Source: Acetobacterium sp. KB-1 (lineage in GTDB: Bacteria; Bacillota; Clostridia; Eubacteriales; Eubacteriaceae). From it: 64,000 bases of DNA. Each line of letters starts with the position of its first letter. The first letter of the stretch is position 1. The position numbers were made by a program, and so were the translations under genes. Where the stretch lies: assembly GCF_003260995.1 (NCBI RefSeq), contig NZ_CP030040.1, positions 248,001 to 312,000 on the forward strand. The letters are read 5' to 3'. The notes under the pieces were generated by a model that saw only the letters and a list, made by a program, of their open reading frames with translations, did no database searches and was not told the origin of the DNA. Below, one piece after another: positions 1-64,000 of the stretch.

Positions 1-699
1 GCGGATATTTTTATCGTTGCGGCCTATGGACAGATCCTATCTAAAGAAATCTTAGCGATACCAGTCTATGGCGCCTTAAATATCCACGGCTCGTTATTGC
101 CGGAATATCGGGGCGCCGCACCAATTCAATGGGCGATCATCGACGGAAGAGCAAAAACAGGTGTTACCATTATGCAAATGGCCGAAGGTATGGATACCGG
201 AGATATGCTGGCAAAGGCGGAATGTCCAATTACGGAGACCACAACTTTTTTTAGCCTCTATCGTGATCTATCAGTTTTAGGCGCAGCTTTACTTATTGAA
301 ACGGTAAAAAATCTGATTGAAGGATCGCTGACGCCGGAGCCCCAAAATGATGCCTTGGCCACCTATGCCCAGAAAATACTTAAAGATACCGGTCATATCA
401 ATTGGACAAAAAGCAGTCGAGAGATACTATTTTTGATTAACGGTACGGATCCTGTGCCAGGGGCACATGCGGTTTATCGGGATCAAAAAATAAAATGCTT
501 TCTTCCTGAGATTATCGCCTGGGAAGGGCTAGAAAAACCGGGAACCATTGTTATCGCCAGTGATCGCAGCGGACTAGCGGTGAAAACCCGGGATGGCGCT
601 TTAAAGATTGGTTCCGTGCAAGCACCAGGTAAAAAGCGGATGGAAACCACTGTTTTTTTACGCGGGAAAAAAATGGAGACTGGAACAGTTTTAAACTAG
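1..699 (+). CDS. fmt: Methionyl-tRNA formyltransferase, C-terminal part
   Basis: Formylates the amino group of initiator Met-tRNA using 10-formyltetrahydrofolate, in the cytoplasm. The frame is open from base 1, so the N-terminus lies before the window. The visible part begins with the end of the formyltransferase fold (AYGQILS, then NIHGSLLPEYRGAAP, the family's HxSLLP signature with the catalytic Asn-His pair) and a downstream MAEGMDTGD segment carrying the conserved Asp. The last ~100 residues match the tRNA-binding C-terminal domain. In Firmicutes fmt usually sits with def, a YugP-type peptidase and rsmB, and the last two follow here. The identification is firm; only the start is missing. 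Confidence 0.96.
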   Translation, partial: ADIFIVAAYGQILSKEILAIPVYGALNIHGSLLPEYRGAAPIQWAIIDGRAKTGVTIMQMAEGMDTGDMLAKAECPITETTTFFSLYRDLSVLGAALLIETVKNLIEGSLTPEPQNDALATYAQKILKDTGHINWTKSSREILFLINGTDPVPGAHAVYRDQKIKCFLPEIIAWEGLEKPGTIVIASDRSGLAVKTRDGALKIGSVQAPGKKRMETTVFLRGKKMETGTVLN

Positions 700-757
700 T
701 CTAAGCAGTTCTTTAGGAAACGATGCTAAGATTTTAAAAAATAAAGGAGGATATGCA

Positions 758-1459
758 ATGTTTTTTTTAGAGTATTATTGGACGATGCTGATACTTGTTC
801 CGGGAATCATTTTTGCGGCCTATGCTCAGCACCAGGTAAGCAGCGCTTACAAAACCTATAGCAGGGTGCCAACTAAAAATGGGATGACTGGGGCAGACGC
901 AGCCCGTCTACTGTTAAACGCTAATGGATTAAATAGCATCAATATTGAAAACGTGGCAGGAAATTTAACCGATCACTACGACCCAAGGCATAAAATCATG
1001 CGCTTGTCTTCCGGAGTAGGACAACAGGCAAGCGTCGCAGCAGTCGGGATTGCCGCTCACGAAACGGGTCATGCAATTCAAGACAAGGAAGGCTATTGGC
1101 CGTTGCGGTTTAGAGGTTTTATTGTGCCCATCACTGGTTTTGCCTCAAATTTAGCCTGGCCACTTTTTTTTATCGGGCTTTTATTTGGACAAACCTCTGG
1201 TTGGGGAGTGACGTTTATGAATCTGGGAATCATTCTCTTTTCATTTAGTCTCTTTTTCACAATCGTTACCTTACCGGTGGAATTTAATGCCAGCAAGCGT
1301 GCCATTACTGCACTCGTTGACAATAATCTCTTGCAGCCGGGAGAAGAAGTTGGTGTTAAAAAGGTTTTAAGAGCAGCGGCGCTCACTTATGTTGCGGCTG
1401 CGCTAATGGCTTTGTTAACATTGATTCGGTTACTCGTATTAAGAGGTTCAAGAGATTGA
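758..1459 (+). CDS. Membrane zinc metallopeptidase, YugP/DUF232 family
   Basis: Predicted membrane-bound neutral zinc peptidase. A strong Shine-Dalgarno (aaaggagg) precedes the ATG. The N-terminus is a hydrophobic segment (residues ~5-22). The zinc site HETGH lies in AAHETGHAIQ at about residue 112, and two or three further hydrophobic segments follow (about 125-190 and the last 25 residues). The length of 233 aa is normal for the family. It sits between fmt and rsmB, a common Firmicutes arrangement, and its stop overlaps the rsmB TTG start by 4 bases, so the two are probably translationally coupled. The substrate is unknown. Confidence 0.9.
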   Translation: MFFLEYYWTMLILVPGIIFAAYAQHQVSSAYKTYSRVPTKNGMTGADAARLLLNANGLNSINIENVAGNLTDHYDPRHKIMRLSSGVGQQASVAAVGIAAHETGHAIQDKEGYWPLRFRGFIVPITGFASNLAWPLFFIGLLFGQTSGWGVTFMNLGIILFSFSLFFTIVTLPVEFNASKRAITALVDNNLLQPGEEVGVKKVLRAAALTYVAAALMALLTLIRLLVLRGSRD

Positions 1460-2781
1460 AAAATATTCGAAAAATTGCCTTAGAAACACTACTGAAAATT
1501 GACTATGATGGAGCCTACTCCAATCTGGAAATCAAAAGAACCTTGCAATGCCTTGTCATTAAAGACGAAGACCGTCGCCTTTACTTAAATATTGTTTATG
1601 GCTGTCTTCAAAATCAGATTTATTTGGATTATCTAATCAAACAGCAAAGTAGTCGACCCGTAAATAAGTTGCACAAAGAGGTTAGTGAGATATTAAGAAT
1701 AGCCATCTATCAACTCTATTTTTTGGATAAGATTCCCAATTATGCGATTGTCAATGAATCAGTCAATTTGGCCGCAGAGCTTCAGCCGCAGGCTAAAGGA
1801 TTCATTAATGGTGTACTGCGAAACATTATGCGAAAAATTGAAAGTGATGGAAAAGAATTTAAATTTGAGAACTGGGGAAATGAAAAGGAAGCATTGTCAA
1901 TACGCTATTCGGTGCCACTGTGGATTGTCCATAAGTATTATGAAGTTTTTGGTGTGGAAAAAGCCGAGGCAATCATTCCCCTGTTAAATGAAAAACCGCC
2001 ATTTACGGTGCGCTGTAACACTTTGAAAACATCACAAGATCAATTGATTAAAGACTTTCAGGGTGCCGGGGTCGATGTAATACCCGGAACCTTGTCGCCC
2101 AATGCCATCCACCTGACTAACCTGGGGATTTTTGAGAGTAACATTGAAAATTTTCATTTATACCGAGATGGCCATTTTCTAATTCAGGATCAGGCCGCGA
2201 TGCTGACGGTCGAGCGGTTAAATCCCAAACCGGGGGATCGGGTTTTGGACATGTGTGCGGCACCGGGCGGGAAAACAACCTATCTGAGTCAGATGATAAA
2301 AAATCAGGGACAGATCATTGGTCGGGATGTATACGCCAGTCGTCTGGAGCTTATCAAACAAAGCATGCAGCGGCTGGGTTGTACAAATATCAGTCTTGAA
2401 GATCAGGATGGCTGTGATTTTTCGCAAGCCGATGAAGCCTCATTTGATAAAATTCTATTGGACGCTCCCTGTACAGGTCTTGGGGTAATCAGACGAAAAC
2501 CGGAGATAAAATATCATAGTACCAAAGAAGGCCGCAAAGCATTGGTAAAGATGCAGGCGATCTTACTTGAAAATGCCGTCCGCTATCTAAAACCCGGTGG
2601 TGAGCTGCTTTATTCAACCTGCACCGTTAACAAAGATGAAAATGAAAATCAAATAAAAAAGCTTTTGGTTAAATTTCCCCGACTGCAGATCATTCCCGAT
2701 AACAAAGGCAATGACTATACCTATACCAGCCCTCTAATCGATGGCTGCGACAGTTTTTTTATGTGTTTATTAAAAAAATAG
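1456..2781 (+). CDS. rsmB: 16S rRNA (cytosine-967-C5)-methyltransferase RsmB
   Basis: Methylates C967 of 16S rRNA using S-adenosylmethionine. At 441 aa it has the usual two-part build: an N-terminal NusB-like RNA-binding domain (about 1-140) and a C-terminal Rossmann methyltransferase. Visible motifs are the SAM-binding DMCAAPGGKTTYL near residue 263, the DAPCTGLGVIRRKPE loop, and the catalytic STCTV cysteine near 390. Translation starts at a TTG that overlaps the stop of the upstream peptidase gene. A short gap carrying a new promoter separates it from rlmN. Confidence 0.95.
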   Translation: MKNIRKIALETLLKIDYDGAYSNLEIKRTLQCLVIKDEDRRLYLNIVYGCLQNQIYLDYLIKQQSSRPVNKLHKEVSEILRIAIYQLYFLDKIPNYAIVNESVNLAAELQPQAKGFINGVLRNIMRKIESDGKEFKFENWGNEKEALSIRYSVPLWIVHKYYEVFGVEKAEAIIPLLNEKPPFTVRCNTLKTSQDQLIKDFQGAGVDVIPGTLSPNAIHLTNLGIFESNIENFHLYRDGHFLIQDQAAMLTVERLNPKPGDRVLDMCAAPGGKTTYLSQMIKNQGQIIGRDVYASRLELIKQSMQRLGCTNISLEDQDGCDFSQADEASFDKILLDAPCTGLGVIRRKPEIKYHSTKEGRKALVKMQAILLENAVRYLKPGGELLYSTCTVNKDENENQIKKLLVKFPRLQIIPDNKGNDYTYTSPLIDGCDSFFMCLLKK

Positions 2782-2847
2782 CAAGGCTGGTTTTGTAACG
2801 GGCGGGCTTTGATAAACAATAACCAGAGAAAAAGAATTTTGAAAAAA

Positions 2848-2876
2848 TTGAATTTGTTCAATTGTTTTGATATAAT
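2848..2876 (+). promoter_or_regulatory. Sigma-A-type promoter for rlmN-prpC-prkC
   Basis: TTGAAT (2848-2853) and a perfect TATAAT (2871-2876) are separated by 17 bp, about 65 bp upstream of the rlmN start. No strong terminator is visible after rsmB, so this is probably an internal promoter boosting the rlmN-prpC-prkC group. Confidence 0.7.
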
Positions 2877-2939
2877 AATACAATCTATGTAAAGCATCCC
2901 GTTTAGTGTAATGCTTCTCTGATAGTATAGGAGTAAAAC

Positions 2940-3971
2940 ATGAAGGAAAATATTTTTGGCAAAGACATCAGTGAGTGTGAAGGACTCATGATCGGCCTTG
3001 GTGAAGCCAGGTATCGTGGGCAACAATTGTATCAATGGCTCTATGAGAAAAAATGTGAAAACTTTAGTGAGATGACCAATTTTTCCTGCGGTTTAAGAGA
3101 AAAGTTATCAAAAAAATATGAATTATTTCATGGTAGCATTCAAACCAAGCAGGAAGATCATCATGATGGTACAAAAAAATATTTAATTGAGCAAAAAGAT
3201 GGTCAATACATTGAAGCTGTGTTAATGCACTATGAACATGGCGCTTCGTTATGTGTGTCAACACAGGTTGGATGTAACATGGGGTGTAAATTCTGTGCCT
3301 CCACAAGGGGCGGTAAAATCAGAGATTTAAGCGCCGGAGAAATATTGGATCAGATTTATTTAGTAGAAAAAGAAGAAAATATGCGAATTTCTAATGTTGT
3401 CATCATGGGGATTGGCGAACCGCTTGATAATTATGATGAAGTGATCAAGTTTATTCGTATTGCCAATACGGGCTTTGGAATCGGTCAACGTAAGATCAGT
3501 CTTTCCACCTGTGGAATTATTCCGGGGATCGAAGCTTTAGCGGATGAAAATTTGCAGATTAATCTTGCCATATCGCTGCATTCTGTTTTTTCAGAGCAAC
3601 GAAAAGTGTTGATGCCAATCGCAAGTCGCTATGAGTTTGAGCCATTGATGGCGGCCTGTAAATCATATTTCAAAAAAACCGGAAGACGCATTACCTATGA
3701 GTATGCCCTAGTCGACGGTTATAATGATCGTGATGAAGATATCGTGGGATTGATCAAACTGTTAAAAGGAAGTCAAAACCATTTGAATCTGATTGGTTTA
3801 AATGAGATCCAGGAAACGGATTATAAAGAGAGTCCCCGATTAAAATACTTCCTTGGGGAGCTGGAAAAATACGGCATTAATGTTACGTTGAGGCGAAAAA
3901 TGGGAAGAGAAATTGACGCTGCATGTGGTCAGCTTCGAAAAAAAAGATATGAGGATAAGGTGAGTGTATGA
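2940..3971 (+). CDS. rlmN: Dual-specificity RNA methyltransferase RlmN
   Basis: Radical-SAM enzyme that methylates C2 of A2503 in 23S rRNA and of A37 in some tRNAs. The radical-SAM cluster motif CNMGCKFC (CX3CX2C) lies near residue 115, and the second catalytic cysteine is in DAACGQLR close to the C-terminus, as the methyl-transfer mechanism of the family requires. The length of 343 aa is typical. SD ggag lies 7-8 nt before the ATG. Its stop overlaps the prpC start (ATGA), the conserved rlmN-prpC-prkC order of Firmicutes. Confidence 0.97.
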   Translation: MKENIFGKDISECEGLMIGLGEARYRGQQLYQWLYEKKCENFSEMTNFSCGLREKLSKKYELFHGSIQTKQEDHHDGTKKYLIEQKDGQYIEAVLMHYEHGASLCVSTQVGCNMGCKFCASTRGGKIRDLSAGEILDQIYLVEKEENMRISNVVIMGIGEPLDNYDEVIKFIRIANTGFGIGQRKISLSTCGIIPGIEALADENLQINLAISLHSVFSEQRKVLMPIASRYEFEPLMAACKSYFKKTGRRITYEYALVDGYNDRDEDIVGLIKLLKGSQNHLNLIGLNEIQETDYKESPRLKYFLGELEKYGINVTLRRKMGREIDAACGQLRKKRYEDKVSV

Positions 3972-4714
3972 AATGTGCCTATGGATCCAATGTTGGATCA
4001 CTGAGAAAGGTAAATCAAGATGCCTACTTGGCAGCAACCATAAAAAATGTTGATCGTCTTTCTTATGTTTTTGCAGTGGCAGATGGACTGGGAGGGCATC
4101 GCAGCGGTGAAATAGCAAGTAAAACAGCGGTCGATTTTATTAAGAATAATTTATCGGGAATTAAAAATTATTTTGATCCCGAAGAGATGATGTCTTTTGT
4201 AAAAGCCATTAATTTAGAACTTAAAAAAAATGGTGACGATGAGCCCGCACGTTTGGGTATGGCAACAACCCTGACCATGTGTATCGTTGATGGAAATTAT
4301 TTGTGTATTTGTCATGTCGGCGACAGCCGAACCTACAGTATTACAGAGGATGCAATTATCCGCCTGACGAAAGACCACTCACTTGTTCAAATCCTGGTTG
4401 ATGAAGGAAAAATAACCCAAGAGGAAGCAGAAATACATCCCCAGAAAAATGTAATTACCCGGGCTCTGGGAACCGATAACTCAGTGAATGTTGATTTTTA
4501 TCGTTATGAGATCAATCCGGAAGCAATCTATATGATCTGTTCGGATGGTCTTTTTAATATGGTTTGCGACCAGGATATGAAGACCGTTATTTTGGAAAAT
4601 AGTCTGGAAGATGCAGCAAAAAAACTCATCGATCTGGCAAACATAAACGGAGGCAAGGACAATATCACCGTTGTCCTATTTAAGCCTCTGGAAGGGGTGC
4701 CAAATGCTAAGTAG
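3968..4714 (+). CDS. prpC: PP2C-family Ser/Thr protein phosphatase
   Basis: Metal-dependent phosphatase that opposes the adjacent PASTA kinase. PP2C motifs appear in order: NQDAY near residue 17, VADGLGGHRSGE near 38-49 (metal-binding Asp), CHVGDSRTY near 115, TKDHSL near 135, CSDGLFNMV near 190, and GGKDNITVV near the end (metal-binding Asp). The length of 248 aa is typical of PrpC/Stp. It overlaps rlmN by 4 bases and prkC by 11, so the phosphatase and kinase are probably made together. It is cytoplasmic, with no signal or membrane segment. Confidence 0.96.
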   Translation: MKCAYGSNVGSLRKVNQDAYLAATIKNVDRLSYVFAVADGLGGHRSGEIASKTAVDFIKNNLSGIKNYFDPEEMMSFVKAINLELKKNGDDEPARLGMATTLTMCIVDGNYLCICHVGDSRTYSITEDAIIRLTKDHSLVQILVDEGKITQEEAEIHPQKNVITRALGTDNSVNVDFYRYEINPEAIYMICSDGLFNMVCDQDMKTVILENSLEDAAKKLIDLANINGGKDNITVVLFKPLEGVPNAK

Positions 4715-6623
4715 AACCTTAGGAAAACGTTATGAGATTGTGGAATTAATTGGACGAGGTGGGATGGCCTATGTTTATAAAGCTCGGGATTTAAAACTGA
4801 ATCGTTATGTGGCAGTTAAAGTGCTACGTGAAGAGTATACTGAAAATGAACAGTTTATTAAAAAATTTGATCGGGAATCTCAAGCTGTCGCCTGTCTATC
4901 TCATCCTAATATTGTCGGCGTCTATGACGTTGGCGTTCAGGATAATATTTACTACATTATCATGGAATATGTCGATGGGATTACCCTGAAACAATACTTA
5001 ATGAGAAAAGGACGCCTTGATTATATTGAGGCCACCCGCTTTGTAATGGATATATCAAATGCTCTGCGGTGTGCTCATGAGAACAAAATTATTCATCGGG
5101 ATATTAAACCACATAATATTCTCTTGACTCGGGATCTGGTTCCCAAGGTTGCAGACTTTGGAATCGCCCGGGCGATTACCAGTTCAACGGTCACCATGAC
5201 CAATCAAACGATGGGTTCGGTTCACTATATTTCGCCGGAACAAGCCAAGGGTGGATTTGTGGATGAGCGATCGGATCTCTATTCATTGGGGATTTTATAT
5301 TATGAGCTGTTAACGGGAAAGCTTCCTTTTGACGAAGAAAATACCGTCACCATTGCGATCAAACACATTCAGGAAGAGATTGTCCCACCCAAGTTGCTGG
5401 AGCCCAAAATACCAGAACGCGTTAATCAGATTGTCATCAAGCTGACTCAAAAAAAACCGGACGAGCGCTATCAGAATACCGATGAACTTATGGAAGATCT
5501 TGAAGCACTGTTAGAAAACTTAAGTGTTGGGGCAGGTGATGGCAATCATCTGAGTAATGACACCCACATCATTCGAGAAGGACTTTTTCATGTTGAGAAC
5601 ACTGGCAGTCATGCGACGATTAATCCGGATGATGATGAGGATGATGACGAATATTATTATGAAACACCAAAAGAAACGGCAGCTAGAAAAAAGAAGCGTA
5701 AGATGGTGCTTCTTTCAGTGTTGGCTGTTGTGGGCATTCTGGCTATAAGTGCTATGGCATATGCCTTCTTTTCAGGAAAAACTGTTGATGTCCCGAATAT
5801 AACGGGGAAAACGACCACAGAAGCGAAAACCACGCTGGAGAAATTAAATCTGGTTCTGGAAATTGAAAAAGAAGTTTATAATGCAGAAGTAGAAGCGGGA
5901 TTGATCATTACTCAGAATCCGGAAAGCGGCAAGGAATTGCAAAGTGGGAAAACAGTCAAGGTAACAGTCAGCAAAGGAGTCAAGACCGGAAATATCCCGA
6001 CCGTTATCGGGATGAGTGAAACAGAGGCAATAAAAGCAATTGAAGCGGCTAATTTTGTGGTTGGTGAGATAAAGAGAGAGTTCAACAGCGATTATAATGC
6101 GGACATTGTTTTTCAAATGAATCCCAACGCAAATACGACGGCCAATGAAGGAACGAAGGTTACGATTTACGTAAGTAAGGGCGAAAATCTAGTCACTGTA
6201 CCAAGTGTAATTGGTCAAACGGAAGCCGATGCTAAAAATACCATTACGAAGGCGGGGTTGACAGTTGGAACAATTAGCTATGAAACCAGTGGTGATTATA
6301 CCAAAGGAATGGTTATGAAACAGTCTCCCACCGATGGGAATCAGGTTGCTAACGGATCAAATGTAGCGATTGTTATCAGCAGCGGGAAGAAATCGACGCA
6401 GAAATTGACCATTGATTTAAGTGAGTATATTCAAACGACTCCAGCAAAATCGGTTAAGGTTAGAGTTGTTTTAACTGCGGCAGATAATACCGAAACGGTA
6501 ATTTATGAAGGAACAAATCTGTCTGACGACGTCTTTTCAGTCAATGTCGAGGGTATTGATCGCGAAACCTATGAGGTATTTATTGATGGATCCAGCGTTG
6601 GAACGGGCTATATTGATTTTTAA
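4704..6623 (+). CDS. prkC: PASTA-domain Ser/Thr protein kinase PrkC
   Basis: Transmembrane kinase that senses muropeptides or cell-wall precursors outside and phosphorylates cytoplasmic targets. I place the start at ATG 4704 (MLSRTLGKRYEI), after the SD gaaggggtg. The kinase domain (about 8-270) shows GRGGMAYVY (P-loop), AVKVL (Lys), HRDIKPHN (catalytic loop) and DFGIA (Mg loop). An acidic Asp/Glu/Tyr stretch (~310-322) precedes one membrane helix (about 333-355). Outside are three PASTA repeats, each opening with a VPN/IPT/VPS-type motif and ending in VSKG or ISSG, then a ~70-residue beta-rich tail (from STQKLTID) outside the PASTA repeats. Length 639 aa. Confidence 0.95.
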   Translation: MLSRTLGKRYEIVELIGRGGMAYVYKARDLKLNRYVAVKVLREEYTENEQFIKKFDRESQAVACLSHPNIVGVYDVGVQDNIYYIIMEYVDGITLKQYLMRKGRLDYIEATRFVMDISNALRCAHENKIIHRDIKPHNILLTRDLVPKVADFGIARAITSSTVTMTNQTMGSVHYISPEQAKGGFVDERSDLYSLGILYYELLTGKLPFDEENTVTIAIKHIQEEIVPPKLLEPKIPERVNQIVIKLTQKKPDERYQNTDELMEDLEALLENLSVGAGDGNHLSNDTHIIREGLFHVENTGSHATINPDDDEDDDEYYYETPKETAARKKKRKMVLLSVLAVVGILAISAMAYAFFSGKTVDVPNITGKTTTEAKTTLEKLNLVLEIEKEVYNAEVEAGLIITQNPESGKELQSGKTVKVTVSKGVKTGNIPTVIGMSETEAIKAIEAANFVVGEIKREFNSDYNADIVFQMNPNANTTANEGTKVTIYVSKGENLVTVPSVIGQTEADAKNTITKAGLTVGTISYETSGDYTKGMVMKQSPTDGNQVANGSNVAIVISSGKKSTQKLTIDLSEYIQTTPAKSVKVRVVLTAADNTETVIYEGTNLSDDVFSVNVEGIDRETYEVFIDGSSVGTGYIDF

Positions 6624-6659
6624 AGATAAATAATTGGTTGATTAAAACTGAACTGATAC

Positions 6660-6751
6660 TACGGGTTTATATAACAATTAAGCATTCAATTCGTACATTT
6701 CCATGAAAGGTTCGACTGGAACAATGTTTCAATTGATTATACAGACCCGTA
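6660..6751 (+). ncRNA. Long-range RNA hairpin in the rsgA leader, no known family
   Basis: The 186-bp gap between prkC and rsgA holds a long imperfect hairpin. ACGGGT (6661-6666) pairs with ACCCGT (6745-6750). The helix continues as TATAACAATT (6670-6679) with AATTG-A-TTATA (6731-6741, one bulged A), then AAGCATT (6680-6686) with AATGTTT (6723-6729, one G-U). A tip hairpin TTCCA/TGGAA (6699-6703 with 6717-6721) has a 13-nt loop. That is about 27 pairs in 92 nt. No U-run follows, so it does not look like a terminator. It ends ~45 nt before the rsgA SD. It could be a leader RNA or a remnant of a small palindromic element. Confidence 0.45.
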
Positions 6752-6809
6752 TTTAATTTTCAGATGTAGCGATATCAGAAGAGAGAAAAGTTGCGCAAGG
6801 AGGATTAGA

Positions 6810-7697
6810 TTGATATCAAACGAACAGGTAACGGGAAAAATTATTAAGGGCATTGGCGGATTCTATTATGTTAAAACAAATCACGGCCATGAGGTGTTGG
6901 AGTGTAAGGCAAGAGGTGTCTTAAGGCACCAGAAAATCATACCAACCGTTGGTGATGAAGTGATGATTCAATCCGATAACCCTGGAGAATGGATGATCGA
7001 ATCGATTCTCCCGCGAAAAAACATCTTTATCAGACCCCCTGTGGCCAATGTTGATATTGGCCTGATTGTGTTTTCAATGACACATCCCAAACCGAATTTA
7101 TTACTTCTTGATATGCTATTAATTAGTTCGGAGATTCAAAATGTTACACCGGTTGTCTGCTTTACTAAAAGAGATTTGACAAGTTCTGTGGACGAAACGG
7201 CGATTAAAGAAATCTACGAAAAAACGCCGTATAAACTGTTTTTTTTCAGTCACAATGATACCGGCACCATGGATGAGATTATCGGCGAAATAGGCGGTAA
7301 AACAGCTTTTATGGCCGGCCCGTCAGGAGTTGGTAAATCGACCATGGCAAATTACTTATGTGCAGACCAAACCATGGAGACCGGCACCCTGAGTCAGAAA
7401 TTAAAAAGAGGGAAACATACGACCCGTCATGTGGAATTGTTAGAAACTAAAAACGGTGGTTTCTTGTTAGACACCCCTGGGTTTTCATCTTACCAGATTT
7501 CGGAAATGATCAAACCGGAAGAATTGCGGGAGTACTTTCCAGAATTCTCCCGCGGGGAATGCCGATTTAAAAGCTGTCTCCACAAAGAAGAGCCAGGCTG
7601 TGATGTAAAAGAAGCTGTTGCGGCGGGAAAAATCAGTGCCGTTCGATACGAACATTATTTAAGTTTATTGGATGAAATAAAAAAGGATCAATACTGA
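6810..7697 (+). CDS. rsgA: Ribosome small-subunit-dependent GTPase RsgA (YloQ)
   Basis: Circularly permuted GTPase that checks late 30S assembly. The start is a TTG after a strong SD (aaggagg). An OB-fold (about 1-70) is followed by the permuted G domain: TKRD (G4, ~118), GPSGVGKSTMAN (G1, ~171-182), TTRHVEL (G2/switch) and DTPGFSS (G3, ~216-222). It ends in a zinc knuckle in which CRFKSCLHKEEPGC gives the Cys/His ligands. The length of 295 aa is typical. The stop shares one base with the thiN start. In B. subtilis rpe lies between rsgA and thiN, but not here. Confidence 0.96.
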   Translation: MISNEQVTGKIIKGIGGFYYVKTNHGHEVLECKARGVLRHQKIIPTVGDEVMIQSDNPGEWMIESILPRKNIFIRPPVANVDIGLIVFSMTHPKPNLLLLDMLLISSEIQNVTPVVCFTKRDLTSSVDETAIKEIYEKTPYKLFFFSHNDTGTMDEIIGEIGGKTAFMAGPSGVGKSTMANYLCADQTMETGTLSQKLKRGKHTTRHVELLETKNGGFLLDTPGFSSYQISEMIKPEELREYFPEFSRGECRFKSCLHKEEPGCDVKEAVAAGKISAVRYEHYLSLLDEIKKDQY

Positions 7698-8332
7698 TGA
7701 AAGCGATCATTTTTACAAATGGTGAGTATCATAATAAAGTTTTTTACGCGAATTATGTAAATAAAATCAAGGCAGATTATCTGATCTGTGCTGATGGTGG
7801 AGCGAATTACGCCAGAGAACTAAACATTTACCCTGATATTATCATTGGGGATATGGATTCGATTACGGCGGAAACAAAAGCATTTTATAAAGAAACCAGG
7901 TATGCGTCGTATCCGCCTAAAAAAGATGAAACAGATACTGAGTTGGCAATTTCTCATGCGATAGAAAAAGGGGCAAGTGAGGTTGTTATCCTTGGTGGCC
8001 TGGGTTCCCGGATGGATCATAGCCTTGCCAATATCTATTTGCTGAAGCGCTTTATGGATGTTGGAATTGAAGCTGAAATAGTTAATGAAAATAATCGCAT
8101 TCGCTTAATTGGTAGAACAACAGAATTTCACTTTCCGATCGGTACGATTATTTCGTTATTGCCAATTGATGGCGATGTCGAGGAGCTGACGATTACCGGA
8201 TTTGAGTATCCCATCACTGCAGGACAAATGGTCATGGACAAACCGTATGGCATCAGCAATGTGACAAATAAAAGCACTCAGCAGATCATTTTAAAAAAGG
8301 GAACGCTGTTGATGGTTATTCCGAAAGATTAA
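7697..8332 (+). CDS. thiN: Thiamine pyrophosphokinase
   Basis: Transfers pyrophosphate from ATP to thiamine to make the cofactor TPP. The N-terminal catalytic domain shows CADGGANYA (~31-39), IIGDMDSI (~49-56), the pyrophosphate-site signature PPKKDETDTELAI (~75-87) and GGLGSRMDHSLANI (~101-114). The C-terminal thiamine-binding beta domain contains the KPYGISN segment. The length of 211 aa is typical. It is the last gene of the operon and is followed by a strong terminator. There is no TPP riboswitch upstream, which is expected for a salvage or housekeeping kinase inside an operon. Confidence 0.95.
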   Translation: MKAIIFTNGEYHNKVFYANYVNKIKADYLICADGGANYARELNIYPDIIIGDMDSITAETKAFYKETRYASYPPKKDETDTELAISHAIEKGASEVVILGGLGSRMDHSLANIYLLKRFMDVGIEAEIVNENNRIRLIGRTTEFHFPIGTIISLLPIDGDVEELTITGFEYPITAGQMVMDKPYGISNVTNKSTQQIILKKGTLLMVIPKD

Positions 8333-8400
8333 AAAAGTGAGAAGAATGTACAAACAGTAAGATGTTAAGCAGCGTGGAAATTAGATCGCTGTCAAACAGC

Positions 8401-8438
8401 TGCCAGACGAGCAGTGTGCTCGTTTGGCATTTTGCTTT
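8401..8438 (+). terminator. Rho-independent terminator after thiN
   Basis: Thirteen-base stem TGCCAGACGAGCA (8401-8413) with TGCTCGTTTGGCA (8417-8429), one G-U pair, loop GTG, then TTTTGCTTT. It ends the prpC-prkC-rsgA-thiN transcript. Confidence 0.88.
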
Positions 8439-8444
8439 GACACA

Positions 8445-8472
8445 AGAAAAAAGAGTCTCATTAAAGACTCTT
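8445..8472 (-). terminator. Rho-independent terminator after rpmB
   Basis: On the minus strand, AAGAGTCT pairs with AGACTCTT (plus positions 8465-8472 and 8451-8458) with a 6-nt loop, followed by a T-rich tail. It lies ~28 bp beyond the rpmB stop and is separate from the convergent thiN terminator. Confidence 0.85.
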
Positions 8473-8499
8473 CAACTATTGTTCCGAAGATAAAAGAGC

Positions 8500-8688
8500 C
8501 TAAGCTCTTTCGACTTTACCGGATCTCAAACAACGTGTACAAACACTAATTCGTTGTGGTGTACCTTCAATTACAACTTTAATTCTTTGCAAATTGGGTT
8601 TCCAAACTCGTTTATTGTGTTTATTTGAATGACTAACCTGGTTGCCACTAACAACGGTTTTTTTACATACAAAACATTCTTTAGCCAT
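8500..8688 (-). CDS. rpmB: 50S ribosomal protein L28
   Basis: Structural protein of the large ribosomal subunit. Its 62 aa begin AKECFVCKKTVVSGN after Met. Two Cys pairs, CFVC near the start and CTRC near residue 53, form the zinc-binding (C+) version of L28. The HSNKHNKRVWKPNLQ segment is the L28 core. SD ggaggt precedes the ATG on the minus strand. It lies opposite to and between the thiN and asp23 genes, the usual Firmicutes arrangement (rpmB divergent from asp23/yloU-fakA/yloV). Confidence 0.97.
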   Translation of the reverse strand: MAKECFVCKKTVVSGNQVSHSNKHNKRVWKPNLQRIKVVIEGTPQRISVCTRCLRSGKVERA

Positions 8689-8730
8689 GACATAACCTCC
8701 CTTACGCTTACCTTTTATAAAACAAGGTGT

Positions 8731-8760
8731 ATTATATCATGAAAATAAAAAATAAAGCAA
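8731..8760 (-). promoter_or_regulatory. Promoter of rpmB
   Basis: Read on the minus strand: TTGCTT (plus 8755-8760), an 18-bp spacer and a perfect TATAAT (plus 8731-8736). It lies ~45 bp upstream of the rpmB ATG and back-to-back with the asp23 promoter. Confidence 0.65.
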
Positions 8761-8768
8761 CAGAAATT

Positions 8769-8797
8769 TTGACTTAAGTGGAATTATTATGTAAAAT
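8769..8797 (+). promoter_or_regulatory. Promoter of asp23-fakA
   Basis: TTGACT (8769-8774), a 17-bp spacer and TAAAAT (8792-8797), ending 29 bp before the asp23 start codon. The transcript leader should therefore be short. Confidence 0.7.
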
Positions 8798-8826
8798 AGA
8801 TAAATAACAAAAGAAGGAGCAATTTT

Positions 8827-9171
8827 ATGAAAGTAAATAGTGAATTAGGATATATTGATATTACCCGAAAAGCAATTGCAGATATTGCCGGAAACGCTGC
8901 GATGGAGTGCTATGGTCTGGTCGGAATGGCACATAAACGGGGAAAAGACGGCTTGATTGAAATTCTTTCAGGTGATCAGGCCAATAAAGGTGTCGGTGTA
9001 ATCATCGAAGATGATCGATTAGTGATTGATTTGTATGTCATTGTCGAGTATGCGATTAAAATTTCAGTTGTCGCTGAAAATATCATATCCAATGTAAAAT
9101 ATCGAGTTGAAAAAGAAACATCACTAAAAGTAAAACGTATTTCTGTAAATGTAGTCAGCGTGCGTGTGTAG
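8827..9171 (+). CDS. Asp23/Gls24 family envelope-stress protein (YloU-like)
   Basis: Small cytoplasmic protein of the Asp23/Gls24 family, whose members form membrane-associated assemblies linked to cell-envelope homeostasis. The 114 aa show the family pattern: GYIDITRKAIADIAGNAA near the N-terminus, CYGLVGM, and a mixed alpha/beta C-terminal half (VIEDDRLVIDLYVIVEYAI). SD aaggagc precedes the ATG. fakA starts 12 bases after its stop, the conserved yloU-yloV pair. The exact biochemical role of this member is unknown. Confidence 0.92.
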   Translation: MKVNSELGYIDITRKAIADIAGNAAMECYGLVGMAHKRGKDGLIEILSGDQANKGVGVIIEDDRLVIDLYVIVEYAIKISVVAENIISNVKYRVEKETSLKVKRISVNVVSVRV

Positions 9172-9183
9172 ATGGAGGACAGA

Positions 9184-10797
9184 ATGAAAACCCAGACAAT
9201 TGACGGTGAAATGCTCATAAAAATGTTTCGTTATGGGGCTAAAAATTTAGAAATCAATAAACGAATAGTGGATGAACTCAATGTTTTTCCGGTGCCGGAT
9301 GGTGATACTGGAACAAATATGTCGCTTACCTTTAGTCATTCGGTTTCTGAATTTGATAAAATAGAAAAATTGAATGTCTATAGTGTGGCCAAATCAGCCT
9401 CGTCAGGGGCCTTGATTGGTGCACGAGGAAATTCGGGGGTCATTCTTTCACAATTGTTAAGAGGCTTTGCAGAAGGCTGCAAAGCCCGGGAAGACCTGGA
9501 TATCCCATCACTGGCTGGTGCTTTAAAACTGGCGTCAGATGTCGCTTATAAGGCCGTCATGAAACCCACCGAAGGCACAATTCTTACCGTTGCTCGGGAA
9601 ATGGGCGAGTTTGCCATGGCGAAATACTCAACTTACGACAACCTGGAAAACTTTATGACGGATGTCATTGCTCACGGTAAGGTCACCCTTAAAAAAACTC
9701 CGGATTTACTTCCGGTGTTAAAAGAAGCGGGTGTAGTTGATGCAGGGGGACAGGGCCTTATTTGTATTGTCGAAGGAGCATTAAAAGCCCTGTTAAACGA
9801 AGAATTGGGTGTGGAGCTGGAGATTAAGCCAAGTAATCTGGACAAGTTTGTCGATGACTCGCATATGAAACCAGAAGATATTACCTTTGGCTATTGTACT
9901 GAGTTTATTATTAAAGAAGCTGAAGAAGTGGATGAAGGAGAATTAAGAACGTATTTAAATACGCTTGGAGACAGCGTCGTCGTCGTCAAGGATGATGCGA
10001 TCGTTAAGGTCCATCTGCATACCGACAATCCAGGCCTGGCATTGGAGCGGGCTGGAAGTCTCGGGGGCTTAATCCGAATTAAAATTGACAACATGCGGGA
10101 ACAATTTGCGGCCAAGGGAAAAAAAGCAGATGACACCTTAATACCCTATGGGTTTATTGCTGTTTCACCTGGAGAGGGACTAACCAAGCTCTTTAAAGAC
10201 CTTGGGGTAACTCGGGTTATTGCCGGCGGTCAGACGATGAACCCCAGCACCCAGGATTTTTTGAACGAAGTGGATAAACTGAATGCCCAAACCATTTTTA
10301 TTTTTCCCAACAACAGCAATATTATTATGGCCGCCAAGCAAGCCAGCGAAATATCGGATAAGCAGGTTCACGTCATCACATCAAAAAATATTCCCCAATG
10401 TATCGCTGCGATGTTGGCGTTTTCTCCTGAAACAGCCGCCGCAGCGAATGCTTCGGCCATGTCAGAAGCGATTAAACAAGTCGCTACTGGGGAAGTAACC
10501 TATGCCGTCAGAGATACAAAAATCAATGGCTTAAAAATCAAGAAATCCAATGTTATCGGGATTAGCGGGGGCGAAATAAAGTTCACCGGGAAAAATATTG
10601 AGGACGTTACCAAAGAACTGCTCAGTGATATGGTAAACGCGGATAGCGAGCTGATCTCGATTTATTACGGAAAAGATGTTTCCGAAGACGACGCGAATGC
10701 ACTGGCTGAGGAACTGGCCGATCGTTTTGAAGAATGCGATGTAGAAATGCATTACGGTGGACAACCCCTGTATTATTATATCGTGTCAGTGGAGTAG
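9184..10797 (+). CDS. fakA: Fatty acid kinase catalytic subunit FakA (DAK2/YloV)
   Basis: Phosphorylates fatty acids held by a FakB (DegV-type) protein, feeding exogenous fatty acids into PlsX/PlsY phospholipid synthesis. I prefer ATG 9184 (MKTQTIDGEML) over the in-frame ATG 9172, because ggagg (9174-9178) is its ribosome site. The DhaL-type ATP-binding domain (about 1-200) carries NVFPVPDGDTGTNM with the Mg-binding aspartates, GARGNSGVILSQ and DAGGQG. A central domain and a C-terminal DegV-like region (from ~310) follow. At 537 aa it is normal for the family. No fakB gene is in the window. Confidence 0.93.
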   Translation: MKTQTIDGEMLIKMFRYGAKNLEINKRIVDELNVFPVPDGDTGTNMSLTFSHSVSEFDKIEKLNVYSVAKSASSGALIGARGNSGVILSQLLRGFAEGCKAREDLDIPSLAGALKLASDVAYKAVMKPTEGTILTVAREMGEFAMAKYSTYDNLENFMTDVIAHGKVTLKKTPDLLPVLKEAGVVDAGGQGLICIVEGALKALLNEELGVELEIKPSNLDKFVDDSHMKPEDITFGYCTEFIIKEAEEVDEGELRTYLNTLGDSVVVVKDDAIVKVHLHTDNPGLALERAGSLGGLIRIKIDNMREQFAAKGKKADDTLIPYGFIAVSPGEGLTKLFKDLGVTRVIAGGQTMNPSTQDFLNEVDKLNAQTIFIFPNNSNIIMAAKQASEISDKQVHVITSKNIPQCIAAMLAFSPETAAAANASAMSEAIKQVATGEVTYAVRDTKINGLKIKKSNVIGISGGEIKFTGKNIEDVTKELLSDMVNADSELISIYYGKDVSEDDANALAEELADRFEECDVEMHYGGQPLYYYIVSVE

Positions 10798-10838
10798 TCT
10801 TAAATCGGGCCAGTACAAGATAAATATGAGGAAAAATG

Positions 10839-12878
10839 ATGAAATGGGAAGATTCACTGGAAAAAATAAAAGGAGTCGGACCCAAGCGGCGTGAAGCCCT
10901 GGAGAAGGCCGGAATTAAATCAGTGGGTGATCTGCTGTCATATTATCCCAGAAGATACATTGATCGAAACGTCTTTGGGAGTTCGGCACAAGTTTATGAG
11001 GATCAGGAAATTTCGATTAAAGCGACTATTCTAGATCGTGGTCGGCTCAATCGAATACGGGGAAATCTATCGATTTTTTCAGTGCCGCTACTATGGGAAG
11101 AAAAAAAAATCGCGGCGGTGTTTTTTAATCAACCCTATTTAAAAGGGTCCTTCCAGGAGAATCAGGATTATTATTTCTATGGCAAGGTGAAAAAAAACCA
11201 TGGGGATATAAAGATCACTAATCCGCAGTTTGTGAGTGCCAATCATCCGGGTAATTTCTTTGAGTTGACACCAGTGTATCGCAAGATTCAGGGGCTTCCC
11301 GGTAGCGTTATACCCAAAACCTTGAGTCAACTCTTTACGGCCGAACTTGAGGTGCCTGACGCGATGCCGGCGGAAATCCGCTCCTCTGAAAAATTGCTGG
11401 ATATGAAAAGTGCTTTAAAGGCGATTCATTTTCCGAAAAAGCCTGAAGATGTTGTTCGGGGGATTGACCGGCTCAAATTCAATGAAGCACTAAAAATAAA
11501 TATGGGGATCATGGCCGGGGCCCGGGAAAAAAGGTACTCGGATATTGACATTAATCTGTTTGCCGGTTTAGAGCCCTTTATTGGCAGCTTGCCATATGAT
11601 CTGACTGCCAGTCAGCGCTCAGTAATTGGTGACATGATTGCTGATTTAAAAAGCGGCCAGGTCATGAATCGGCTGGTTCAAGGTGATGTGGGATCTGGTA
11701 AAACCGTTATTGCGGTGATTGCGGCCTGTCTGATGGCACAAAATGGCTATCAGACAGCGTACATGGCTCCAACTGAGATATTGGCTATGCAGCATGGTCG
11801 TAACTTTGCTGACCTTTTAAAAAACGCCGGCATTACTGTGGAAGTGGTAACCGGAAGTCTCAAAGCCAAAGAGAAGCGCGAAATTCTTGAGCGGGTAGCA
11901 AAGGGAGCAGTATCGGTAATTATCGGCACCCACGCGCTGATTCAACAGTCGGTGGAATACTATAACCTGGGGTTGGTGATCACCGACGAACAACATCGTT
12001 TTGGGGTAAAGCAGCGGAGTCAGTTAGCATTAAAAGGTAGAAAGCCCCACACCATGGTTATGAGTGCTACGCCAATCCCGAGAACCCTGGCTTTGATCCT
12101 GTACGGAGATTTGTCGGTTTCTTATATCGATGAACTGCCCAAAGGCCGAAAACCGATTAAAACCTACTGCTATAATGAAGCGTCACTGTATAAAATTCTG
12201 GGCTTTGTCGAGGAGCAAATGTCAAAAGGTCGGCAGACCTTTGTGATATGTCCATTTATCGAGGCATCAGATGAGCTTCTAGAGGTTCGCGATACGGAAT
12301 CGGTGTATTTGGAATTACTACAAAAAATTGATCCGAAATATCGAATGGCATGCCTTCATGGTCGTCTAAAAAGTGAGACTAAAGAAGCGATCATTCAGGC
12401 ATTTAATCAGGGTCAGATCGATTGTCTGGTGGCAACCAGTATTATTGAGGTTGGTATTGACGTGCCTAACGTTAGTACAATGATTATTCTCAGTGCCGAA
12501 CGATTTGGGCTATCCCAACTCCATCAGCTGCGTGGTCGGGTGGGGCGGGGAAATCATCAGTCTTTTTGCTTTCTGGTCACCAATTCTAAAAGCGAAGATA
12601 CCCTGGCCCGGATGAAGGTGATTGTAAACAATCGTGACGGACGAAAGATTGCCGACGAGGATTTTAAATTGCGGGGACCAGGAGATTATTTTGGGTTTAA
12701 ACAGCACGGCTTGCCCAAATTGGGTTTACTTGATCCCACCCAGGAACTGGTCTTGATTAAACGAACAAAAGAGATCGCCGAGGTTATTTTTGAATCTACC
12801 AGTCAGGAAATGATGACCTTTCAACACGACGTATTAAAATCATTTTATATTGAGATAGCAGATATATCATTTAACTAG
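10839..12878 (+). CDS. recG: ATP-dependent DNA helicase RecG
   Basis: Branched-DNA translocase that regresses stalled replication forks and processes recombination intermediates. The two-codon ATGATG start (10836/10839) favours 10839 by SD spacing. The N-terminal wedge/OB domain (1-~240, starting with GVGPKRREAL) is followed by the SF2 motor: GDVGSGKT (Walker A, ~283), DEQHRFG (DExH, ~384-390), MSATPIPRTLAL (motif III, ~405), IIEVGIDVPN (~535) and QLRGRVGRG (motif VI, ~560), then the RecG C-terminal TRG hairpin (DFKLRGPGDYFG). About 679 aa, full length. Confidence 0.97.
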   Translation: MKWEDSLEKIKGVGPKRREALEKAGIKSVGDLLSYYPRRYIDRNVFGSSAQVYEDQEISIKATILDRGRLNRIRGNLSIFSVPLLWEEKKIAAVFFNQPYLKGSFQENQDYYFYGKVKKNHGDIKITNPQFVSANHPGNFFELTPVYRKIQGLPGSVIPKTLSQLFTAELEVPDAMPAEIRSSEKLLDMKSALKAIHFPKKPEDVVRGIDRLKFNEALKINMGIMAGAREKRYSDIDINLFAGLEPFIGSLPYDLTASQRSVIGDMIADLKSGQVMNRLVQGDVGSGKTVIAVIAACLMAQNGYQTAYMAPTEILAMQHGRNFADLLKNAGITVEVVTGSLKAKEKREILERVAKGAVSVIIGTHALIQQSVEYYNLGLVITDEQHRFGVKQRSQLALKGRKPHTMVMSATPIPRTLALILYGDLSVSYIDELPKGRKPIKTYCYNEASLYKILGFVEEQMSKGRQTFVICPFIEASDELLEVRDTESVYLELLQKIDPKYRMACLHGRLKSETKEAIIQAFNQGQIDCLVATSIIEVGIDVPNVSTMIILSAERFGLSQLHQLRGRVGRGNHQSFCFLVTNSKSEDTLARMKVIVNNRDGRKIADEDFKLRGPGDYFGFKQHGLPKLGLLDPTQELVLIKRTKEIAEVIFESTSQEMMTFQHDVLKSFYIEIADISFN

Positions 12879-12886
12879 GAGGAAAA

Positions 12887-13483
12887 ATGCGAATAATTGC
12901 CGGGGAGAAGCGTGGAAAAAAATTGGTGACGATCACTGGTGATACGATCCGACCAACAGCAGACAAAATCAAAGGGGCAATTTTCAATAGTCTCCAGAAT
13001 GAAATTAGAGAAGCAGCCGTATTTGTGGACTTGTTTTCGGGTACGGGGGCGATGGGTCTGGAAGCGTTGAGTCGCGGCGTGGCGTTGGGGTATTTTTTTG
13101 ATTGCTCCAGTGAAAGTATAAAAACAACAAAAAAAAACATTGATCTGTTGGGTTATGAAGACCGGTCCCGGGTATTTAATCAGTCTGCCCGCAGTGGGGT
13201 GGAAATGCTGACCCGCGATCAGGTCCAGTGTGACATTATCTTTATGGATCCTCCTTACTGTCAGGTCGATGAGATTTACCAATTACTTGAAATGATTTCT
13301 GAAAAAGAAATTCTGACTGAAAATGGAAAATTAGTGATAGAAACAGAAAAATCTGTTATAATGCCATTAGTAAAAAATAAATTAACGTGTTACAAATCAA
13401 AAAAGTATGGTATCACGACAATTAGTTATTATTCTAGGGAGAATTATGAACACAAAAATTGCAGTTTACCCCGGGAGTTTTGA
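12887..13483 (+). CDS. rsmD: 16S rRNA (guanine-966-N2)-methyltransferase RsmD
   Basis: SAM-dependent methyltransferase for G966 of 16S rRNA. The start MRIIAGEKRGKKL is the classic RsmD opening, and RPTADKIKGAIFN follows at ~24-36. The SAM site VFVDLFSGTGAMGLEALSRG (~45-64) and the catalytic DPPY motif (FMDPPY, ~122) are intact. At 198 aa it is slightly long: its 3' end runs 38 bases into coaD, so the C-terminal dozen residues are encoded in overlap. SD aggagg precedes the ATG. The recG-rsmD-coaD order is standard in Firmicutes. Confidence 0.95.
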   Translation: MRIIAGEKRGKKLVTITGDTIRPTADKIKGAIFNSLQNEIREAAVFVDLFSGTGAMGLEALSRGVALGYFFDCSSESIKTTKKNIDLLGYEDRSRVFNQSARSGVEMLTRDQVQCDIIFMDPPYCQVDEIYQLLEMISEKEILTENGKLVIETEKSVIMPLVKNKLTCYKSKKYGITTISYYSRENYEHKNCSLPREF

Positions 13484-13943
13484 TCCCATAACCAAAGGTC
13501 ATCTTGACATGATTGAAAGAGCAGCAAAAATATTCGATAAGGTGATCGTTTGTGTGATGGTTAACAGCAGCAAAAATTATCTTTTTACCTGTGAAGAACG
13601 GGTCGCGTTGATTAAAAATGTTCTTTCTGGAATCGAAAACGTTGAGGTTGATTTTTATGACGGACTTCTGATCGATTATGTCAGAATGAGAAAAACCAAT
13701 ATCATTGTCAAGGGGCTTCGGGCTTTTTTGGATTTTGAATATGAATTTCAAATGGCATTAACCAATAAGCATCTTGATAATGAGATTGAAACATTTTTTA
13801 TGATAACAAGTAATAAACATTCGTATTTAAGCTCGACGTTGGTAAAGGAACTTGTTAAATATCAGGGCGACGTATCTGATTTTTTACCAAAAAGTGTAGA
13901 GAAAGCGATACAAAAGAAGTATGAGGAAGGATGTATGAAATGA
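13446..13943 (+). CDS. coaD: Phosphopantetheine adenylyltransferase
   Basis: Fourth step of CoA synthesis: 4'-phosphopantetheine plus ATP gives dephospho-CoA. I choose ATG 13446 (MNTKIAVYPGSFDP) with SD aggga; upstream in-frame codons belong to the rsmD overlap. Motifs are the nucleotidyltransferase PGSFDPITKGHLD (~8-20), KGLRAFLDFEYEFQMA (~87-102) and the ISSTxV-like YLSSTLVKE near 127. Length 165 aa, typical. The last CoA step, coaE, lies ~17 kb downstream in another operon. Confidence 0.96.
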   Translation: MNTKIAVYPGSFDPITKGHLDMIERAAKIFDKVIVCVMVNSSKNYLFTCEERVALIKNVLSGIENVEVDFYDGLLIDYVRMRKTNIIVKGLRAFLDFEYEFQMALTNKHLDNEIETFFMITSNKHSYLSSTLVKELVKYQGDVSDFLPKSVEKAIQKKYEEGCMK

Positions 13944-14386
13944 GGGTACTTGACTTATTAGCAGAATTAGAAGAAGTCGTGGAAAAAGGAAACACGCTTC
14001 CTTTTTCATCAAAAGCGTTAGTAAATCCTGAAGAAGTGATCGAAATTATTGATGAAATCAGGGATTCACTGCCAGAAGAACTGGCAGAAGCAAAAAAAAT
14101 TGTTGCCGAGCGGAAAAAAATTATTTTTGCAGCCCAAAGTGAAGCTGACCATATCAAAGCTGAGGCTGAAAAGCGACTTAGAGAATTAATTGACACCAAT
14201 GAAATAACAAAAACCGCGACCGCTAATGCTAATGAGATTATGCGAAACGCAAACACAAGTGCGAAGGCTTTAAAAACAGGCACGCAAAACTATGCTGATA
14301 AGCTACTCTATAGTTTTCAGATACAGTTAAAAGAATTAAACGATCAAATTGAACAGAATCGGCGTGAATTAAAAAATATGAAATAA
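13940..14386 (+). CDS. Coiled-coil protein of the coaD neighbourhood, function unknown
   Basis: A 148-aa soluble protein without a recognised catalytic motif. It begins MRVLDLLAELEEVVEKG at an ATG overlapping the coaD stop (ATGA); the earlier ATG 13931 lies too close to the SD. From ~50 to the end it is strongly helical and charged, rich in Ala, Glu, Lys and Arg, and predicted to form a coiled coil (EAKKIVAERKKIIFAAQSEA and onward). Comparable proteins follow coaD in many Clostridia and are often labelled ATPase or V-ATPase-like on coiled-coil resemblance only. No nucleotide-binding motif is visible, so I assign no function. Confidence 0.8.
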   Translation: MRVLDLLAELEEVVEKGNTLPFSSKALVNPEEVIEIIDEIRDSLPEELAEAKKIVAERKKIIFAAQSEADHIKAEAEKRLRELIDTNEITKTATANANEIMRNANTSAKALKTGTQNYADKLLYSFQIQLKELNDQIEQNRRELKNMK

Positions 14387-14399
14387 TTGGTATGTCAGG

Positions 14400-14427
14400 G
14401 GTTGTGTGATGAACACGGCCTTTTTTA
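14400..14427 (+). terminator. Rho-independent terminator after the coaD operon
   Basis: GGTTGTGT (14400-14407) pairs with ACACGGCC (14413-14420) through two G-U pairs, with loop GATGA, followed by six T. It lies 14 bp after the stop of the coiled-coil gene. Confidence 0.75.
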
Positions 14428-14459
14428 TGCCTAACTACTAAAGTATAAGAGGTGAAAAA

Positions 14460-15299
14460 ATGATTGAAATAGGAAAAGTACAAACATTGACAATTGAACG
14501 GATAACGCCCATTGGAGCATATTTATCGGATGGATTTGATACAACCGACGTGGTCTTGTTGCCAGAAAAAGAAGTGCAAAAGAATGCTAAAGCTGGTGAT
14601 CAAATCGACGTATTTATTTACCGGGATTCTAAGGATCGTCTGATTTCAACGACTCGAGAACCGAAAATCCAATTAGGCTCATTTGCAGTGCTTAAGGTTG
14701 CAGATGTTACCAAAGTAGGCGCTTTTTTGGAGTGGGGACTGGAGAAAGATCTTTTACTTCCTTACAATGAGCAAACCGTCAAGGTGCAAAAAGGCCGAGA
14801 CTACCTGGTTAATCTGTATGCCGATAAAAGTGACCGCTTATGTGCGACCATGAAAATCTATCCCCTACTGAAAGTCGGTGGGCCCTACAAATTGGGGGAT
14901 TGGATTGAAGGCTATGTGTATCAGATTAATCCGGAAATTGGTGCTTTTGTGGCTATTGATAATCTGTATCACGGCTTAATTCTGATCAAAGATGCAAATT
15001 CAGACATACATTGCGGGGAAAAAATCCATGCCCGGGTATCCGAAATCCGAAACGACGGAAAACTGGTCTTGAGTCCCAATAAAAAAGCTTATAAAGAAAT
15101 ACCTAAAGATGCTGTTGTTATTCTGACAAAGTTAAACGAAAGTCAAGGTTTCTTGCCGTATAATGATAAAACCGATGCATTTATAATAAAAAAAGAATTT
15201 AATATGAGTAAGAGTTCTTTTAAGCGTGCGGTGGGTAAATTATTAAAAGAGAAAAAAATCAGGATAACAGAAAGAGGCATTGAGAAAAATGGAAAATAA
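14460..15299 (+). CDS. S1-domain RNA-binding protein, CvfB/YitL family
   Basis: CvfB-family RNA-binding protein with tandem S1-like OB domains and a C-terminal winged helix. The first (~1-65) and second (~66-140) OB units share the pattern of a glycine-containing strand followed by VLLPEKEV or LLLPYNEQ. A third unit (~145-205) contains GAFVAIDNLYHGLI, close to a canonical S1 motif. Residues ~215-279 form the winged helix (FNMSKSSFKRAVGKLLKEKK). Staphylococcal CvfB influences virulence gene expression; the role here is unknown. SD gaggtg precedes the ATG. Its end overlaps the next gene by 11 bases. Confidence 0.88.
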   Translation: MIEIGKVQTLTIERITPIGAYLSDGFDTTDVVLLPEKEVQKNAKAGDQIDVFIYRDSKDRLISTTREPKIQLGSFAVLKVADVTKVGAFLEWGLEKDLLLPYNEQTVKVQKGRDYLVNLYADKSDRLCATMKIYPLLKVGGPYKLGDWIEGYVYQINPEIGAFVAIDNLYHGLILIKDANSDIHCGEKIHARVSEIRNDGKLVLSPNKKAYKEIPKDAVVILTKLNESQGFLPYNDKTDAFIIKKEFNMSKSSFKRAVGKLLKEKKIRITERGIEKNGK

Positions 15300-16461
15300 A
15301 AAATCCCGGGTCGTTATTATGGGGTGTGAATCCTATGACAATGAACTGGTTTATGAAAAACTAAAGTCAGCTGTGGAACTTCTTGGCGGGATTGAACAAT
15401 TCGTAAACAGGCAAGAGCGGATTTTGCTCAAACCCAATCTACTCAGAGGAAAAACGCCAGACGCTGCGGTTACCACACATCCAGCAGTATTTGAAGCGAT
15501 GATCCGATTGCTACAAGAGGCAGATTACAACCGCCTTTTCTATGGCGATTCGCCTGGCTTTGGTTCTCCCGCCGGAGCTGCGAAAGAAAGCGGTCTCGCG
15601 GCCATTGCGGCGCAGTATGAGGTACCCTTAAAAGATTTCAGTAGCGGTCAGCAGATGGATTTCCTGCTTGGCATCGGAACCAAGAAATTTGATATCGCCC
15701 AGGGGGTTTTAGAGAGCGATGCCATCATCAGTCTTTCAAAAATGAAAACCCATGGCCTGACCCGGATCACCGGGGCGATCAAAAACCAATTCGGTTGCGT
15801 CTACGGATTAAATAAAGGGATGTCCCATGCCCATTATCCGAATGTCAGAATTTTTTCAAAAATGTTGGTAGATTTGAATCGCTATCTGATCCCAAAGCTG
15901 AGGCTTTTTGTGATGGATGGAATTGTTGCCATGGAAGGTAATGGGCCGGCATCGGGAAAACCCGTTCCCATGAAGGTGTTGCTTGTATCTGACGATCCCG
16001 TTGCTTTAGATGCGACTTTTGCCAGAATGATCAATCTGGATCCCACCTTTATCCCAACCATTACCTATGGTGAAGAAATGGAGCTGGGCTACTGGACCGA
16101 AGAAAACATTGAAATGTTGGGAGAACCCCTCGAAAAATTTTATAAGCCTGACTTTGATGTGGTTCGGATTCCTGTCCATGAAGGTGAACCATCGACCCTT
16201 TCGTTTTTTAAACCGATACAGGATTTTATTATTCAAAAGCCGGTGGTTGATAAGGAAAAGTGCATCGGTTGTGGCATCTGCGAAGCGAGCTGTCCGGTTG
16301 AGAAAAAAGCCATCCGCATTGTTAATCGCAAGCGCAGAAAATATCCGTTGTATTTTTACAGCCGTTGTATACGCTGTTACTGTTGTCAGGAAATGTGCCC
16401 GGTCGGCGCTATTTCAGTCAAAACGCCACTCCTGGGAAAATTAACAATTTATAAAGACTAA
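15289..16461 (+). CDS. DUF362 iron-sulfur protein with C-terminal 2x[4Fe-4S] ferredoxin domain
   Basis: A 390-aa protein with an N-terminal DUF362 domain (~1-290), including ILLKPNLLRGKTPDAAVTTHP near 40-60, YGDSPGFGSPAG near 85 and KMKTHGLTRITGAIKNQFG near 155. The bacterial ferredoxin domain (~315-385) holds two CX2CX2CX3C clusters: CIGCGICEASCP and CIRCYCCQEMCP. Such proteins are frequent in anaerobes and are presumed electron carriers, but their partner is unknown. The likely start is ATG 15289; an in-frame TTG lies at 15280. It overlaps the S1 protein gene, so the two are probably cotranscribed. Confidence 0.87.
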   Translation: MENKKSRVVIMGCESYDNELVYEKLKSAVELLGGIEQFVNRQERILLKPNLLRGKTPDAAVTTHPAVFEAMIRLLQEADYNRLFYGDSPGFGSPAGAAKESGLAAIAAQYEVPLKDFSSGQQMDFLLGIGTKKFDIAQGVLESDAIISLSKMKTHGLTRITGAIKNQFGCVYGLNKGMSHAHYPNVRIFSKMLVDLNRYLIPKLRLFVMDGIVAMEGNGPASGKPVPMKVLLVSDDPVALDATFARMINLDPTFIPTITYGEEMELGYWTEENIEMLGEPLEKFYKPDFDVVRIPVHEGEPSTLSFFKPIQDFIIQKPVVDKEKCIGCGICEASCPVEKKAIRIVNRKRRKYPLYFYSRCIRCYCCQEMCPVGAISVKTPLLGKLTIYKD

Positions 16462-16488
16462 CTTTCATTTGCTTTTGTCCAAAATATC

Positions 16489-16504
16489 TTCTCTTTAAAG
16501 AGAA
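16489..16504 (+). promoter_or_regulatory. Perfect 16-bp palindrome just upstream of the ilvB promoter
   Basis: TTCTCTTTAAAGAGAA is fully self-complementary and sits 7 bp upstream of the ilvB -35 box. It could be an operator, or a weak terminator stem for the preceding gene. No proper U-run follows, so I favour a regulatory or neutral reading, without evidence for a specific protein. Confidence 0.35.
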
Positions 16505-16511
16505 AAAAGCA

Positions 16512-16540
16512 TTGACAAAATACGTAAATTTTAATATGAT
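16512..16540 (+). promoter_or_regulatory. Promoter of ilvBN
   Basis: Consensus TTGACA (16512-16517), 17-bp spacer, TATGAT (16535-16540). The predicted transcription start is about 16547, leaving a leader of only 15-25 nt. That is too short for a T-box, peptide attenuator or riboswitch, so control, if any, should be at the DNA level (for example a CodY-type protein). Confidence 0.8.
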
Positions 16541-16563
16541 ATTTTGAAATACTTAAAAAGGGA

Positions 16564-18210
16564 GTGATTCCACTGTTAGCATCAAAATTAATTTTAAAAT
16601 GTCTCGAACGAGAAAATGTTGAGTATGTGTTTGGTTATCCGGGAGGTGCCTTGCTGCCTCTCTATGAAGCATTCAGAACATCTCCGGTAAAGCATATTTT
16701 AGTGCGCAACGAACAGACAGCACCCCATTATGCGAGTGGATATGCCAGAGAATCTGGGCGTGTTGGCGTATGTTTAGCAACATCCGGACCTGGTGCAACT
16801 AATCTGGTAACAGGTATTGCAACCGCTTACCTTGATTCAATTCCAATTGTCGCCATCACCGGCCAGGTGGATCGGGCGCTGATCGGAACAGACGCCTTTC
16901 AGGAGGCAGATATCACTGGTGCAACCGCTCCCTTTACAAAACATAGTTATCTTGTTCAGAGTGCGGCGGACATTCCGAGAATTATTAGAGAAGCTTTTCA
17001 CATCGCGTCAACAGGTCGTCCCGGGCCAGTTTTGATCGATATTCCCAGAGATGTTCAGCTTGAAAATGTTAAAACCGGGCTGACTTGTGACAAGGTTGAC
17101 ATTATGGGGTATAAACCCAATTTAAACGGCCACAGCGGACAGATTAAACGAGCCATCAAAAAGATTAAAGAAGCGGAAAAACCAGTTATTTATGCTGGTG
17201 GTGGCGTTGTGCTGGGAAAGGCTCAAAAGGAACTGCTTGCTTTTGCTGAGAAAAACAAGATTCCGGTAATTACCTCACTGATGGGGATTGGTGCGTTTCC
17301 GGAAGATCATCCACTATACTGTGGTATTGTCGGTAGCCACGGCTATAAGTATTCCAATGTTGTAATGAACGGTGCCGATTTAATCATTAATATTGGTGCC
17401 CGAATGTCCAACCGGGCCACATCCCATCTGACTAAATTTGAAAAAGACACCGATTTTGTTCATATTGATATCGATCCAGCGGAAATTGGCAAAAACATGG
17501 AAACAAATATTCCGATTGTTGGGGATGCAAAGACTGTTTTATCGGAGCTGATTCAAAAAGATACCTTAGTAGAACATAACGCCTGGCTTGCTGAAATCGA
17601 AAACATTCGCAGTGAAAATCCGCTCGTTTATGATGCCGATCCTCCTTGTAGCGATCTGATCAATCCAAAAATACTATTTAAGGATATGTCTGAAATGACC
17701 GCGGATGACGCGACGGTTGTCGGTGATGTGGGATTAAATCAGATCTGGTCGGCCTTGTATTACCAGATTATTAAAAACCGAAAATACTATACTTCTGGTG
17801 GATTAGGGACGATGGGCTACAGTATTCCAGCAGCCTGCGGTGCGTCTTTCGCAACCCTAGACAAGCCTAAGGAAATTTTCATCGTCTGCGGTGATGGCAG
17901 TTTCCAGATGAGTATGGGTGAACTGGGAGTCATTGCTGAACATCAGTTAAATGTTAATATCATTCTGATTACCAATTCCAAGCTGGGGATGGTACGGCAG
18001 CTACAGTTTGATAACTATGGAAAAGGACATTATAGCGGAACGGATATTAATTTTGACGTTGATTTTATGAAGCTGGCTGAAGCCTATGGTATAAAAAATT
18101 ATAAGGTTGATAAAAACGTCGACTTTAACAAGGTGCTACCGGAAGCGATTAAACACCAGGGCCCGACCTTGATTCAATGCCAGGTTCATCCGGATTTCAT
18201 AAGAATATAG
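16564..18210 (+). CDS. ilvB: Acetolactate synthase large subunit
   Basis: TPP-dependent enzyme that condenses pyruvate into acetolactate, or pyruvate with 2-ketobutyrate, at the first common step of Val/Leu/Ile synthesis. The TPP N-domain has FGYPGGALLPLYEA with the catalytic Glu in RNEQTAPHYASGYAR; the central FAD/TH3 domain and the C-domain (GDGSFQMSMGELG, then NSKLGM) follow. About 548 aa. Start choice is odd: GTG 16564 lies inside the SD (aaagggag), while CTG 16573, which would begin MLASKLILKC, is 8 nt from it and fits homologous N-termini better. Cotranscribed with ilvN, 11 bp downstream. Confidence 0.94.
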   Translation: MIPLLASKLILKCLERENVEYVFGYPGGALLPLYEAFRTSPVKHILVRNEQTAPHYASGYARESGRVGVCLATSGPGATNLVTGIATAYLDSIPIVAITGQVDRALIGTDAFQEADITGATAPFTKHSYLVQSAADIPRIIREAFHIASTGRPGPVLIDIPRDVQLENVKTGLTCDKVDIMGYKPNLNGHSGQIKRAIKKIKEAEKPVIYAGGGVVLGKAQKELLAFAEKNKIPVITSLMGIGAFPEDHPLYCGIVGSHGYKYSNVVMNGADLIINIGARMSNRATSHLTKFEKDTDFVHIDIDPAEIGKNMETNIPIVGDAKTVLSELIQKDTLVEHNAWLAEIENIRSENPLVYDADPPCSDLINPKILFKDMSEMTADDATVVGDVGLNQIWSALYYQIIKNRKYYTSGGLGTMGYSIPAACGASFATLDKPKEIFIVCGDGSFQMSMGELGVIAEHQLNVNIILITNSKLGMVRQLQFDNYGKGHYSGTDINFDVDFMKLAEAYGIKNYKVDKNVDFNKVLPEAIKHQGPTLIQCQVHPDFIRI

Positions 18211-18221
18211 GGAGAATGGTT

Positions 18222-18719
18222 ATGGAGAAAAAAACCTGTTTATCATTACTGGTAGAAAATAATTTTGGTGTATTAAGCCGCATTTCAGGGCTTTTTGCAC
18301 GACGCGGTTATAATATTGACAGCTTGACAGTAGGTACTACCGAGAATGCCGAGCTTTCCCGGATTACCATTACTGTTACCGGAGACGATCAAATTCTAAC
18401 CCAAATAAAGAAACAATTAAATAAACTCATTGATGTGATTACGGTTATTGAACTTAAACCCGATGATTCCATTATTCGAGAGTTGGTTTTTATTAAGGTG
18501 AAGGCAGATGACACCACCCGTTCTCAGATTGTCGAGATTGCCAATATGTTCCGGGCCAATATTGTTGATGTATCCAGAGAAAGTCTGGTCATTGAAATTA
18601 CCGGTACCCGATATAAAATTGAAGGCTTCTTTGAAATGGTTGAACCCTATGGTATTTTAGAGTTCGTCCGATCTGGAGATACTGGTTTGCAGCGGGGCGG
18701 AAAGATTCTTTCGGTCTAA
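18222..18719 (+). CDS. ilvN: Acetolactate synthase small (regulatory) subunit
   Basis: Regulatory partner of IlvB; gives full activity and valine feedback. The start is ATG 18222 (MEKKTCLSLLVENN), with SD ggag 7 nt upstream; the nearby ATG 18216 is too close to it. The N-terminal ACT domain contains NNFGVLSRISGLFARRGYNI, the valine-binding signature, followed by the C-terminal ALS_SSU domain (RELVFIKVKAD onward) ending in GILEFVRSG. 165 aa, typical. The operon stops here at a terminator; ilvC and leu genes are not in the window. Confidence 0.95.
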   Translation: MEKKTCLSLLVENNFGVLSRISGLFARRGYNIDSLTVGTTENAELSRITITVTGDDQILTQIKKQLNKLIDVITVIELKPDDSIIRELVFIKVKADDTTRSQIVEIANMFRANIVDVSRESLVIEITGTRYKIEGFFEMVEPYGILEFVRSGDTGLQRGGKILSV

Positions 18720-18770
18720 ATAGTCAACATTTGTGAGATCTTAATAAAACATAAACCTTATTAATAAAAC

Positions 18771-18807
18771 AAAGACCCTTTGAAGACATTTTTTCAAGGG
18801 TCTTTTT
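18771..18807 (+). terminator. Rho-independent terminator after ilvN
   Basis: AAAGACCCTTTGAA (18771-18784) pairs with TTCAAGGGTCTTT across a short loop and runs into a T-rich tail. It ends the ilvBN transcript. Confidence 0.87.
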
Positions 18808-19072
18808 AAGTGCGCAAATTTTAATCGTTAAAACGTGGATGGCGGCCATCGGTTTTTGGTGTGCCCCATTAATAAGGTATAGGAACACGAAAAGGCAGCT
18901 GAAGAAGTCATTAAGAAGAAGTAAGTGTAAGTTATTCAGGACCGAGTTAAGAGGGATATTAAATATGATATAGAACAACAACAAAATAGATATGTATTGA
19001 TGGTAAAGGTTTCATTGAAAAATGATAAAATCGGTGTTACCATGAAATTAAGGAGGAAGAGGTGAACTTGCG
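18808..19072. other. Gene-poor stretch with degraded coding-like sequence
   Basis: Between the ilvN terminator and the next small frame I see no intact gene. Around 18890-18925 one plus-strand frame reads EHEKAAEEVIKKK and then stops, which looks like the tail of a former protein. A strong-looking ribosome site (aggagg, 19051-19056) leads only to a seven-codon frame. With the broken adh downstream, this suggests a decaying segment. Confidence 0.35.
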
Positions 19073-19222
19073 GTGCACAGTTTAAATGTGACGAGACTTA
19101 AAGATGTAATCGATTATACGAATAGGCTGGCAGGTGGTTATTCTAAAGGGAATGTGCTTTACAGACGTATCCAATCCTGGATTAGATTAGCCAATGATTG
19201 TTTAAACGAAAATGACGATTAG
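19073..19222 (+). CDS. Possible 49-aa small protein, unknown
   Basis: A GTG-started frame of 49 residues with balanced composition (MHSLNVTRLKDVIDYTNRL near the start; WIRLANDCLNEND at the end), predicted helical and soluble. The nearest good SD (aggagg) is 16 nt upstream, which is long, so this may be the tail of a degraded gene instead of a real product. I recognise no family. Confidence 0.3.
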   Translation: MHSLNVTRLKDVIDYTNRLAGGYSKGNVLYRRIQSWIRLANDCLNENDD

Positions 19223-19290
19223 AATATGTCAACAAAGTAGTGGTAAGATTTAGGGATAATGGATTAAAAAAATTATAAGGAGGAAACAAA

Positions 19291-20464
19291 ATGGGATTAA
19301 ATTGGTTTAGAGTTCCAAAAGACATCGTATTTGGGGAAGGAGCACTTTCATATTTAGCGGGGCTTGAAGGTAAAAGAGCGACACTTGTCACTGGTGGCAG
19401 CTCAATGAGAAAGAATGGATTCCTGGATGAAGCAAAAGCACAGCTCGAAAAAGCAGGCATGGAAGTGTCTATTGTTGATGGCGTTGAGCCAAATCCATCA
19501 ATTGAAACAGTCGTTCGTGGGGGCCAGGAAATGGCAGAATTTGGTCCGGACTGGATCGTTGCCATTGGTGGTGGATCAGCATTAGATGCGGCTAAAATCA
19601 TGTGGGTATACTATGAATATCCGGACACTGTTTTTGAAGATCTGGTTGCTGGAAAGTTTCCAAAGCTTAGAACAAAGGCAAAATTTATCGCAGTGCCTTC
19701 AACCAGCGGAACGGCCTCAGAAATTACCGCCTTTTCAGTGATTACCGACACTAAAAACCATATAAAATACCCCTTGGTATCGTATGAAATGACGCCAGAC
19801 ATCGCTTTACTAGATGCTGTCATTCCCTCGAAAATGCCAGCTCATATTACAGCCAATACGGGCATGGACGTATTGGCTCATGCTGTGGAAGCTTGGGTCT
19901 CAACAGAAGCCACAAGTTTTACAGATCCATTAGCTTATGAAGCGATTCGGCTGGTATTAAAACAATTGCCAGTGGCGTTTAAACAACCCAATGATATTAA
20001 AGCCAGAGAAGATATGCATAATGCCTCAGCACTTGCCGGGATGGCCTTTACAAATGCTTCACTTGGTCTTATTCATAGTCTGGCACATAAAATTGGTGGT
20101 GAATTTGGAATTACCCACGGCCTTACGGCCTTACGGCCTTGCAAATGCGATATTAATGCCATATATTATTGATTACAATCGAAAAGCAACCAATAAAGTT
20201 GAAGAATTGGAAAAACAATTAGGAATTGAAAACTTAACGGTCGCTATTCAAGATTTAAATAAACGTTTAAACATTCCATTGACGCTAAAAGAAGTTGATG
20301 AAGTTGAAATCAATGAAAAAGAATACCTTGAAGTGATTGACAGAATGAGTAAAAATGCTTTTGGAGATCCCTGCACATTGACGAACCCCAGACAGTCATC
20401 CCCGGAAGATGTGAAAAAAATCTATGAATGCGCTTTTTATGGAACATCGGCTTTAGAAATTTAG
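19291..20464 (+). pseudogene. Iron-containing alcohol dehydrogenase, frameshifted by tandem repeat
   Basis: Group III (Fe-dependent, NAD(P)H) alcohol dehydrogenase of the butanol/propanediol dehydrogenase type, which interconverts alcohols and aldehydes. The first ~277 codons are intact: GGGSALDAAKI (cofactor site, ~94), DVLAHAVEAW (metal Asp/His), GLIHSLAHKIGG and ITHG (metal His). Directly after the last metal His, the unit GGCCTTAC occurs twice ahead of GGCCTTGC (20119-20142). Compared with the family sequence HGLANAI, this is 16 extra bases that shift the frame and stop the protein at 20172. The rest (ANAILMPY to GTSALEI) continues intact in another frame to 20464. SD aaggagg is excellent. 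Confidence 0.88.
20119..20142 (+). repeat. 8-bp tandem repeat inside adh
   Basis: GGCCTTAC, GGCCTTAC and GGCCTTGC stand in tandem. Removing two units, or adding one, would restore the adh reading frame, so copy-number slippage could switch the gene. Confidence 0.85.
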
Positions 20465-20515
20465 TTAACAAAAAAATACTAAAGATAACAAAATAATACT
20501 GATAGAATTACAATT

Positions 20516-20577
20516 GCGGGTGATTCGTACCGATGCACAAGCTGATAAAAAATTGTGCTCGGGAACGGGTGACCCGC
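20516..20577 (+). ncRNA. 25+25-nt imperfect hairpin between adh and the stn operon
   Basis: Arm 20516-20540 pairs with arm 20553-20577 at about 20 of 25 positions (two G-U), with a 12-nt A-rich loop. The base is GCGGGT/ACCCGC and the top GCACAA/TTGTGC. Only a loose T stretch follows (20584-20590), so it may be a terminator for adh or a structured leader upstream of stnA. The 365-bp gap (20465-20829) otherwise holds AT-rich sequence, a small dyad ATGGT/ACCAT near 20676-20695 and no clear promoter. Confidence 0.45.
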
Positions 20578-20829
20578 TTGAAATTTTTACCGCACGAACC
20601 AGTTGTTTATTATGAAACCGTAACCAGAGAATTAATTTAATAGAAAATTTTCTTTTTTGCTTTTAACTATTGGTAAATATGGTAAACTAACCATGGACAC
20701 TCCTTAAGGCGAATCGTCTTCAAATCTGTATTTTTTTTAGTCCGTAGGGAGTATGTTAAAAAAAACGTTTATTACTAGCATTAGTGTTTGCTGATGCCAA
20801 TTATTAATTGAACCCGAAAGGAGTTTTAC

Positions 20830-21396
20830 ATGAATCAAGAAAAACATGAACATGGATGTAGCTGTGGTTGTCATGGAGATCAACCAAAGCCTTTTGAGGA
20901 ACTGGATCCGGTTTTGGACCACTACGCCGACATCCCCGGAAGTCTGATCACCATCATGCAGAAAGCTCAGGAACTGTACGGCTTTTTATCGGTTGCTCTG
21001 ATGCGTCATATTGCGGTGGAAACCAATACCAGCATTGCTAAAGTTTACGGGGTAGCTACTTTTTATACCCAGTTTAGGTTTGAACCGGTAGGAAAATACC
21101 TGATCATGCTATGCCAGGGAACTGCCTGTCATGTCAACGGGTCCAAACTGGTAGAAGAAGCGGTGATGGATTACCTGGAGATCAATGAAGGTGAGACCAC
21201 AGCAGATGGTCTGTTTACCCTCAACAACGTCGCTTGTCTGGGGTGCTGCAGCTTATCTCCGGTGATGATGATCAATGATGATACCTATGGACAACTGACC
21301 AAAGAAAAGGTAACCCGCATTCTGGCTGAGCTAAAAGAAAATGCCAGCAGCGGTGCCAACGGAGCAGAACAGCTTGCGCAGGAGGTGACAGCATGA
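20830..21396 (+). CDS. stnA: NuoE-like [2Fe-2S] subunit of a bifurcating transhydrogenase (StnA-like)
   Basis: Thioredoxin-fold [2Fe-2S] protein of the NuoE/HydC family, 188 aa. The cluster ligands are visible as CQGTAC (~95-100) and CLGCC (~136-140), the CX4C...CX3C pattern. ATFYTQFRFEPVGKY is the family core. Unusual is a Cys/His-rich N-terminal tail, HEHGCSCGCH (residues 6-15), outside the known fold. It overlaps the next gene by 4 bases (ATGA). With the following NuoF-like and NuoG/GltD-like subunits, the set matches the StnABC transhydrogenase described from Sporomusa ovata; the symbol rests on that domain match. HydC of an Fe-Fe hydrogenase is the alternative, but no H-cluster protein is present. 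Confidence 0.85.
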   Translation: MNQEKHEHGCSCGCHGDQPKPFEELDPVLDHYADIPGSLITIMQKAQELYGFLSVALMRHIAVETNTSIAKVYGVATFYTQFRFEPVGKYLIMLCQGTACHVNGSKLVEEAVMDYLEINEGETTADGLFTLNNVACLGCCSLSPVMMINDDTYGQLTKEKVTRILAELKENASSGANGAEQLAQEVTA

Positions 21397-23144
21397 AAAT
21401 TGTAATTGGAGCTGGTAGCTGCGGGATTGCTGCCGGAGCACACAAGGTGCAGACTGCTTTTGAAGCCATCCTTGCTGAAAAAAACCTGGACTTGACCATT
21501 GAACAAACGGGGTGTATTGGTACTTGTTACTTGGAACCAATTGTTGACCTGATTACTGAGGACGGTAAAAAACTAACCTTTGTTAATGTTACAACTGCCG
21601 ATGCCCGACGAATTGTTGAGGATTATGTGCTGGGCGAGGATGAGCTGAAAGATTTGCAGATCTCGGATTCTGATCTTACCATGATCGGAAAACAAAAGCG
21701 GATTGTTTTGCGTAACTCCGGCATCATCGATCCCGAGCGGATTGAAGACTATCAGGCGGTAGATGGTTACCTAGCTGCTAAAAAATGTCTCACTGAACTA
21801 TCCCCGGAAGAGATTATTGAAACTGTTAAAATAGCGGGTTTAAAAGGTCGGGGCGGTGCCGGATTTCCGACCTGGTTCAAATGGGACGCCGCTAGAAAAT
21901 CACCCGGAAAAACCAAGTACATGGTCTGTAATGCCGACGAAGGCGATCCCGGTGCTTTCATGGACCGATCTGTTCTTGAAAGTGATCCCCATGCTTTGAT
22001 CGAAGGAATGCTAATCGGTGCTAAAGCCATTGGCGCCAATGAAGGGGTTATCTACGTCCGGGCTGAGTATCCCCTGGCGATTGTACGTTTACAAAAAGCC
22101 ATTGATCAGGCACGGGAAAATGGTTTTTTGGGTAATGACATCTTTGAAACCGGATTCGACTTTGATCTGCGTATCAAAGCCGGTGCCGGTGCCTTTGTCT
22201 GTGGTGAAGAAACGGCGCTGATTGCTTCATTAGAAGGCGAACGCGGCATGCCCCGATTAAAACCGCCCTTCCCGGCCCAGAAAGGCTACTGGAATGCGCC
22301 AACCAATATCAATAACGTCGAAACCTTTGCCAATGTTCCCTGGATTTTTAGAAACGGTGGCGAAGCCTACGCGGCTTTGGGTACTGCTGAGAGCAAAGGG
22401 ACTAAGGTTTTTGCTTTAACGGGCAAAGTTAAACGGGGTGGCTTGGTAGAGATTCCCATGGGACTAACCTTAAGAGATGTTATTTACGAGATTGGTGGGG
22501 GGATTAAAGCAGATATCGCCTTTAAAGCCGTTCAAATGGGAGGACCATCCGGAGGATGTATCCCGGCGAGTCTCCTTGATACCCAGATCGACTACGCTGA
22601 AATCACTAAAACCGGCGCGATCATGGGCTCCGGTGGGATGGTGGTTATGGATGAAAACACCTGTATGGTCGACATGGCCCGGTTTTTCCTCGACTTCACC
22701 TGTAAAGAGTCCTGTGGTAAATGCACTTACTGTCGGGTTGGTACCACAAGAATGCTGGAAATCCTCAATCGAATTACTCAGGGCGAGGGTCTGGACGGTG
22801 ACATCGAACTGCTAGAAGAACTTTGTTATAAGATTAAGGATGGTTCCATGTGTGGTTTGGGTCAGACAGCGCCTAACCCGGTGTTAACCACCATCAAATA
22901 TTTCCGAAACGAATATGAAGATCATATTTATCATAAAAAATGCACCGCTAAAAGCTGCAAGCCGCTATTGACCTATACGATTGATAAAGAAAAATGTGTC
23001 GGTTGTGGGGCCTGTAAGAAGAATTGCCCTGTGGATGCGATTACCGGCGAGAAGAAAAAAGTGCATGAAATCAGTCAGGACATTTGTATCAAGTGTGGCA
23101 AATGCTTCTCTGTCTGTAAATTTGATTCTGTCATCATTGACTAG
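21393..23144 (+). CDS. stnB: NuoF-like FMN/NADH subunit of a bifurcating transhydrogenase (StnB-like)
   Basis: NADH-binding flavoprotein, 583 aa, with the domain order of HydB/StnB: an N-terminal thioredoxin-like domain with Cys 10, 41 and 45; the FMN/NADH domain with GRGGAGFPT (~152) and CNADEGDPGAFMDR; an SLBB segment; the NuoF [4Fe-4S] motif ESCGKCTYC (~440); and a C-terminal two-cluster ferredoxin (CVGCGACKKNCP and CIKCGKCFSVCK, ~537-575). In HydABC/StnABC this subunit with StnA forms the FMN bifurcation module exchanging electrons between NAD and ferredoxin. It overlaps stnA by 4 bases. Confidence 0.88.
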   Translation: MKIVIGAGSCGIAAGAHKVQTAFEAILAEKNLDLTIEQTGCIGTCYLEPIVDLITEDGKKLTFVNVTTADARRIVEDYVLGEDELKDLQISDSDLTMIGKQKRIVLRNSGIIDPERIEDYQAVDGYLAAKKCLTELSPEEIIETVKIAGLKGRGGAGFPTWFKWDAARKSPGKTKYMVCNADEGDPGAFMDRSVLESDPHALIEGMLIGAKAIGANEGVIYVRAEYPLAIVRLQKAIDQARENGFLGNDIFETGFDFDLRIKAGAGAFVCGEETALIASLEGERGMPRLKPPFPAQKGYWNAPTNINNVETFANVPWIFRNGGEAYAALGTAESKGTKVFALTGKVKRGGLVEIPMGLTLRDVIYEIGGGIKADIAFKAVQMGGPSGGCIPASLLDTQIDYAEITKTGAIMGSGGMVVMDENTCMVDMARFFLDFTCKESCGKCTYCRVGTTRMLEILNRITQGEGLDGDIELLEELCYKIKDGSMCGLGQTAPNPVLTTIKYFRNEYEDHIYHKKCTAKSCKPLLTYTIDKEKCVGCGACKKNCPVDAITGEKKKVHEISQDICIKCGKCFSVCKFDSVIID

Positions 23145-23158
23145 AAAGGAGTGGGAGA

Positions 23159-26100
23159 ATGAAACAATATAAAATGAACATCGATGGAAAAGAAGTAACC
23201 GGTCGTCCGGGACAAACCATTTTAGAAGTAGCCCGGGAAAATGCAATAGATATTCCCACCCTATGCTATGACGAACGCCTGGAGATTTATGGGTCCTGCG
23301 GACTCTGTGTCGTAGAGGTTGCTGGCATCCCCAAAATTTTAAAAGCCTGTGCCACCGAAATCACCGATAATATGGTGGTAAACACGAAGACCCCCCGGGT
23401 CATTGAATCCCGAAAAACCAATCTGGAGCTGTTGCTCTCAAAACATATTGGGGACTGTGTAGCACCCTGTAAACGGGCTTGTCCCGGCACCACTGACTGT
23501 CAGGGGTATGTTGGCTTAATCGCCAATGGTGAATTTGCCGAAGCCTTAAAGCTGATCAAAGAACAATTGCCATTGCCTGGGGCGATTGGCCGGGTCTGTC
23601 CACATCCTTGCGAAACGGCCTGTCGCCGGGGCGAAGTTGATGAACCCATCGCCATCGCCTGGCTCAAACGTTTTGCCGCTGACTTCGATATGACTCATGA
23701 CATGTTTATGCCCGAAATCGCAAAAGCGAGTGGCAAGACAATCGGGATCATCGGTGGTGGACCGGGCGGACTTACCGCTGCCTACTATCTGATTCAATCC
23801 GGTCACGCTGTTACCATCTATGACGCTATGCCCAAAATGGGGGGGATGCTCCGCTATGGAATCCCTGAATATCGATTACCCAAAGGGGTGGTGGATGAAG
23901 AAGTGGAATTGATAAAAGAGATGGGCGTTGTCTTTAAAAATAACACCCGGGTCGGTGTCGATATTCCCTTTGAAACCATCCGTAAAAACCACGATGCTGT
24001 TTATGTCGCATTAGGTGCCTGGACGAGTTCCGGACTACGGTGTGAAGGCATTGACGCCAAAGGGGTCATCGGTGGGATCGAATTGCTGCAACAGGTAGCC
24101 AATAACGAACCCATTGTGCTTGGCGAAAAAGTTGCCATCGTCGGTGGTGGCAACACCGCCATGGATGCCTGCCGAACCGCACTGCGACTTGGTGCCAAAG
24201 AAGTCTATAATATCTATCGTCGAACCAAAGCAGAAATGCCGGCGGAAGAAATTGAAATTATCGAAGCTGAAGAAGAAGGGGTTATCTTTAAAAATTTGAC
24301 CAACCCCATTGAAGTTATTAAAGGGACGGATGGACAGATCGTCAAAATTCGACTTCAAAAAATGGCCCTGGGAGAACCGGATGCCAGCGGTCGTCGATCG
24401 CCAGTTCCTATCGACGGTGAAGAAGAGATCATTGATGTCGATACATTGATTCTGGCCATCGGCCAGGGGATCAATCCCAAAGGACTAGATGACCTGGAAC
24501 TGACCAAATGGAACACCGTTCTGGCCGATGAACAAACCTTCCGAACGAATTTAGACGGCGTTTTTGCTGGTGGAGATTGTATTAACAGCGGTGCTTCCAT
24601 TGTCATTAAAGCCGTCGGCGATGCCAAAAAAGCGGTTCCTTTTATCGAAGGATACTTAAGTGGAGAAGCTATTGCTTACCATGAACCCTACTTTGTGATT
24701 CGTGAATCGGTGGATCAGGACTATTTGGAAAGCATTAAGAAAAACAAACGACCGGTGATGACTCACCTGGCACCAGATGCCCGTAATGATAATTTTCTGG
24801 AAGTGGTGGAAGGATTCAGCCCGCTTCAAGCGGTGGAAGAAGGAAAGCGTTGTCTTGAATGTGGCTGTCAGGATTACTTCGAATGTAAGCTGGTCGCCTA
24901 TGCCAACGAATATGAGGTTAAGCCAGAGCGCTTTAAAGGCAAGAACCCGGAAGCAAAAATCCAGGATGACCACCCCTTTGTAATTCGGGATAACAGCAAG
25001 TGCATTACCTGCGGCCTTTGCGTCCGGGTCTGCGAGGATATTATCGGCGTTTCAGCGTTAGGTCTGGTGGATCGTGGTTTTGAGACCATTGTGGAACCGG
25101 CCCTGCGCCAGCCTCTTAAAGATACAAGCTGCGTCAGTTGTGGACAATGTATTGCTGTTTGTCCCACAGGCGCCTTAAGAGAAGGGCTTATTGGCATTAA
25201 ACAAGTGCCCATGGATACAGATAAAACCGAATCGACCTGCGGTTATTGTTCGGCCGGTTGCCAAATTATCATTGAGTCGAAGGGCGATACCATTATCAAG
25301 GCCATTCCGCAGAAAAACCACCAGGATATCAATCAAGGTGTTATGTGCGGTCGGGGGCGATTCGGTACCAATCTGGTGCAGTGGGAAAATCGACTGACGA
25401 CCCCGTTGATTCGCAATAAACAGGGTGAACTGGAAGAATCCAGTTGGTACGATGCCTTTGTGATGATTGCAAAAAAATCCCAGAGCATTGCTGCTCGATA
25501 CGGAAGTGATGCCGTAAAAATGGGCATATCACCTAAATATACAAATGAAGAAATTTTTAACATGACTCAACTGGCTAAGGTGCTTCGAGCAGAGACCTTT
25601 AGTTTTTCCAATCGGGAACAGGGTGAAGACACGGTTCTGCCTGGCAACGATGCAATTGGCGACATGAATGCAATTGTGACCGCGGATACCATTCTGGTGC
25701 TCGGATTGTTACCAGTGAACAACCCCATTGTCAAATATAAACTGACTCAGGCATCAAAAAAAGGCGCCAATATTTTTGTCATTAACCACTTAGAAAGTGG
25801 TTATGATCATATCGCGGATGAGTTTATTACTGAATGTGATGATCTTGAATTCCTGGGAGAAATCACCAGGTATGTCCTTGAAAATGGTAAACTGAAAGCG
25901 GATGTGACAAATTTGGACACATTAAAAGCATCGCTTGCGGATTTTGAAATAGGTGATGAAGCTCAAATTATTGGTGAAGGCCTGGTTAATGCTAAAAACC
26001 TGGTCGTCGTTATGGGTGATAAGTATATCACCGCAGAAGCTTCGGCCCTGGTTGGCGATATCCTCGGACTCCTTGGCAAATTTGATGGTAAACGTAGTGG

Positions 26101-26665
26101 CATTTTCAGAGTAGCCGTTAAGAACAACAGCCGGGGTTTAAAAGCGCTGGGGGTTGTTAACACACCAACGGTTCTAAAAACGGCGAAAGCGCTGCTGCTC
26201 TTCGGTGAGGAACCCAATGCAGATCTAAGCGGATACGAATTTTTAATGGTTCAGGATACTCACCTGAGTTCGGCTGCCCAGAATGCCGATGTGGTATTGC
26301 CGGCACTGGCTTTCGCGGAAGTGAACGGTACCTTTGTGAACACAGAAGGCCGACTCCTTAAGGTGAAAAAGTCAGTAGAAAATCCGTTGGGAATTAACAA
26401 TATTAAGATGGTTCAGGCAATTGCTGAAATTTTGGCGGAGGATCTTGGCTCAGTTTGTCCAGGAAAAATTCTAAAGGCTATTGGGGAAACAACCCCAGCA
26501 TTTAAAAACGTTGACATTGGTGAGATTCTAAACACCCAAGATCCGGATGCGGTCAGGGTGGAATTTAAGCCTTATAGTAAAGGACGGCTCTTTACCGAGA
26601 TTCCTTATACTGATTACCTGATGAATGAGATTCAAGGGAAGTTGAATCAAGTTATAAAACACTAA
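23159..26665 (+). CDS. stnC: Fused NuoG-like / GltD-like NADPH subunit of a transhydrogenase (StnC-like)
   Basis: A 1168-aa multidomain protein. In order: [2Fe-2S] domain (Cys 36, 47, 50, 64); GltD-type N-terminal Fe-S domain (Cys 100, 104, 108, 114, then 147, 151, 155); FAD domain with GIIGGGPGGLTAA (~196-208); NAD(P)H site VAIVGGGNTAMDA (~323-335); FAD end GVFAGGDC (~470); a two-cluster ferredoxin (CITCGLCVRVC ~615 and CVSCGQCIAVC ~660); and a NuoG/molybdopterin-oxidoreductase-like part opening with CGYCSAGC (~695). This matches StnC, whose GltD-like part binds NADPH as in NfnB. A formate dehydrogenase is less likely, since the catalytic (Se)Cys/His region and partners are not evident. SD aaaggag lies 8 nt before the ATG. 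Confidence 0.87.
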   Translation: MKQYKMNIDGKEVTGRPGQTILEVARENAIDIPTLCYDERLEIYGSCGLCVVEVAGIPKILKACATEITDNMVVNTKTPRVIESRKTNLELLLSKHIGDCVAPCKRACPGTTDCQGYVGLIANGEFAEALKLIKEQLPLPGAIGRVCPHPCETACRRGEVDEPIAIAWLKRFAADFDMTHDMFMPEIAKASGKTIGIIGGGPGGLTAAYYLIQSGHAVTIYDAMPKMGGMLRYGIPEYRLPKGVVDEEVELIKEMGVVFKNNTRVGVDIPFETIRKNHDAVYVALGAWTSSGLRCEGIDAKGVIGGIELLQQVANNEPIVLGEKVAIVGGGNTAMDACRTALRLGAKEVYNIYRRTKAEMPAEEIEIIEAEEEGVIFKNLTNPIEVIKGTDGQIVKIRLQKMALGEPDASGRRSPVPIDGEEEIIDVDTLILAIGQGINPKGLDDLELTKWNTVLADEQTFRTNLDGVFAGGDCINSGASIVIKAVGDAKKAVPFIEGYLSGEAIAYHEPYFVIRESVDQDYLESIKKNKRPVMTHLAPDARNDNFLEVVEGFSPLQAVEEGKRCLECGCQDYFECKLVAYANEYEVKPERFKGKNPEAKIQDDHPFVIRDNSKCITCGLCVRVCEDIIGVSALGLVDRGFETIVEPALRQPLKDTSCVSCGQCIAVCPTGALREGLIGIKQVPMDTDKTESTCGYCSAGCQIIIESKGDTIIKAIPQKNHQDINQGVMCGRGRFGTNLVQWENRLTTPLIRNKQGELEESSWYDAFVMIAKKSQSIAARYGSDAVKMGISPKYTNEEIFNMTQLAKVLRAETFSFSNREQGEDTVLPGNDAIGDMNAIVTADTILVLGLLPVNNPIVKYKLTQASKKGANIFVINHLESGYDHIADEFITECDDLEFLGEITRYVLENGKLKADVTNLDTLKASLADFEIGDEAQIIGEGLVNAKNLVVVMGDKYITAEASALVGDILGLLGKFDGKRSGIFRVAVKNNSRGLKALGVVNTPTVLKTAKALLLFGEEPNADLSGYEFLMVQDTHLSSAAQNADVVLPALAFAEVNGTFVNTEGRLLKVKKSVENPLGINNIKMVQAIAEILAEDLGSVCPGKILKAIGETTPAFKNVDIGEILNTQDPDAVRVEFKPYSKGRLFTEIPYTDYLMNEIQGKLNQVIKH

Positions 26666-26772
26666 AAGTTTATTCATTTTAAAATTCTGAATCGTTTTAG
26701 TAATTACAAGTACTAAATATTTGCTTGCAATATAATTGAGATAAACTGAATAACCAGAGCTTTCTTTCATAC

Positions 26773-26819
26773 AAAAAGTACCGTTTTGATCGTTTACATA
26801 TCAGAACGGTACTTTTTTT
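26773..26819. terminator. Strong terminator after the stn operon, probably bidirectional
   Basis: AAAAAGTACCGTT pairs with AACGGTACTTTTT, extended inward by TGAT/ATCA, around a ~9-nt loop, with A-run and T-run on opposite sides. The rest of the 304-bp gap (26666-26969) shows nothing further that I can support. Confidence 0.87.
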
Positions 26820-26969
26820 GAGATCGAATAGTAATAAAATTAGAGAGCAACGATGGGTTTGCTAATCTTCTTTACAGATTATCAAAAATACTTCTCGGGT
26901 GACATTAACATGCAAGTTTGCACTTCAAAGGATGGGTTGTTTTTTTTCATTACTCCTATTGGAATATAA

Positions 26970-27713
26970 TTATTGTCCGTTATCTAATTGTCCGTGTTGA
27001 AATCGATTGGCTGATATCGCATAAATTAAGGTCTGGGTTATCCATAAAAATCCAATCAGTAAATAGGGAAAGATACCGATATTAACAGCAATGGAAGTAA
27101 GCATACAAAGTGTCACGGCACCACAATAAACAATATTCATGAGTTGATAGCATCGATAAGCCGCTTTGTAGATAATGAATTTTTCAGCTTCATCACAGCT
27201 TTTAACCCATTCTTTGTCAAAGTTAAAGTCGAGCGGGTTTCCTTTTTTTCCAGGATATAAAACCTTTGTCAATTTTATGGTAAGGACTGTCATAATCAAG
27301 GTGAATGCAGTATTTGCCAAAAAGATAAAGAAGCCTAAAAATTCAAAATCTTCAAGGGTATTAGCAATGGTAATACCGAAAAGGCAGAATCCGGTAATCA
27401 TGGTAACCGAGATAAAAGGAACAAGAAATCCCAGCTGACGGTCAATCTGATCAAAGAGTATATCATTATTTTCTTCCAATTGTTTCACCTTAAGTTTGGC
27501 CGAGAAATATAAAATTAAAATAAGAATCGCACAGAGTCCAAGAAGAATCGCCTGGATTAACAAGTTATTAGTAATTATAAAATTTTGAAAACTGTTAAGA
27601 CTTCTGTTGATTGCAGCCTCACCATAAACAATACTACCTCCCAATAGGCCGCCGATAAAAGCAGATAAAACCAGGATAATAAAAAATTTGATCGTCGAAT
27701 TTAGTTTTTTCAT
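26970..27713 (-). CDS. DUF3169-family membrane protein
   Basis: About 247 aa with hydrophobic segments near residues 10-30 (IKFFIILVLSAFIGGLLGG), 45-65 (LIQAILLGLCAILILIL), 95-120, 130-150 and two near the C-terminus, suggesting 5-6 membrane helices. I place the start at the ATG read from 27713, with SD gagga; a longer start would overlap the regulator. DUF3169 proteins regularly pair with a small XRE regulator, as here: the regulator gene lies immediately upstream with a 4-bp gap. The function is unknown; a role in membrane or antimicrobial-peptide response has been suggested for similar pairs but is not shown by the sequence. Confidence 0.8.
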   Translation of the reverse strand: MKKLNSTIKFFIILVLSAFIGGLLGGSIVYGEAAINRSLNSFQNFIITNNLLIQAILLGLCAILILILYFSAKLKVKQLEENNDILFDQIDRQLGFLVPFISVTMITGFCLFGITIANTLEDFEFLGFFIFLANTAFTLIMTVLTIKLTKVLYPGKKGNPLDFNFDKEWVKSCDEAEKFIIYKAAYRCYQLMNIVYCGAVTLCMLTSIAVNIGIFPYLLIGFLWITQTLIYAISANRFQHGQLDNGQ

Positions 27714-27717
27714 AAGT

Positions 27718-27921
27718 TTACTCCTCTTTGTATAAAAATAGTTCTTCAACAGTTGCACCAAAAACCTTGGCGATTTTTAACGCTAAAATAACAGATGGCG
27801 AATAATCGCCGCGTTCAATCAGGCTAATGGTTTGCCGGGATGTACCGACCAGCTTTCCCAAATCAGACTGATTTAGATTGTTTCGGGCCCGATATTCTTT
27901 TAAACGATTTTCCAATACCAT
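27718..27921 (-). CDS. XRE-family helix-turn-helix repressor
   Basis: A 67-aa stand-alone HTH of the Cro/C1 (XRE) type: NRLKEYRARNNLNQSDLGKL, then the recognition helix in GTSRQTISLIERG and the family tail SVILALKIAKVFGATVEELF. The start is the ATG at 27921 with SD aggaggt; a longer frame upstream would read through the promoter and operators. It heads a two-gene minus-strand operon with the DUF3169 membrane protein. Two identical 16-bp dyads in its own promoter imply autorepression. Confidence 0.9.
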   Translation of the reverse strand: MVLENRLKEYRARNNLNQSDLGKLVGTSRQTISLIERGDYSPSVILALKIAKVFGATVEELFLYKEE

Positions 27922-27972
27922 GCTTGTACCTCCTAAGCCAAACTTAAATTTGGCAAATAAAATTGTCAAAAC

Positions 27973-27988
27973 GACAAATAAAGTTGTC
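27973..27988. promoter_or_regulatory. Putative XRE operator 1
   Basis: GACAA-N6-TTGTC, placed at the predicted transcription start of the xre gene. An additional TTGTC half-site (27963-27967) faces it on the downstream side. Confidence 0.6.
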
Positions 27989-27994
27989 ATTAAT

Positions 27995-28023
27995 AGTATA
28001 CATCTGACAAAGATAGTTGTCAA
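27995..28023 (-). promoter_or_regulatory. Promoter of xre-DUF3169
   Basis: On the minus strand: consensus TTGACA (plus 28018-28023), exactly 17 bp, then TATACT (plus 27995-28000). Predicted start near 27988. Confidence 0.8.
28006..28021. promoter_or_regulatory. Putative XRE operator 2
   Basis: A second GACAA-N6-TTGTC with the same spacing as operator 1, lying in the spacer and overlapping the -35 box of the xre promoter. Binding here would block RNA polymerase. Confidence 0.62.
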
Positions 28024-28069
28024 GTGAGGAATTTGGATTTATTCAATGTTCAATTCGCGATACTTTTGG

Positions 28070-28075
28070 TATAAT
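28070..28075 (+). promoter_or_regulatory. -10 box of the polA promoter
   Basis: A perfect TATAAT 44 bp before the polA ATG. The -35 region (TGTTCA at 28047-28052, 17-bp spacing) is weak. Confidence 0.5.
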
Positions 28076-28119
28076 AATATTTGTTTAATTAAGCAGAAAA
28101 AGATAGAAAGAGAGATCAA

Positions 28120-30762
28120 ATGAAAAGTATCTTAATCGACGGAAACAGTCTTTTTTACCGGACCTTTTATGCCATCCGGGAAATGTCAAATTCGAAGGGC
28201 GTACCGACAAATGCCTTATATGGCTTTGTTAATATATTAGTTAAAATTCAAGAGGAATACCAACCGGATTATTTAGGCGTTGCCTTTGACTTAAAAGGAC
28301 CAACCTTCAGGCATTTAGCCTATGACGACTATAAGGGTGGGCGCCTAAATATGCCTGAGCTTCTGGCCGAGCAGTTTTCAATTCTAAAAGAGTTGCTTAG
28401 AAAGATGGATATTGCCATTGTCGAGTTGGAAGGCTTTGAAGCCGATGATATTATAGGGACCCTGGCAAGCATTGGGTCAGAAAAAGGGATTGATACAGAA
28501 ATCATCACAGGCGATCGGGATGCCTTTCAGTTAGTTGGACCGAGAATTAAGGTGTTGTATACAAAAAAAGGGATCTCCCAACTGGAAGAGGTGGATGAAG
28601 CCTGGGTCAAAGACCAGTACGGATTGACGCCTAAAGATTTGATTGATTTAAAAGCTCTGATGGGAGACAAATCTGACAATATTCCCGGTATTGCCGGAAT
28701 CGGCGAAAAAACAGCAGTTAAGCTGGTTCAACAATATAAAAATCTGGAAGGGATCTATGAGCATATCGACGAGCAAAAAGGTAAGCAAAAGGAAAAAATA
28801 ATCGCCGGAAAAGAGGATGCGTTTATGAGCCGAATGCTGGGAACCATTAAATTGGATGTTCCCTGGCAAGGCGATTTTGAAGAACTGGCCTTTCATAATA
28901 TTTTTAATCCGGAGAGTATCACCTTGCTCAAAGAATTGGAATTTAATACGTTGTTGTCAAAAATAGATGTCGCCGAAACAGTGGATACCATTGAAAAATC
29001 AGTGGCGTTTAGCTGGGTTAAAACTGACTCAGATATGGATGGTTTGTTTAATGATCTCGAAAACACTAAAGAAGTGATCATTTATTATCATCGGGAGGAG
29101 ACGCAGATTTATTTAGCCCTGGGAATTGCAGACCGTTTTTATTATCTGGATTGTTTGGCCGTTAATGACTTGAAATTTTTTGAGAAACTCAAAAAACTTC
29201 CAACGATTAAAACATTGGCGATCATCAGTCAGGATTTAAAGAATCTGATCCATATTTTTCATAAAAATGACATTTTCGAAGTCACCGAAGCGTTTGATAC
29301 TTATATCGCCACCTATCTTTTAAGCCCCGGAGATCAGCGATATGATTTAAAATCGGCAGCTTATCAATATCTCAATCGGACCCTTCGGGATGATGAGGAG
29401 ATGTTTGGAAAAGGTAAAAAAATGCAAAAAGCCAAAGAACTCAATGAGCAGTTACTGGCTGATTATATGATCAAAAACTGTGAAACCATTAAAGATTTAA
29501 AAACCGTTCTGGAAAAAGAACTCAATGAAACAAAAATGATGACCTTGTTTAAAACCATTGAGATGCCTTTGCTGGAAGTGATGGTGTCGATGGAGGAGCT
29601 GGGCTTTAAAATTGATTTAGACCAGCTGGAAGTTTTATCCAGCGAATTTGAAAATAAGCTTACCAGCCTCACCAGTGATATCTATACGTTAGCTGAAACA
29701 GAAAATTTTAACATTAATTCGCCCAAGCAATTAGGAACCGTTCTTTTTGAACAATTAAAGCTACCAGTAATAAAGAAGACTAAAACAGGCTATTCCACCA
29801 ATATTGATGTCTTGGAGCAACTCATCCACTTTCATCCAATCATTGAAAAAATCATCGAATATCGGATGCTGTCGAAGTTGGATTCAACCTACGGTCGGGG
29901 TTTGATGGCTTTTGTTGAGCCCAAAACCCATAAAATATATTCGACCTTTAATCAGACCGTGGCAGCAACCGGACGACTTAGCAGTTCCAATCCCAATTTA
30001 CAGAATATTCCGGTAAAAACCGAAATGGGACGAGAAATCAGACGGGTATTCGTGCCATCGGCGACCGATCGAATGCTGGTGGATGCTGATTATTCTCAGA
30101 TTGAACTTCGGGTCTTAGCCCATCTTTCCGGTGATGAGAATCTGATTGATGCATTTAAAAAAGAACAGGATATCCACACCCGAACCGCGTCGGAGATTTT
30201 TAACGTTTCCCTGGATGCGGTCACAAGAACCCAACGCGGCCAGGCCAAAGCCATCAATTTTGGCCTGATCTATGGCAAGCAGGCCTTTAGTCTCGGGAAA
30301 GATTTGGGAATTTCAAGAAACGAAGCCCAGGATTATATCGACCGTTACTTTTCCCGCTATCCAAAGGTACAGGCCTATATGGAAAATGTCAAGAGCCAAG
30401 CCAAAGAAGAAGGATATGTCACCACCATCTGGGGAAGAAGACGTTACATTCCGGAAATGAACTCCAGAAATGCCATGCTGGTTCAGGCTGGGGAAAGAAT
30501 GGCCTTAAATACGCCCATCCAGGGGAGTGCGGCAGACATTATCAAACTTGCTATGATCAAGGTGTATAACCGTTTAAAAGTGGAGCGTCTGGAAGCCAAA
30601 TTGATCTTGCAAGTGCATGATGAGTTAATCATCGATACCCCTCAAAATGAACATGAGCGGGTAGAACGTCTGATTAAAGAAGAAATGGAAGGAGCGGCTA
30701 AGCTTTTTGTGCCGCTGACTGTTGATGTGAACACCGGGATGTCCTGGTATGATGTGAAATAG
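28120..30762 (+). CDS. polA: DNA polymerase I
   Basis: Gap-filling and Okazaki-primer-removing polymerase, 880 aa. The 5'-3' nuclease domain (1-~290) has DGNSLFYRTFYA, EADDIIGTLA, TGDRDAFQL and GDKSDNIPGIAGIGEKTA. In the middle domain (~300-480) the proofreading motifs are degenerate: no DxE near the start of the domain, and SQDLKNL replaces the usual NxKYD. It is therefore probably exonuclease-dead, as in Bacillus enzymes. The family-A polymerase domain shows DADYSQIELRVLAHLS (motif A), RGQAKAINFGLIYG (motif B) and QVHDELI (motif C). Its stop is 12 bp before coaE, a common Firmicutes pairing. Confidence 0.97.
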   Translation: MKSILIDGNSLFYRTFYAIREMSNSKGVPTNALYGFVNILVKIQEEYQPDYLGVAFDLKGPTFRHLAYDDYKGGRLNMPELLAEQFSILKELLRKMDIAIVELEGFEADDIIGTLASIGSEKGIDTEIITGDRDAFQLVGPRIKVLYTKKGISQLEEVDEAWVKDQYGLTPKDLIDLKALMGDKSDNIPGIAGIGEKTAVKLVQQYKNLEGIYEHIDEQKGKQKEKIIAGKEDAFMSRMLGTIKLDVPWQGDFEELAFHNIFNPESITLLKELEFNTLLSKIDVAETVDTIEKSVAFSWVKTDSDMDGLFNDLENTKEVIIYYHREETQIYLALGIADRFYYLDCLAVNDLKFFEKLKKLPTIKTLAIISQDLKNLIHIFHKNDIFEVTEAFDTYIATYLLSPGDQRYDLKSAAYQYLNRTLRDDEEMFGKGKKMQKAKELNEQLLADYMIKNCETIKDLKTVLEKELNETKMMTLFKTIEMPLLEVMVSMEELGFKIDLDQLEVLSSEFENKLTSLTSDIYTLAETENFNINSPKQLGTVLFEQLKLPVIKKTKTGYSTNIDVLEQLIHFHPIIEKIIEYRMLSKLDSTYGRGLMAFVEPKTHKIYSTFNQTVAATGRLSSSNPNLQNIPVKTEMGREIRRVFVPSATDRMLVDADYSQIELRVLAHLSGDENLIDAFKKEQDIHTRTASEIFNVSLDAVTRTQRGQAKAINFGLIYGKQAFSLGKDLGISRNEAQDYIDRYFSRYPKVQAYMENVKSQAKEEGYVTTIWGRRRYIPEMNSRNAMLVQAGERMALNTPIQGSAADIIKLAMIKVYNRLKVERLEAKLILQVHDELIIDTPQNEHERVERLIKEEMEGAAKLFVPLTVDVNTGMSWYDVK

Positions 30763-30774
30763 CAGGAGCCGGTG

Positions 30775-31353
30775 ATGAGAGTAATAGGTGTAACCGGTGG
30801 GATTGCTTCAGGTAAATCCACTGTCACAGACATCCTAAAAAAACGGTTTAGTTATATTGTCATCGACGCTGATCAATTAGCCAGACAGGCCGTAGAGAGA
30901 GGGAGTCCCGGTTTAATAAAAATAGCTGCAGTCTTTGGACAGGAAGTCATCAAAGAAAACGGTGAACTAAACCGCAGTCTGTTAGGAGAAATGATTGCTA
31001 ATGATGAACAGGCCAGAAAAAAACTAAATGCCATTGTTCATCCAGTAATAAAGAAATTGTATGATTCGCAAATCGCTTTTTATAAAAAATCTGGGATCCC
31101 GACAGTTTTTTATGATTGTCCGCTACTTTTTGAAACGAATCTGCAAAATTGTGTCGATGAAACAATTCTGGTCGTGTCCGATAAAGAGATTCGCATTAAC
31201 CGGATAATGAAAAGAGATAAACTAACCAGAGAACAGGCTACAAAACGTATTGAGATGCAAATGTCTGACGAGGATAAGATCAATCTGGCTGATACGATCA
31301 TTGAGAACAATGGTAGTCTGGATGATCTTCTGATCTCTTCTGATCTCTTCTGA
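30775..31353 (+). CDS. coaE: Dephospho-CoA kinase, C-terminus set by a tandem repeat
   Basis: Phosphorylates dephospho-CoA, the last step of CoA synthesis. The P-loop is GVTGGIASGKST (~5-16); DADQLAR (~32-38), HPVI (~82-86) and DCPLLFE (~115) are family motifs. ATG 30775 is preferred over GTG 30772 by SD spacing. 192 aa. The last codons are written by a 10-bp direct repeat (TGATCTCTTC, 31331-31350), so the natural C-terminus may differ: with one unit fewer the protein would be 10 residues longer, in a different frame. The catalytic core is not affected. Confidence 0.93.
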   Translation: MRVIGVTGGIASGKSTVTDILKKRFSYIVIDADQLARQAVERGSPGLIKIAAVFGQEVIKENGELNRSLLGEMIANDEQARKKLNAIVHPVIKKLYDSQIAFYKKSGIPTVFYDCPLLFETNLQNCVDETILVVSDKEIRINRIMKRDKLTREQATKRIEMQMSDEDKINLADTIIENNGSLDDLLISSDLF

Positions 31354-31355
31354 TC
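31331..31355 (+). repeat. 10-bp tandem repeat at the 3' end of coaE
   Basis: Two exact copies of TGATCTCTTC followed by a partial TGATC and preceded by a degenerate TGATCTTC. The unit length is not a multiple of three, so copy number decides the CoaE C-terminal frame. Confidence 0.8.
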
Positions 31356-31442
31356 ACAACGAATGCTTATTTTACCAGGCGAAAGCTTCTGGTTAAATAA
31401 ATATCAAAACAGAATGGGTTAGTAAATAAAATAAAAAAATAG

Positions 31443-31471
31443 TTGATATTTTTCTTTCATTCCTTTATAAT
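31443..31471 (+). promoter_or_regulatory. Promoter of tRNA-Leu
   Basis: TTGATA (31443-31448), 17-bp spacer, perfect TATAAT (31466-31471), ~33 bp before the mature tRNA 5' end. Confidence 0.8.
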
Positions 31472-31503
31472 AAGAAAACAGGGTCAAAACACCTGTTACT
31501 TAT

Positions 31504-31590
31504 GCGAGGATGGTGGAACTGGCAGACACGCAGGTTTGAGGGATCTGTTGCAGCAATGCAGTGAGGGTTCAAATCCCTTTTCTCGCACCA
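31504..31590 (+). tRNA. tRNA-Leu (anticodon GAG)
   Basis: An 87-nt class II tRNA. The acceptor GCGAGGA (31504-31510) pairs with TTCTCGC (31580-31586); the discriminator is A and CCA is encoded. The anticodon stem CAGGT/ATCTG encloses loop TTGAGGG, giving anticodon GAG, which reads CUC and CUU leucine codons. The long variable arm and the T-loop GGTTCAAATCC are present. It stands alone, with its own promoter and terminator. Confidence 0.96.
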
Positions 31591-31602
31591 CTATTTAGAA
31601 CA

Positions 31603-31641
31603 AAAAGTCGATTGCGCAAGCAGTCGGCTTTTCTTTTTTTT
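31603..31641 (+). terminator. Terminator after tRNA-Leu
   Basis: AGTCGATTGC pairs with GCAGTCGGCT (with G-U pairs), closed by a tight loop, then a T-rich run (31629-31641). Confidence 0.82.
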
Positions 31642-31772
31642 GAAGCTGCGAGACTTCGGTAATTCGTCTCGTGCGTTCACAAAATTAAGTTAAAAAATAG
31701 GATTAATTGTTATGATTATACCGCTGTTTTAAGTTGACTTTATAAAAAAACAGTAAGGATATGAGGTGTAGA

Positions 31773-32600
31773 ATGAAAAAGAAAATAATAACAGGAATTT
31801 TAGCGATTGTGTTATCAATGGTAATGGTGAGTCCCGTACTGGCAGATTCAAAAAGCGCCGGTGTCGCGATTGGAGCTGATAATACTGAAGCGCAACTAAA
31901 AACAGTTTATGACTATTTCAAGATTAAAAGAGGCGATGTTGAAGAAACTGTTGTAACCAATGCGGATGAACGGGAGTATTTAGAAGGTTTGGTATCCCTT
32001 GATAAAATTGGAACGCTGGCCCTTTCCAGTGTTTATGTTCAAGAAAAATCGTCGGGAGGAATCGATCTGGAAACCCATAATATTGATTGGGTAACCGATA
32101 AGATGTATGAATCAGCTTTGGGAACGGCCGGTATCAAAAATGCGAAAGTAATCGTCGCAGCCTATACCCCGGTATCCGGTACAGGTGCCTTAACCGGCAT
32201 TTATAAAGCCTATGAAGTGGCAACCGATACCCGTCTTGATGAAACAGCAAAAACGACGGCAGTTGAAGAAGTGGTGGTCGTTGGAGAACTACAGGATGCC
32301 ATTGGCGATGATGCAGTTAACATTATTAATAGCTTAAAGAGCGAGATTGCCCAAACGAAGACAATGAATGATGATGAAATTCGGGAGCTGATTGTTGAGA
32401 CCGCAGACAAATATGACACTGTTTTGGATGACCAGCAAATTGAAGAGATTTTGAGTCTTGTCAACAAATTTAATGAGTTGAATATGGACCCGGATACATT
32501 TCTTAAATTGGTCGAAGCCGGCCAGAGCACTCAGGGTTTTTTTCAGAAAGCATCGACCTTCTTCGAGGAAATTGGTAACTTTTTTCGCAACCTGTTTTAA
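31773..32600 (+). CDS. Exported DUF1002 protein (YpuA-like)
   Basis: About 275 aa beginning MKKKIITGILAIVLSMVMVS, a typical signal peptide with probable cleavage after VLADS near residue 25; the mature protein would be outside the cytoplasmic membrane. DUF1002 features include IGADNTEAQLKTVYDYF shortly after the signal and a repeated small-residue pattern in the middle (AYTPVSGTGALTGIYKAYE). It ends in an amphipathic FFQKASTFFEEIGNFFRNLF-type helix. I place the start at 31773 with SD gaggtg. The function is unknown in any organism I know of. It is monocistronic. Confidence 0.87.
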   Translation: MKKKIITGILAIVLSMVMVSPVLADSKSAGVAIGADNTEAQLKTVYDYFKIKRGDVEETVVTNADEREYLEGLVSLDKIGTLALSSVYVQEKSSGGIDLETHNIDWVTDKMYESALGTAGIKNAKVIVAAYTPVSGTGALTGIYKAYEVATDTRLDETAKTTAVEEVVVVGELQDAIGDDAVNIINSLKSEIAQTKTMNDDEIRELIVETADKYDTVLDDQQIEEILSLVNKFNELNMDPDTFLKLVEAGQSTQGFFQKASTFFEEIGNFFRNLF

Positions 32601-32645
32601 GGACAGCGAGTCGGATTATTTAATCAACTAAGAAAGAATTAGAAT

Positions 32646-32690
32646 TAAAACGTCATTGTAGTCCGGTGGATTATGATGACGTTTTAGCTT
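32646..32690 (+). terminator. Probable terminator after the DUF1002 gene
   Basis: TAAAACGTCAT (32646-32656) pairs perfectly with ATGACGTTTTA (32676-32686) around a 19-nt loop. The T-run is weak, so efficiency is uncertain. The region 32690-32869 before the HD-GYP gene shows no further supported feature. Confidence 0.6.
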
Positions 32691-32869
32691 TATCTCAGGC
32701 AACAAACGTTTGCAAATTTAGATTGACAAAGATTAAGTAAAAAGTTATCATCGTATTTAAAGAAACAAACTTTAATCAATAAGAAACTAGCTTTTTAATA
32801 GTTCCTAAATAAAAAACAAATCATTCAAAACGGAGTGGTTTATATTGTTTACGGTGGAAGGAAGACACC

Positions 32870-33940
32870 ATGAGATTTGTGCCAATATTTTGCTTGCGAG
32901 AAGGGATGGTTATTGTTTCAGACTTTTTTGGGGAACAAGGAGAGCTGATTCTGGCAAGAAAAACTGTTTTAGATGCAGCATTAATTAATAAAATTCGTAA
33001 GTATAAATGTAGTGGCCTGTATGTCGAAGAAGAACAGGTAGTAAATATACCCATCGTACACACGATCAACAGCAATGTGAGAATGAAGACGGTCAATGGT
33101 ATTAAAGAAATATTTATTTGCAAAGAGAATAACGTGTCGGTCCCAAAAGAACAATTCACAAAAATGGAGAACCAGGTTGAAACGATTGTGGACGCAATTC
33201 TTAAAAGCAAAGAAATGATGCTCAATATGGTTGATCTGAAAGTATTTGATGACTATACCTATTTTCATTCGGTCAATGTAGCGGTTTTATCGATTGGCCT
33301 TGGGACTGCTTTAGGCCTTGATAAAACAGATTTATGTAATCTGGGATTTGGTGCATTACTGCATGACATCGGAAAAGTTTTTGTTCCGAAGTATATTCTC
33401 CATAAGCAAGGACCATTGACTGATAGTGAATTTACAGAAATGAAAAAGCATTCCTATCTAGGGTTTGAATATCTGACAAATGAATATGTAGGAAGTGTTG
33501 GAGCTCAGACCGGTATTTTGGATCATCATGAAAAGTTTTCAGGTGGTGGTTACCCCAATAATGCCAAAGGCGAGGAAATTTCACTCTATGGAAGAATTAT
33601 CTCAATCGCCGATGTTTATGATGCCCTGACATCGGATCGGCCTTACCGAAAAGGGTTACTTCCATCAGAAGCGATCGAGTACATCATGGGCGGAACTGAA
33701 AGCTTATTTGATCCAGATCTCGTTAGTCTGTTTGTCAGAAAAATCGCGCCATACCCGATTGGAACCTCGGTTAAATTAAGCAATGGTATGACGGGTGTAG
33801 TGACTGACAATTTTGAAAGTTACTGCATGCGCCCGAATATTCGGGTATTTAAAAATGGTGATGAGAATGTAAAACCCTTTGATATCTGCCTGGCCGATCG
33901 TCGGGCCTTAAATATTACCGTTGTCGATTTTATCAGGTAG
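32870..33940 (+). CDS. HD-GYP domain phosphodiesterase (cyclic-di-GMP type)
   Basis: 356 aa. An N-terminal ~100-residue module of the kind often preceding HD-GYP domains (VPIFCLREGMVIVSDFFGE...) is followed by an HD-GYP domain (~120-300): HSVNVAVLSIGLG, the metal pair in LLHDIGKVFVP, HSYLGFEYL, DHHEKFSGGGYP (the GYP signature) and ADVYDALTSDRPYRKG. All metal-binding His/Asp positions look intact, so c-di-GMP hydrolysis is likely. No transmembrane or sensor domain is visible. It stands between the DUF1002 gene and adk; the start ATG lacks a strong SD. Confidence 0.9.
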   Translation: MRFVPIFCLREGMVIVSDFFGEQGELILARKTVLDAALINKIRKYKCSGLYVEEEQVVNIPIVHTINSNVRMKTVNGIKEIFICKENNVSVPKEQFTKMENQVETIVDAILKSKEMMLNMVDLKVFDDYTYFHSVNVAVLSIGLGTALGLDKTDLCNLGFGALLHDIGKVFVPKYILHKQGPLTDSEFTEMKKHSYLGFEYLTNEYVGSVGAQTGILDHHEKFSGGGYPNNAKGEEISLYGRIISIADVYDALTSDRPYRKGLLPSEAIEYIMGGTESLFDPDLVSLFVRKIAPYPIGTSVKLSNGMTGVVTDNFESYCMRPNIRVFKNGDENVKPFDICLADRRALNITVVDFIR

Positions 33941-33966
33941 TACAACAAATTTTGGAGGTTGGTTAT

Positions 33967-34653
33967 TTGAAAATTATTTTATTAGGAACACCCGGCGGTG
34001 GAAAAGGAACGCAGGCGAAATTGATATGTGATTGTTTTAATATTCCGCATATCTCGACCGGAGATATTTTCCGTGGGAAAATAACATCGGGAACGCCAGA
34101 AGGAAGAGAAATAAGTGCTTATACCAGCAAAGGGCAGCTTGTCCCAGATCGTATCACGATTGCGCTTGTGGAGGAACGATTAGAAAAAGAAGATTGCCAA
34201 GAGGGCTTTTTACTGGATGGATTTCCGCGCGATAAAAAGCAAGCGCAGGCTCTAGATCTTTTTATGAACAAAAAGAGTGAACAGATCAATTATGTTTTTC
34301 TAATCGATGTCCCCAAAGAAATTATTGTCGATCGTATCTTAGGGAGACGGGTCTGCCCAAAATGCGGAGAAAGTTATCACATTAAATATAATCCACCAAA
34401 GATATCGGCAACCTGCGATGTTTGCTCAACCGCATTGATTCACCGGGCGGATGACCAGGAAGAAATTATTTTGGAGCGCCTGGATATTTATAATCAAACA
34501 ACACAGCCGATTCTGGAATTTTATGAGAAGAAAGCGATTCTTCATAAAATAAAAGGTGATAGCGGGATCCATGAAATATTTTCCCAAATCAGTGAGATTA
34601 TAGAAAAAGAGCAAAAAAAGGCACCTTGGGAAATGAGTCCTCCAAGACTTTGA
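33967..34653 (+). CDS. adk: Adenylate kinase
   Basis: Interconverts ATP+AMP and 2 ADP. The start is TTG 33967 (then KIILLGTPGG), 7 nt after SD ggaggt; an earlier in-frame TTG overlaps the SD. The P-loop GTPGGGKGTQ differs slightly from the usual GPPGAGKGT but keeps GxxGxGK. DGFPR is the AMP-site motif near 85. The LID is the zinc type: CPKCGESYH and CDVC supply four cysteines. At 228 aa it is slightly longer than the ~215 norm owing to a Lys/Glu/Pro tail. It lies outside the usual secY-adk-map ribosomal operon and may be a second copy. Confidence 0.93.
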   Translation: MKIILLGTPGGGKGTQAKLICDCFNIPHISTGDIFRGKITSGTPEGREISAYTSKGQLVPDRITIALVEERLEKEDCQEGFLLDGFPRDKKQAQALDLFMNKKSEQINYVFLIDVPKEIIVDRILGRRVCPKCGESYHIKYNPPKISATCDVCSTALIHRADDQEEIILERLDIYNQTTQPILEFYEKKAILHKIKGDSGIHEIFSQISEIIEKEQKKAPWEMSPPRL

Positions 34654-34739
34654 TTTTCGGATCGGGTTAAGCAGTATGTTTGACAATCAGATTTAAAAAT
34701 GTCCCAAAACGGCTTGTTTAATAAGTTGCAAAGTTCATA

Positions 34740-34775
34740 AAAAGAGCATCCCTAAGTTCTGGGACGCTCTTTTTA
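34740..34775. terminator. Convergent terminator between adk and the DUF5661 gene
   Basis: AAAAGAGCATCCC pairs with GGGACGCTCTTTT (one mismatch) across an ~8-nt loop, with A- and T-runs on both sides. Confidence 0.83.
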
Positions 34776-34803
34776 ACGTGCTGGCAACAGGAAGGATAAC
34801 TAG

Positions 34804-35076
34804 TTATTTACCTTCCCAAAAAGCTTCAGCCTCTTCTTCCATTTTTTCAAGACGGGTATAATAATCGGGAAACTCATTTAAATGAGCCAAGGCAATTTTA
34901 CCAGTGACGAAAGGATCATCGCCGGTTACATTTGTGCGGGAATTATCCGTGCCATGCTCAAGCTCAACATCCATGCCCATTCGAAACTGTTCAATGTCAA
35001 ATTTGTTCCAACTAATTCCAAGCATTCTACCCGTTTCTTTTGCTTGTTCGGTCGTAAATACTTTTTTTGCAGACAT
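34804..35076 (-). CDS. DUF5661 family small protein
   Basis: 90 aa, soluble, matching the DUF5661 pattern as I remember it: a helical start (FTTEQAKETGRMLGI), then MGMDVELEHGT, TNVTGDDPFVTGKIALAHL and NEFPDYYTRLEKMEEEAE. The SD gaggtgat precedes the ATG on the minus strand. No enzymatic motif is recognised; such proteins are common in bacteria and phages without known function. It is flanked by terminators, thus monocistronic. Confidence 0.78.
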   Translation of the reverse strand: MSAKKVFTTEQAKETGRMLGISWNKFDIEQFRMGMDVELEHGTDNSRTNVTGDDPFVTGKIALAHLNEFPDYYTRLEKMEEEAEAFWEGK

Positions 35077-35250
35077 AAGATCACCTCTTCTTAAAATTTC
35101 AAAATATGACGATTCTGGTTGGTTTCATAATGATTTAACCCCATTATAGGCAGAATTTTTAAATTTGTCAATCAAGGACCAGAGGGATTTGTTTTGAAGT
35201 TAAGTAAAAGGGTAAATAAAATAACAAAACTTGAAAAAATGGAGGAAAAA

Positions 35251-35580
35251 ATGGGATTTCAAAAAGTTGCAGAAATAAAAGATTTTGAAGAGAATGAAAA
35301 AAAACTGGTTGAAGTGGACGACAAAGCCATTTTGCTGACAAAAGTGGCGGGTGCATATTATGCTATTTCCAACAAATGCCCGCATATGGGAGGATCGTTA
35401 TTTAAAGGTGACTTACAGGACGGGGTCATCACTTGTCCAAGACATGGTGCCAAATATGATGCAAAGACTGGTAAAGGTCTAAAGAAACCGAAGATTTTAT
35501 TTTTTGAATTTAAATTAGAAGATGATCGTAGCTATCCGGTTAAGATTGAGGACCGTAATATACTGATTGATATAACATAA
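35251..35580 (+). CDS. Rieske-type [2Fe-2S] ferredoxin
   Basis: 109 aa; start at ATG 35251 with SD ggagg. The Rieske cluster ligands are clear: CPHMGG (CxH, ~45-47) and CPRHGAKYD (CxxH, ~64-67). The protein is a stand-alone soluble Rieske ferredoxin related to NirD and dioxygenase ferredoxins, with no membrane anchor and no oxygenase beside it. In an anaerobe it may carry electrons for an oxidoreductase elsewhere. Both the reductase and the acceptor are unknown. Terminators flank it, so it seems to be its own transcription unit. Confidence 0.9.
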   Translation: MGFQKVAEIKDFEENEKKLVEVDDKAILLTKVAGAYYAISNKCPHMGGSLFKGDLQDGVITCPRHGAKYDAKTGKGLKKPKILFFEFKLEDDRSYPVKIEDRNILIDIT

Positions 35581-35587
35581 AATAATT

Positions 35588-35634
35588 AAAAAGCCCCAGC
35601 TGCATTGTAACTTTTTTGCACCTGGGACTTTTTG
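35588..35634. terminator. Convergent terminator after the Rieske gene
   Basis: AAAAAGCCCCAG...TGCA pairs with TGCA...CCTGGGACTTTTT across an AT-rich loop. It serves the Rieske gene (plus) and probably the Cache-CheW gene (minus). Confidence 0.75.
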
Positions 35635-35671
35635 TTTGATCCGGGTTCTGATTTATTAATACGAATGATTT

Positions 35672-38245
35672 TTAATTGCTATCGATTGATTCCAGTAAAG
35701 GAAGTGCGGCTTCCAGATTTTCATCGACCTGGTTTTCAACCAGCTTTTCAAGAATGATCTGAGGATCCATTTCCAAAATCGTCCGTTCGGAACCATCGGT
35801 TAAACAGATAATGCCGGTAATCGCTGATGAGATTTCTACGGGTTGAATGTCATTTGTATTAACTTCAAGAACACTTACCAGTTTTTCAACCTGTATAGCG
35901 ATCATTTCATCGTCAGACAGTTGAAGCATCAATACATGTAAGGCGTTGCGACTGGGCTGATTCTTATCAAATAGTGCTAGCGCATCCACCACGGCATAAT
36001 AACGATCATTAAATTCCACAGCACCCCGAATAACCGTATTGGTACCTGGGACAGAAATGGCCTTACTGGCTTCTAAGGCTTCAACTACATAGGATTGCTC
36101 CAGACCATAGGCTTGTCCATTGATAATAAAGGTGGCCAGCTTTTTATACTCATTAGTCATTGAGAAGGCAAAATCAGATTGTTCAATTTCTTTATCATTA
36201 GACTTACTTACCGTGATTTCTGCATAGTCTGCCATTTTTTCAAAAACAAAGGCAAGGACATCATTATGATAGCCATCTGAATTTTTATATTCACGATAAC
36301 AGGATGAACAGGCACAACCGATCGAATAATAGCTGTTTTCATAAACTAAGATTTCGGAACGGGTTTTGCCGTTCGGTACGGTAAACAGCTCGTCTGGTAA
36401 AGTTAAGGTTTCACCTACTTTATAGGTATCATTAGTTGTTGAGAGGATCATTTTGTTACGATCGGTAAACACCGCAAAGGTGTTGTTATCAGAGTGAAGG
36501 GATTCTTCAAGGATAGTTTTAAATTGGTATTCACTGTCAAACACAATCCCGATCCCTCCGACTGTGCGGTTGTGATTGCTAAAATCAGTAATCGAGGCAC
36601 CATAGATATAGGTGTAACGATGATCGTATAACTCGGTTTTATCAAAAGTGGAAACAAAGTATTTTTCTGGTTTTGCATTTGATAAAATTTCATTGATATA
36701 GGGGTCGGTGAGGGTCTTGCCAATATCTTCGCTGCGCTTGGGGTTGGACACGGCGATAATGGTGCCGGTTTGATCAAAGACAAATAAATTACTATAAACC
36801 GTGTAGAGTTCATTGATATAAATTAAAATATCAGTTAATTGTTTTTTATCCGATGCGGTTATATCATCTTTGGCGAGAATCCGTCGAATGCTTGAATCAA
36901 GTGCCCACCAACGACAATCGTTGGCTCGCTCATAGAGATTTCGATCCATGATATCAACAGAAAGCGAGGCCAAAAAGCTGGTGTCTACAAGGCTGGTTGA
37001 TACGACAGTTGAAAATAAATTAGAAACTGAGCTCTGAAACAGGCTACTGGTGTTGGTACCGATCCGTCCGATTGCGCGAAGAATTGGTTTTAGACGGGAG
37101 TACTCAGCATCAATGCTGTCATCTCGGGCAATGATCTGACCGTTATATACGATCCGTTTTAGTGAGCCATTGATGGTTTGGGTTTTATTGATGATTTCAT
37201 TGAGTTCAGTGGAGAACGAATCGGCCTGATGCATCAGGCCGGTTGTGACAGAGGAGTCAATGCTTTTGAGATTGCGATTATCCCGAAAAGCTAGGCTAAG
37301 AGGGATCATAACATGACCCTTCCAACCAAGCCCATAATATTTTTGGTACCCTTGGGTGGCAATGGTCTTAGAAATATAATCCGCACCGCGATAATAGACA
37401 ACACCATTGACCCCGGACTCAACCGGTTCAACAATGATCCCGATTGGCACGTGATTTTCATCACTGCTAGCAATAACCATATTGTCATCGTCGATGATGG
37501 TCATAACGGAACCATCGTAATCATTGGTCAGTTTTTCAAAGATCTGAGTCATTTCATTTTCAAAGCGAAAACACAAGCAGATCAGGCCAATGGCTTGGGT
37601 TGTACCTTCCCGACAGATTCGACTGGAAAAGATATGGGAGTTCTTATTGCCGTATTGCAGTTTTGAGTTTTTAAAGTATTCCACAAAACTCTGTTCGCCA
37701 TCCATTGTCTTGACCAGATTGGGGCCTTTAATCTGTTTGCCGAGAATATTGTTTTGTTCATCAAGATTTGCCAGCACCCGATAATTATTATCCATAACGA
37801 TGATGTCTTCATAAACGGAATACTTGGCTACATACTCCCGCATCCGCGATAAAATCATATTGCGGTCGTTTTCATTACGGTCAGTATTTTCGACGAAGCG
37901 GCGGATGTCATCATCGGTTGCCAGGAAACCAATGTCGGCAGTTCGTTCAAAAAGGTTGCGGATCAGAATATCGATGGCTACCTGGGTTTTTGAAATGATT
38001 TTTTGTTCCATTTTTTTTAACTTCTCAGAAACAAGGGTATCAATCAGTTCTTCTTGTAAATCGATAAAACCGCTTTGGATTTTAGTCATATTGGGGAGAA
38101 CACTTTTTGATTGGATGGGACAATTGATCTCTGAAAGTAGTTTAATATTATCCCACTGGTCATTCAGATCAGAAATGCTCTTGTTGCATTCCTGGACGTC
38201 GGGCATGTAATTTAAAAAATCTTTTTGCTTATATATAATCATCAT
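35672..38245 (-). CDS. Soluble Cache-CheW chemotaxis-related protein with duplicated sensor unit
   Basis: 857 aa, without a signal peptide or membrane segment. Two similar halves are recognisable: NLFERTADIGFLATDDDIRR (~97-116) matches NLYERANDCRWWALDSSIRR (~432-451). Each half continues into a Cache/PAS-like sensor (YEDIIVMDNNYRVLANLDEQ and YSNLFVFDQTGTIIAVSNP). Near 645 lies a Cys-rich GCACSSC. The C-terminus (~705-850) is a CheW-like domain (LATFIINGQAYGLEQSYVVEALE). I find no methyl-accepting signalling hairpin with its conserved tip. It may act as a sensor-scaffold that docks to CheA in the cytoplasm. No other che gene is in the window. Confidence 0.8.
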   Translation of the reverse strand: MMIIYKQKDFLNYMPDVQECNKSISDLNDQWDNIKLLSEINCPIQSKSVLPNMTKIQSGFIDLQEELIDTLVSEKLKKMEQKIISKTQVAIDILIRNLFERTADIGFLATDDDIRRFVENTDRNENDRNMILSRMREYVAKYSVYEDIIVMDNNYRVLANLDEQNNILGKQIKGPNLVKTMDGEQSFVEYFKNSKLQYGNKNSHIFSSRICREGTTQAIGLICLCFRFENEMTQIFEKLTNDYDGSVMTIIDDDNMVIASSDENHVPIGIIVEPVESGVNGVVYYRGADYISKTIATQGYQKYYGLGWKGHVMIPLSLAFRDNRNLKSIDSSVTTGLMHQADSFSTELNEIINKTQTINGSLKRIVYNGQIIARDDSIDAEYSRLKPILRAIGRIGTNTSSLFQSSVSNLFSTVVSTSLVDTSFLASLSVDIMDRNLYERANDCRWWALDSSIRRILAKDDITASDKKQLTDILIYINELYTVYSNLFVFDQTGTIIAVSNPKRSEDIGKTLTDPYINEILSNAKPEKYFVSTFDKTELYDHRYTYIYGASITDFSNHNRTVGGIGIVFDSEYQFKTILEESLHSDNNTFAVFTDRNKMILSTTNDTYKVGETLTLPDELFTVPNGKTRSEILVYENSYYSIGCACSSCYREYKNSDGYHNDVLAFVFEKMADYAEITVSKSNDKEIEQSDFAFSMTNEYKKLATFIINGQAYGLEQSYVVEALEASKAISVPGTNTVIRGAVEFNDRYYAVVDALALFDKNQPSRNALHVLMLQLSDDEMIAIQVEKLVSVLEVNTNDIQPVEISSAITGIICLTDGSERTILEMDPQIILEKLVENQVDENLEAALPLLESIDSN

Positions 38246-38441
38246 AAATCTCCTCGTTAAAATAATATGACACCTTCTGAAATGATCAGTCCGAGTTAAG
38301 CATCATTCGTTTAATCTTAGTATCGGCTAAATGTATCATTTTTTTGGTTCTTTTGCAAGTCAATTATGGTAAGAATAGCGGAACTCAATACGATTTCGGC
38401 AAATAACTGATTGCGCTCAAATCGATGGGGAAAAGCGTGTT

Positions 38442-39998
38442 CTAGCTAAACATCAGCATCTCTAGGAAATCCAGATCATCCTGATTGGGGAGGTTTTTAC
38501 TGGAAAGACGGGCGTCAAAAACCATGATGTATTTGTTCTCCGGGTCAAATTTTGGCCAGACGATCTGTCCCTTATATTCTTCTTTGAAATTGGGATTACC
38601 AAATTTAATAAAATTGACCCAGGATTGTTGCATGATCCACGATAAATTACTGACCTTAGTTGTTCGCCGTTGTCCGATTCCGTTACCAAAGACAAAGGGC
38701 AATTCCATGCCATGGGCCGTATTAAGTCCGACAATTTTGAGGATGGCCGGATCAAAATCAAAATTATAAAAATAGACATCTTCTCCCAACTGTGCGTATA
38801 CTTTAGCCATCATCACCATTCCAATTAGGAAAGCCGAATAGGTATAGATTTCCAGGGCTCGATCGAGAGGTGAGTGGTCATCGTCGACAAAAAAATGGTC
38901 CAGCGCTTTTGGTGCACGTTCAGGACCAAAGGTATGATAGCAGAGCATCTGATAAATACCCAGATTGGTGTGGCCCTTTATAAATAAGGAAGATTCATCA
39001 GTATTGTACCCGACCAGCATTTTAACCGTATTGACGTCACCGCTTTTGAGCGCCTTAACAGGATCTTTGGGGAGAACTACGCCATCATATACCGGCCAGA
39101 AACCGAAAGCTTTGGGAACACTCGACTGGTCTGCTTTGACCATTGAGAGGGCGGCAAAAACGTCACCGGGAAGGGCTCTTAGCTGATCCAGACCATTTAA
39201 AGAATCCTCGACGCCGTATAAGTTACATAAGAGTTTTCCGTTATCCATCGTTTTTTCCAAATCACCCCGGTTAAGCGCAGAAAAAGCTGAAATTGAGAAG
39301 ATCGATCCGCTTTCAACAATGGCCTGGTGAAAAAGACCTTTGGCCAGCGGGGAAAGCATCAGGGCCGTGACACTATATGCACCGGCTGACTGACCGCCGA
39401 TGGTGACTTGATGGGGGTCCCCGCCAAAGGTTTCAATGTTCTCCTGAATCCATTGCAGGGCCAGGATCTGATCCAGTAATCCGTAATTGCCAGTGGTCCC
39501 GGCTTCCTCAAGCAACCCCCGGGTAGCGAGGAATCCCAAAGCACCGAGCCGGTAGTTAATGGTGACCACCACCACCCCTTCCTGAGCCATTCGTCCGCCG
39601 TCATAAACAATTTCAGAGCCGGAGCCCGAGGAAAAAGCACCACCGTGGATAAACACATAAACCGGATAGCGATCCTCTGGCGTTAGCGCTGGCGTCCAGA
39701 CGTTTAAAAACAGACAGTCTTCGCTTTTGCCGTCCATTTGATAGGTGCCGGGGGAATCAAGGGTTATCCCCCCCATTTGAAGCGAGGAATTACCGTATTT
39801 TGAACAGTCAAGGACCTCTTCCCAGGGTGGCATTGGTTCGGGCGCTTTAAACCGCCGGTTGTCGATCGGCGGCATCGCGTAGGGAATTCCTTTATAGTAG
39901 GACAGTCCCCGGCGGAATTGTCCTTGAACAGGCCCGCAGTGGGGCCTGAGGATTGGTCGTTTTGGTAAGGCTGTTTTATCAGTGGTGAAAAATGACAT
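38442..39998 (-). CDS. Type-B carboxylesterase
   Basis: 518 aa alpha/beta-hydrolase of the carboxylesterase B family (PnbA-like), no signal peptide. Motifs: YKGIPYAMPP near 35, EDCLFLNVWTP near 95, the oxyanion segment FIHGGAFSSGSG near 115, the nucleophile in GGQSAGAYS near 200, the acidic residue probably in NTDESSLF near 315, and the catalytic His in HGMELPFVFGN near 425. SD aaaggag precedes the ATG. It hydrolyses carboxylic esters; the natural substrate is unknown. The 196-bp gap to the Cache-CheW gene shows no supported site beyond AT-rich sequence. Confidence 0.93.
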   Translation of the reverse strand: MSFFTTDKTALPKRPILRPHCGPVQGQFRRGLSYYKGIPYAMPPIDNRRFKAPEPMPPWEEVLDCSKYGNSSLQMGGITLDSPGTYQMDGKSEDCLFLNVWTPALTPEDRYPVYVFIHGGAFSSGSGSEIVYDGGRMAQEGVVVVTINYRLGALGFLATRGLLEEAGTTGNYGLLDQILALQWIQENIETFGGDPHQVTIGGQSAGAYSVTALMLSPLAKGLFHQAIVESGSIFSISAFSALNRGDLEKTMDNGKLLCNLYGVEDSLNGLDQLRALPGDVFAALSMVKADQSSVPKAFGFWPVYDGVVLPKDPVKALKSGDVNTVKMLVGYNTDESSLFIKGHTNLGIYQMLCYHTFGPERAPKALDHFFVDDDHSPLDRALEIYTYSAFLIGMVMMAKVYAQLGEDVYFYNFDFDPAILKIVGLNTAHGMELPFVFGNGIGQRRTTKVSNLSWIMQQSWVNFIKFGNPNFKEEYKGQIVWPKFDPENKYIMVFDARLSSKNLPNQDDLDFLEMLMFS

Positions 39999-40071
39999 GG
40001 TGTTCTCCTTTTTAGTGAAACTTAAGTTGTAGCGAAACAGTTCGCAATGATTGTGAACGGGTACGCGCGAT

Positions 40072-41316
40072 TTAAAATTGAATGGGGCCTTGAATGTAAT
40101 CCCGATGATAGCAATAGTTTATTTCGTAAAATTGATTATGAAAGTCCGTCGCTCGACAATCGTAGTATAACATTTTTCTTTGGGTGGGGGTCAATGAAAA
40201 CCGACTCTTTTTTAAACTTGTTAAAATAGGCAGTTGTCCGCGAGCTTTAATCGCTCTCAGGATAGTTTTGCCTTTTTCATTAAACCCCAGTACCCGTAGA
40301 TAAGGAACAAAGGATTCAGTTAGGAAAAGTTTTAAGAGCTCTTTATCAAGTTCCAGGAGCCGATTGCATAAGATCCGGCGAACCCGGGTTTTAGGGATAC
40401 GCTTAGAAATAATACCATTGACGCATTCGTCCAGGGTTGTGGCAACTTTTAGAGTATCTCGAATTTTATGCTCCAGGCCTTCACTGACGTAGGGGGTGTT
40501 TTTTAGATGTTTTACATCATGAGAAAGAATCAGCAGCCGTAATGCATTAAGAAATAAGTCGTCGCCGTTGGGGTTAAAATTTTTTTTAAATGGCAGAATC
40601 AGATCTTCACTTAAATAAGGAAGTTTGTGATCAAGCATTTTTAGAATAGCAGACGCTGACTCCGGGTTGGCAAGCGCATCAAATAATATCTTTCGTATCC
40701 CACTGGCACTGAGAAAGCTTGACGGCAATAGACTATGATAATCGGCACCTTGTCGTTTAACCGTCATTGAACGGATATTGCTTTGAGTTTTATGAAGGGC
40801 TTTGAGATATTCCAGGGCCAGAATGTTGTTGGGAGTTTTTAAGAGATCGCCAGCTTCGTGACCTAAATAGGAACGGATGGTCAATTCTCTGGCTCGAGGA
40901 AAAGAAACACCGGATGATAAAGCCTCTTTAAGGAAGCTTTTAAATTCAGCGGGTTCGTGAACGAGTATTTCAGCCAGACTGGTTAGCGGCTGGATATGCC
41001 CAAATTCGGAACCAAAAGAAAGAACATCAACAACCCCAGTGGCGTTAAAAATTTTAATTCCCCCATAAGCAAAGGCTTCGGCACTTTGGCAGGCGTAACC
41101 AAAGGGAAGTTCGCAGACCAGATCAACACCAGAAGACAAGGCCAGTCGGGCGCGTTCCCATTTGTTAAGTAGTGCAAAATCGCCACGCTGGGTCAGGTTG
41201 CCGCTCATTAAAACCATCACACCATCACACTGACTCTCTTTTTTTGATGCTTCAATTTGCCAGGCATGTCCCATGTGAAATGGATTATATTCAGCGATAA
41301 TACCAAGAATTTTCAT
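40072..41316 (-). CDS. tmcAL: tRNA(Met) cytidine acetate ligase TmcAL
   Basis: Makes N4-acetylcytidine at the wobble base of elongator tRNA-Met from free acetate and ATP (YlbM family, formerly DUF795). 414 aa. The N-terminal nucleotidyltransferase motif is IIAEYNPFHMGHAWQI, and MSGNLTQRGDFALLNKWERA, ELPFGYACQSAEAFA and SFGSEFG are family signatures. It is divergent from ackA, sharing a 149-bp AT-rich intergenic region. Because it consumes acetate, the neighbourhood with acetate kinase is suggestive, although the ylbM-ackA-ylbN order is widely conserved. Confidence 0.94.
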   Translation of the reverse strand: MKILGIIAEYNPFHMGHAWQIEASKKESQCDGVMVLMSGNLTQRGDFALLNKWERARLALSSGVDLVCELPFGYACQSAEAFAYGGIKIFNATGVVDVLSFGSEFGHIQPLTSLAEILVHEPAEFKSFLKEALSSGVSFPRARELTIRSYLGHEAGDLLKTPNNILALEYLKALHKTQSNIRSMTVKRQGADYHSLLPSSFLSASGIRKILFDALANPESASAILKMLDHKLPYLSEDLILPFKKNFNPNGDDLFLNALRLLILSHDVKHLKNTPYVSEGLEHKIRDTLKVATTLDECVNGIISKRIPKTRVRRILCNRLLELDKELLKLFLTESFVPYLRVLGFNEKGKTILRAIKARGQLPILTSLKKSRFSLTPTQRKMLYYDCRATDFHNQFYEINYCYHRDYIQGPIQF

Positions 41317-41465
41317 ATTAGCCTCTCTCTTGTTAAAAAAATAGCAATTTTTTCACTTATTATCAAAATATGACAAAAAAATAATGGTATTCTTAGCATA
41401 TTACTGTTATTATATAGAACGTATGAAGTGTAATCAATCTAAAAACTAAAGGAGAGTAATTATTA

Positions 41466-42656
41466 ATGAATGTACTTGTTATTAACTGCGGTAGTTCTTC
41501 ACTAAAATATCAATTGCTTGATATGACCACTGAAGAGGTTTTAGCTAAAGGTTTAGTTGAAAGAATCGGTATTGAAGGATCTGTTTTGGTTCACGAAGCG
41601 CCAGGTCAAGACAAGGTGAAATTGGTACAACCGATGAAGACCCATAAAGAAGCTTTGAATCTTGTCATGGCAGCTTTAGTTGATCCTGCTCATGGAGTAG
41701 TGAAGTCTTTGGAAGAAATTTCTGCTGTCGGTCATCGAGCTGTGCATGGTGCTGAAACTTTCTCTGATTCAGTCGTTATTGATGATGCGGTTATTAAAAG
41801 TTTGGAAGAGTGCTCAGAATTAGCACCGCTTCACAATCCTGCTAACTTGATTGGAATTAATGCTTGTCGGGAGTTACTGCCAAATGTACCAATGGTAGCA
41901 GTATTTGATACCGCTTTCCATCAAACCTTGCCGGGCGAAGCTTTCATGTATCCACTCCCTTATGAATTATATGAAAAATTCAAGATCAGAAAGTATGGCT
42001 TCCATGGAACATCCCATAAATTTGTGAGCCAGGCTGCGGCTGAATTAATGGGTAAAAAACTTGAAGACCTGAAACTGATTTCTTGCCATTTAGGTAATGG
42101 TGCCAGTCTTTGTGCCATTAAAAACGGAAAATCGGTTGACACTTCAATGGGATTGACTCCACTGGCCGGATTGGAAATGGGAACGCGTTGCGGTGACATT
42201 GATCCTGCTATCATTCCTTTCCTGGTTAATAAAGGCTATACAGTAGATGAAGTTGATAATATCATGAACAAAAAGTCTGGTGTGCTTGGCGTTTCTGGAA
42301 TCAGTTCAGATTTCCGCGATGTTGAAGGTGCCGCAAACAGTGGTAATAAACGGGCTCAGTTAGCACTGGATATTTTTCACTATCGGGTTCGTACTACCAT
42401 CGGCGCTTATGTTGCGGCCATGGATGGGGTAGACGGCATTATCTTCACCGCTGGTTTAGGTGAAAACTCAACAACTTCGCGAGCTGCAATTTGTGGTGGT
42501 TTAAAATACTTGGGAATTACGCTTGATCCTGTTACCAACAGCAAGCGCGGCGAAGCGACTGTTATCTCTGATAAAGACTCTAAAACAACCGTTATGGTTA
42601 TACCAACCAATGAAGAATTAATGATTGCCAGAGACACCTTAGCGTTAGCTAAATAA
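41466..42656 (+). CDS. ackA: Acetate kinase
   Basis: Converts acetyl phosphate and ADP to acetate and ATP, the substrate-level ATP step of acetogenesis. 396 aa. Motifs: [18 protein letters not shown] at the start (phosphate-binding), GHRAVHGAE near 90, [10 protein letters not shown] near 147, [12 protein letters not shown] near 175, [20 protein letters not shown] near 205 and TAGLGENS near 325. SD aaaggaga precedes the ATG. No pta gene lies beside it; in Acetobacterium pta is often elsewhere. The next gene has its own promoter, so ackA is probably monocistronic. Confidence 0.98.
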
Positions 42657-42671
42657 TGTAAAGTATTTCAC

Positions 42672-42700
42672 TTGACAAAACGGGCAATCGTCTATATAAT
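42672..42700 (+). promoter_or_regulatory. Consensus promoter of DUF177-rpmF-plsX
   Basis: Perfect TTGACA (42672-42677), 17-bp spacer, perfect TATAAT (42695-42700). Such a full-consensus promoter would be very strong unless repressed; it is embedded in an inverted repeat. Confidence 0.88.
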
Positions 42701-42715
42701 GATGATTGCCCGTTT
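42678..42715. promoter_or_regulatory. 12+12-bp perfect inverted repeat over the -10 box (putative operator)
   Basis: AAACGGGCAATC (42678-42689) and GATTGCCCGTTT (42704-42715) are exact inverted repeats separated by 14 bp, centred on the TATAAT. The left arm lies in the promoter spacer and would not be transcribed, so this is a DNA operator, not an RNA hairpin. Confidence 0.65.
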
Positions 42716-42726
42716 GGAGTGATAAA

Positions 42727-43185
42727 ATGAATTTTGAAATCAATAAGCTATTGCAGGAAAAAATAATCCCTTTTGAATTTGTTGTAAAAAATACGGATTT
42801 AAATGATATAGAGGGAGAACTGGATGAAAATGGCGCTTTCGTGCGTGGAACCATCGAAAAAGTATCGAAAGGTAATTTTCTGGTGAATTTCACCCTTGAG
42901 ATGACCATGATCTTTCCCTGTGCGCGTTGCCTAGAACCAACCCCCATTGATTGTCTTTATGACTATACGGATACGGTAACGGTTGAAGAGGATGAAGCAA
43001 TACTTGATTTATTGCCCATCGTTGAAGAATGCATTTATATTAATGAACCTTTCCGTGTACTGTGCAGTGAAGAATGTGCGGGTTTGTGTCCAAAATGCGG
43101 CAACAATTTAAATCACGAGCAATGCGAATGCGACAAATTTGGTGATTATGATCCGCGATTTGAAGCGTTGAAAAAATTATTGTAA
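42727..43185 (+). CDS. DUF177 (YceD/YlbN) family protein
   Basis: 152 aa starting at ATG 42727 (MNFEINKLLQEK) with SD ggag; a longer frame would start inside the operator. It carries the family's C-rich half: CARCLEPT (~60), then CSEECAGLCPKCGNNLNHEQCECD (~117-140), a probable zinc site. DUF177 proteins precede rpmF almost universally and are linked to 23S rRNA or ribosome maturation; the molecular role is not settled. It heads the rpmF-plsX-acpP-rnc-smc-ftsY series. Confidence 0.9.
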   Translation: MNFEINKLLQEKIIPFEFVVKNTDLNDIEGELDENGAFVRGTIEKVSKGNFLVNFTLEMTMIFPCARCLEPTPIDCLYDYTDTVTVEEDEAILDLLPIVEECIYINEPFRVLCSEECAGLCPKCGNNLNHEQCECDKFGDYDPRFEALKKLL

Positions 43186-43219
43186 GTGAAATGACTTTAC
43201 TATTTAGGAGGTGTGAGTG

Positions 43220-43399
43220 ATGGCTGTACCAAAGAGAAAAACTTCTAAGTCCAGAAGAGACAAAAGAAGAACACATTACAAATTAAATATTCCAGGAATG
43301 AGTACTTGTCCAAAATGTGGTGAAATTAAATTGCCTCATCGAGTTTGCAAGTCTTGTGGCACATACAAAGACGTTAGCGTTATCAGCTTTAACGAATAA
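43220..43399 (+). CDS. rpmF: 50S ribosomal protein L32
   Basis: 59 aa beginning [18 protein letters not shown] after Met, with a zinc ribbon CPKCG...CKSCG (~30-47), the zinc-binding C+ form of L32. ATG 43220 is preferred to the adjacent GTG 43217 by SD (taggagg) spacing. It is followed immediately by a terminator hairpin, as often between rpmF and plsX. Confidence 0.97.
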
Positions 43400-43422
43400 A
43401 CAGAGTCTAGACTCTGTTTTTT
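43400..43422 (+). terminator. Terminator/attenuator after rpmF
   Basis: ACAGAGTC-TA-GACTCTGT, a perfect 18-bp palindrome directly after the stop codon, followed by TTTTTT. It would lower plsX transcription relative to rpmF. A possible weak promoter (TTTACT, 17 bp, GATAAT at about 43470-43498) could restart plsX transcription. Confidence 0.8.
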
Positions 43423-43522
43423 CTCTATCTGGGATTATTTTAGGCCCGGATATTTTTATTGATTGTATTTACTGAATCGGTTTTTTCTGGGATAATAGAC
43501 AGATACAAAGGAGGGCGTTAGT

Positions 43523-44518
43523 TTGAATATTTTTTTAGACGCCATGGGTGGCGATGACGCGCCCTATCAAATCGTAAAGGGTGCCATTGATGCGGTTAAG
43601 GAATATGACGTCAAGCTGACCCTGGTGGGTCGCCGGCCGGCTATTTTAGAAGAGCTTTCAAAATACGATTACCCTGATGACAAAATTGAAATTCTGCATG
43701 CCGAAACCGTCATAGAAAATACCGAAGATCCCGCCATGGCGATTCGGCGAAAACCGGATTCGTCTTTAGTTGTGGCACTTGATGAAATGAAGAACCGAGA
43801 AAATGCAGTGCTGATTTCAGCTGGAAGTACCGGGGCACTTTTATCCGGGGGATTATTAAAACTGGGCCGGATTAAGGGAATCAAACGTCCTGCTCTGGCA
43901 GCAACGCTGCCCAAAAGTGACGGCGTATTTGTTCTTATTGATACCGGTGCCAATGCCGATTGTAAACCGGAGTATTTGGAACAGTTTGCCCAATTAGGAA
44001 AAATTTATTCAGAAAATGTTTTAGGTAAAACAGATCCGGGGATCGGACTCATTAATATCGGTGCTGAAGCAAAAAAAGGAAACAGTCTTGTAAAAGCGGC
44101 CTATGAGCTTTTGGAAGCTGGGGATTTTAATTTTTTGGGCAATGTTGAAGCACGCGATATTCCCGAAACGAAGGCTGATGTGTTAGTCTGCGATGGATTT
44201 ACGGGCAACATCGTATTGAAATTAACCGAAGGTATTTCTGCTTATCTGCTTAAAAAAATGAAGACGTCAATCATGAGTAACACCAAGGGTAAAATTGGAG
44301 GAATGCTGATTAAAGATAATTTGAAAAGCTTCAAAAAACAATTTGACTATGCCGAGTATGGCGGTGCTCCCTTTTTAGGTGTAAAAGGTGGTATTATCAA
44401 AGCTCACGGTAGCAGTGATGCTTTTGCGATTAAAAATGCGGTGCGACAGAGTATTAAGTTTATTGAGAATGATGTGTTGAAAAAAATTACTGATAATGCA
44501 AAAAACAGGGAGGCTTAA
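43523..44518 (+). CDS. plsX: Phosphate acyltransferase PlsX
   Basis: Converts acyl-ACP to acyl-phosphate for phospholipid initiation with PlsY. TTG start, SD aaaggaggg. 331 aa. Motifs: LDAMGGDDAP at the N-terminus, AMAIRRKPDSSLV near 73, SAGSTGALLSGG near 99, GANADCKPEYLEQFA near 150, and VCDGFTGNIVLKL near 225. acpP follows after 3 bp, giving acyl carrier and acyltransferase together. Substrates can also come from the FakA route encoded earlier in the window. Confidence 0.96.
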   Translation: MNIFLDAMGGDDAPYQIVKGAIDAVKEYDVKLTLVGRRPAILEELSKYDYPDDKIEILHAETVIENTEDPAMAIRRKPDSSLVVALDEMKNRENAVLISAGSTGALLSGGLLKLGRIKGIKRPALAATLPKSDGVFVLIDTGANADCKPEYLEQFAQLGKIYSENVLGKTDPGIGLINIGAEAKKGNSLVKAAYELLEAGDFNFLGNVEARDIPETKADVLVCDGFTGNIVLKLTEGISAYLLKKMKTSIMSNTKGKIGGMLIKDNLKSFKKQFDYAEYGGAPFLGVKGGIIKAHGSSDAFAIKNAVRQSIKFIENDVLKKITDNAKNREA

Positions 44519-44521
44519 GTC

Positions 44522-44746
44522 ATGGATGAACGATTTTTAAAAGTTACGGCAATTATTTCAGAGCAATTGGATGTTGATATTGAAAAAATTACCCTTGAAA
44601 CCTCACTCATTGACGATCTGGAAGCAGATTCACTGGATGTGGTTGAGCTGATTATGGCGTTTGAAGATGAATTTGGAACTAAAATTGACGAAAGTGCATT
44701 AGAAAATATCCAAACTGTAGGAGATATCATCAACGCAATTTCCTAA
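44522..44746 (+). CDS. acpP: Acyl carrier protein
   Basis: 74 aa acidic helical protein. The phosphopantetheine attachment serine is in EADSLDVVEL (~37), the DSL motif. The upstream FLKVTAIISEQLDVD and downstream FGTKIDESALENIQTVGD are standard ACP helices. Two different CoA enzymes (coaD, coaE) elsewhere in the window supply the precursor of its prosthetic group. Confidence 0.97.
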   Translation: MDERFLKVTAIISEQLDVDIEKITLETSLIDDLEADSLDVVELIMAFEDEFGTKIDESALENIQTVGDIINAIS

Positions 44747-44896
44747 GAAGATTAAAGGGTGTCGCTGAGAAACAATGGCACCCACCTTCTCCTTATTCAG
44801 GAGACTGTGCGTTATCTTTTCTGGTTTGCTTCTTTTCATGGGGAATAGCGAGAAACGCTCAGGCGAACTCTCGTAATCGATAAGGGGGGATATTAA
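44747..44896. other. Spacer with three small hairpins between acpP and rnc
   Basis: GGGTGTC/GGCACCC (44757-44763 with 44777-44783), TCTCC/GGAGA (44788-44792 with 44800-44804) and AGCG/CGCT around 44847-44859. None is followed by a clean U-run. They could be processing sites; RNase III, encoded next, commonly cleaves its own leader. Confidence 0.4.
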
Positions 44897-45562
44897 GTGA
44901 CAATCGAAGAAAAAATCGATTACCGTTTCAAGAAAAAAGAGTTATTAAAAGTTGCCTTAACGCATAGTTCACATTCAGGAAATTCGACCAACAACGAACG
45001 ACTTGAATTCTTGGGGGATGCAGTATTGGAACTGATTATCAGTGAGTATTTATTTTTGTCTCACAAATTATCTGAGGGTAAAATGACGAAAATCCGTTCC
45101 AATATTGTATGTGCCGAGTCTCTTTCCAAGGCTGCCTATGAACTCCAGTTGGGAGATCATATTTTCTTGGGAAAGGGTGAAATTGTAACTGGGGGAAGGC
45201 AACGGAAATCGAACCTTGCCAATGCCTTTGAGGCCCTGATTGGGGCTGTATTTTTAGACAGTAATTTTGAAATAACCCGGAAAGTTGTTCTGAAAGTGTT
45301 GGAAAGTAATATCGCTCTGGCTTTGTCCGGTGCGCTGGTAAAAGACTATAAAACGGAACTTCAGGAGTATATTCAAAAGAACAATGACAATGTTATTGAA
45401 TATGTCCTGGACCGTTCTGAAGGACCGGAACACAACAAAACCTTTTATATTAAATTGATTTTTAATGGCGATTGTGTGAGTCATGGCATCGGTAAAAGCA
45501 AAAAAGAAGGGGAGCAGGACGCCGCTAAAAACTATTTGCTTAAGACGAGAAGACTAAATTGA
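44897..45562 (+). CDS. rnc: Ribonuclease III
   Basis: Double-strand-specific endonuclease that processes rRNA precursors and some mRNAs. 221 aa, GTG start with SD agggggga. The catalytic signature NNERLEFLGDAVLEL (~33-47) is intact, and the second acidic pair is in ANAFEALIGAVFLD (~105-118). The C-terminal double-stranded RNA-binding domain starts at DYKTELQEYIQK and ends with GKSKKEGEQDAAKNYL. The rnc-smc-ftsY order is typical of Firmicutes. Confidence 0.97.
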   Translation: MTIEEKIDYRFKKKELLKVALTHSSHSGNSTNNERLEFLGDAVLELIISEYLFLSHKLSEGKMTKIRSNIVCAESLSKAAYELQLGDHIFLGKGEIVTGGRQRKSNLANAFEALIGAVFLDSNFEITRKVVLKVLESNIALALSGALVKDYKTELQEYIQKNNDNVIEYVLDRSEGPEHNKTFYIKLIFNGDCVSHGIGKSKKEGEQDAAKNYLLKTRRLN

Positions 45563-45571
45563 GGTGAGGGC

Positions 45572-48500
45572 TTGTATTTAAAAAAATTGCGATTGTCGGG
45601 GTTTAAATCATTTGCAGACCCTGTAAGCCTTGAGTTTTCAGAAGGTATTTCTGCAATTGTGGGCCCTAACGGCAGCGGAAAGAGTAATATCACTGATGCC
45701 ATCAAATGGGTTTTGGGTGAACAAAGCATTAAATCCCTTCGGGGTAAAAAAATGGAAGATGTCATCTTCTCAGGAACAGAAAAAAAACAAGCCTCCGGTT
45801 ATGCCGAGGTTGTTTTGATTTTAGACAACAAAGAGGGTTCGTTGGAAAACTATCCCCAGGAAATAGCGATCTCACGGAAACTATTTCGGTCCGGCGAAAG
45901 TGACTATGCCATTAATAAAAAAAGCTGTAAACTAAAAGAGATCCACAGTATTTTTATGGATACCGGTTTGGGGAAAAACGGTTATTCATTAATCAGCCAA
46001 GGGAGTATCGAAAATATTTTATCGAGTAGTCCCACTGAGCTGCGGAATATCTTTGAAGAGGCTGTAGGTATTGTTTCCTATAAAACTAAAAAAAACGAAG
46101 CCGAAAAAAAATTGGAGCAAACTCAGGGACACTTGGATCGGCTGCGAGACATTATGGCAGAAATAGAAAAACAGGTGGGCCCCTTAAAAAACCAATCTCG
46201 GAAGGCTAAAAGCTTTTTAACCCTCTATGAGGAGTTAAAGACTGTCGATCTGGTGATTTTCTATCGAAAAATGAGCGGCGCGGTCACGGAACTGAAAGTA
46301 TTAAAAAAAAATCTTGAGGAACAACTAAAAAGTTGTGAACAAATCGAAGCAATTATCAGAAAAAAGGATGAATTGTATCAAAAACTGACCATTGAGAATC
46401 GTGAATTGGACCTTTTAGCGGACTCGGAAAAGAAAAATCTATCGGTGCTCAGAGCCGATTTCGATCGGGTTCAGCGGGAAGATATCCGTTGTAAAAGTCA
46501 GTTGGAAGCGAATCAAATAACCCAGGAACGCTTAAAAAACGAAGGTGAAAGCTTGACCTCCCGAATTGCGGCAACACTTAAGCGGATTGATGGACTGGAA
46601 CTGGAGAAAAATGTCTTGCTAGAGAACCTCGTGACAAAAGAGGCAGTCAGAGGTGAACTGGAAAATACCCTTAATCTTTTACTCTGTGCAGAACAGCAGG
46701 AAAAAGATCGGATCAAAGCAACTCAAGAGGCCGTTCTAAATCAGCAATCGCTTTGCGAAAAACTCGAAATGAAGCGTTTAGAAATTAAAACGGCCATTCA
46801 GGAAGCAAAGACGGAGTCATCTTTTATCAAAAAGTACCTGGATGAAACAGGAGCCAGTCAGGATCAAGTCGCTGCGGATCTAAAGCAGCAAAAACAAGAG
46901 ATGAGTAGTCTGTTGGCAGAAAAAGAGCAACGGAAAGACCAGTACCAGAAGTTGCAAATCCAGTATCAACACAGTTTGGACGAACAAAAGCAACTCCAGA
47001 ATCAGGTTCACCTGATTTCTAATAATTTGAAAGTTAATGCTTCCAAGGTAGAGTATTTAAAAAATATTCAAAAAAATTATCAGGATTACTTCCCAACCAT
47101 TCGTAAACTGATGACATCAGAAAAGCTGCTCGGCCCGGTGATCCATGAGGTTTTTGGGCCGGTTGGCGAACTCATCTCGACTGAGGCCAGATATCTTCAG
47201 GCCATTGATATTGCTTTAGGTGCTAAAAGTCAGAATATTGTCGTTGCCAGCGTTAAGGTTGCCAGTGATTGTATTAATTTGCTCAAGAAAGAGCGTCTTG
47301 GTCGGGCAACATTTTTGCCCCTGGATAATTTAAAATACAGTTTAGTTGATGAAAAAACCCGGGCAGTGCTTAAAAATACTTCCGGAGTCGAGGGGATTGC
47401 CAGTGACTTGGTTAAAACCGATGCGGCTTATGAAGTGGTCATTAAAAGTCTTTTGGGACGAATCATCGTCGCCAGAGATTTTGCTTCGGGAAAAGATATC
47501 CAGAAGAAAACGGCTTCTAAGTTTACCGTTGTAACCCTGGGAGGTGAAATCTTTTACCCTGGCGGAGCCATTGTCGGGGGACAAAGCAAGGACAACCGGC
47601 AGTCGCCGCTTTCTAAGAAGATTGAAATCCAGAATTTGCAAAAAGAAATGGATCAGCAAAAAAAAGCCCTGGATGCGATCAAAAACCAGGATGTGACGGT
47701 GCAAAAATCTCTGACCCAGGTAGTCGATCAATTAAAGGAACTGGAAACGGGGTATAACCGCTGCAAACAAGCGCTGTGGGAGAAGAACAAGACAATTGAG
47801 GACTTGAGCCGAAAACAGCGTGAAAGTACGCAGTCGATTTCGTCTCAGGAGCAAAAGCTTCAGGCACTCAGTCAGAAGCTGGAACAGTTAAATATTGAGC
47901 TGACTAAAATCGAAGCATCATATAATCAGGCCAAGGAAGCCACAAAAGGTCAGGAAACTGATGATCAGGCTCATATGATCAGACAACAACTGGACGATTT
48001 GCGGTTAAAAATATCAGAAAGCCAAATGGTTATCACTCAGATCAAAGGAGAAATCGCTGGGTTTGATCAGCAAATCGTCTTGATGCAGGAACAATTAAGC
48101 CACCAGACAGCCAGAAAAACGACTCTGGAAGCTGAAATGGCGGGTTACCTAAATGAATCCCGCGAATTGATCCGACTTCAGGAAAAACTGGGGGCGGATC
48201 ATCAGCTGCTAAGCAAAAAAATTGAATCCCATCGTGACAAAAATAAACAAGCGATGGAACTGCAAAAAACGAATGCCCAGCGGCTGGAGACGCTACAGGA
48301 AGAAATAAAAAATGACAATCACCAATTGATTATTGACAACGACAGAAAAAATACCATTTCGACTCAACTAAACAGTCTGCAGCTACAGATGAACCATTGG
48401 GAAGAGAATATCTATAAGAGCTATGAAATTAACTATTTAATGGCTGAAGATGCCTATCAGCAGTTGGAGGCGGAGCACAGCCTTGATGAGCTTGATTTGT

Positions 48501-49144
48501 CTGAAGAACGTCAGCGTACCTTGAGAGAAAAAATTAGCGCACTGGGGAATGTGAACCTCGGTGCCATTGAAGAGTATGAAGAAATTATCGCCCGACATGA
48601 TTTTATGAAAGAACAAATGGATGATTTAAAAGCTGGGAAAAGTGAGCTGTTAGATATTATTAATACCTTGTATGACGCCATGACCGAGCAGTTTAAGGCA
48701 AACTTTATCAAGCTACAGGAGAATTTTACGCGGATCTTTGGCATTCTATTTGAAGGCGGTTGGGCTTATCTGGAGTTTACGGACCCTACTGGGGTGCTGG
48801 AAGGGGGAATTGAACTGGTGGCTCAGCCACCGGGTAAACGGCTGCGGCATATTTCTCTGCTTTCTGGTGGTGAAAAGTCAATGGTTGCCATTGCTCTGCT
48901 GTTTTCCTTTCTGGAAATTAACCCGTCCCCTTTTTGTGTGATCGATGAGGTAGACGCTGCCTTGGATGATCATAATATTTACCGTTACATCAGCTACCTC
49001 AAAAAAGTAGCGGAACATAATCAGTTCATCACGATCACTCATCGTCGTACTACCCTGGAAGTGTGCGACAATCTCTATGGGGTATCGATGTCCAAGGATG
49101 GGGTGTCCCAATTGGTGTCGGTTCGACTGACGGATTACGCTTAA
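45572..49144 (+). CDS. smc: Chromosome segregation/condensation ATPase SMC
   Basis: 1190 aa SMC protein that extrudes DNA loops with ScpAB. TTG start, SD gaggtgagg. Walker A GPNGSGKSNI (~32-41) and the Q-loop are at the N-terminus. A long coiled coil (~165-500) leads to a hinge (~505-660, with LGAKSQNIVVAS and GGEIFYPGGAIVGG), and the second coiled coil (~665-1000) returns. The signature LLSGGEKSMVAIAL (~1095) and Walker B FCVIDEVDAALDD (~1120) close the head. Full length with no break. Confidence 0.98.
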   Translation: MYLKKLRLSGFKSFADPVSLEFSEGISAIVGPNGSGKSNITDAIKWVLGEQSIKSLRGKKMEDVIFSGTEKKQASGYAEVVLILDNKEGSLENYPQEIAISRKLFRSGESDYAINKKSCKLKEIHSIFMDTGLGKNGYSLISQGSIENILSSSPTELRNIFEEAVGIVSYKTKKNEAEKKLEQTQGHLDRLRDIMAEIEKQVGPLKNQSRKAKSFLTLYEELKTVDLVIFYRKMSGAVTELKVLKKNLEEQLKSCEQIEAIIRKKDELYQKLTIENRELDLLADSEKKNLSVLRADFDRVQREDIRCKSQLEANQITQERLKNEGESLTSRIAATLKRIDGLELEKNVLLENLVTKEAVRGELENTLNLLLCAEQQEKDRIKATQEAVLNQQSLCEKLEMKRLEIKTAIQEAKTESSFIKKYLDETGASQDQVAADLKQQKQEMSSLLAEKEQRKDQYQKLQIQYQHSLDEQKQLQNQVHLISNNLKVNASKVEYLKNIQKNYQDYFPTIRKLMTSEKLLGPVIHEVFGPVGELISTEARYLQAIDIALGAKSQNIVVASVKVASDCINLLKKERLGRATFLPLDNLKYSLVDEKTRAVLKNTSGVEGIASDLVKTDAAYEVVIKSLLGRIIVARDFASGKDIQKKTASKFTVVTLGGEIFYPGGAIVGGQSKDNRQSPLSKKIEIQNLQKEMDQQKKALDAIKNQDVTVQKSLTQVVDQLKELETGYNRCKQALWEKNKTIEDLSRKQRESTQSISSQEQKLQALSQKLEQLNIELTKIEASYNQAKEATKGQETDDQAHMIRQQLDDLRLKISESQMVITQIKGEIAGFDQQIVLMQEQLSHQTARKTTLEAEMAGYLNESRELIRLQEKLGADHQLLSKKIESHRDKNKQAMELQKTNAQRLETLQEEIKNDNHQLIIDNDRKNTISTQLNSLQLQMNHWEENIYKSYEINYLMAEDAYQQLEAEHSLDELDLSEERQRTLREKISALGNVNLGAIEEYEEIIARHDFMKEQMDDLKAGKSELLDIINTLYDAMTEQFKANFIKLQENFTRIFGILFEGGWAYLEFTDPTGVLEGGIELVAQPPGKRLRHISLLSGGEKSMVAIALLFSFLEINPSPFCVIDEVDAALDDHNIYRYISYLKKVAEHNQFITITHRRTTLEVCDNLYGVSMSKDGVSQLVSVRLTDYA

Positions 49145-49229
49145 AATGATGGTCAGGAGAAATTACAAACTGACCCCAAATAAACTCACTTAGGCAAGGC
49201 TCTAAGGGGTTAAAACGAAGGAGGCAACG

Positions 49230-50132
49230 ATGGAATTAAGTTTATATGAACGGATGCGTAACAAGCTGGTTAAAACGGCTGACAATTTCAAGGAAAAAAT
49301 AGAAAATGTCATGTATATGGGGAGCTTTGATGATGATTTCTTTGACGAGCTGGAGGAAACTCTGATTCTCTCGGATTTAGGGGCTCAAACCTCAGTGAAA
49401 ATCACGGCGGCGCTGCGGGCAAAGATTAAAGAAACCCGGTCTAAAAGCAAGGAAGAAGTGATGGGCTTTCTAAAAGAAATCCTGGTCGATATGGTTTTGG
49501 TGGAAGTAAAAAAGCCGCAGCTACCCACGATTATGCTGGTTGTTGGCGTCAACGGGGCCGGAAAAACCACCTCGATTGCCAAACTCTCTGAGCGCTATAA
49601 AAAAGAAGGCAAAAAAGTTGTCATTGCAGCAGCGGATACCTTTCGGGCGGCGGCGGTGGAACAACTCGATGAATGGGCCAGACGGGTTGGCGTGGATATT
49701 ATCAAAAGTACTACCGGTGCCGATCCGAGCTCGGTGGTTTTTGATGCCATTGGTGCAGCCAAGGCCCGTAAAGCCGATATTCTGATTTGTGATACGGCGG
49801 GACGTCTGCATAATAAGGTTAATCTGATGAAAGAACTTGAAAAGATCAGTCGGGTGATTAACCGGGAAGGTGAAGGGTTCACGGTTCATAATTTATTGGT
49901 GTTAGATGCTACTACTGGGCAAAATGCGATTAACCAGGCAAAGGTGTTTCATGAGTGTGTCGAAATTAAGGGAATTGTGCTGACTAAGCTCGACGGAACC
50001 GCCAAAGGCGGTATCGCAATCTCGATTATCGATGAAATGCAGATTCCCATTGAATACGTTGGTATTGGCGAAAAATCAGAAGATCTCATCGATTTTGATC
50101 CAAAGAAATTTGTTGATTTGCTCTTTGAATAA
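49230..50132 (+). CDS. ftsY: Signal recognition particle receptor FtsY
   Basis: SRP receptor GTPase at the membrane; docks SRP-ribosome complexes. 300 aa, with a short NG form lacking a long acidic A domain, as in many Clostridia. N domain ~1-85; G domain with [16 protein letters not shown] (~93-108), [13 protein letters not shown] (~125-137), DTAGRLHNK (~177-185) and [10 protein letters not shown] (~241-250). SD aaggaggc precedes the ATG. It follows smc by 85 bp. The ffh partner is in the next transcription unit. Confidence 0.97.
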
Positions 50133-50181
50133 AGGTTTATAAAGATTTTAACGAAATGTCCCAAAGAGCGCGAATAAAAGC

Positions 50182-50210
50182 TTGACTTTTTTACTGTCAG
50201 GACTTACAAT
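50182..50210 (+). promoter_or_regulatory. Promoter of ylxM-ffh-rpsP
   Basis: TTGACT (50182-50187), 17-bp spacer, TACAAT (50205-50210). Just downstream, GTAAA/TTTAC with flanking CGTC/GACG can form a small leader hairpin before ylxM. Confidence 0.72.
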
Positions 50211-50258
50211 AATTAAGTCGTCAAGTAAAATTCCTTTACGACGATATCGAAGGTGCAT

Positions 50259-50615
50259 ATGGAAAAAAAAGTAGGGGAACAATATTTATTTGATTTTTAT
50301 GGCGAACTGCTAACCGCTAAGCAGAAGCAGATTTTAGAGTATTACTATGATGATGACTATAGCCTGGCTGAAATTGCTGAGGTAATGGCAGTTACCCGTC
50401 AGGGTATTTTTGATGTGATTAAACGCTCTAAAGCCATGATGGAAGCCTATGAAGAAAAACTGGGACTCATCGCCAAGTTTTTAAAATCTCAAATTATTCT
50501 GGAAGAAATTGAGAAAGTTCTATTGGACTGTGTTGATCGTGAAAAAGACGAGCAGCTACAATCTGAATTGATGCTGGTGGTTGAAAAACTGAAAAAAGTC
50601 AGTGAAGAAAACTAG
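50259..50615 (+). CDS. ylxM: YlxM-family HTH protein (SRP-associated)
   Basis: 118 aa from ATG 50259 (MEKKVGEQYLFDFYGELL). It is a sigma-70 region-4-like helix-turn-helix: LTAKQKQILEYYYDDDYSLAEIAE, then VTRQGIFDVIKRSKAMMEAYE. YlxM is encoded with ffh in nearly all Firmicutes and, in streptococci, binds and modulates the SRP. It stops 9 bp before ffh. A DNA-binding role is an alternative, since the fold is that of a transcription factor. Confidence 0.92.
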   Translation: MEKKVGEQYLFDFYGELLTAKQKQILEYYYDDDYSLAEIAEVMAVTRQGIFDVIKRSKAMMEAYEEKLGLIAKFLKSQIILEEIEKVLLDCVDREKDEQLQSELMLVVEKLKKVSEEN

Positions 50616-50624
50616 AGGTGACAG

Positions 50625-51962
50625 ATGATCTTTGAAGGATTAAATGAAAAATTTCAAAATATATTTTCCCAACTTAAGCGCAAAGGAAAATTAAACGAAA
50701 AAGACATCCAGGAAGTCAATCGGGAAATAAAAATGGCTCTTTTAGAAGCCGATGTCAATTTCAAAGTCGTTAAACAGTTTACCAAAAATATCGGTGAGCG
50801 CGCCATCGGCCAAGAGGTACTTAGCAGCCTGACTCCGGGACAGCAGTTTATCAAGATTGTAAAAGATGAAATGACAACCCTTCTGGGCGGTGAAATTGAG
50901 CGCATGGACTTTATCCAGGGACGCCAGAATGTTTATATGATGGTGGGTCTCCAGGGTGCTGGTAAAACAACCACAGCAGCTAAGCTTGCCAACCTGTTGC
51001 GCAAAGAGAAAAAATTCAAACCCTTGCTGGTTGCTTGTGACGTCTATCGTCCAGCAGCGATTAAGCAGCTTGAAATTCTCGGGGATGAATTAAAAATTGA
51101 CGTTTACTCTGAACATGATATAAAAGACCCGGTCGGCATTGCCAAACGGGGACTTAAAAAAGCAGTTGAAGGCCATTATGATCTGGTGGTTATGGATACG
51201 GCCGGTCGATTACAAATCGATGAAGCGCTAATGGATGAATTGGTTAATATTAAAGAAGTCATTAATCCTACCGAAATTTTATTAACGGTCGATGGGATGA
51301 CCGGACAGGAATCGGTCAATGTAGCTAATGAGTTTAATCGCCTGCTTGATATTTCAGGGGTAATCCTGACCAAGTTGGATGGCGATACCCGTGGCGGGGC
51401 GGCCTTATCGATTACCTATACGATTGGCAAGGCGATCAAATATATCGGCACCGGTGAAAAACTGACCGATATTGAACTTTTTTATCCGGACCGGATGGCA
51501 TCGCGGATTTTGGGAATGGGGGATGTACTATCCTTTATTGATAAAGCCCAAAGTATGATGGATGATGAAAAAGCCAAAGAACTGGAAGAAAAGTTCAGAA
51601 ATCAGGATTTTGATCTGAATGACTTTTTGGATCAGATCAGGCAGATCGAAAGCATGGGCTCGATTAGCAGCTTGCTGGAAATGATGCCGGGAGCCAGTAA
51701 GAAAGCCATGAAAAATGTCGATTTATCGGGGGCGGATACAAAAAAAACCGAGGCCATCATCTTATCGATGACCAAGGAAGAACGCCATAAACCCGGGATC
51801 ATCAATGCCAGCCGACGAAGACGAATCGCGTTGGGAAGCGGTACTATGGTAGCGGATGTTAACCGGTTATTAAAGGGTTTTGAACAGTCCAAAAAGATGA
51901 TGAAGCAAATGTCAAATCCGAACATGGCCAAAAAAGGACGGATGAAGCTTCCGTTTATGTAA
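50625..51962 (+). CDS. ffh: Signal recognition particle protein Ffh
   Basis: SRP54 GTPase that binds signal peptides on ribosomes and delivers them to FtsY. 445 aa. N domain ~1-88; G domain with [17 protein letters not shown] (~105-121), [11 protein letters not shown] (~138), [10 protein letters not shown] (~188) and [13 protein letters not shown] (~246). The methionine-rich M domain (~295-440) ends [21 protein letters not shown] gaggtg precedes the ATG. The 4.5S RNA gene is not in the window. Confidence 0.98.
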
Positions 51963-52023
51963 AATCAGTGTTATCAAGGACATTATGTCATTAGATAAAG
52001 AAGTTAAGAAAGGGGGAACGAAC

Positions 52024-52269
52024 ATGGCAGTAAAAATCAGATTAAAAAGAATGGGTAAGAAGAAGAAACCTTTTTATAGAATCGTTGTTGCTGATGCACG
52101 GGCACCACGTGATGGTAAGTTCATCGAAGAAATTGGATACTACAACCCTTGTGTTGACCCTGCACTCGTAAAAGTAGATGCAGACAAAGCCAAGACATGG
52201 TTGGCCAATGGCGCAAAACCAACGGACACCGTTAAGTATTTATTAAAAAGAGAAAACGTAATCGAGTAG
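52024..52269 (+). CDS. rpsP: 30S ribosomal protein S16
   Basis: 81 aa: [20 protein letters not shown] after Met, [20 protein letters not shown], then [12 protein letters not shown] use ATG 52024 with SD aaaggggg; a longer frame from 51985 lacks support. It begins the classic rpsP-khpA-rimM-trmD-rplS group. Confidence 0.97.
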
Positions 52270-52285
52270 TACCAGGAGGTAAATG

Positions 52286-52516
52286 ATGAAAGAACTTGTG
52301 GAAATTATTGCCAAAGCTCTTGTTGAACACCCCGATGCGGTATCTGTCTCAGAAGTTGAAGGCGAACAATCCATTGTTTTGGAATTGAAAGTCGCTGACG
52401 ATGATATGGGCAAGGTCATTGGAAAACAGGGGCGTATCGCAAAAGCAATTCGTACCGTCATAAAAGCCGCTGCCACGAAAGAAGACAAACGTGTCATGTT
52501 GGAAATCATCCAATAA
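52286..52516 (+). CDS. khpA: KH-domain RNA-binding protein KhpA
   Basis: 76 aa from ATG 52286 ([16 protein letters not shown]), favoured by the SD aggaggt over the adjacent ATG 52283. A single type-II KH domain with the [18 protein letters not shown] loop (GxxG = GKQG). With KhpB it forms a global RNA chaperone in Gram-positives, affecting cell-division and envelope mRNAs. It sits between rpsP and rimM, its conserved location. Confidence 0.95.
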
Positions 52517-52585
52517 AGGCATTGGGCTGTGTATACAGCTCTTTTTTTTCGTGTCTTTTTCAGGGCAAAAAAACAGGAGATAACA

Positions 52586-53101
52586 ATGGAAAATAATAAT
52601 CGTTTAATCATCGTTGGCCGTATTCTTGGTGTTCATGGCATCAAGGGTGAATTAAAAGTATTACCTTTAACCGATGATCCGGGCCGTTTTTATGACCTGG
52701 ATGGGGTCACCCTGATCCATGGCAAAAGTGAAGTGGACTATAAGATTACCAATTGCCGCCTTCATAAAAACAACGTGTTGTTGTTTCTCGAAGGTATCAC
52801 CAACCGTAATGATGCCGAAGCATTGACGGGTTGGGAAGTCGGTATCCCAAAAGAACTGGCAGTTACATTGGAAGAAGATGAGTTTTTTATCGAAGAATTA
52901 TTGGGCTTACCGGTTTATAATGACGGCCAACTGTTAGGAAAAATTACCGATGTGATGCAAGCCGGAGGGGTGGATGTTTATATTATCACCGCAGGCAAGA
53001 AAGTCTATTGTGTTCCCGCGAGAAAACTCTATTTCAATGAAATCAATGTCAAAACTGGACGAATTGATGCCAGTATCCCACAGGAAATATTGGATCTATG
53101 A
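52586..53101 (+). CDS. rimM: 16S rRNA processing protein RimM
   Basis: Assembly factor for the 30S head; binds S19. 171 aa from ATG 52586 (MENNNRLIIVGRILGVHGIKG) with SD aggaga; the longer upstream frame lacks homology. The N-terminal RimM domain is ~1-90 (GIKGELKVLPLTDDP), and the PRC-barrel ~95-170 (EDEFFIEELLGLPVY...). It overlaps trmD by 4 bases (ATGA). Confidence 0.95.
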   Translation: MENNNRLIIVGRILGVHGIKGELKVLPLTDDPGRFYDLDGVTLIHGKSEVDYKITNCRLHKNNVLLFLEGITNRNDAEALTGWEVGIPKELAVTLEEDEFFIEELLGLPVYNDGQLLGKITDVMQAGGVDVYIITAGKKVYCVPARKLYFNEINVKTGRIDASIPQEILDL

Positions 53102-53790
53102 AATTTTATTTTTTAACCTTATTTCCGGAAATCTTTGAAACGTATTTTCAAACCGGAATGATCGGTCGCGGCGTCAAGGCGGGTTTGATTGACTATGCTG
53201 TGATCAATATCCGCGACTTCTCCGGTAATAAGCATCATAAGGTTGATGATACCCCCTATGGAGGTGGTGCTGGTATGGTGATGGCAGCTCCGCCGATTGT
53301 TGCAGCCTTAAAAAGTATTCCCGATTTTCGTACTTATCCAGTCGTTTATTTAACGCCGGGGGGCAAACCGTTTAAACAAAAAGATGGGATGACACTTTCT
53401 AAATATCCGGGAATTGTTTTTATCTGTGGCCATTATGAAGGCATTGATCAGCGCGTTATCGATGCTTACGTGGATCTGGAATTTTCGGTGGGGGACTATG
53501 TCTTAACGGGTGGAGAATTACCGGCTCTGACCCTGGCTGATGCGATGGCCCGCCATATTCCCGGTTTTTTGGGCAATGGTGATAGTTTGGCGGAAGAATC
53601 TTTTGAAAGTCATTTGCTCGAATATCCCCATTATACCAAGCCGCGGGATTTTGAAGGTCAGGAAGTACCGGAAGTGCTACTTTCAGGCAATCATGCCGAG
53701 ATCAAAAAGTGGCGTTTAAGCCAGGCAGAGACACGCACCCGGCTAATCCGACCAGATTTATTTGAACACTATCAAAATATAAATAAATAA
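53098..53790 (+). CDS. trmD: tRNA (guanine-37-N1)-methyltransferase TrmD
   Basis: Makes m1G37 in tRNAs, preventing +1 frameshifts. 230 aa knotted SPOUT enzyme: FLTLFPEIFETYF at the start, DDTPYGGGAGMVM (~56-68), CGHYEGIDQRVID (~112-124), the knot SVGDYVLTGGELPAL (~130-144) and HYTKPRDFEG near the end. Coupled to rimM by a 4-base overlap. Confidence 0.97.
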   Translation: MKFYFLTLFPEIFETYFQTGMIGRGVKAGLIDYAVINIRDFSGNKHHKVDDTPYGGGAGMVMAAPPIVAALKSIPDFRTYPVVYLTPGGKPFKQKDGMTLSKYPGIVFICGHYEGIDQRVIDAYVDLEFSVGDYVLTGGELPALTLADAMARHIPGFLGNGDSLAEESFESHLLEYPHYTKPRDFEGQEVPEVLLSGNHAEIKKWRLSQAETRTRLIRPDLFEHYQNINK

Positions 53791-53793
53791 AAC

Positions 53794-53822
53794 TTGCATA
53801 AAGAGTTAGCAAAGTGTATAAT
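53794..53822 (+). promoter_or_regulatory. Internal promoter before rplS
   Basis: TTGCAT (53794-53799), 17-bp spacer, TATAAT (53817-53822), just after trmD. It gives rplS an extra transcript with a ~75-nt leader. Some Firmicutes have an L19 leader RNA here; the leader contains a possible small hairpin (AGGGAGAC/GTCCTCT region, ~53843-53857), too weak to name. Confidence 0.68.
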
Positions 53823-53902
53823 ATGTCAGTATGTTATCAAGGGAGACGGTCCTCTGTACATGATGCATGAACGTCGGAAATCGAATATTAAGGAGAAAAA
53901 AA

Positions 53903-54247
53903 ATGGACATTATTAAAAAGATTCAATTAGAAAATATGAAGGCAGAGCCACCTAAGTTTAGCGTTGGTGACACGGTCAAAGTTCATGTTAAAGTTATTGA
54001 AGGTAAACGTGAAAGAATTCAGATTTTTGAAGGCATTGTGCTTAAAAAACAAAATGGTGGTGTGGGTGAAACATTCACAGTACGTAAACTTTCTTCGGGT
54101 GTTGGGGTTGAACGAACCTTTCTGGTCCACTCACCAAAGATCGAAAAAGTTGAAGTGGTTCGACATGGTAAAGTCCGTCGAGCTAAACTTAACTATCTTC
54201 GTGATCGCGTCGGTAAAGCAGCAAAAGTCAAAGAAAAAAGAGTATAA
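53903..54247 (+). CDS. rplS: 50S ribosomal protein L19
   Basis: 114 aa starting at ATG 53903 ([13 protein letters not shown]) with SD aaggaga. Core motifs: [55 protein letters not shown] and [21 protein letters not shown]19 sits at the 30S-50S interface. It has its own promoter and terminator in addition to operon read-through. Confidence 0.97.
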
Positions 54248-54249
54248 TT

Positions 54250-54274
54250 CAGAGGCTGGCAAGCCTCTTTTTTG
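54250..54274 (+). terminator. Terminator after rplS
   Basis: AGAGGCT (54251-54257) pairs with AGCCTCT (54262-54268), with a 4-nt loop and six T. Confidence 0.85.
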
Positions 54275-54323
54275 ATTAACTTGGTTGTTTAAAATAACGA
54301 GTTGTTAGCAAGGAAGTGAAGAA

Positions 54324-54851
54324 ATGAAAGAAGATCAGGACTCTAAGGGTAATTTGGAACTTAAAGAATGGATACAATCCGCAGTGATTGCCATTGTTCT
54401 TGCTTTTATCATAAAAATGTTTCTATTTGACTTTGTCATGGTCCAGGGAAGTTCGATGTTTCCCACCCTGGTAGGGGGTGATCGCCTGATTGTCAATAAA
54501 ATCGGCTATACCATCGGTGAGCCAGATTATGGCGAGATTGTGATCCTCAGTTATAGTGATAGCGTTGAGTATGTCAAACGGGTAATAGGAAAGGGCGGAG
54601 ATACCATTGAGATAAAAGATATGGTTGTTTATCGGAACGGTGAGCCCTTATCTGAAGCGTATATCAACACTGAAGCGTACGAAGATTTTTCAGAAGTCAC
54701 CGTTCCAGTTGGTACTTATTTTGTGATGGGGGATAACCGCGCAAATAGTTCGGACAGTCGTTATCCGAGTCTGGGTTTTGTCGAAAGAGATGCCATTGAC
54801 GGCAAAGTGATCTTTAGAATTTGGCCCCTTTCGGAAATTGGACTGGTATAA
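54324..54851 (+). CDS. lepB: Signal peptidase I
   Basis: Membrane serine protease that removes signal peptides from exported proteins. 175 aa. A single N-terminal membrane helix (~14-35, IQSAVIAIVLAFIIKMFLF) precedes the catalytic serine in VQGSSMFPTL (~43) and the catalytic lysine in YVKRVIGKGGD (~84). Domain E contains GDNRANSSDSRY (~135-146). The small single-helix form is typical of Gram-positives. It ends 2 bp before rbgA. Confidence 0.96.
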   Translation: MKEDQDSKGNLELKEWIQSAVIAIVLAFIIKMFLFDFVMVQGSSMFPTLVGGDRLIVNKIGYTIGEPDYGEIVILSYSDSVEYVKRVIGKGGDTIEIKDMVVYRNGEPLSEAYINTEAYEDFSEVTVPVGTYFVMGDNRANSSDSRYPSLGFVERDAIDGKVIFRIWPLSEIGLV

Positions 54852-54853
54852 AA

Positions 54854-55702
54854 ATGTCAGAAGAGAAAATTGAATACATACAATGGTATCCGGGTCATAT
54901 GGCGAAGGCCAATCGAGAAATAAAAGAAAAACTCAAGCTCATCAATGTGGTGATCGAAGTGGTCGATGCCAGACTGCCGTTATCGAGCAAGAATCCCGAG
55001 ATTAACCAGTATACCTGGAATAAGCAGCACATCTTGTTGCTAAATAAGTCGGATTTAGCGGATCCGGAAGTCAGTCTTTTATGGATGGACTGGTTTAAAA
55101 AAAATACTGACATTCAGAAGGTTGTACTGTTTGATGCCTTCGATCGGCGGATGAAAACCGACCTGGTCAGAACCATTCATGAACTTAATATCAAAGAGAA
55201 AGCGCAGGTAAAATGCCTGGTTTGCGGAATTCCCAACGTCGGGAAATCGACGGTTATTAACAGCCTCATTGGAAAAAAGAAAACCCAGATTGGCAATAAG
55301 CCGGGCGTTACAAAGGGGCAGCAATGGCTTAGTACTCCGGATCACCTGATGCTTTTGGATACCCCGGGGATATTATGGCCAAAATTCGATGATCCACTAG
55401 TGGGGCTGCATTTAGCCTGGTTAGGTTCCATCAAAGATACGATTTATGAAAAAGAAAATATTGCGGCTGATTTGCTCAAATACTTGTTGGTATATTATCC
55501 TGATGAACTGGAAGCGATTTATAAAATCGAGATTGAAGGAAAAAATCTTCCCGAGGTTTTCGATGCTATTGCTAAGAGTCGGGGACTGCTGATTAAAGGT
55601 GGCGAGTACGATTATGCGCGTACCAGTGTGCTGATACTCAATGATTTTAAAAATGGTCGGATTGGACGTATCACTCTGGAACGACCAAATAATAACTTTT
55701 AA
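54854..55702 (+). CDS. rbgA: Ribosome biogenesis GTPase RbgA (YlqF)
   Basis: Circularly permuted GTPase needed for late 50S assembly (L16 insertion). 282 aa from ATG 54854 (MSEEKIEYIQWYPGHMAKA). Permuted motifs: LLLNKSDLAD (G4, ~57), then GIPNVGKST (G1, ~127), switch PGVTKGQQW, and DTPGILWP (G3, ~172). The C-terminal ANTAR-like RNA-binding part is ~210-275. The lepB-rbgA-rnhB order is the B. subtilis ylqF context. Confidence 0.96.
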   Translation: MSEEKIEYIQWYPGHMAKANREIKEKLKLINVVIEVVDARLPLSSKNPEINQYTWNKQHILLLNKSDLADPEVSLLWMDWFKKNTDIQKVVLFDAFDRRMKTDLVRTIHELNIKEKAQVKCLVCGIPNVGKSTVINSLIGKKKTQIGNKPGVTKGQQWLSTPDHLMLLDTPGILWPKFDDPLVGLHLAWLGSIKDTIYEKENIAADLLKYLLVYYPDELEAIYKIEIEGKNLPEVFDAIAKSRGLLIKGGEYDYARTSVLILNDFKNGRIGRITLERPNNNF

Positions 55703-55727
55703 AAAAAGTACGCGATAGCTTATTTAA

Positions 55728-55769
55728 AACAATCACTTTCTGTTTGTCAGGAAGATGGTTGTTTTTTTT
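55728..55769 (+). terminator. Strong terminator after rbgA
   Basis: AACAATCA-CTTTCTG pairs with CAGGAAG-(A)-TGGTTGTT (15 bp with G-U pairs, one bulge), 5-nt loop, then a long T-run. Confidence 0.87.
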
Positions 55770-55826
55770 ATTTTAATTCTGTAGTATAATATCCAAAGAT
55801 ACGTAAAAAAACAAAAAGAGGTAAGT

Positions 55827-56603
55827 ATGAATTCATTTCAAAACATGACCATTACGTCACTTAAAGACTATATTTCAACACTGGATATAAAAGCGTACCA
55901 GGACCTGATTCCCGATCTAAAGCGCGATACACGTCAAGCAGTTCAAAAAATCGCAAAATCTTTGGAAAAAAAGGTTGACGCTAGAATGATCGAAATAGAA
56001 CGGATTAAAAGGATGAAATCGATTGAGACAAGCTATTACAACAATGGGATAAAAAAAATTGGTGGTATTGATGAGGTTGGACGGGGTCCGTTAGCGGGAC
56101 CAGTGGTAACCTGTGTCATTGTTTTAAAGCCGGATTCCAATCGTTTGTATGTTAATGATTCAAAAAAGGTTTCAAAAAAAATGCGGGAAAGTTTATGCGA
56201 GCAGCTGCTTGAAGACGCGTTGGATTATGCCATCGGCCAGGTCGATAATGATGGGATTGACAGTCTCAACATTCTAAATGCCACTAAAAAAGCCATGACT
56301 GATTCGTTAAGTACATTATCCACAAAACCGGATCTGCTACTCATTGATGCCCTCCAAATTGACTCCAAAATTTCCCAAAAATCGATTATCCACGGCGATG
56401 CCACCAGTTATACCATCGCCGCGGCGAGCATTGTTGCCAAGGTCTACCGGGATAATCTGATGCAGATTTATCACGAGGAGTATCCCGAATATGGTTTCGA
56501 TCACAATATGGGTTATGGTACCGCCGAACATATAAAAGCCCTTTATAAGCATGGACCAACGCCCATTCACCGTCGAAGCTTCATAAAAAATATCGGTTTG
56601 TAA
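55827..56603 (+). CDS. rnhB: Ribonuclease HII
   Basis: Cleaves RNA in RNA-DNA hybrids and removes misincorporated ribonucleotides. 258 aa. A Firmicutes-type N-terminal helical extension (~1-70) precedes the catalytic core: GGIDEVGRGPLAGPVVTC (DEG motif, ~78-95), NDSKKVSKKMRE (~112), HGDATSYTIAAASIVAKVYRD (~190-210, third Asp) and the conserved helix with GYGT. It has an upstream TATAAT (55785-55790) but a poor -35. It shares a base with the yraN start. Confidence 0.96.
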   Translation: MNSFQNMTITSLKDYISTLDIKAYQDLIPDLKRDTRQAVQKIAKSLEKKVDARMIEIERIKRMKSIETSYYNNGIKKIGGIDEVGRGPLAGPVVTCVIVLKPDSNRLYVNDSKKVSKKMRESLCEQLLEDALDYAIGQVDNDGIDSLNILNATKKAMTDSLSTLSTKPDLLLIDALQIDSKISQKSIIHGDATSYTIAAASIVAKVYRDNLMQIYHEEYPEYGFDHNMGYGTAEHIKALYKHGPTPIHRRSFIKNIGL

Positions 56604-56968
56604 TGAAGACACACAATCTCAAAAAAGGAAAGGCCGGGGAAGCACTGGCGGTAACATTTTTAGAAAATATCAATCATCGGATTTGTCAAATGAATTATAA
56701 AAAACCGTCTGGTGAAATTGATCTTATTACCCAGGATGGTGATACCCTGGTTTTTGTCGAAGTGAAGTATCGAAAGAATCTGGATTACGGATATCCCCGG
56801 GAAGCGGTGAATCGGGCTAAACAAAAACGCATTGCGAAAACGGCGCTTTGGTATTTAAAGGAGAAACAGCTAGATGACGTAAGCGTTCGCTTTGATGTCA
56901 TTGAAATATATTACGGCTTAGATGGCGAGCAAGTGATTAATCACTTTGAAAACGCATTTTCATTTTAA
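56603..56968 (+). CDS. YraN/UPF0102 family nuclease-like protein
   Basis: 121 aa of the UPF0102 family, which has an endonuclease-like (Holliday-junction-resolvase type) fold. Visible: KKGKAGEALAVTFLE (~7-21), NYKKPSGEIDLITQDGDTLVFVEVKYR (the E-D-ExK pattern, ~32-58), and REAVNRAKQKRIAKTALWYL. All putative metal-binding acids are present. The rnhB-yraN order is conserved. Function is still unproven for the family. Confidence 0.92.
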   Translation: MKTHNLKKGKAGEALAVTFLENINHRICQMNYKKPSGEIDLITQDGDTLVFVEVKYRKNLDYGYPREAVNRAKQKRIAKTALWYLKEKQLDDVSVRFDVIEIYYGLDGEQVINHFENAFSF

Positions 56969-57009
56969 TGCAATGGATTTAGTGTGAGAGGAATTCAATT
57001 AATCTGAAA

Positions 57010-57054
57010 GAACAGGACTAAGATCAGATTTATTTGACCTCAGTCCTGTTTTTT
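57010..57054. terminator. Convergent terminator after yraN
   Basis: AACAGGACT pairs with AGTCCTGTT (57011-57019 with 57042-57050), extended by inner AGATCA/TGACCT-type pairing, ending in TTTT. It also faces the minus-strand MazG-like gene. Confidence 0.8.
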
Positions 57055-57059
57055 AAATA

Positions 57060-57380
57060 CTATTGGCCGTCATCCACTGAGATCAGAAACACCTTTTCAG
57101 AATAGGTACCCTTAGTCTCTTTATTCTGAATTTTTAAATAGTCAATATGAAGTGGCTCATATTCAAAGGTCTCCACAATTGTATCCAGCAATTCGTAGAT
57201 ATCCGAAAGTTCATCTTCCGAGGGTCGCTTCAAAAATATCTGAGCTTTTTCAAGAAGCTTTTCTTTTAATGCATCTCGAACTTCTGATTCACCTAAGATT
57301 TTGTACTCACAGGTACGTCCACTGTCTTTAATGATTTTTGGAATCTTATCCCGAACAATTTTATTATACTCAACTTTCAT
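57060..57380 (-). CDS. MazG-like nucleotide pyrophosphohydrolase family protein
   Basis: 106 aa all-alpha NTP-PPase-like protein of the COG4997 kind, recognised by the opening EYNKIVRDKIPKIIKDSG and by the acidic helix pair ELSDIYELLDTIVETFE, which resembles the ExxE...ExxD metal site of MazG-type enzymes. Such proteins probably hydrolyse non-canonical or phosphoribosyl nucleotides; the substrate is unknown. The SD gaggtg precedes the ATG. It is monocistronic, between the yraN terminator and the polysaccharide locus. Confidence 0.82.
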   Translation of the reverse strand: MKVEYNKIVRDKIPKIIKDSGRTCEYKILGESEVRDALKEKLLEKAQIFLKRPSEDELSDIYELLDTIVETFEYEPLHIDYLKIQNKETKGTYSEKVFLISVDDGQ

Positions 57381-57800
57381 AATCTATCACCTCAAGCATA
57401 TTATACCCAATCAGTCTATTTAAAAACAAGAGGGATAAGATATTTTTAAGAAAACCTCCGCTGATTCCAATTTGCTTTATGATATAATAAATCATCCAGG
57501 AGTTAAAAAGGGGGGGCGCAATTTAAGGTGGAAGAGCAGCATGTGGCGCTGTGAATCTCTGCGTTATTTGAGGAATCTTGGGTATATATCTTAAGTAACT
57601 TGAAGAAGCGCACGATTAATAATTAAAAAGATTGACCATTTACTAAAATGAAACTAATACTTGTAATTTTGTTAAAGAAATACTATTATAATTAGAATAG
57701 TTCTATTTTAAGCAGTGATTTACAGGTTTGGTTTTGGCCAGGACGACCAGATCTTTAAAGATGGATAGTTATTTAGTTTAATATCGGAAGGAAGATTTTT
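57381..57800. other. Intergenic region upstream of the polysaccharide locus
   Basis: 420 bp, AT-rich, no gene. An extended -10 promoter element (TG-A-TATAAT, 57480-57488) and a second TATAAT (57687-57692) point to transcription into the locus, giving long leaders of ~305 and ~100 nt. A G-run (57511-57517) and GC-richer sequence (57530-57565) lie in the longer leader. I do not recognise a riboswitch or a JUMPstart-type sequence. Confidence 0.5.
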
Positions 57801-59048
57801 ATGAGTAAGTTAACGATATCAGTGGTAATACTGGCAGTCATCAGCCTTGGTGTTTTTGCGTTTAACTACATAAGTCCCGAAATTTTGAACACCTCTGAAA
57901 AGCTATCATCAAATCCAGATCAAATAAAAGAAGTCTTGGTGCCGCTTGATAAAGAAATAAATGCAAAAGATTATGGGGCAAAAGGAGATGGTTTAACGGA
58001 TGACACAACGGCCTTGCAAAATGCAATTGATGATGCAAGCAAAGAAAAGGCACTGTTGGTGATACCAGAATCGAGTGAATCATATCTGATAACAAAACAG
58101 CTTGTCATGAAGGAAAACACGCATATAAGCGGCTATGGTGCAACATTATTTATGGCTCCGGAAGAAGACACAATCAGAAATATGCTATGGTCAAGTCCCG
58201 ACGACATGGTTTCAAATATTTCAATTGAAGGCCTGACTTTGAAATCTGAAAATAAGATTATAGGTATCGATTATTATGAAAATAGTATGGTTAGCAATGT
58301 TCAAGGCATGTATTTTCAAGGCGTAGACACGATGAAAATAAGTGATGTTTTTATGGAGGATGTCTATGTTGGTTTGAAAATATCTCAGGCCGGTAAGTTG
58401 AGAAATAAAGATATAAAAATAAGCAATTTAAGGATCGATAACTCCGGGATGCCGATACAGATCTCCGGCACGAATGGCTTTAGTATGGTTGATAGTGTGC
58501 TGAATTCAAATGATGGCGGTACCAAATGGCTGCATTCTGCTTATCTGAGAGGAGACAACAGCAATTTTTATTTCCAGAATGTTGAGTTTAATAATGCCTC
58601 TGGTGGCGGTATCGCAATAGCAGGGAATCCTCAGTATCGTCATCCACCAGAAAATATGGTATTTAAAGACTGTCGTATCAAGGATAGTGTAGTAGGCGTT
58701 CATATTAATAGTGGTGCTACAAACATTACAATATCTGGTTTGATTATAAAAGGTAGTAGCTTGGGCTTTAAAATAAACGATGCATCCGAATTAAACATTG
58801 ATGGCGTGAACATCAGTGGATCAAAACAGCAAGAGAATGACCATGGCGGATTCAGTATTGAAAATGTTAATCAATCGACAATTTCAAGTGTTACAATTGA
58901 CGCCAGCGATATGACAGGGTCATTATGTCAATTAATTGGAGATATTGAGGATTTAAAATTGTCATCTTTTAAATCAAGTGAGGTAAAAAATATTCCATTA
59001 TACAGCGTTGAGAGTGCGGCAAAAATAAAGAACCTGATTATTGAGTGA
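57801..59048 (+). CDS. Membrane-anchored pectate-lyase-3-like beta-helix protein
   Basis: 415 aa. An N-terminal signal/anchor (~4-22, LTISVVILAVISLGVFAFNY) and a spacer lead to the pectate-lyase superfamily opening INAKDYGAKGDGLTDDTTALQNAI (~53-75). A right-handed parallel beta-helix follows, seen as repeated short strands with Asn/Gly/Ile steps (SNISIEGLTLKSEN, MKISDVFMEDVYVG, ATNITISGLIIKGSS). No signature of a specific lyase active site is evident. In polysaccharide loci these proteins cleave or modify the polymer, or serve as surface scaffolds. It is first in the locus. Confidence 0.83.
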   Translation: MSKLTISVVILAVISLGVFAFNYISPEILNTSEKLSSNPDQIKEVLVPLDKEINAKDYGAKGDGLTDDTTALQNAIDDASKEKALLVIPESSESYLITKQLVMKENTHISGYGATLFMAPEEDTIRNMLWSSPDDMVSNISIEGLTLKSENKIIGIDYYENSMVSNVQGMYFQGVDTMKISDVFMEDVYVGLKISQAGKLRNKDIKISNLRIDNSGMPIQISGTNGFSMVDSVLNSNDGGTKWLHSAYLRGDNSNFYFQNVEFNNASGGGIAIAGNPQYRHPPENMVFKDCRIKDSVVGVHINSGATNITISGLIIKGSSLGFKINDASELNIDGVNISGSKQQENDHGGFSIENVNQSTISSVTIDASDMTGSLCQLIGDIEDLKLSSFKSSEVKNIPLYSVESAAKIKNLIIE

Positions 59049-59153
59049 TTTAATAAAGACTAGAATAAGCAAATTCGTTTAGTGGCATCTTAAGATTTGT
59101 TCAGCGATGAGTTAAGATGACATCAATCAACACTGTTTAGGAGGCAGACCGCA

Positions 59154-60260
59154 ATGGGAGAGAAAATATATCTGGCATCGCCGCATATGAGTGATGAAGG
59201 ATTTGAAATGGCGTATATTAAAGAAGCGTTTAGTACCAATTGGATTGCACCGCTTGGACCAAATGTTAATGAATTTGAAAAAGAGTTTGCATCAAAAGTG
59301 GGGGTGAGATACGCCGCGGCATTAAATACCGGGACTGCGGCTATTCACCTGGCCTTGAGAGCGGTTGGTGTAGGGGAAGGTGATATTGTCTTTTGTCCGA
59401 CGCTCACATTTTCGGCAACTGTAAATCCCATTATTTATGAAAAAGCGATTCCTGTATTTATTGACAGTGACGAGGAAACCTGGAATATGTGCCCACTGGC
59501 ATTAGAAGAAGCTTTCCAGAAATATCCCAATGTGAAAGCTGTGATTGTCGTTCATCTTTATGGTTTATCGGCTGATATGGATAGAATCATGGCAATTTGT
59601 AATCGTCATGGCGTTGCGGTGATCGAAGATGCAGCTGAATCTCTGGGAAGCTTATACAAAGGCAGACAGACGGGCACCTTTGGTGAGTATGGTGTATTTA
59701 GTTTTAATGGGAATAAGATTATAACCACTTCTGGCGGTGGAATGCTTGTTTCCAACAATAAAGAGAAGATACAAAAGGTAAGATTCTGGTCGACGCAGTC
59801 AAGAGATTCAGCGAGACATTATCAGCACAGTGAATTAGGCTTTAACTATCGCATGAGCAATATTTCAGCTGGGATTGGCAGAGGTCAACTAAAAGTATTG
59901 GATCTGAGAGTTGCAAAGAAAAAAAAGATCTTTGAGTTTTACAAAAGAGAATTAGGTGAATTGCCAGGAATTCAATTTATGCCTGTCAATCTCTGGAATG
60001 AACCTAATTATTGGCTAAGTTGTATAACCCTGGATAGTAAAATAAAACCGCTGGAGATAATGGATGCTCTGGAAGAAGAGAATATTGAATCCCGGCCGAT
60101 CTGGAAACCCATGCATCAACAACCTTATTTTAGTTGGTGTGATTATATTGGCACAACCGTGTCCGAAAGACTCTTTGAATCAGGGGTTTGTTTGCCTTCT
60201 GATACCAAGATGACAGATACAGATCAGGAACGCATCTGCAAAATTATTAAAGGATTGTGA
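59154..60260 (+). CDS. DegT/DnrJ/EryC1-type sugar aminotransferase (PglE-like)
   Basis: PLP-dependent aminotransferase acting on nucleotide-linked keto-sugars. 368 aa. LASPHMSDEGFEMAYIKEAF and NWIAPLGPNVNEFE at the start, LNTGTAAIHLALR (~60-72), EDAAESLGSLYKG (~161-173), and the PLP lysine in FSFNGNKIITTSGGGM (~183-198). The GEKIYLASPHM opening and GNK context resemble PglE/LegC-type enzymes that make UDP-4-amino sugars on the bacillosamine path. It is followed by a PglC-like and a PglD-like gene, which supports that assignment. SD gaggc precedes the ATG. Confidence 0.85.
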   Translation: MGEKIYLASPHMSDEGFEMAYIKEAFSTNWIAPLGPNVNEFEKEFASKVGVRYAAALNTGTAAIHLALRAVGVGEGDIVFCPTLTFSATVNPIIYEKAIPVFIDSDEETWNMCPLALEEAFQKYPNVKAVIVVHLYGLSADMDRIMAICNRHGVAVIEDAAESLGSLYKGRQTGTFGEYGVFSFNGNKIITTSGGGMLVSNNKEKIQKVRFWSTQSRDSARHYQHSELGFNYRMSNISAGIGRGQLKVLDLRVAKKKKIFEFYKRELGELPGIQFMPVNLWNEPNYWLSCITLDSKIKPLEIMDALEEENIESRPIWKPMHQQPYFSWCDYIGTTVSERLFESGVCLPSDTKMTDTDQERICKIIKGL

Positions 60261-60266
60261 TAATAA

Positions 60267-60884
60267 ATGCTTTACAAAAGATTTATAAAAAGACCAATGG
60301 ATTTTTGTTTATCTTTGGCGGCGATCATTGTACTATCGCCACTATATGTTGTTTTAGTGTTGACAATCAAAAAAAAATTGGGCAGTCCGGTATTATTTAA
60401 ACAAAAAAGACCTGGTCTAAATGAAAAAATCTTTACACTGTATAAATTTAGAACTATGACTGATCAACGAGATGAAAAAGGCGCGTTATTGCCTGATGAT
60501 AAGCGGTTGACCAGGTTTGGCAATTTTTTAAGGTCGACCAGTCTGGATGAGTTACCGGAACTGGTCAATGTGTTAAAAGGAGATATGTCTGTCATTGGTC
60601 CACGACCTTTGCTGGTCCAATACTTGCCACTTTATAATGAGCAACAAAAAAGACGACACGAGGTCAGACCTGGCTTATCAGGTTTAGCTCAGATCAATGG
60701 TCGTAATGCGATTAGTTGGGAAGAAAAATTTAATTTGGACGTTGCGTATGTTGATACGATCAGTTTTATTGGTGACTGGAAAATTATTTTTCTCACGATG
60801 AAAAAAGTTTTCAAAAGAGAAGGAATAAACGCAAATGATTCGACAACGATGGAGTTGTTTCAAGGAACAAAACTTACAGACTAA
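60267..60884 (+). CDS. Initiating sugar-phosphate transferase (PglC-like, undecaprenyl-phosphate)
   Basis: 205 aa monotopic phosphoglycosyl transferase, the enzyme that starts a glycan on the lipid carrier. An N-terminal membrane-inserted helix (FCLSLAAIIVLSPLYVVLVL, ~12-31), GSPVLFKQKRPGLNEKIF (~38-55), the catalytic DE in SLDELPELVNVLKGDMS (~92-108), and GPRPLLVQYLPLY, then VRPGLSGLAQINGRN (~132-146). The small single-domain form is the PglC class, which usually transfers diNAcBac-1-phosphate. It starts 6 bp after the aminotransferase. Confidence 0.88.
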   Translation: MLYKRFIKRPMDFCLSLAAIIVLSPLYVVLVLTIKKKLGSPVLFKQKRPGLNEKIFTLYKFRTMTDQRDEKGALLPDDKRLTRFGNFLRSTSLDELPELVNVLKGDMSVIGPRPLLVQYLPLYNEQQKRRHEVRPGLSGLAQINGRNAISWEEKFNLDVAYVDTISFIGDWKIIFLTMKKVFKREGINANDSTTMELFQGTKLTD

Positions 60885-60933
60885 GAATTGTCTTTGAAAT
60901 TTCATCATACTAACCAGAGGGAGACATGGCATT

Positions 60934-61554
60934 ATGAAAGAGAAATTAATGATCATCGGGGCAAGTGGCCATGGAAAGGTAGTTGTCGATATTGCGATCA
61001 AAATGAATATTTGGAAGCACATCTTTTTTTTGGATGATGATGTATCGATTACGACTTGCATGGGATATCGTGTTGTGGGAAAAACAGTCGATGCCGTTAA
61101 CTATATCGATGAAGCTGATATTTTTGTCGCGGTTGGAAACAACGCGATAAGAGAGAATATTCACAAAACGTTGGGATCAGCAGGGGCAAAGCTACCGGTT
61201 TTAATTCATCCAGCGGCGATTATTGGATCGGAAGTTGAGATTGGGGTTGGCTCTGTTATTATGGCCGGGGTTGTAATCAATAGTGCAACAAGAATCGGAC
61301 GAGGCTGTATTATCAATACGGCGGCGACGGTAGATCATGATAACCGAATAGCAGACTATGTTCATGTATCGCCTGGGGCGCATTTGGCAGGGATGGTTGA
61401 AATTGGTGAAAAAAGCTGGATTGGCATTGGCAGTGTTGTCAGTAATAATTTGACCGTTACAGCAAACTGTAAAATTGGTGCTGGGGCGGTTGTAGTAAAA
61501 GATATAACCGAATCTGGAACCTACGTGGGCGTACCGGCAAGGAGTATTCGTTGA
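60934..61554 (+). CDS. Sugar O/N-acetyltransferase, left-handed beta-helix (PglD-like)
   Basis: 206 aa. An N-terminal Rossmann-like UDP-sugar domain (LMIIGASGHGKVVVDIAIKM, ~4-23; ADIFVAVGNNAIRE, ~64-77) is followed by hexapeptide repeats from ~92 (AAIIGSEVEIGVGSVIMAGV and on) with the catalytic His in NTAATVDHDNRI (~124-135). It ends TYVGVPARSI. This is the sialic-acid-O-acetyltransferase NeuD/PglD build; next to PglC- and PglE-like genes, N-acetylation of the UDP-4-amino sugar is likely. It overlaps the next gene by 4 bases. Confidence 0.87.
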   Translation: MKEKLMIIGASGHGKVVVDIAIKMNIWKHIFFLDDDVSITTCMGYRVVGKTVDAVNYIDEADIFVAVGNNAIRENIHKTLGSAGAKLPVLIHPAAIIGSEVEIGVGSVIMAGVVINSATRIGRGCIINTAATVDHDNRIADYVHVSPGAHLAGMVEIGEKSWIGIGSVVSNNLTVTANCKIGAGAVVVKDITESGTYVGVPARSIR

Positions 61555-62807
61555 TGAAAAAGACTGTTTGGATTTGGAACCATTATGCCACAAGTATGTA
61601 TAAGGATCGTGCCGGGAGGCATTACTCTTTTGCACAAAATCTAAGGAAAAGAGGCTACAATCCTGTTATTTTCTGTGCCTCAACCAATCATTTTTCGAAT
61701 GAAAATATTGAGATTGAAAAGAATAATTATCGGGTGGATGTAATCGATGAGATCCCTTTTGTGATTATAAAAACACCTGATTATGTTGGAAATGCAAGAA
61801 AAAGGCTCTATAACATGATGCGTTTTTATAAAAATCTCTTCCCGGTTGCAAAAGAATATGCAAAAAAAAATAAAAAACCGGATGTCATTCTGGCGTCAAG
61901 TGTTCATCCTCTCACCCTGATTGCGGGCATAAAAATCGCAAAGAAGTTTAAAGTCCCCTGTATTTGCGAAGTGCGGGATTTATGGCCAGAAAGTATTGTG
62001 GCCTATAGCGGTTTAAAAAGAACCAGCCTGATTGCAAAAGTGCTTTATCGCGGCGAAAAATGGATCTATGAAAAGGCAGACAAACTTATCTTTACCATGG
62101 AAGGTGGGACTGATTACATCATTGAACGCGGGTGGAGTAAACAAAATGGTGGCTCTATTGATCTTAAAAAAGTATATCACATCAATAATGGCGTTGATTT
62201 AGCTGCTTTTAAAAGAAATCAGACAATTTATAAATTGGAAGACCGGGATTTAGACAATGAGCAAACCTTTAAAGTCATCTATACCGGGTCAATTCGCCTT
62301 GTGAATAACATAAAAACCATTGTTGATGCAGCTCGAGTTGTCAAAAATGAAACGGTCAATCAGATTATATTCCTTATTTATGGTGATGGCAGTGATAAAA
62401 AAAACCTGGAAGATTTTTGTAAAAAAAATAACATTGACAATGTTGTGTTTAAAGGTTATGTCAGCAAAAATAAAATACCCTATGTCTTAAGTAAATCAAA
62501 TCTTAATATCATTCACTTTGAAGACAATCAAATAAAAAAGTACGGGGCCAGTCTCAATAAAATGTTTGAATATTTTGCCAGTGGAAAACCTACGGTTTCT
62601 GACTGTGAGTTTGGTTATGATCTTATAAAAAAGTACCATTGCGGAGTGGTGGTTGATCAGGCCGATCCGAAACAATTAGCCAAAACGATTATCCACTTTA
62701 GCAATATGCCGGGAAGCGAGTATCAGCAATACTGTGAAAATGCCTTAAAGGCTGCGAAGGACTATGATTATCAGCGGTTAACGGAAAAACTTATCGAATT
62801 AATTTAA
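61551..62807 (+). CDS. Glycosyltransferase family 4 protein
   Basis: 418 aa GT-B glycosyltransferase. An N-terminal domain with RAGRHYSFAQNLRKRGYNP (~21-39) and CEVRDLWPESIVAY near 140; a C-terminal domain with VIYTGSIRLVNNIKTIVDAA (~241-260), FLIYGDGSDKKNLE (~279-292), FKGYVSKNKIPYVLSKSNL, and the nucleotide-sugar ExFxxG-like KMFEYFASGKPTV (~337-349). It resembles enzymes adding the second sugar in surface-glycan assembly. Start overlaps the acetyltransferase stop (ATGA). The donor and acceptor cannot be told from sequence. Confidence 0.87.
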   Translation: MMKKTVWIWNHYATSMYKDRAGRHYSFAQNLRKRGYNPVIFCASTNHFSNENIEIEKNNYRVDVIDEIPFVIIKTPDYVGNARKRLYNMMRFYKNLFPVAKEYAKKNKKPDVILASSVHPLTLIAGIKIAKKFKVPCICEVRDLWPESIVAYSGLKRTSLIAKVLYRGEKWIYEKADKLIFTMEGGTDYIIERGWSKQNGGSIDLKKVYHINNGVDLAAFKRNQTIYKLEDRDLDNEQTFKVIYTGSIRLVNNIKTIVDAARVVKNETVNQIIFLIYGDGSDKKNLEDFCKKNNIDNVVFKGYVSKNKIPYVLSKSNLNIIHFEDNQIKKYGASLNKMFEYFASGKPTVSDCEFGYDLIKKYHCGVVVDQADPKQLAKTIIHFSNMPGSEYQQYCENALKAAKDYDYQRLTEKLIELI

Positions 62808-62820
62808 AGGGAGTTATAAA

Positions 62821-64000
62821 ATGACGATCAAAGAGAAATTAATTTCTAAAACAGCAATCTTAGGTGTAGTCGGTCTTGGTTATGTGGGGCTGCCACTGGC
62901 AGTGGAAAAAGCCAAAGCTGGTTTTAAAACCATTGGTTTTGACGTCCAAAAAGAAAAAGTTGACATGGTTAATGCTGGTAATAATTATATTGGGGATGTG
63001 GTGAATGAAGATCTGGAAGAAATTGTGACGTCAGGCCTGCTTTCGGCTACAACGGATTTTTCAAAGGTAGCAGCAGCCGATTGCGTATGCATTTGCGTGC
63101 CAACACCCCTTGATGAACACCAGCAGCCGGATATTAGCTATGTTAAATCCTCGGCGGAGAGCATTGTTCCATACATGCATAAAGAAATGCTGATTGTTCT
63201 GGAATCGACCACCTATCCTGGGACAACAGAAGAACTGCTTAAACCAATTTTTGAATCGTCCGGATTAAAATGCGGAGAGGATTTCTTTCTGGCTTTTTCA
63301 CCTGAACGGGTTGATCCCGGAAATCTGATCTACAAAACAAAAAACACACCTAAGGTGACCGGAGGCATCACCCCCCAGTGTACCGAAGTTGCCGCTGCTA
63401 TGTATGAGAGTATTTTGCAGGCTCCCATTTATCGGGTTTCCTCACCAGCCGTAGCAGAAATGGAAAAGATTCTTGAAAATACCTATCGTAATATTAATAT
63501 TGGGTTAGTAAATGAGCTAGCCATGTTGTGCCATAAAATGGGGATCAGCATCTGGGAGGTAATTGATGCCGCCAAATCAAAACCCTATGGATTTCAGGCT
63601 TTTTATCCCGGCCCGGGGGTTGGTGGGCACTGTATTCCATTAGATCCTTACTATCTTTCCTGGAAAGCCCGGGAGTACGGATTTCATACATCAATGATTG
63701 AATCGTCGATGATGGTAAATGACCGGATGCCCGAGTATTGTGCTGAGCGCGCCAGTAAGATTTTGAATTGGCATAAAAAAACATTAAAAGGCGCCAAAAT
63801 CCTGTTTCTTGGTGTCGCATACAAACAGGATATTGGTGATTATAGAGAAAGTCCGGCAATTAAATTAATGGATGAAATCGAAAACGAAGGGGCAGAGGTA
63901 TGTTACTATGATTCATTTGTACCTGAATTTCAGGAACATGGAAAAGTACGAAAAGGTGAGGAACAACTAACCATCGAACTGATTGAATCGGCTGATCTGG
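62821..64000 (+). CDS. UDP-sugar 6-dehydrogenase (WecC/WbpA/TviB type), 3' end outside window
   Basis: At least 393 aa, open at the window end. An NAD-binding Rossmann GVVGLGYVGLPLAVEKAKAG (~14-33), CVCICVPTPLDEH (~86-98), ESTTYPGTTEELL (~122-134), FSPERVDPGN (~159-168), and the catalytic cysteine in GPGVGGHCIPLDPYYLSW (~262-279); then the C-terminal substrate domain (KGAKILFLGVAYKQDIGDYR). It oxidises a UDP-hexose(amine) to the uronate, twice using NAD. UDP-GlcNAc or UDP-ManNAc is more likely than UDP-Glc from the motif style. SD agggag precedes the ATG. It continues the polysaccharide operon. Confidence 0.9.
   Translation, partial: MTIKEKLISKTAILGVVGLGYVGLPLAVEKAKAGFKTIGFDVQKEKVDMVNAGNNYIGDVVNEDLEEIVTSGLLSATTDFSKVAAADCVCICVPTPLDEHQQPDISYVKSSAESIVPYMHKEMLIVLESTTYPGTTEELLKPIFESSGLKCGEDFFLAFSPERVDPGNLIYKTKNTPKVTGGITPQCTEVAAAMYESILQAPIYRVSSPAVAEMEKILENTYRNINIGLVNELAMLCHKMGISIWEVIDAAKSKPYGFQAFYPGPGVGGHCIPLDPYYLSWKAREYGFHTSMIESSMMVNDRMPEYCAERASKILNWHKKTLKGAKILFLGVAYKQDIGDYRESPAIKLMDEIENEGAEVCYYDSFVPEFQEHGKVRKGEEQLTIELIESADL

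Follow-up and report, generated by a model that had tools for sequence, protein, structure and literature searches.

The locus lies in a window of 64,000 nucleotides, the whole stretch of Acetobacterium sp. KB-1 DNA that was analysed, and consists of three consecutive head-to-tail genes on the + strand in the order stnA, stnB, stnC (ORF list), which occupy positions 20830-26665 and bear out the coupled three-gene set claimed in the first-pass annotation. The first gene, stnA (20830..21396, +), encodes a NuoE/HydC-like [2Fe-2S] subunit of 188 aa whose Pfam content is a 2Fe-2S_thioredx domain (PF01257, 168.9 bits) and which matches 8oh5_A with an E-value of 7e-54. Its stop is overlapped by the start of stnB (21393..23144, +; 8oh5_B, E 1.4e-267), the 583-aa product of which is NuoF/HydB-like with an FMN/NADH site and combines Complex1_51K, SLBB and NADH_4Fe-4S domains with a ferredoxin-like tail at the C terminus (Fer4_21/Fer4_7 at 529-578, Pfam). 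The third gene, stnC (23159..26665, +; 8oh5_C, E 2.1e-276; 9bov_A, E 0), encodes a fusion protein of 1168 aa with [2Fe-2S], GltD-like FAD/NADP(H) and NuoG/FdhF-like parts. Its N-terminal half contains the Pfam domains Fer2_4 (6-78), Fer4_20 (100-180) and Pyr_redox_2 (195-487), and its C-terminal half Fer4_7/Fer4_Nqo3 (606-673), Molybdop_Fe4S4 (689-740) and Molybdopterin (745-1090). The earlier description of StnC as a fusion of NuoG-like and GltD-like parts was correct as far as it went, while the molybdopterin-oxidoreductase-like C-terminal part had been missed and called NuoG-like only. The span under study begins at position 20465, the first base past a broken iron-containing alcohol dehydrogenase gene, with 365 of its bases forming a leader, and ends at 26819 with a hairpin followed by a T-run 3' of stnC (26773..26819, +), a likely terminator according to RNA folding that is absent from the terminator scan with its loop limit of 8.

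A PDB sequence search returned Stn of Sporomusa ovata (8oh5) and the 9bov complex as the two best partners for all three subunits. The matches to the solved S. ovata enzyme 8oh5 cover query residues 25-175 of 188 in StnA, 1-582 of 583 in StnB and 2-1083 of 1168 in StnC, and the StnABC assignment made earlier from the letters of the DNA is thus upheld over most of the length. The residues K170, C114 and R239 of S. ovata StnC have been probed by mutation, and K170 has been called strictly conserved in Stn (PMC10482914). When aligned with 8oh5_C, StnC of KB-1 keeps C114, K170 and R239 at the S. ovata numbering, which is identical because the alignment has no gap up to position 239. All three residues were present in 23 of the 23 covering rows of an StnC alignment (24 rows from 22 genomes of the family), and the 30 Cys residues found between positions 36 and 730 were all kept in at least 23 of the 24 rows or in every covering row. 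StnC also displays an FAD motif, GGGPGGL, at 199 and the NADP-type motifs GGGNTA at 329 and YRRT at 353. Judged by these sequence features, stnABC of KB-1 is an ordinary, well-supported member of the published Stn family. The enzyme type itself was already known, since PMC7483475 reports Stn, in an almost exclusive relation to Nfn, from 20 of 48 acetogens, with A. woodii and A. bakii among them.

The molybdopterin-oxidoreductase-like C-terminal domain of StnC, together with a HydABC-type hydrogenase in the same genome, could be taken to mean that StnABC is part of a formate dehydrogenase or hydrogenase complex with its catalytic subunit encoded elsewhere. This is highly improbable, however, given that a complete complex of known structure is matched by all three subunits and that the Pfam search found no H-cluster domain in StnA, StnB or StnC, in agreement with the first-pass statement that the operon encodes no H-cluster protein. 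StnC reaches 173 bits with the Fdh-alpha equivalog model (TIGR01591) versus a cut-off of 666, and the group A6 [FeFe]-hydrogenase of the genome is encoded separately at C1:1737438-1739162, approximately 1.47 Mb from stn. This hydrogenase has its own nearby ORFs of HydB and HydC size, one of 604 aa and one of the NuoE type of 157 aa, which we read, by size, as HydB and HydC. Likewise, S. ovata Stn was described as having no formate activity and its FdhF-like domain as catalytically inactive in PMC7483475 and PMC10482914. A formate dehydrogenase or hydrogenase partner complex was rejected for these reasons.

The host genome, searched as a single contig of 3,988,268 bases (C1), was also screened for other sources of NADPH. 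The first-pass annotation had asked whether the organism lacks NfnAB, and indeed neither an NfnB above the TIGR01316 cut-off of 471.75 nor an NfnA (PF10418) was found by whole-genome profile searches. The best match to the NfnB model was StnC itself (330 bits versus 471.75), followed by a fusion of 924 aa and by a GltD encoded next to a glutamate-synthase-like gene. The 924-aa GltD-like fusion was considered as a hidden NfnB and rejected, because none of the NCBIfam models listed for it at E 1e-30 scored it above cut-off and the genome yielded no NfnA. The two matches to PF10418, the NfnA-type domain, both lie inside other proteins, one read as AsrB-type, beside a sulfite-reductase-like gene, and the other as PyrK-type, beside a PyrD-like gene. 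Searches of the host genome also returned no glucose-6-phosphate dehydrogenase (G6PDH; the control search was positive in 9 of 14 known genomes) and no PntB (control positive in 4 of 14). A 408-aa protein of PF00180, which we name isocitrate-dehydrogenase-like, is encoded in the genome and could be an NADPH maker, so that Stn is not necessarily the sole source of NADPH.

Upstream of stn lie ilvB (16564..18210, +), the large subunit gene of acetolactate synthase (TIGR00118, 667 bits, above cut-off), and ilvN (18177..18719, +), the small subunit gene, named from its position beside ilvB and its size; the ilvN ORF start overlaps ilvB, and the true start is probably further in. Past ilvN, a terminator-like hairpin (18777-18800 in the terminator scan) with a T-run (18777..18807, +; fold and terminator scan) is followed by an iron-containing alcohol dehydrogenase gene (19291..20464, +) that is broken by a frameshift in KB-1 and intact in G013, a related genome of the family. 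An 8-bp tandem array of three copies (20117..20140, +) sits where the alcohol dehydrogenase frame shifts. The leader between this gene and stnA (20465..20829, +) resembles that of G013 and is otherwise divergent from its relatives, save near the ribosome-binding region. Because the terminator scan of the window gave 17 terminator-like sites versus 12.2 in shuffled sequences, a single such site is weak evidence. A hairpin of the form ACCGCTG...CAGCGGT was found 3' of ilvN in 9 of 12 aligned Stn genomes, G001 being one without it (in this leader alignment the pieces from the window and G013 lie beyond the alcohol dehydrogenase gene). A similar hairpin occurs 3' of ilvN in the Nfn-bearing genomes G004 and G014, and a different one in G002. 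Since hairpins stand between ilvN and stn both in the window and in these aligned genomes, ilvBN and stn may not share a transcript, and a single ilvBN-stn operon was set aside. The hairpins suggest that stn and nfn have promoters of their own, separate from ilvBN, and that the breakpoint of the exchange described below lies past the post-ilvN hairpin. The promoter scan of the window was near the shuffled expectation (29 versus 25.4), and the Rfam search of the whole window found only a tRNA.

Among 40 genomes of the family, 22 carry Stn, 15 carry Nfn, none carries both and three carry neither, where Stn was called from an StnC match of at least 865 residues at at least 58% identity and Nfn from an NfnB over the cut-off. 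The absences in the last three (G028, G037 and G038) are soft, because G028 and G037 have NfnB-like fragments and G038 has a completeness of 70%. Within the genus, which from the nearest named relatives we take to be Acetobacterium, 16 genomes have Stn, three have Nfn (G002, G004 and G014) and none has both. The coordinates of IlvB, IlvN, StnA-C, NfnA-B and PolA were mapped by one script in 39 of the 40 genomes, G038 being left out. In 20 of the 22 Stn genomes, stn is found 3' of ilvBN, on the same strand, and in the remaining two (G003 and G015) the contigs begin inside stnC. The same position is taken by nfn in 10 of the 15 Nfn genomes; in G036, one of these, nfn and ilvBN stand about 2.4 kb apart. 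It lies away from ilvBN in three (G019, G020 and G021), and in G027 and G039 the Nfn operon runs up to a contig edge. G004, G030 and G034 have additional nfn copies, which are located away from ilvBN. In total, 30 genomes of the family have ilvB upstream of stn or nfn, and the contig of G008 shows only an ilvN fragment. The gene block upstream of ilvBN is largely alike across genomes where the stretches reach, although G029 and G031 lack an ORF corresponding to the window gene at 15280-16461. Downstream, polA follows stnC on the same contig in 13 of the 16 Stn-bearing Acetobacterium genomes, lies elsewhere in G011 and G012, and was not counted in G008. Outside the genus, the one-contig cases G023, G024, G031 and G034 have polA and stn or nfn separated by more than 0.4 Mb.

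Part of this pattern could reflect an insertion-prone site 3' of ilvN, because other genes also sit there, and if that were all, the presence of Stn or Nfn would be functionally uninformative. An alcohol dehydrogenase gene is placed between ilvN and stnA in the KB-1 window and in G013, and a transporter-like gene in G022-G025 and G029; ABC transporter-like genes belong to the cargo of G017, and a 2259-aa protein to that of G001. We nevertheless regard this explanation as unlikely, since such other cargo is sporadic, whereas 30 of 30 genomes with a verified ilvBN-linked operon carry Stn or Nfn there, none of the 40 carries both, and the StnC tree reproduces the main order of the species, as expected of a resident gene. 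The comparison thus points to a recurring slot 3' of ilvBN that holds either Stn or Nfn in this family, and it is this locus that constitutes the new part of our analysis. The ilvBN-linked slot was not described in the titles and abstract openings of open-licence papers among the matches listed, and a search of the open-licence literature found none that links acetolactate synthase with NfnAB. Furthermore, the terms 'ilv' and 'synteny' are absent from the main text of PMC7483475, in which no mention of the slot or of an exchange there was found, and no wording with 'ilv' or 'acetolactate' was found in the searched passages of related Stn and Nfn papers.

The occupant of the slot appears to have changed within the genus. 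In G002, G004 and G014 the gene order is ilvB-ilvN-nfnA-nfnB-polA, and the ilvBN and polA flanks of these three Nfn-bearing genomes are close to those of their Stn-bearing relatives. A PolA tree covering 35 of the 40 genomes places the three inside a clade with 13 Stn genomes (support 100/99), the Stn-bearing G011 and G012 falling outside, and gives their exact sister a support of 80/48. Likewise, a tree of nine neighbouring proteins, built by a quick method from 23 genomes (15 of the 19 of the genus, without G003, G007, G008 and G015), nests the three among Stn-bearing lineages, with SH-aLRT values of at least 99 for the forks that enclose them and of 95 for the one joining the ten inner Stn genomes. 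Uniting the twelve Stn-bearing Acetobacterium genomes in one clade was rejected by an AU test (p 5.4e-5); this value is weakened because the group to be tested was chosen with the PolA tree already known. The IlvB proteins of the three genomes also fall inside the genus, the order within it not being fixed. The StnC tree that follows the main species order comprises 21 rows of the family, some of them on long branches, and the StnB tree agrees in its deep forks, with G017 grouping with G001 and G006. The distribution of Stn and Nfn within the family is phylogenetically clustered, and as the trees need two to three changes, and hence few independent events, the mutual exclusion is given without a significance value. 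No donor of the nfn genes in G002, G004 and G014 was found among 67 genomes of the order, in which the nearest NfnB outside the three is 75% identical, and the NfnB tree likewise showed none. The simplest reading of these trees would be one in-place replacement of stnABC by nfnAB in a subclade of Acetobacterium; possible alternative histories are unequal losses from an ancestor that had both enzymes, and a return from an earlier Nfn state. In our judgement it is probable, from the gene order and the trees, that there is a single ilvBN slot in which stnABC was exchanged for nfnAB between native flanks at least once in Acetobacterium, in effect a natural complementation experiment. If stnABC was indeed replaced in place by nfnAB, Stn and Nfn are probably functionally interchangeable.

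Ketol-acid reductoisomerase, which catalyses the step after IlvBN, uses NADPH. By analogy with S. ovata Stn, NADPH would reduce the FAD in StnC, whose iron-sulphur clusters would carry the electrons on to FMN in StnB, and the StnAB module would pass them partly to NAD+ and partly to ferredoxin. The direction inside the cell is most likely the reverse, with NADH and reduced ferredoxin reducing two NADP+, and the NADPH formed in Acetobacterium most likely serves biosynthesis, of branched-chain amino acids and others, and not the Wood-Ljungdahl pathway. Catalytic activity, direction of flow and NADPH use are what we infer for KB-1. The first-pass annotation had proposed NADPH supply for methylene-THF or amino-acid synthesis. 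The second of these roles gains support because the slot adjacent to ilvBN holds either Stn or Nfn, and the likely in-place exchange at ilvBN favours biosynthetic NADPH over a role in the Wood-Ljungdahl pathway. The first role, in which NADPH from Stn goes to methylene-THF dehydrogenase as in S. ovata, which has an NADP-specific dehydrogenase and carries stn 3' of metVF (PMC7483475), was not supported. It could draw on G004, in which the second nfnAB is followed by an MTHFR-like gene, but the KB-1 operon sits at ilvBN, and A. woodii, unlike S. ovata, is portrayed in PMC7483475 as not using NADPH in the Wood-Ljungdahl pathway, with anabolic use being likely. Moreover, a model of A. woodii that includes an 'NFN reaction' lists methylene-THF dehydrogenase as NADH-linked (PMC13279740), and we therefore consider a Wood-Ljungdahl role of Stn in KB-1 rather improbable.

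In summary, we assign a probability of roughly 0.85 to the reading that the KB-1 operon encodes a Sporomusa-type Stn that supplies biosynthetic NADPH, that it occupies an ilvBN slot held in the family by Stn or Nfn, and that nfnAB took over this slot from stnABC in a subclade of Acetobacterium, the two enzymes probably being interchangeable. The interchangeable slot, and not the enzyme itself, is the part worth following. If this reading is true, the exchange would show that Stn and Nfn do an equal job in living cells and that this job in the family is the supply of biosynthetic NADPH. The ilvBN slot, the tree-clustered distribution and the exchange within the genus together allow a direct test of such questions about Stn and Nfn, and suggest that Nfn could replace Stn when NADPH supply is engineered in acetogens.

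Compared with known systems, the Acetobacterium operon has the subunit number, gene order, domain order and residues C114, K170 and R239 in common with S. ovata StnABC (8oh5, 8oh9; PMC7483475, PMC10482914), the StnC proteins of A. woodii and S. ovata being 42% identical (PMC7483475 Table 2). However, the S. ovata stn genes adjoin metVF, whereas those of KB-1 adjoin ilvBN. There is no essential difference from Stn of A. woodii (Awo_c21410) and A. bakii, members of the same genus that have Stn and lack Nfn according to Table 2 of PMC7483475. NfnAB, the ferredoxin-dependent NADH:NADP+ oxidoreductase, catalyses an equal overall reaction, occupies the same slot in relatives, and its GltD-like NfnB resembles StnC at about residues 100-500, but it has two subunits, of which NfnA differs in kind from StnA and StnB. 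Furthermore, the bifurcating FAD of NfnAB sits in NfnB, while Stn uses a HydBC-like StnAB module instead, in which bifurcation was placed when the S. ovata structure was solved (PMC10482914). In the bifurcating hydrogenase HydABC, a member of the wider HydABC-like (Bfu) family defined in PMC9304861, the bifurcating core HydBC corresponds to StnAB; StnC takes the place of HydA, and Stn is without an H-cluster subunit. Compared at the Pfam level, the operon contains domains similar in kind to the BfuB and BfuC InterPro sets (PMC9304861). Among further PDB complexes, for one pair of which, 9bov/9bp5, a search of the open-licence literature found no description, the chains of 9bov match all three Stn subunits over most of their length. 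In the pair 9n5u/9n5v, a shorter protein related to StnC forms chain A of 9n5u (963 aa).

Between ilvN and stnA, an iron-containing alcohol dehydrogenase gene lies in two frames on the forward strand (window 19291-20464), and its frame split falls at a tandem array of three copies of an 8-bp unit. The orthologue in the related genome G013 is intact, encodes 385 amino acids and carries the 8-bp unit once. The frame split may be a sign of gene decay, an artefact of assembly, or a switch of the slippage type that turns the gene on and off. On the other side of the operon, additional cargo separates stnC from polA in some relatives, namely genes resembling an ABC transporter set in genome G017 (stretch L147, 9289-12955, reverse complement) and a gene for a 2259-aa protein in genome G001 (stretch L140, 12466-19245).

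A second stnC was observed in two genomes of the genus, G003 (stretch L151) and G015 (stretch L181), which are records of A. dehalogenans and A. wieringae and in which contig breaks fall within stnC. These second copies cluster with each other in the tree, and genes near them appear to encode NADH:flavin oxidoreductases. The 924-aa GltD-like fusion, encoded in the same genome as the window, scores under the cut-offs of the listed NCBIfam models.

On stretch L152 of genome G004 (7015-10284), a second copy of nfnAB precedes a methylenetetrahydrofolate reductase (MTHFR)-like gene, whose match to TIGR00676 lies under the model's cut-off. The context of this second nfnAB, with the MTHFR-like gene downstream, is similar to that in S. 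ovata, where stn lies beside metVF.
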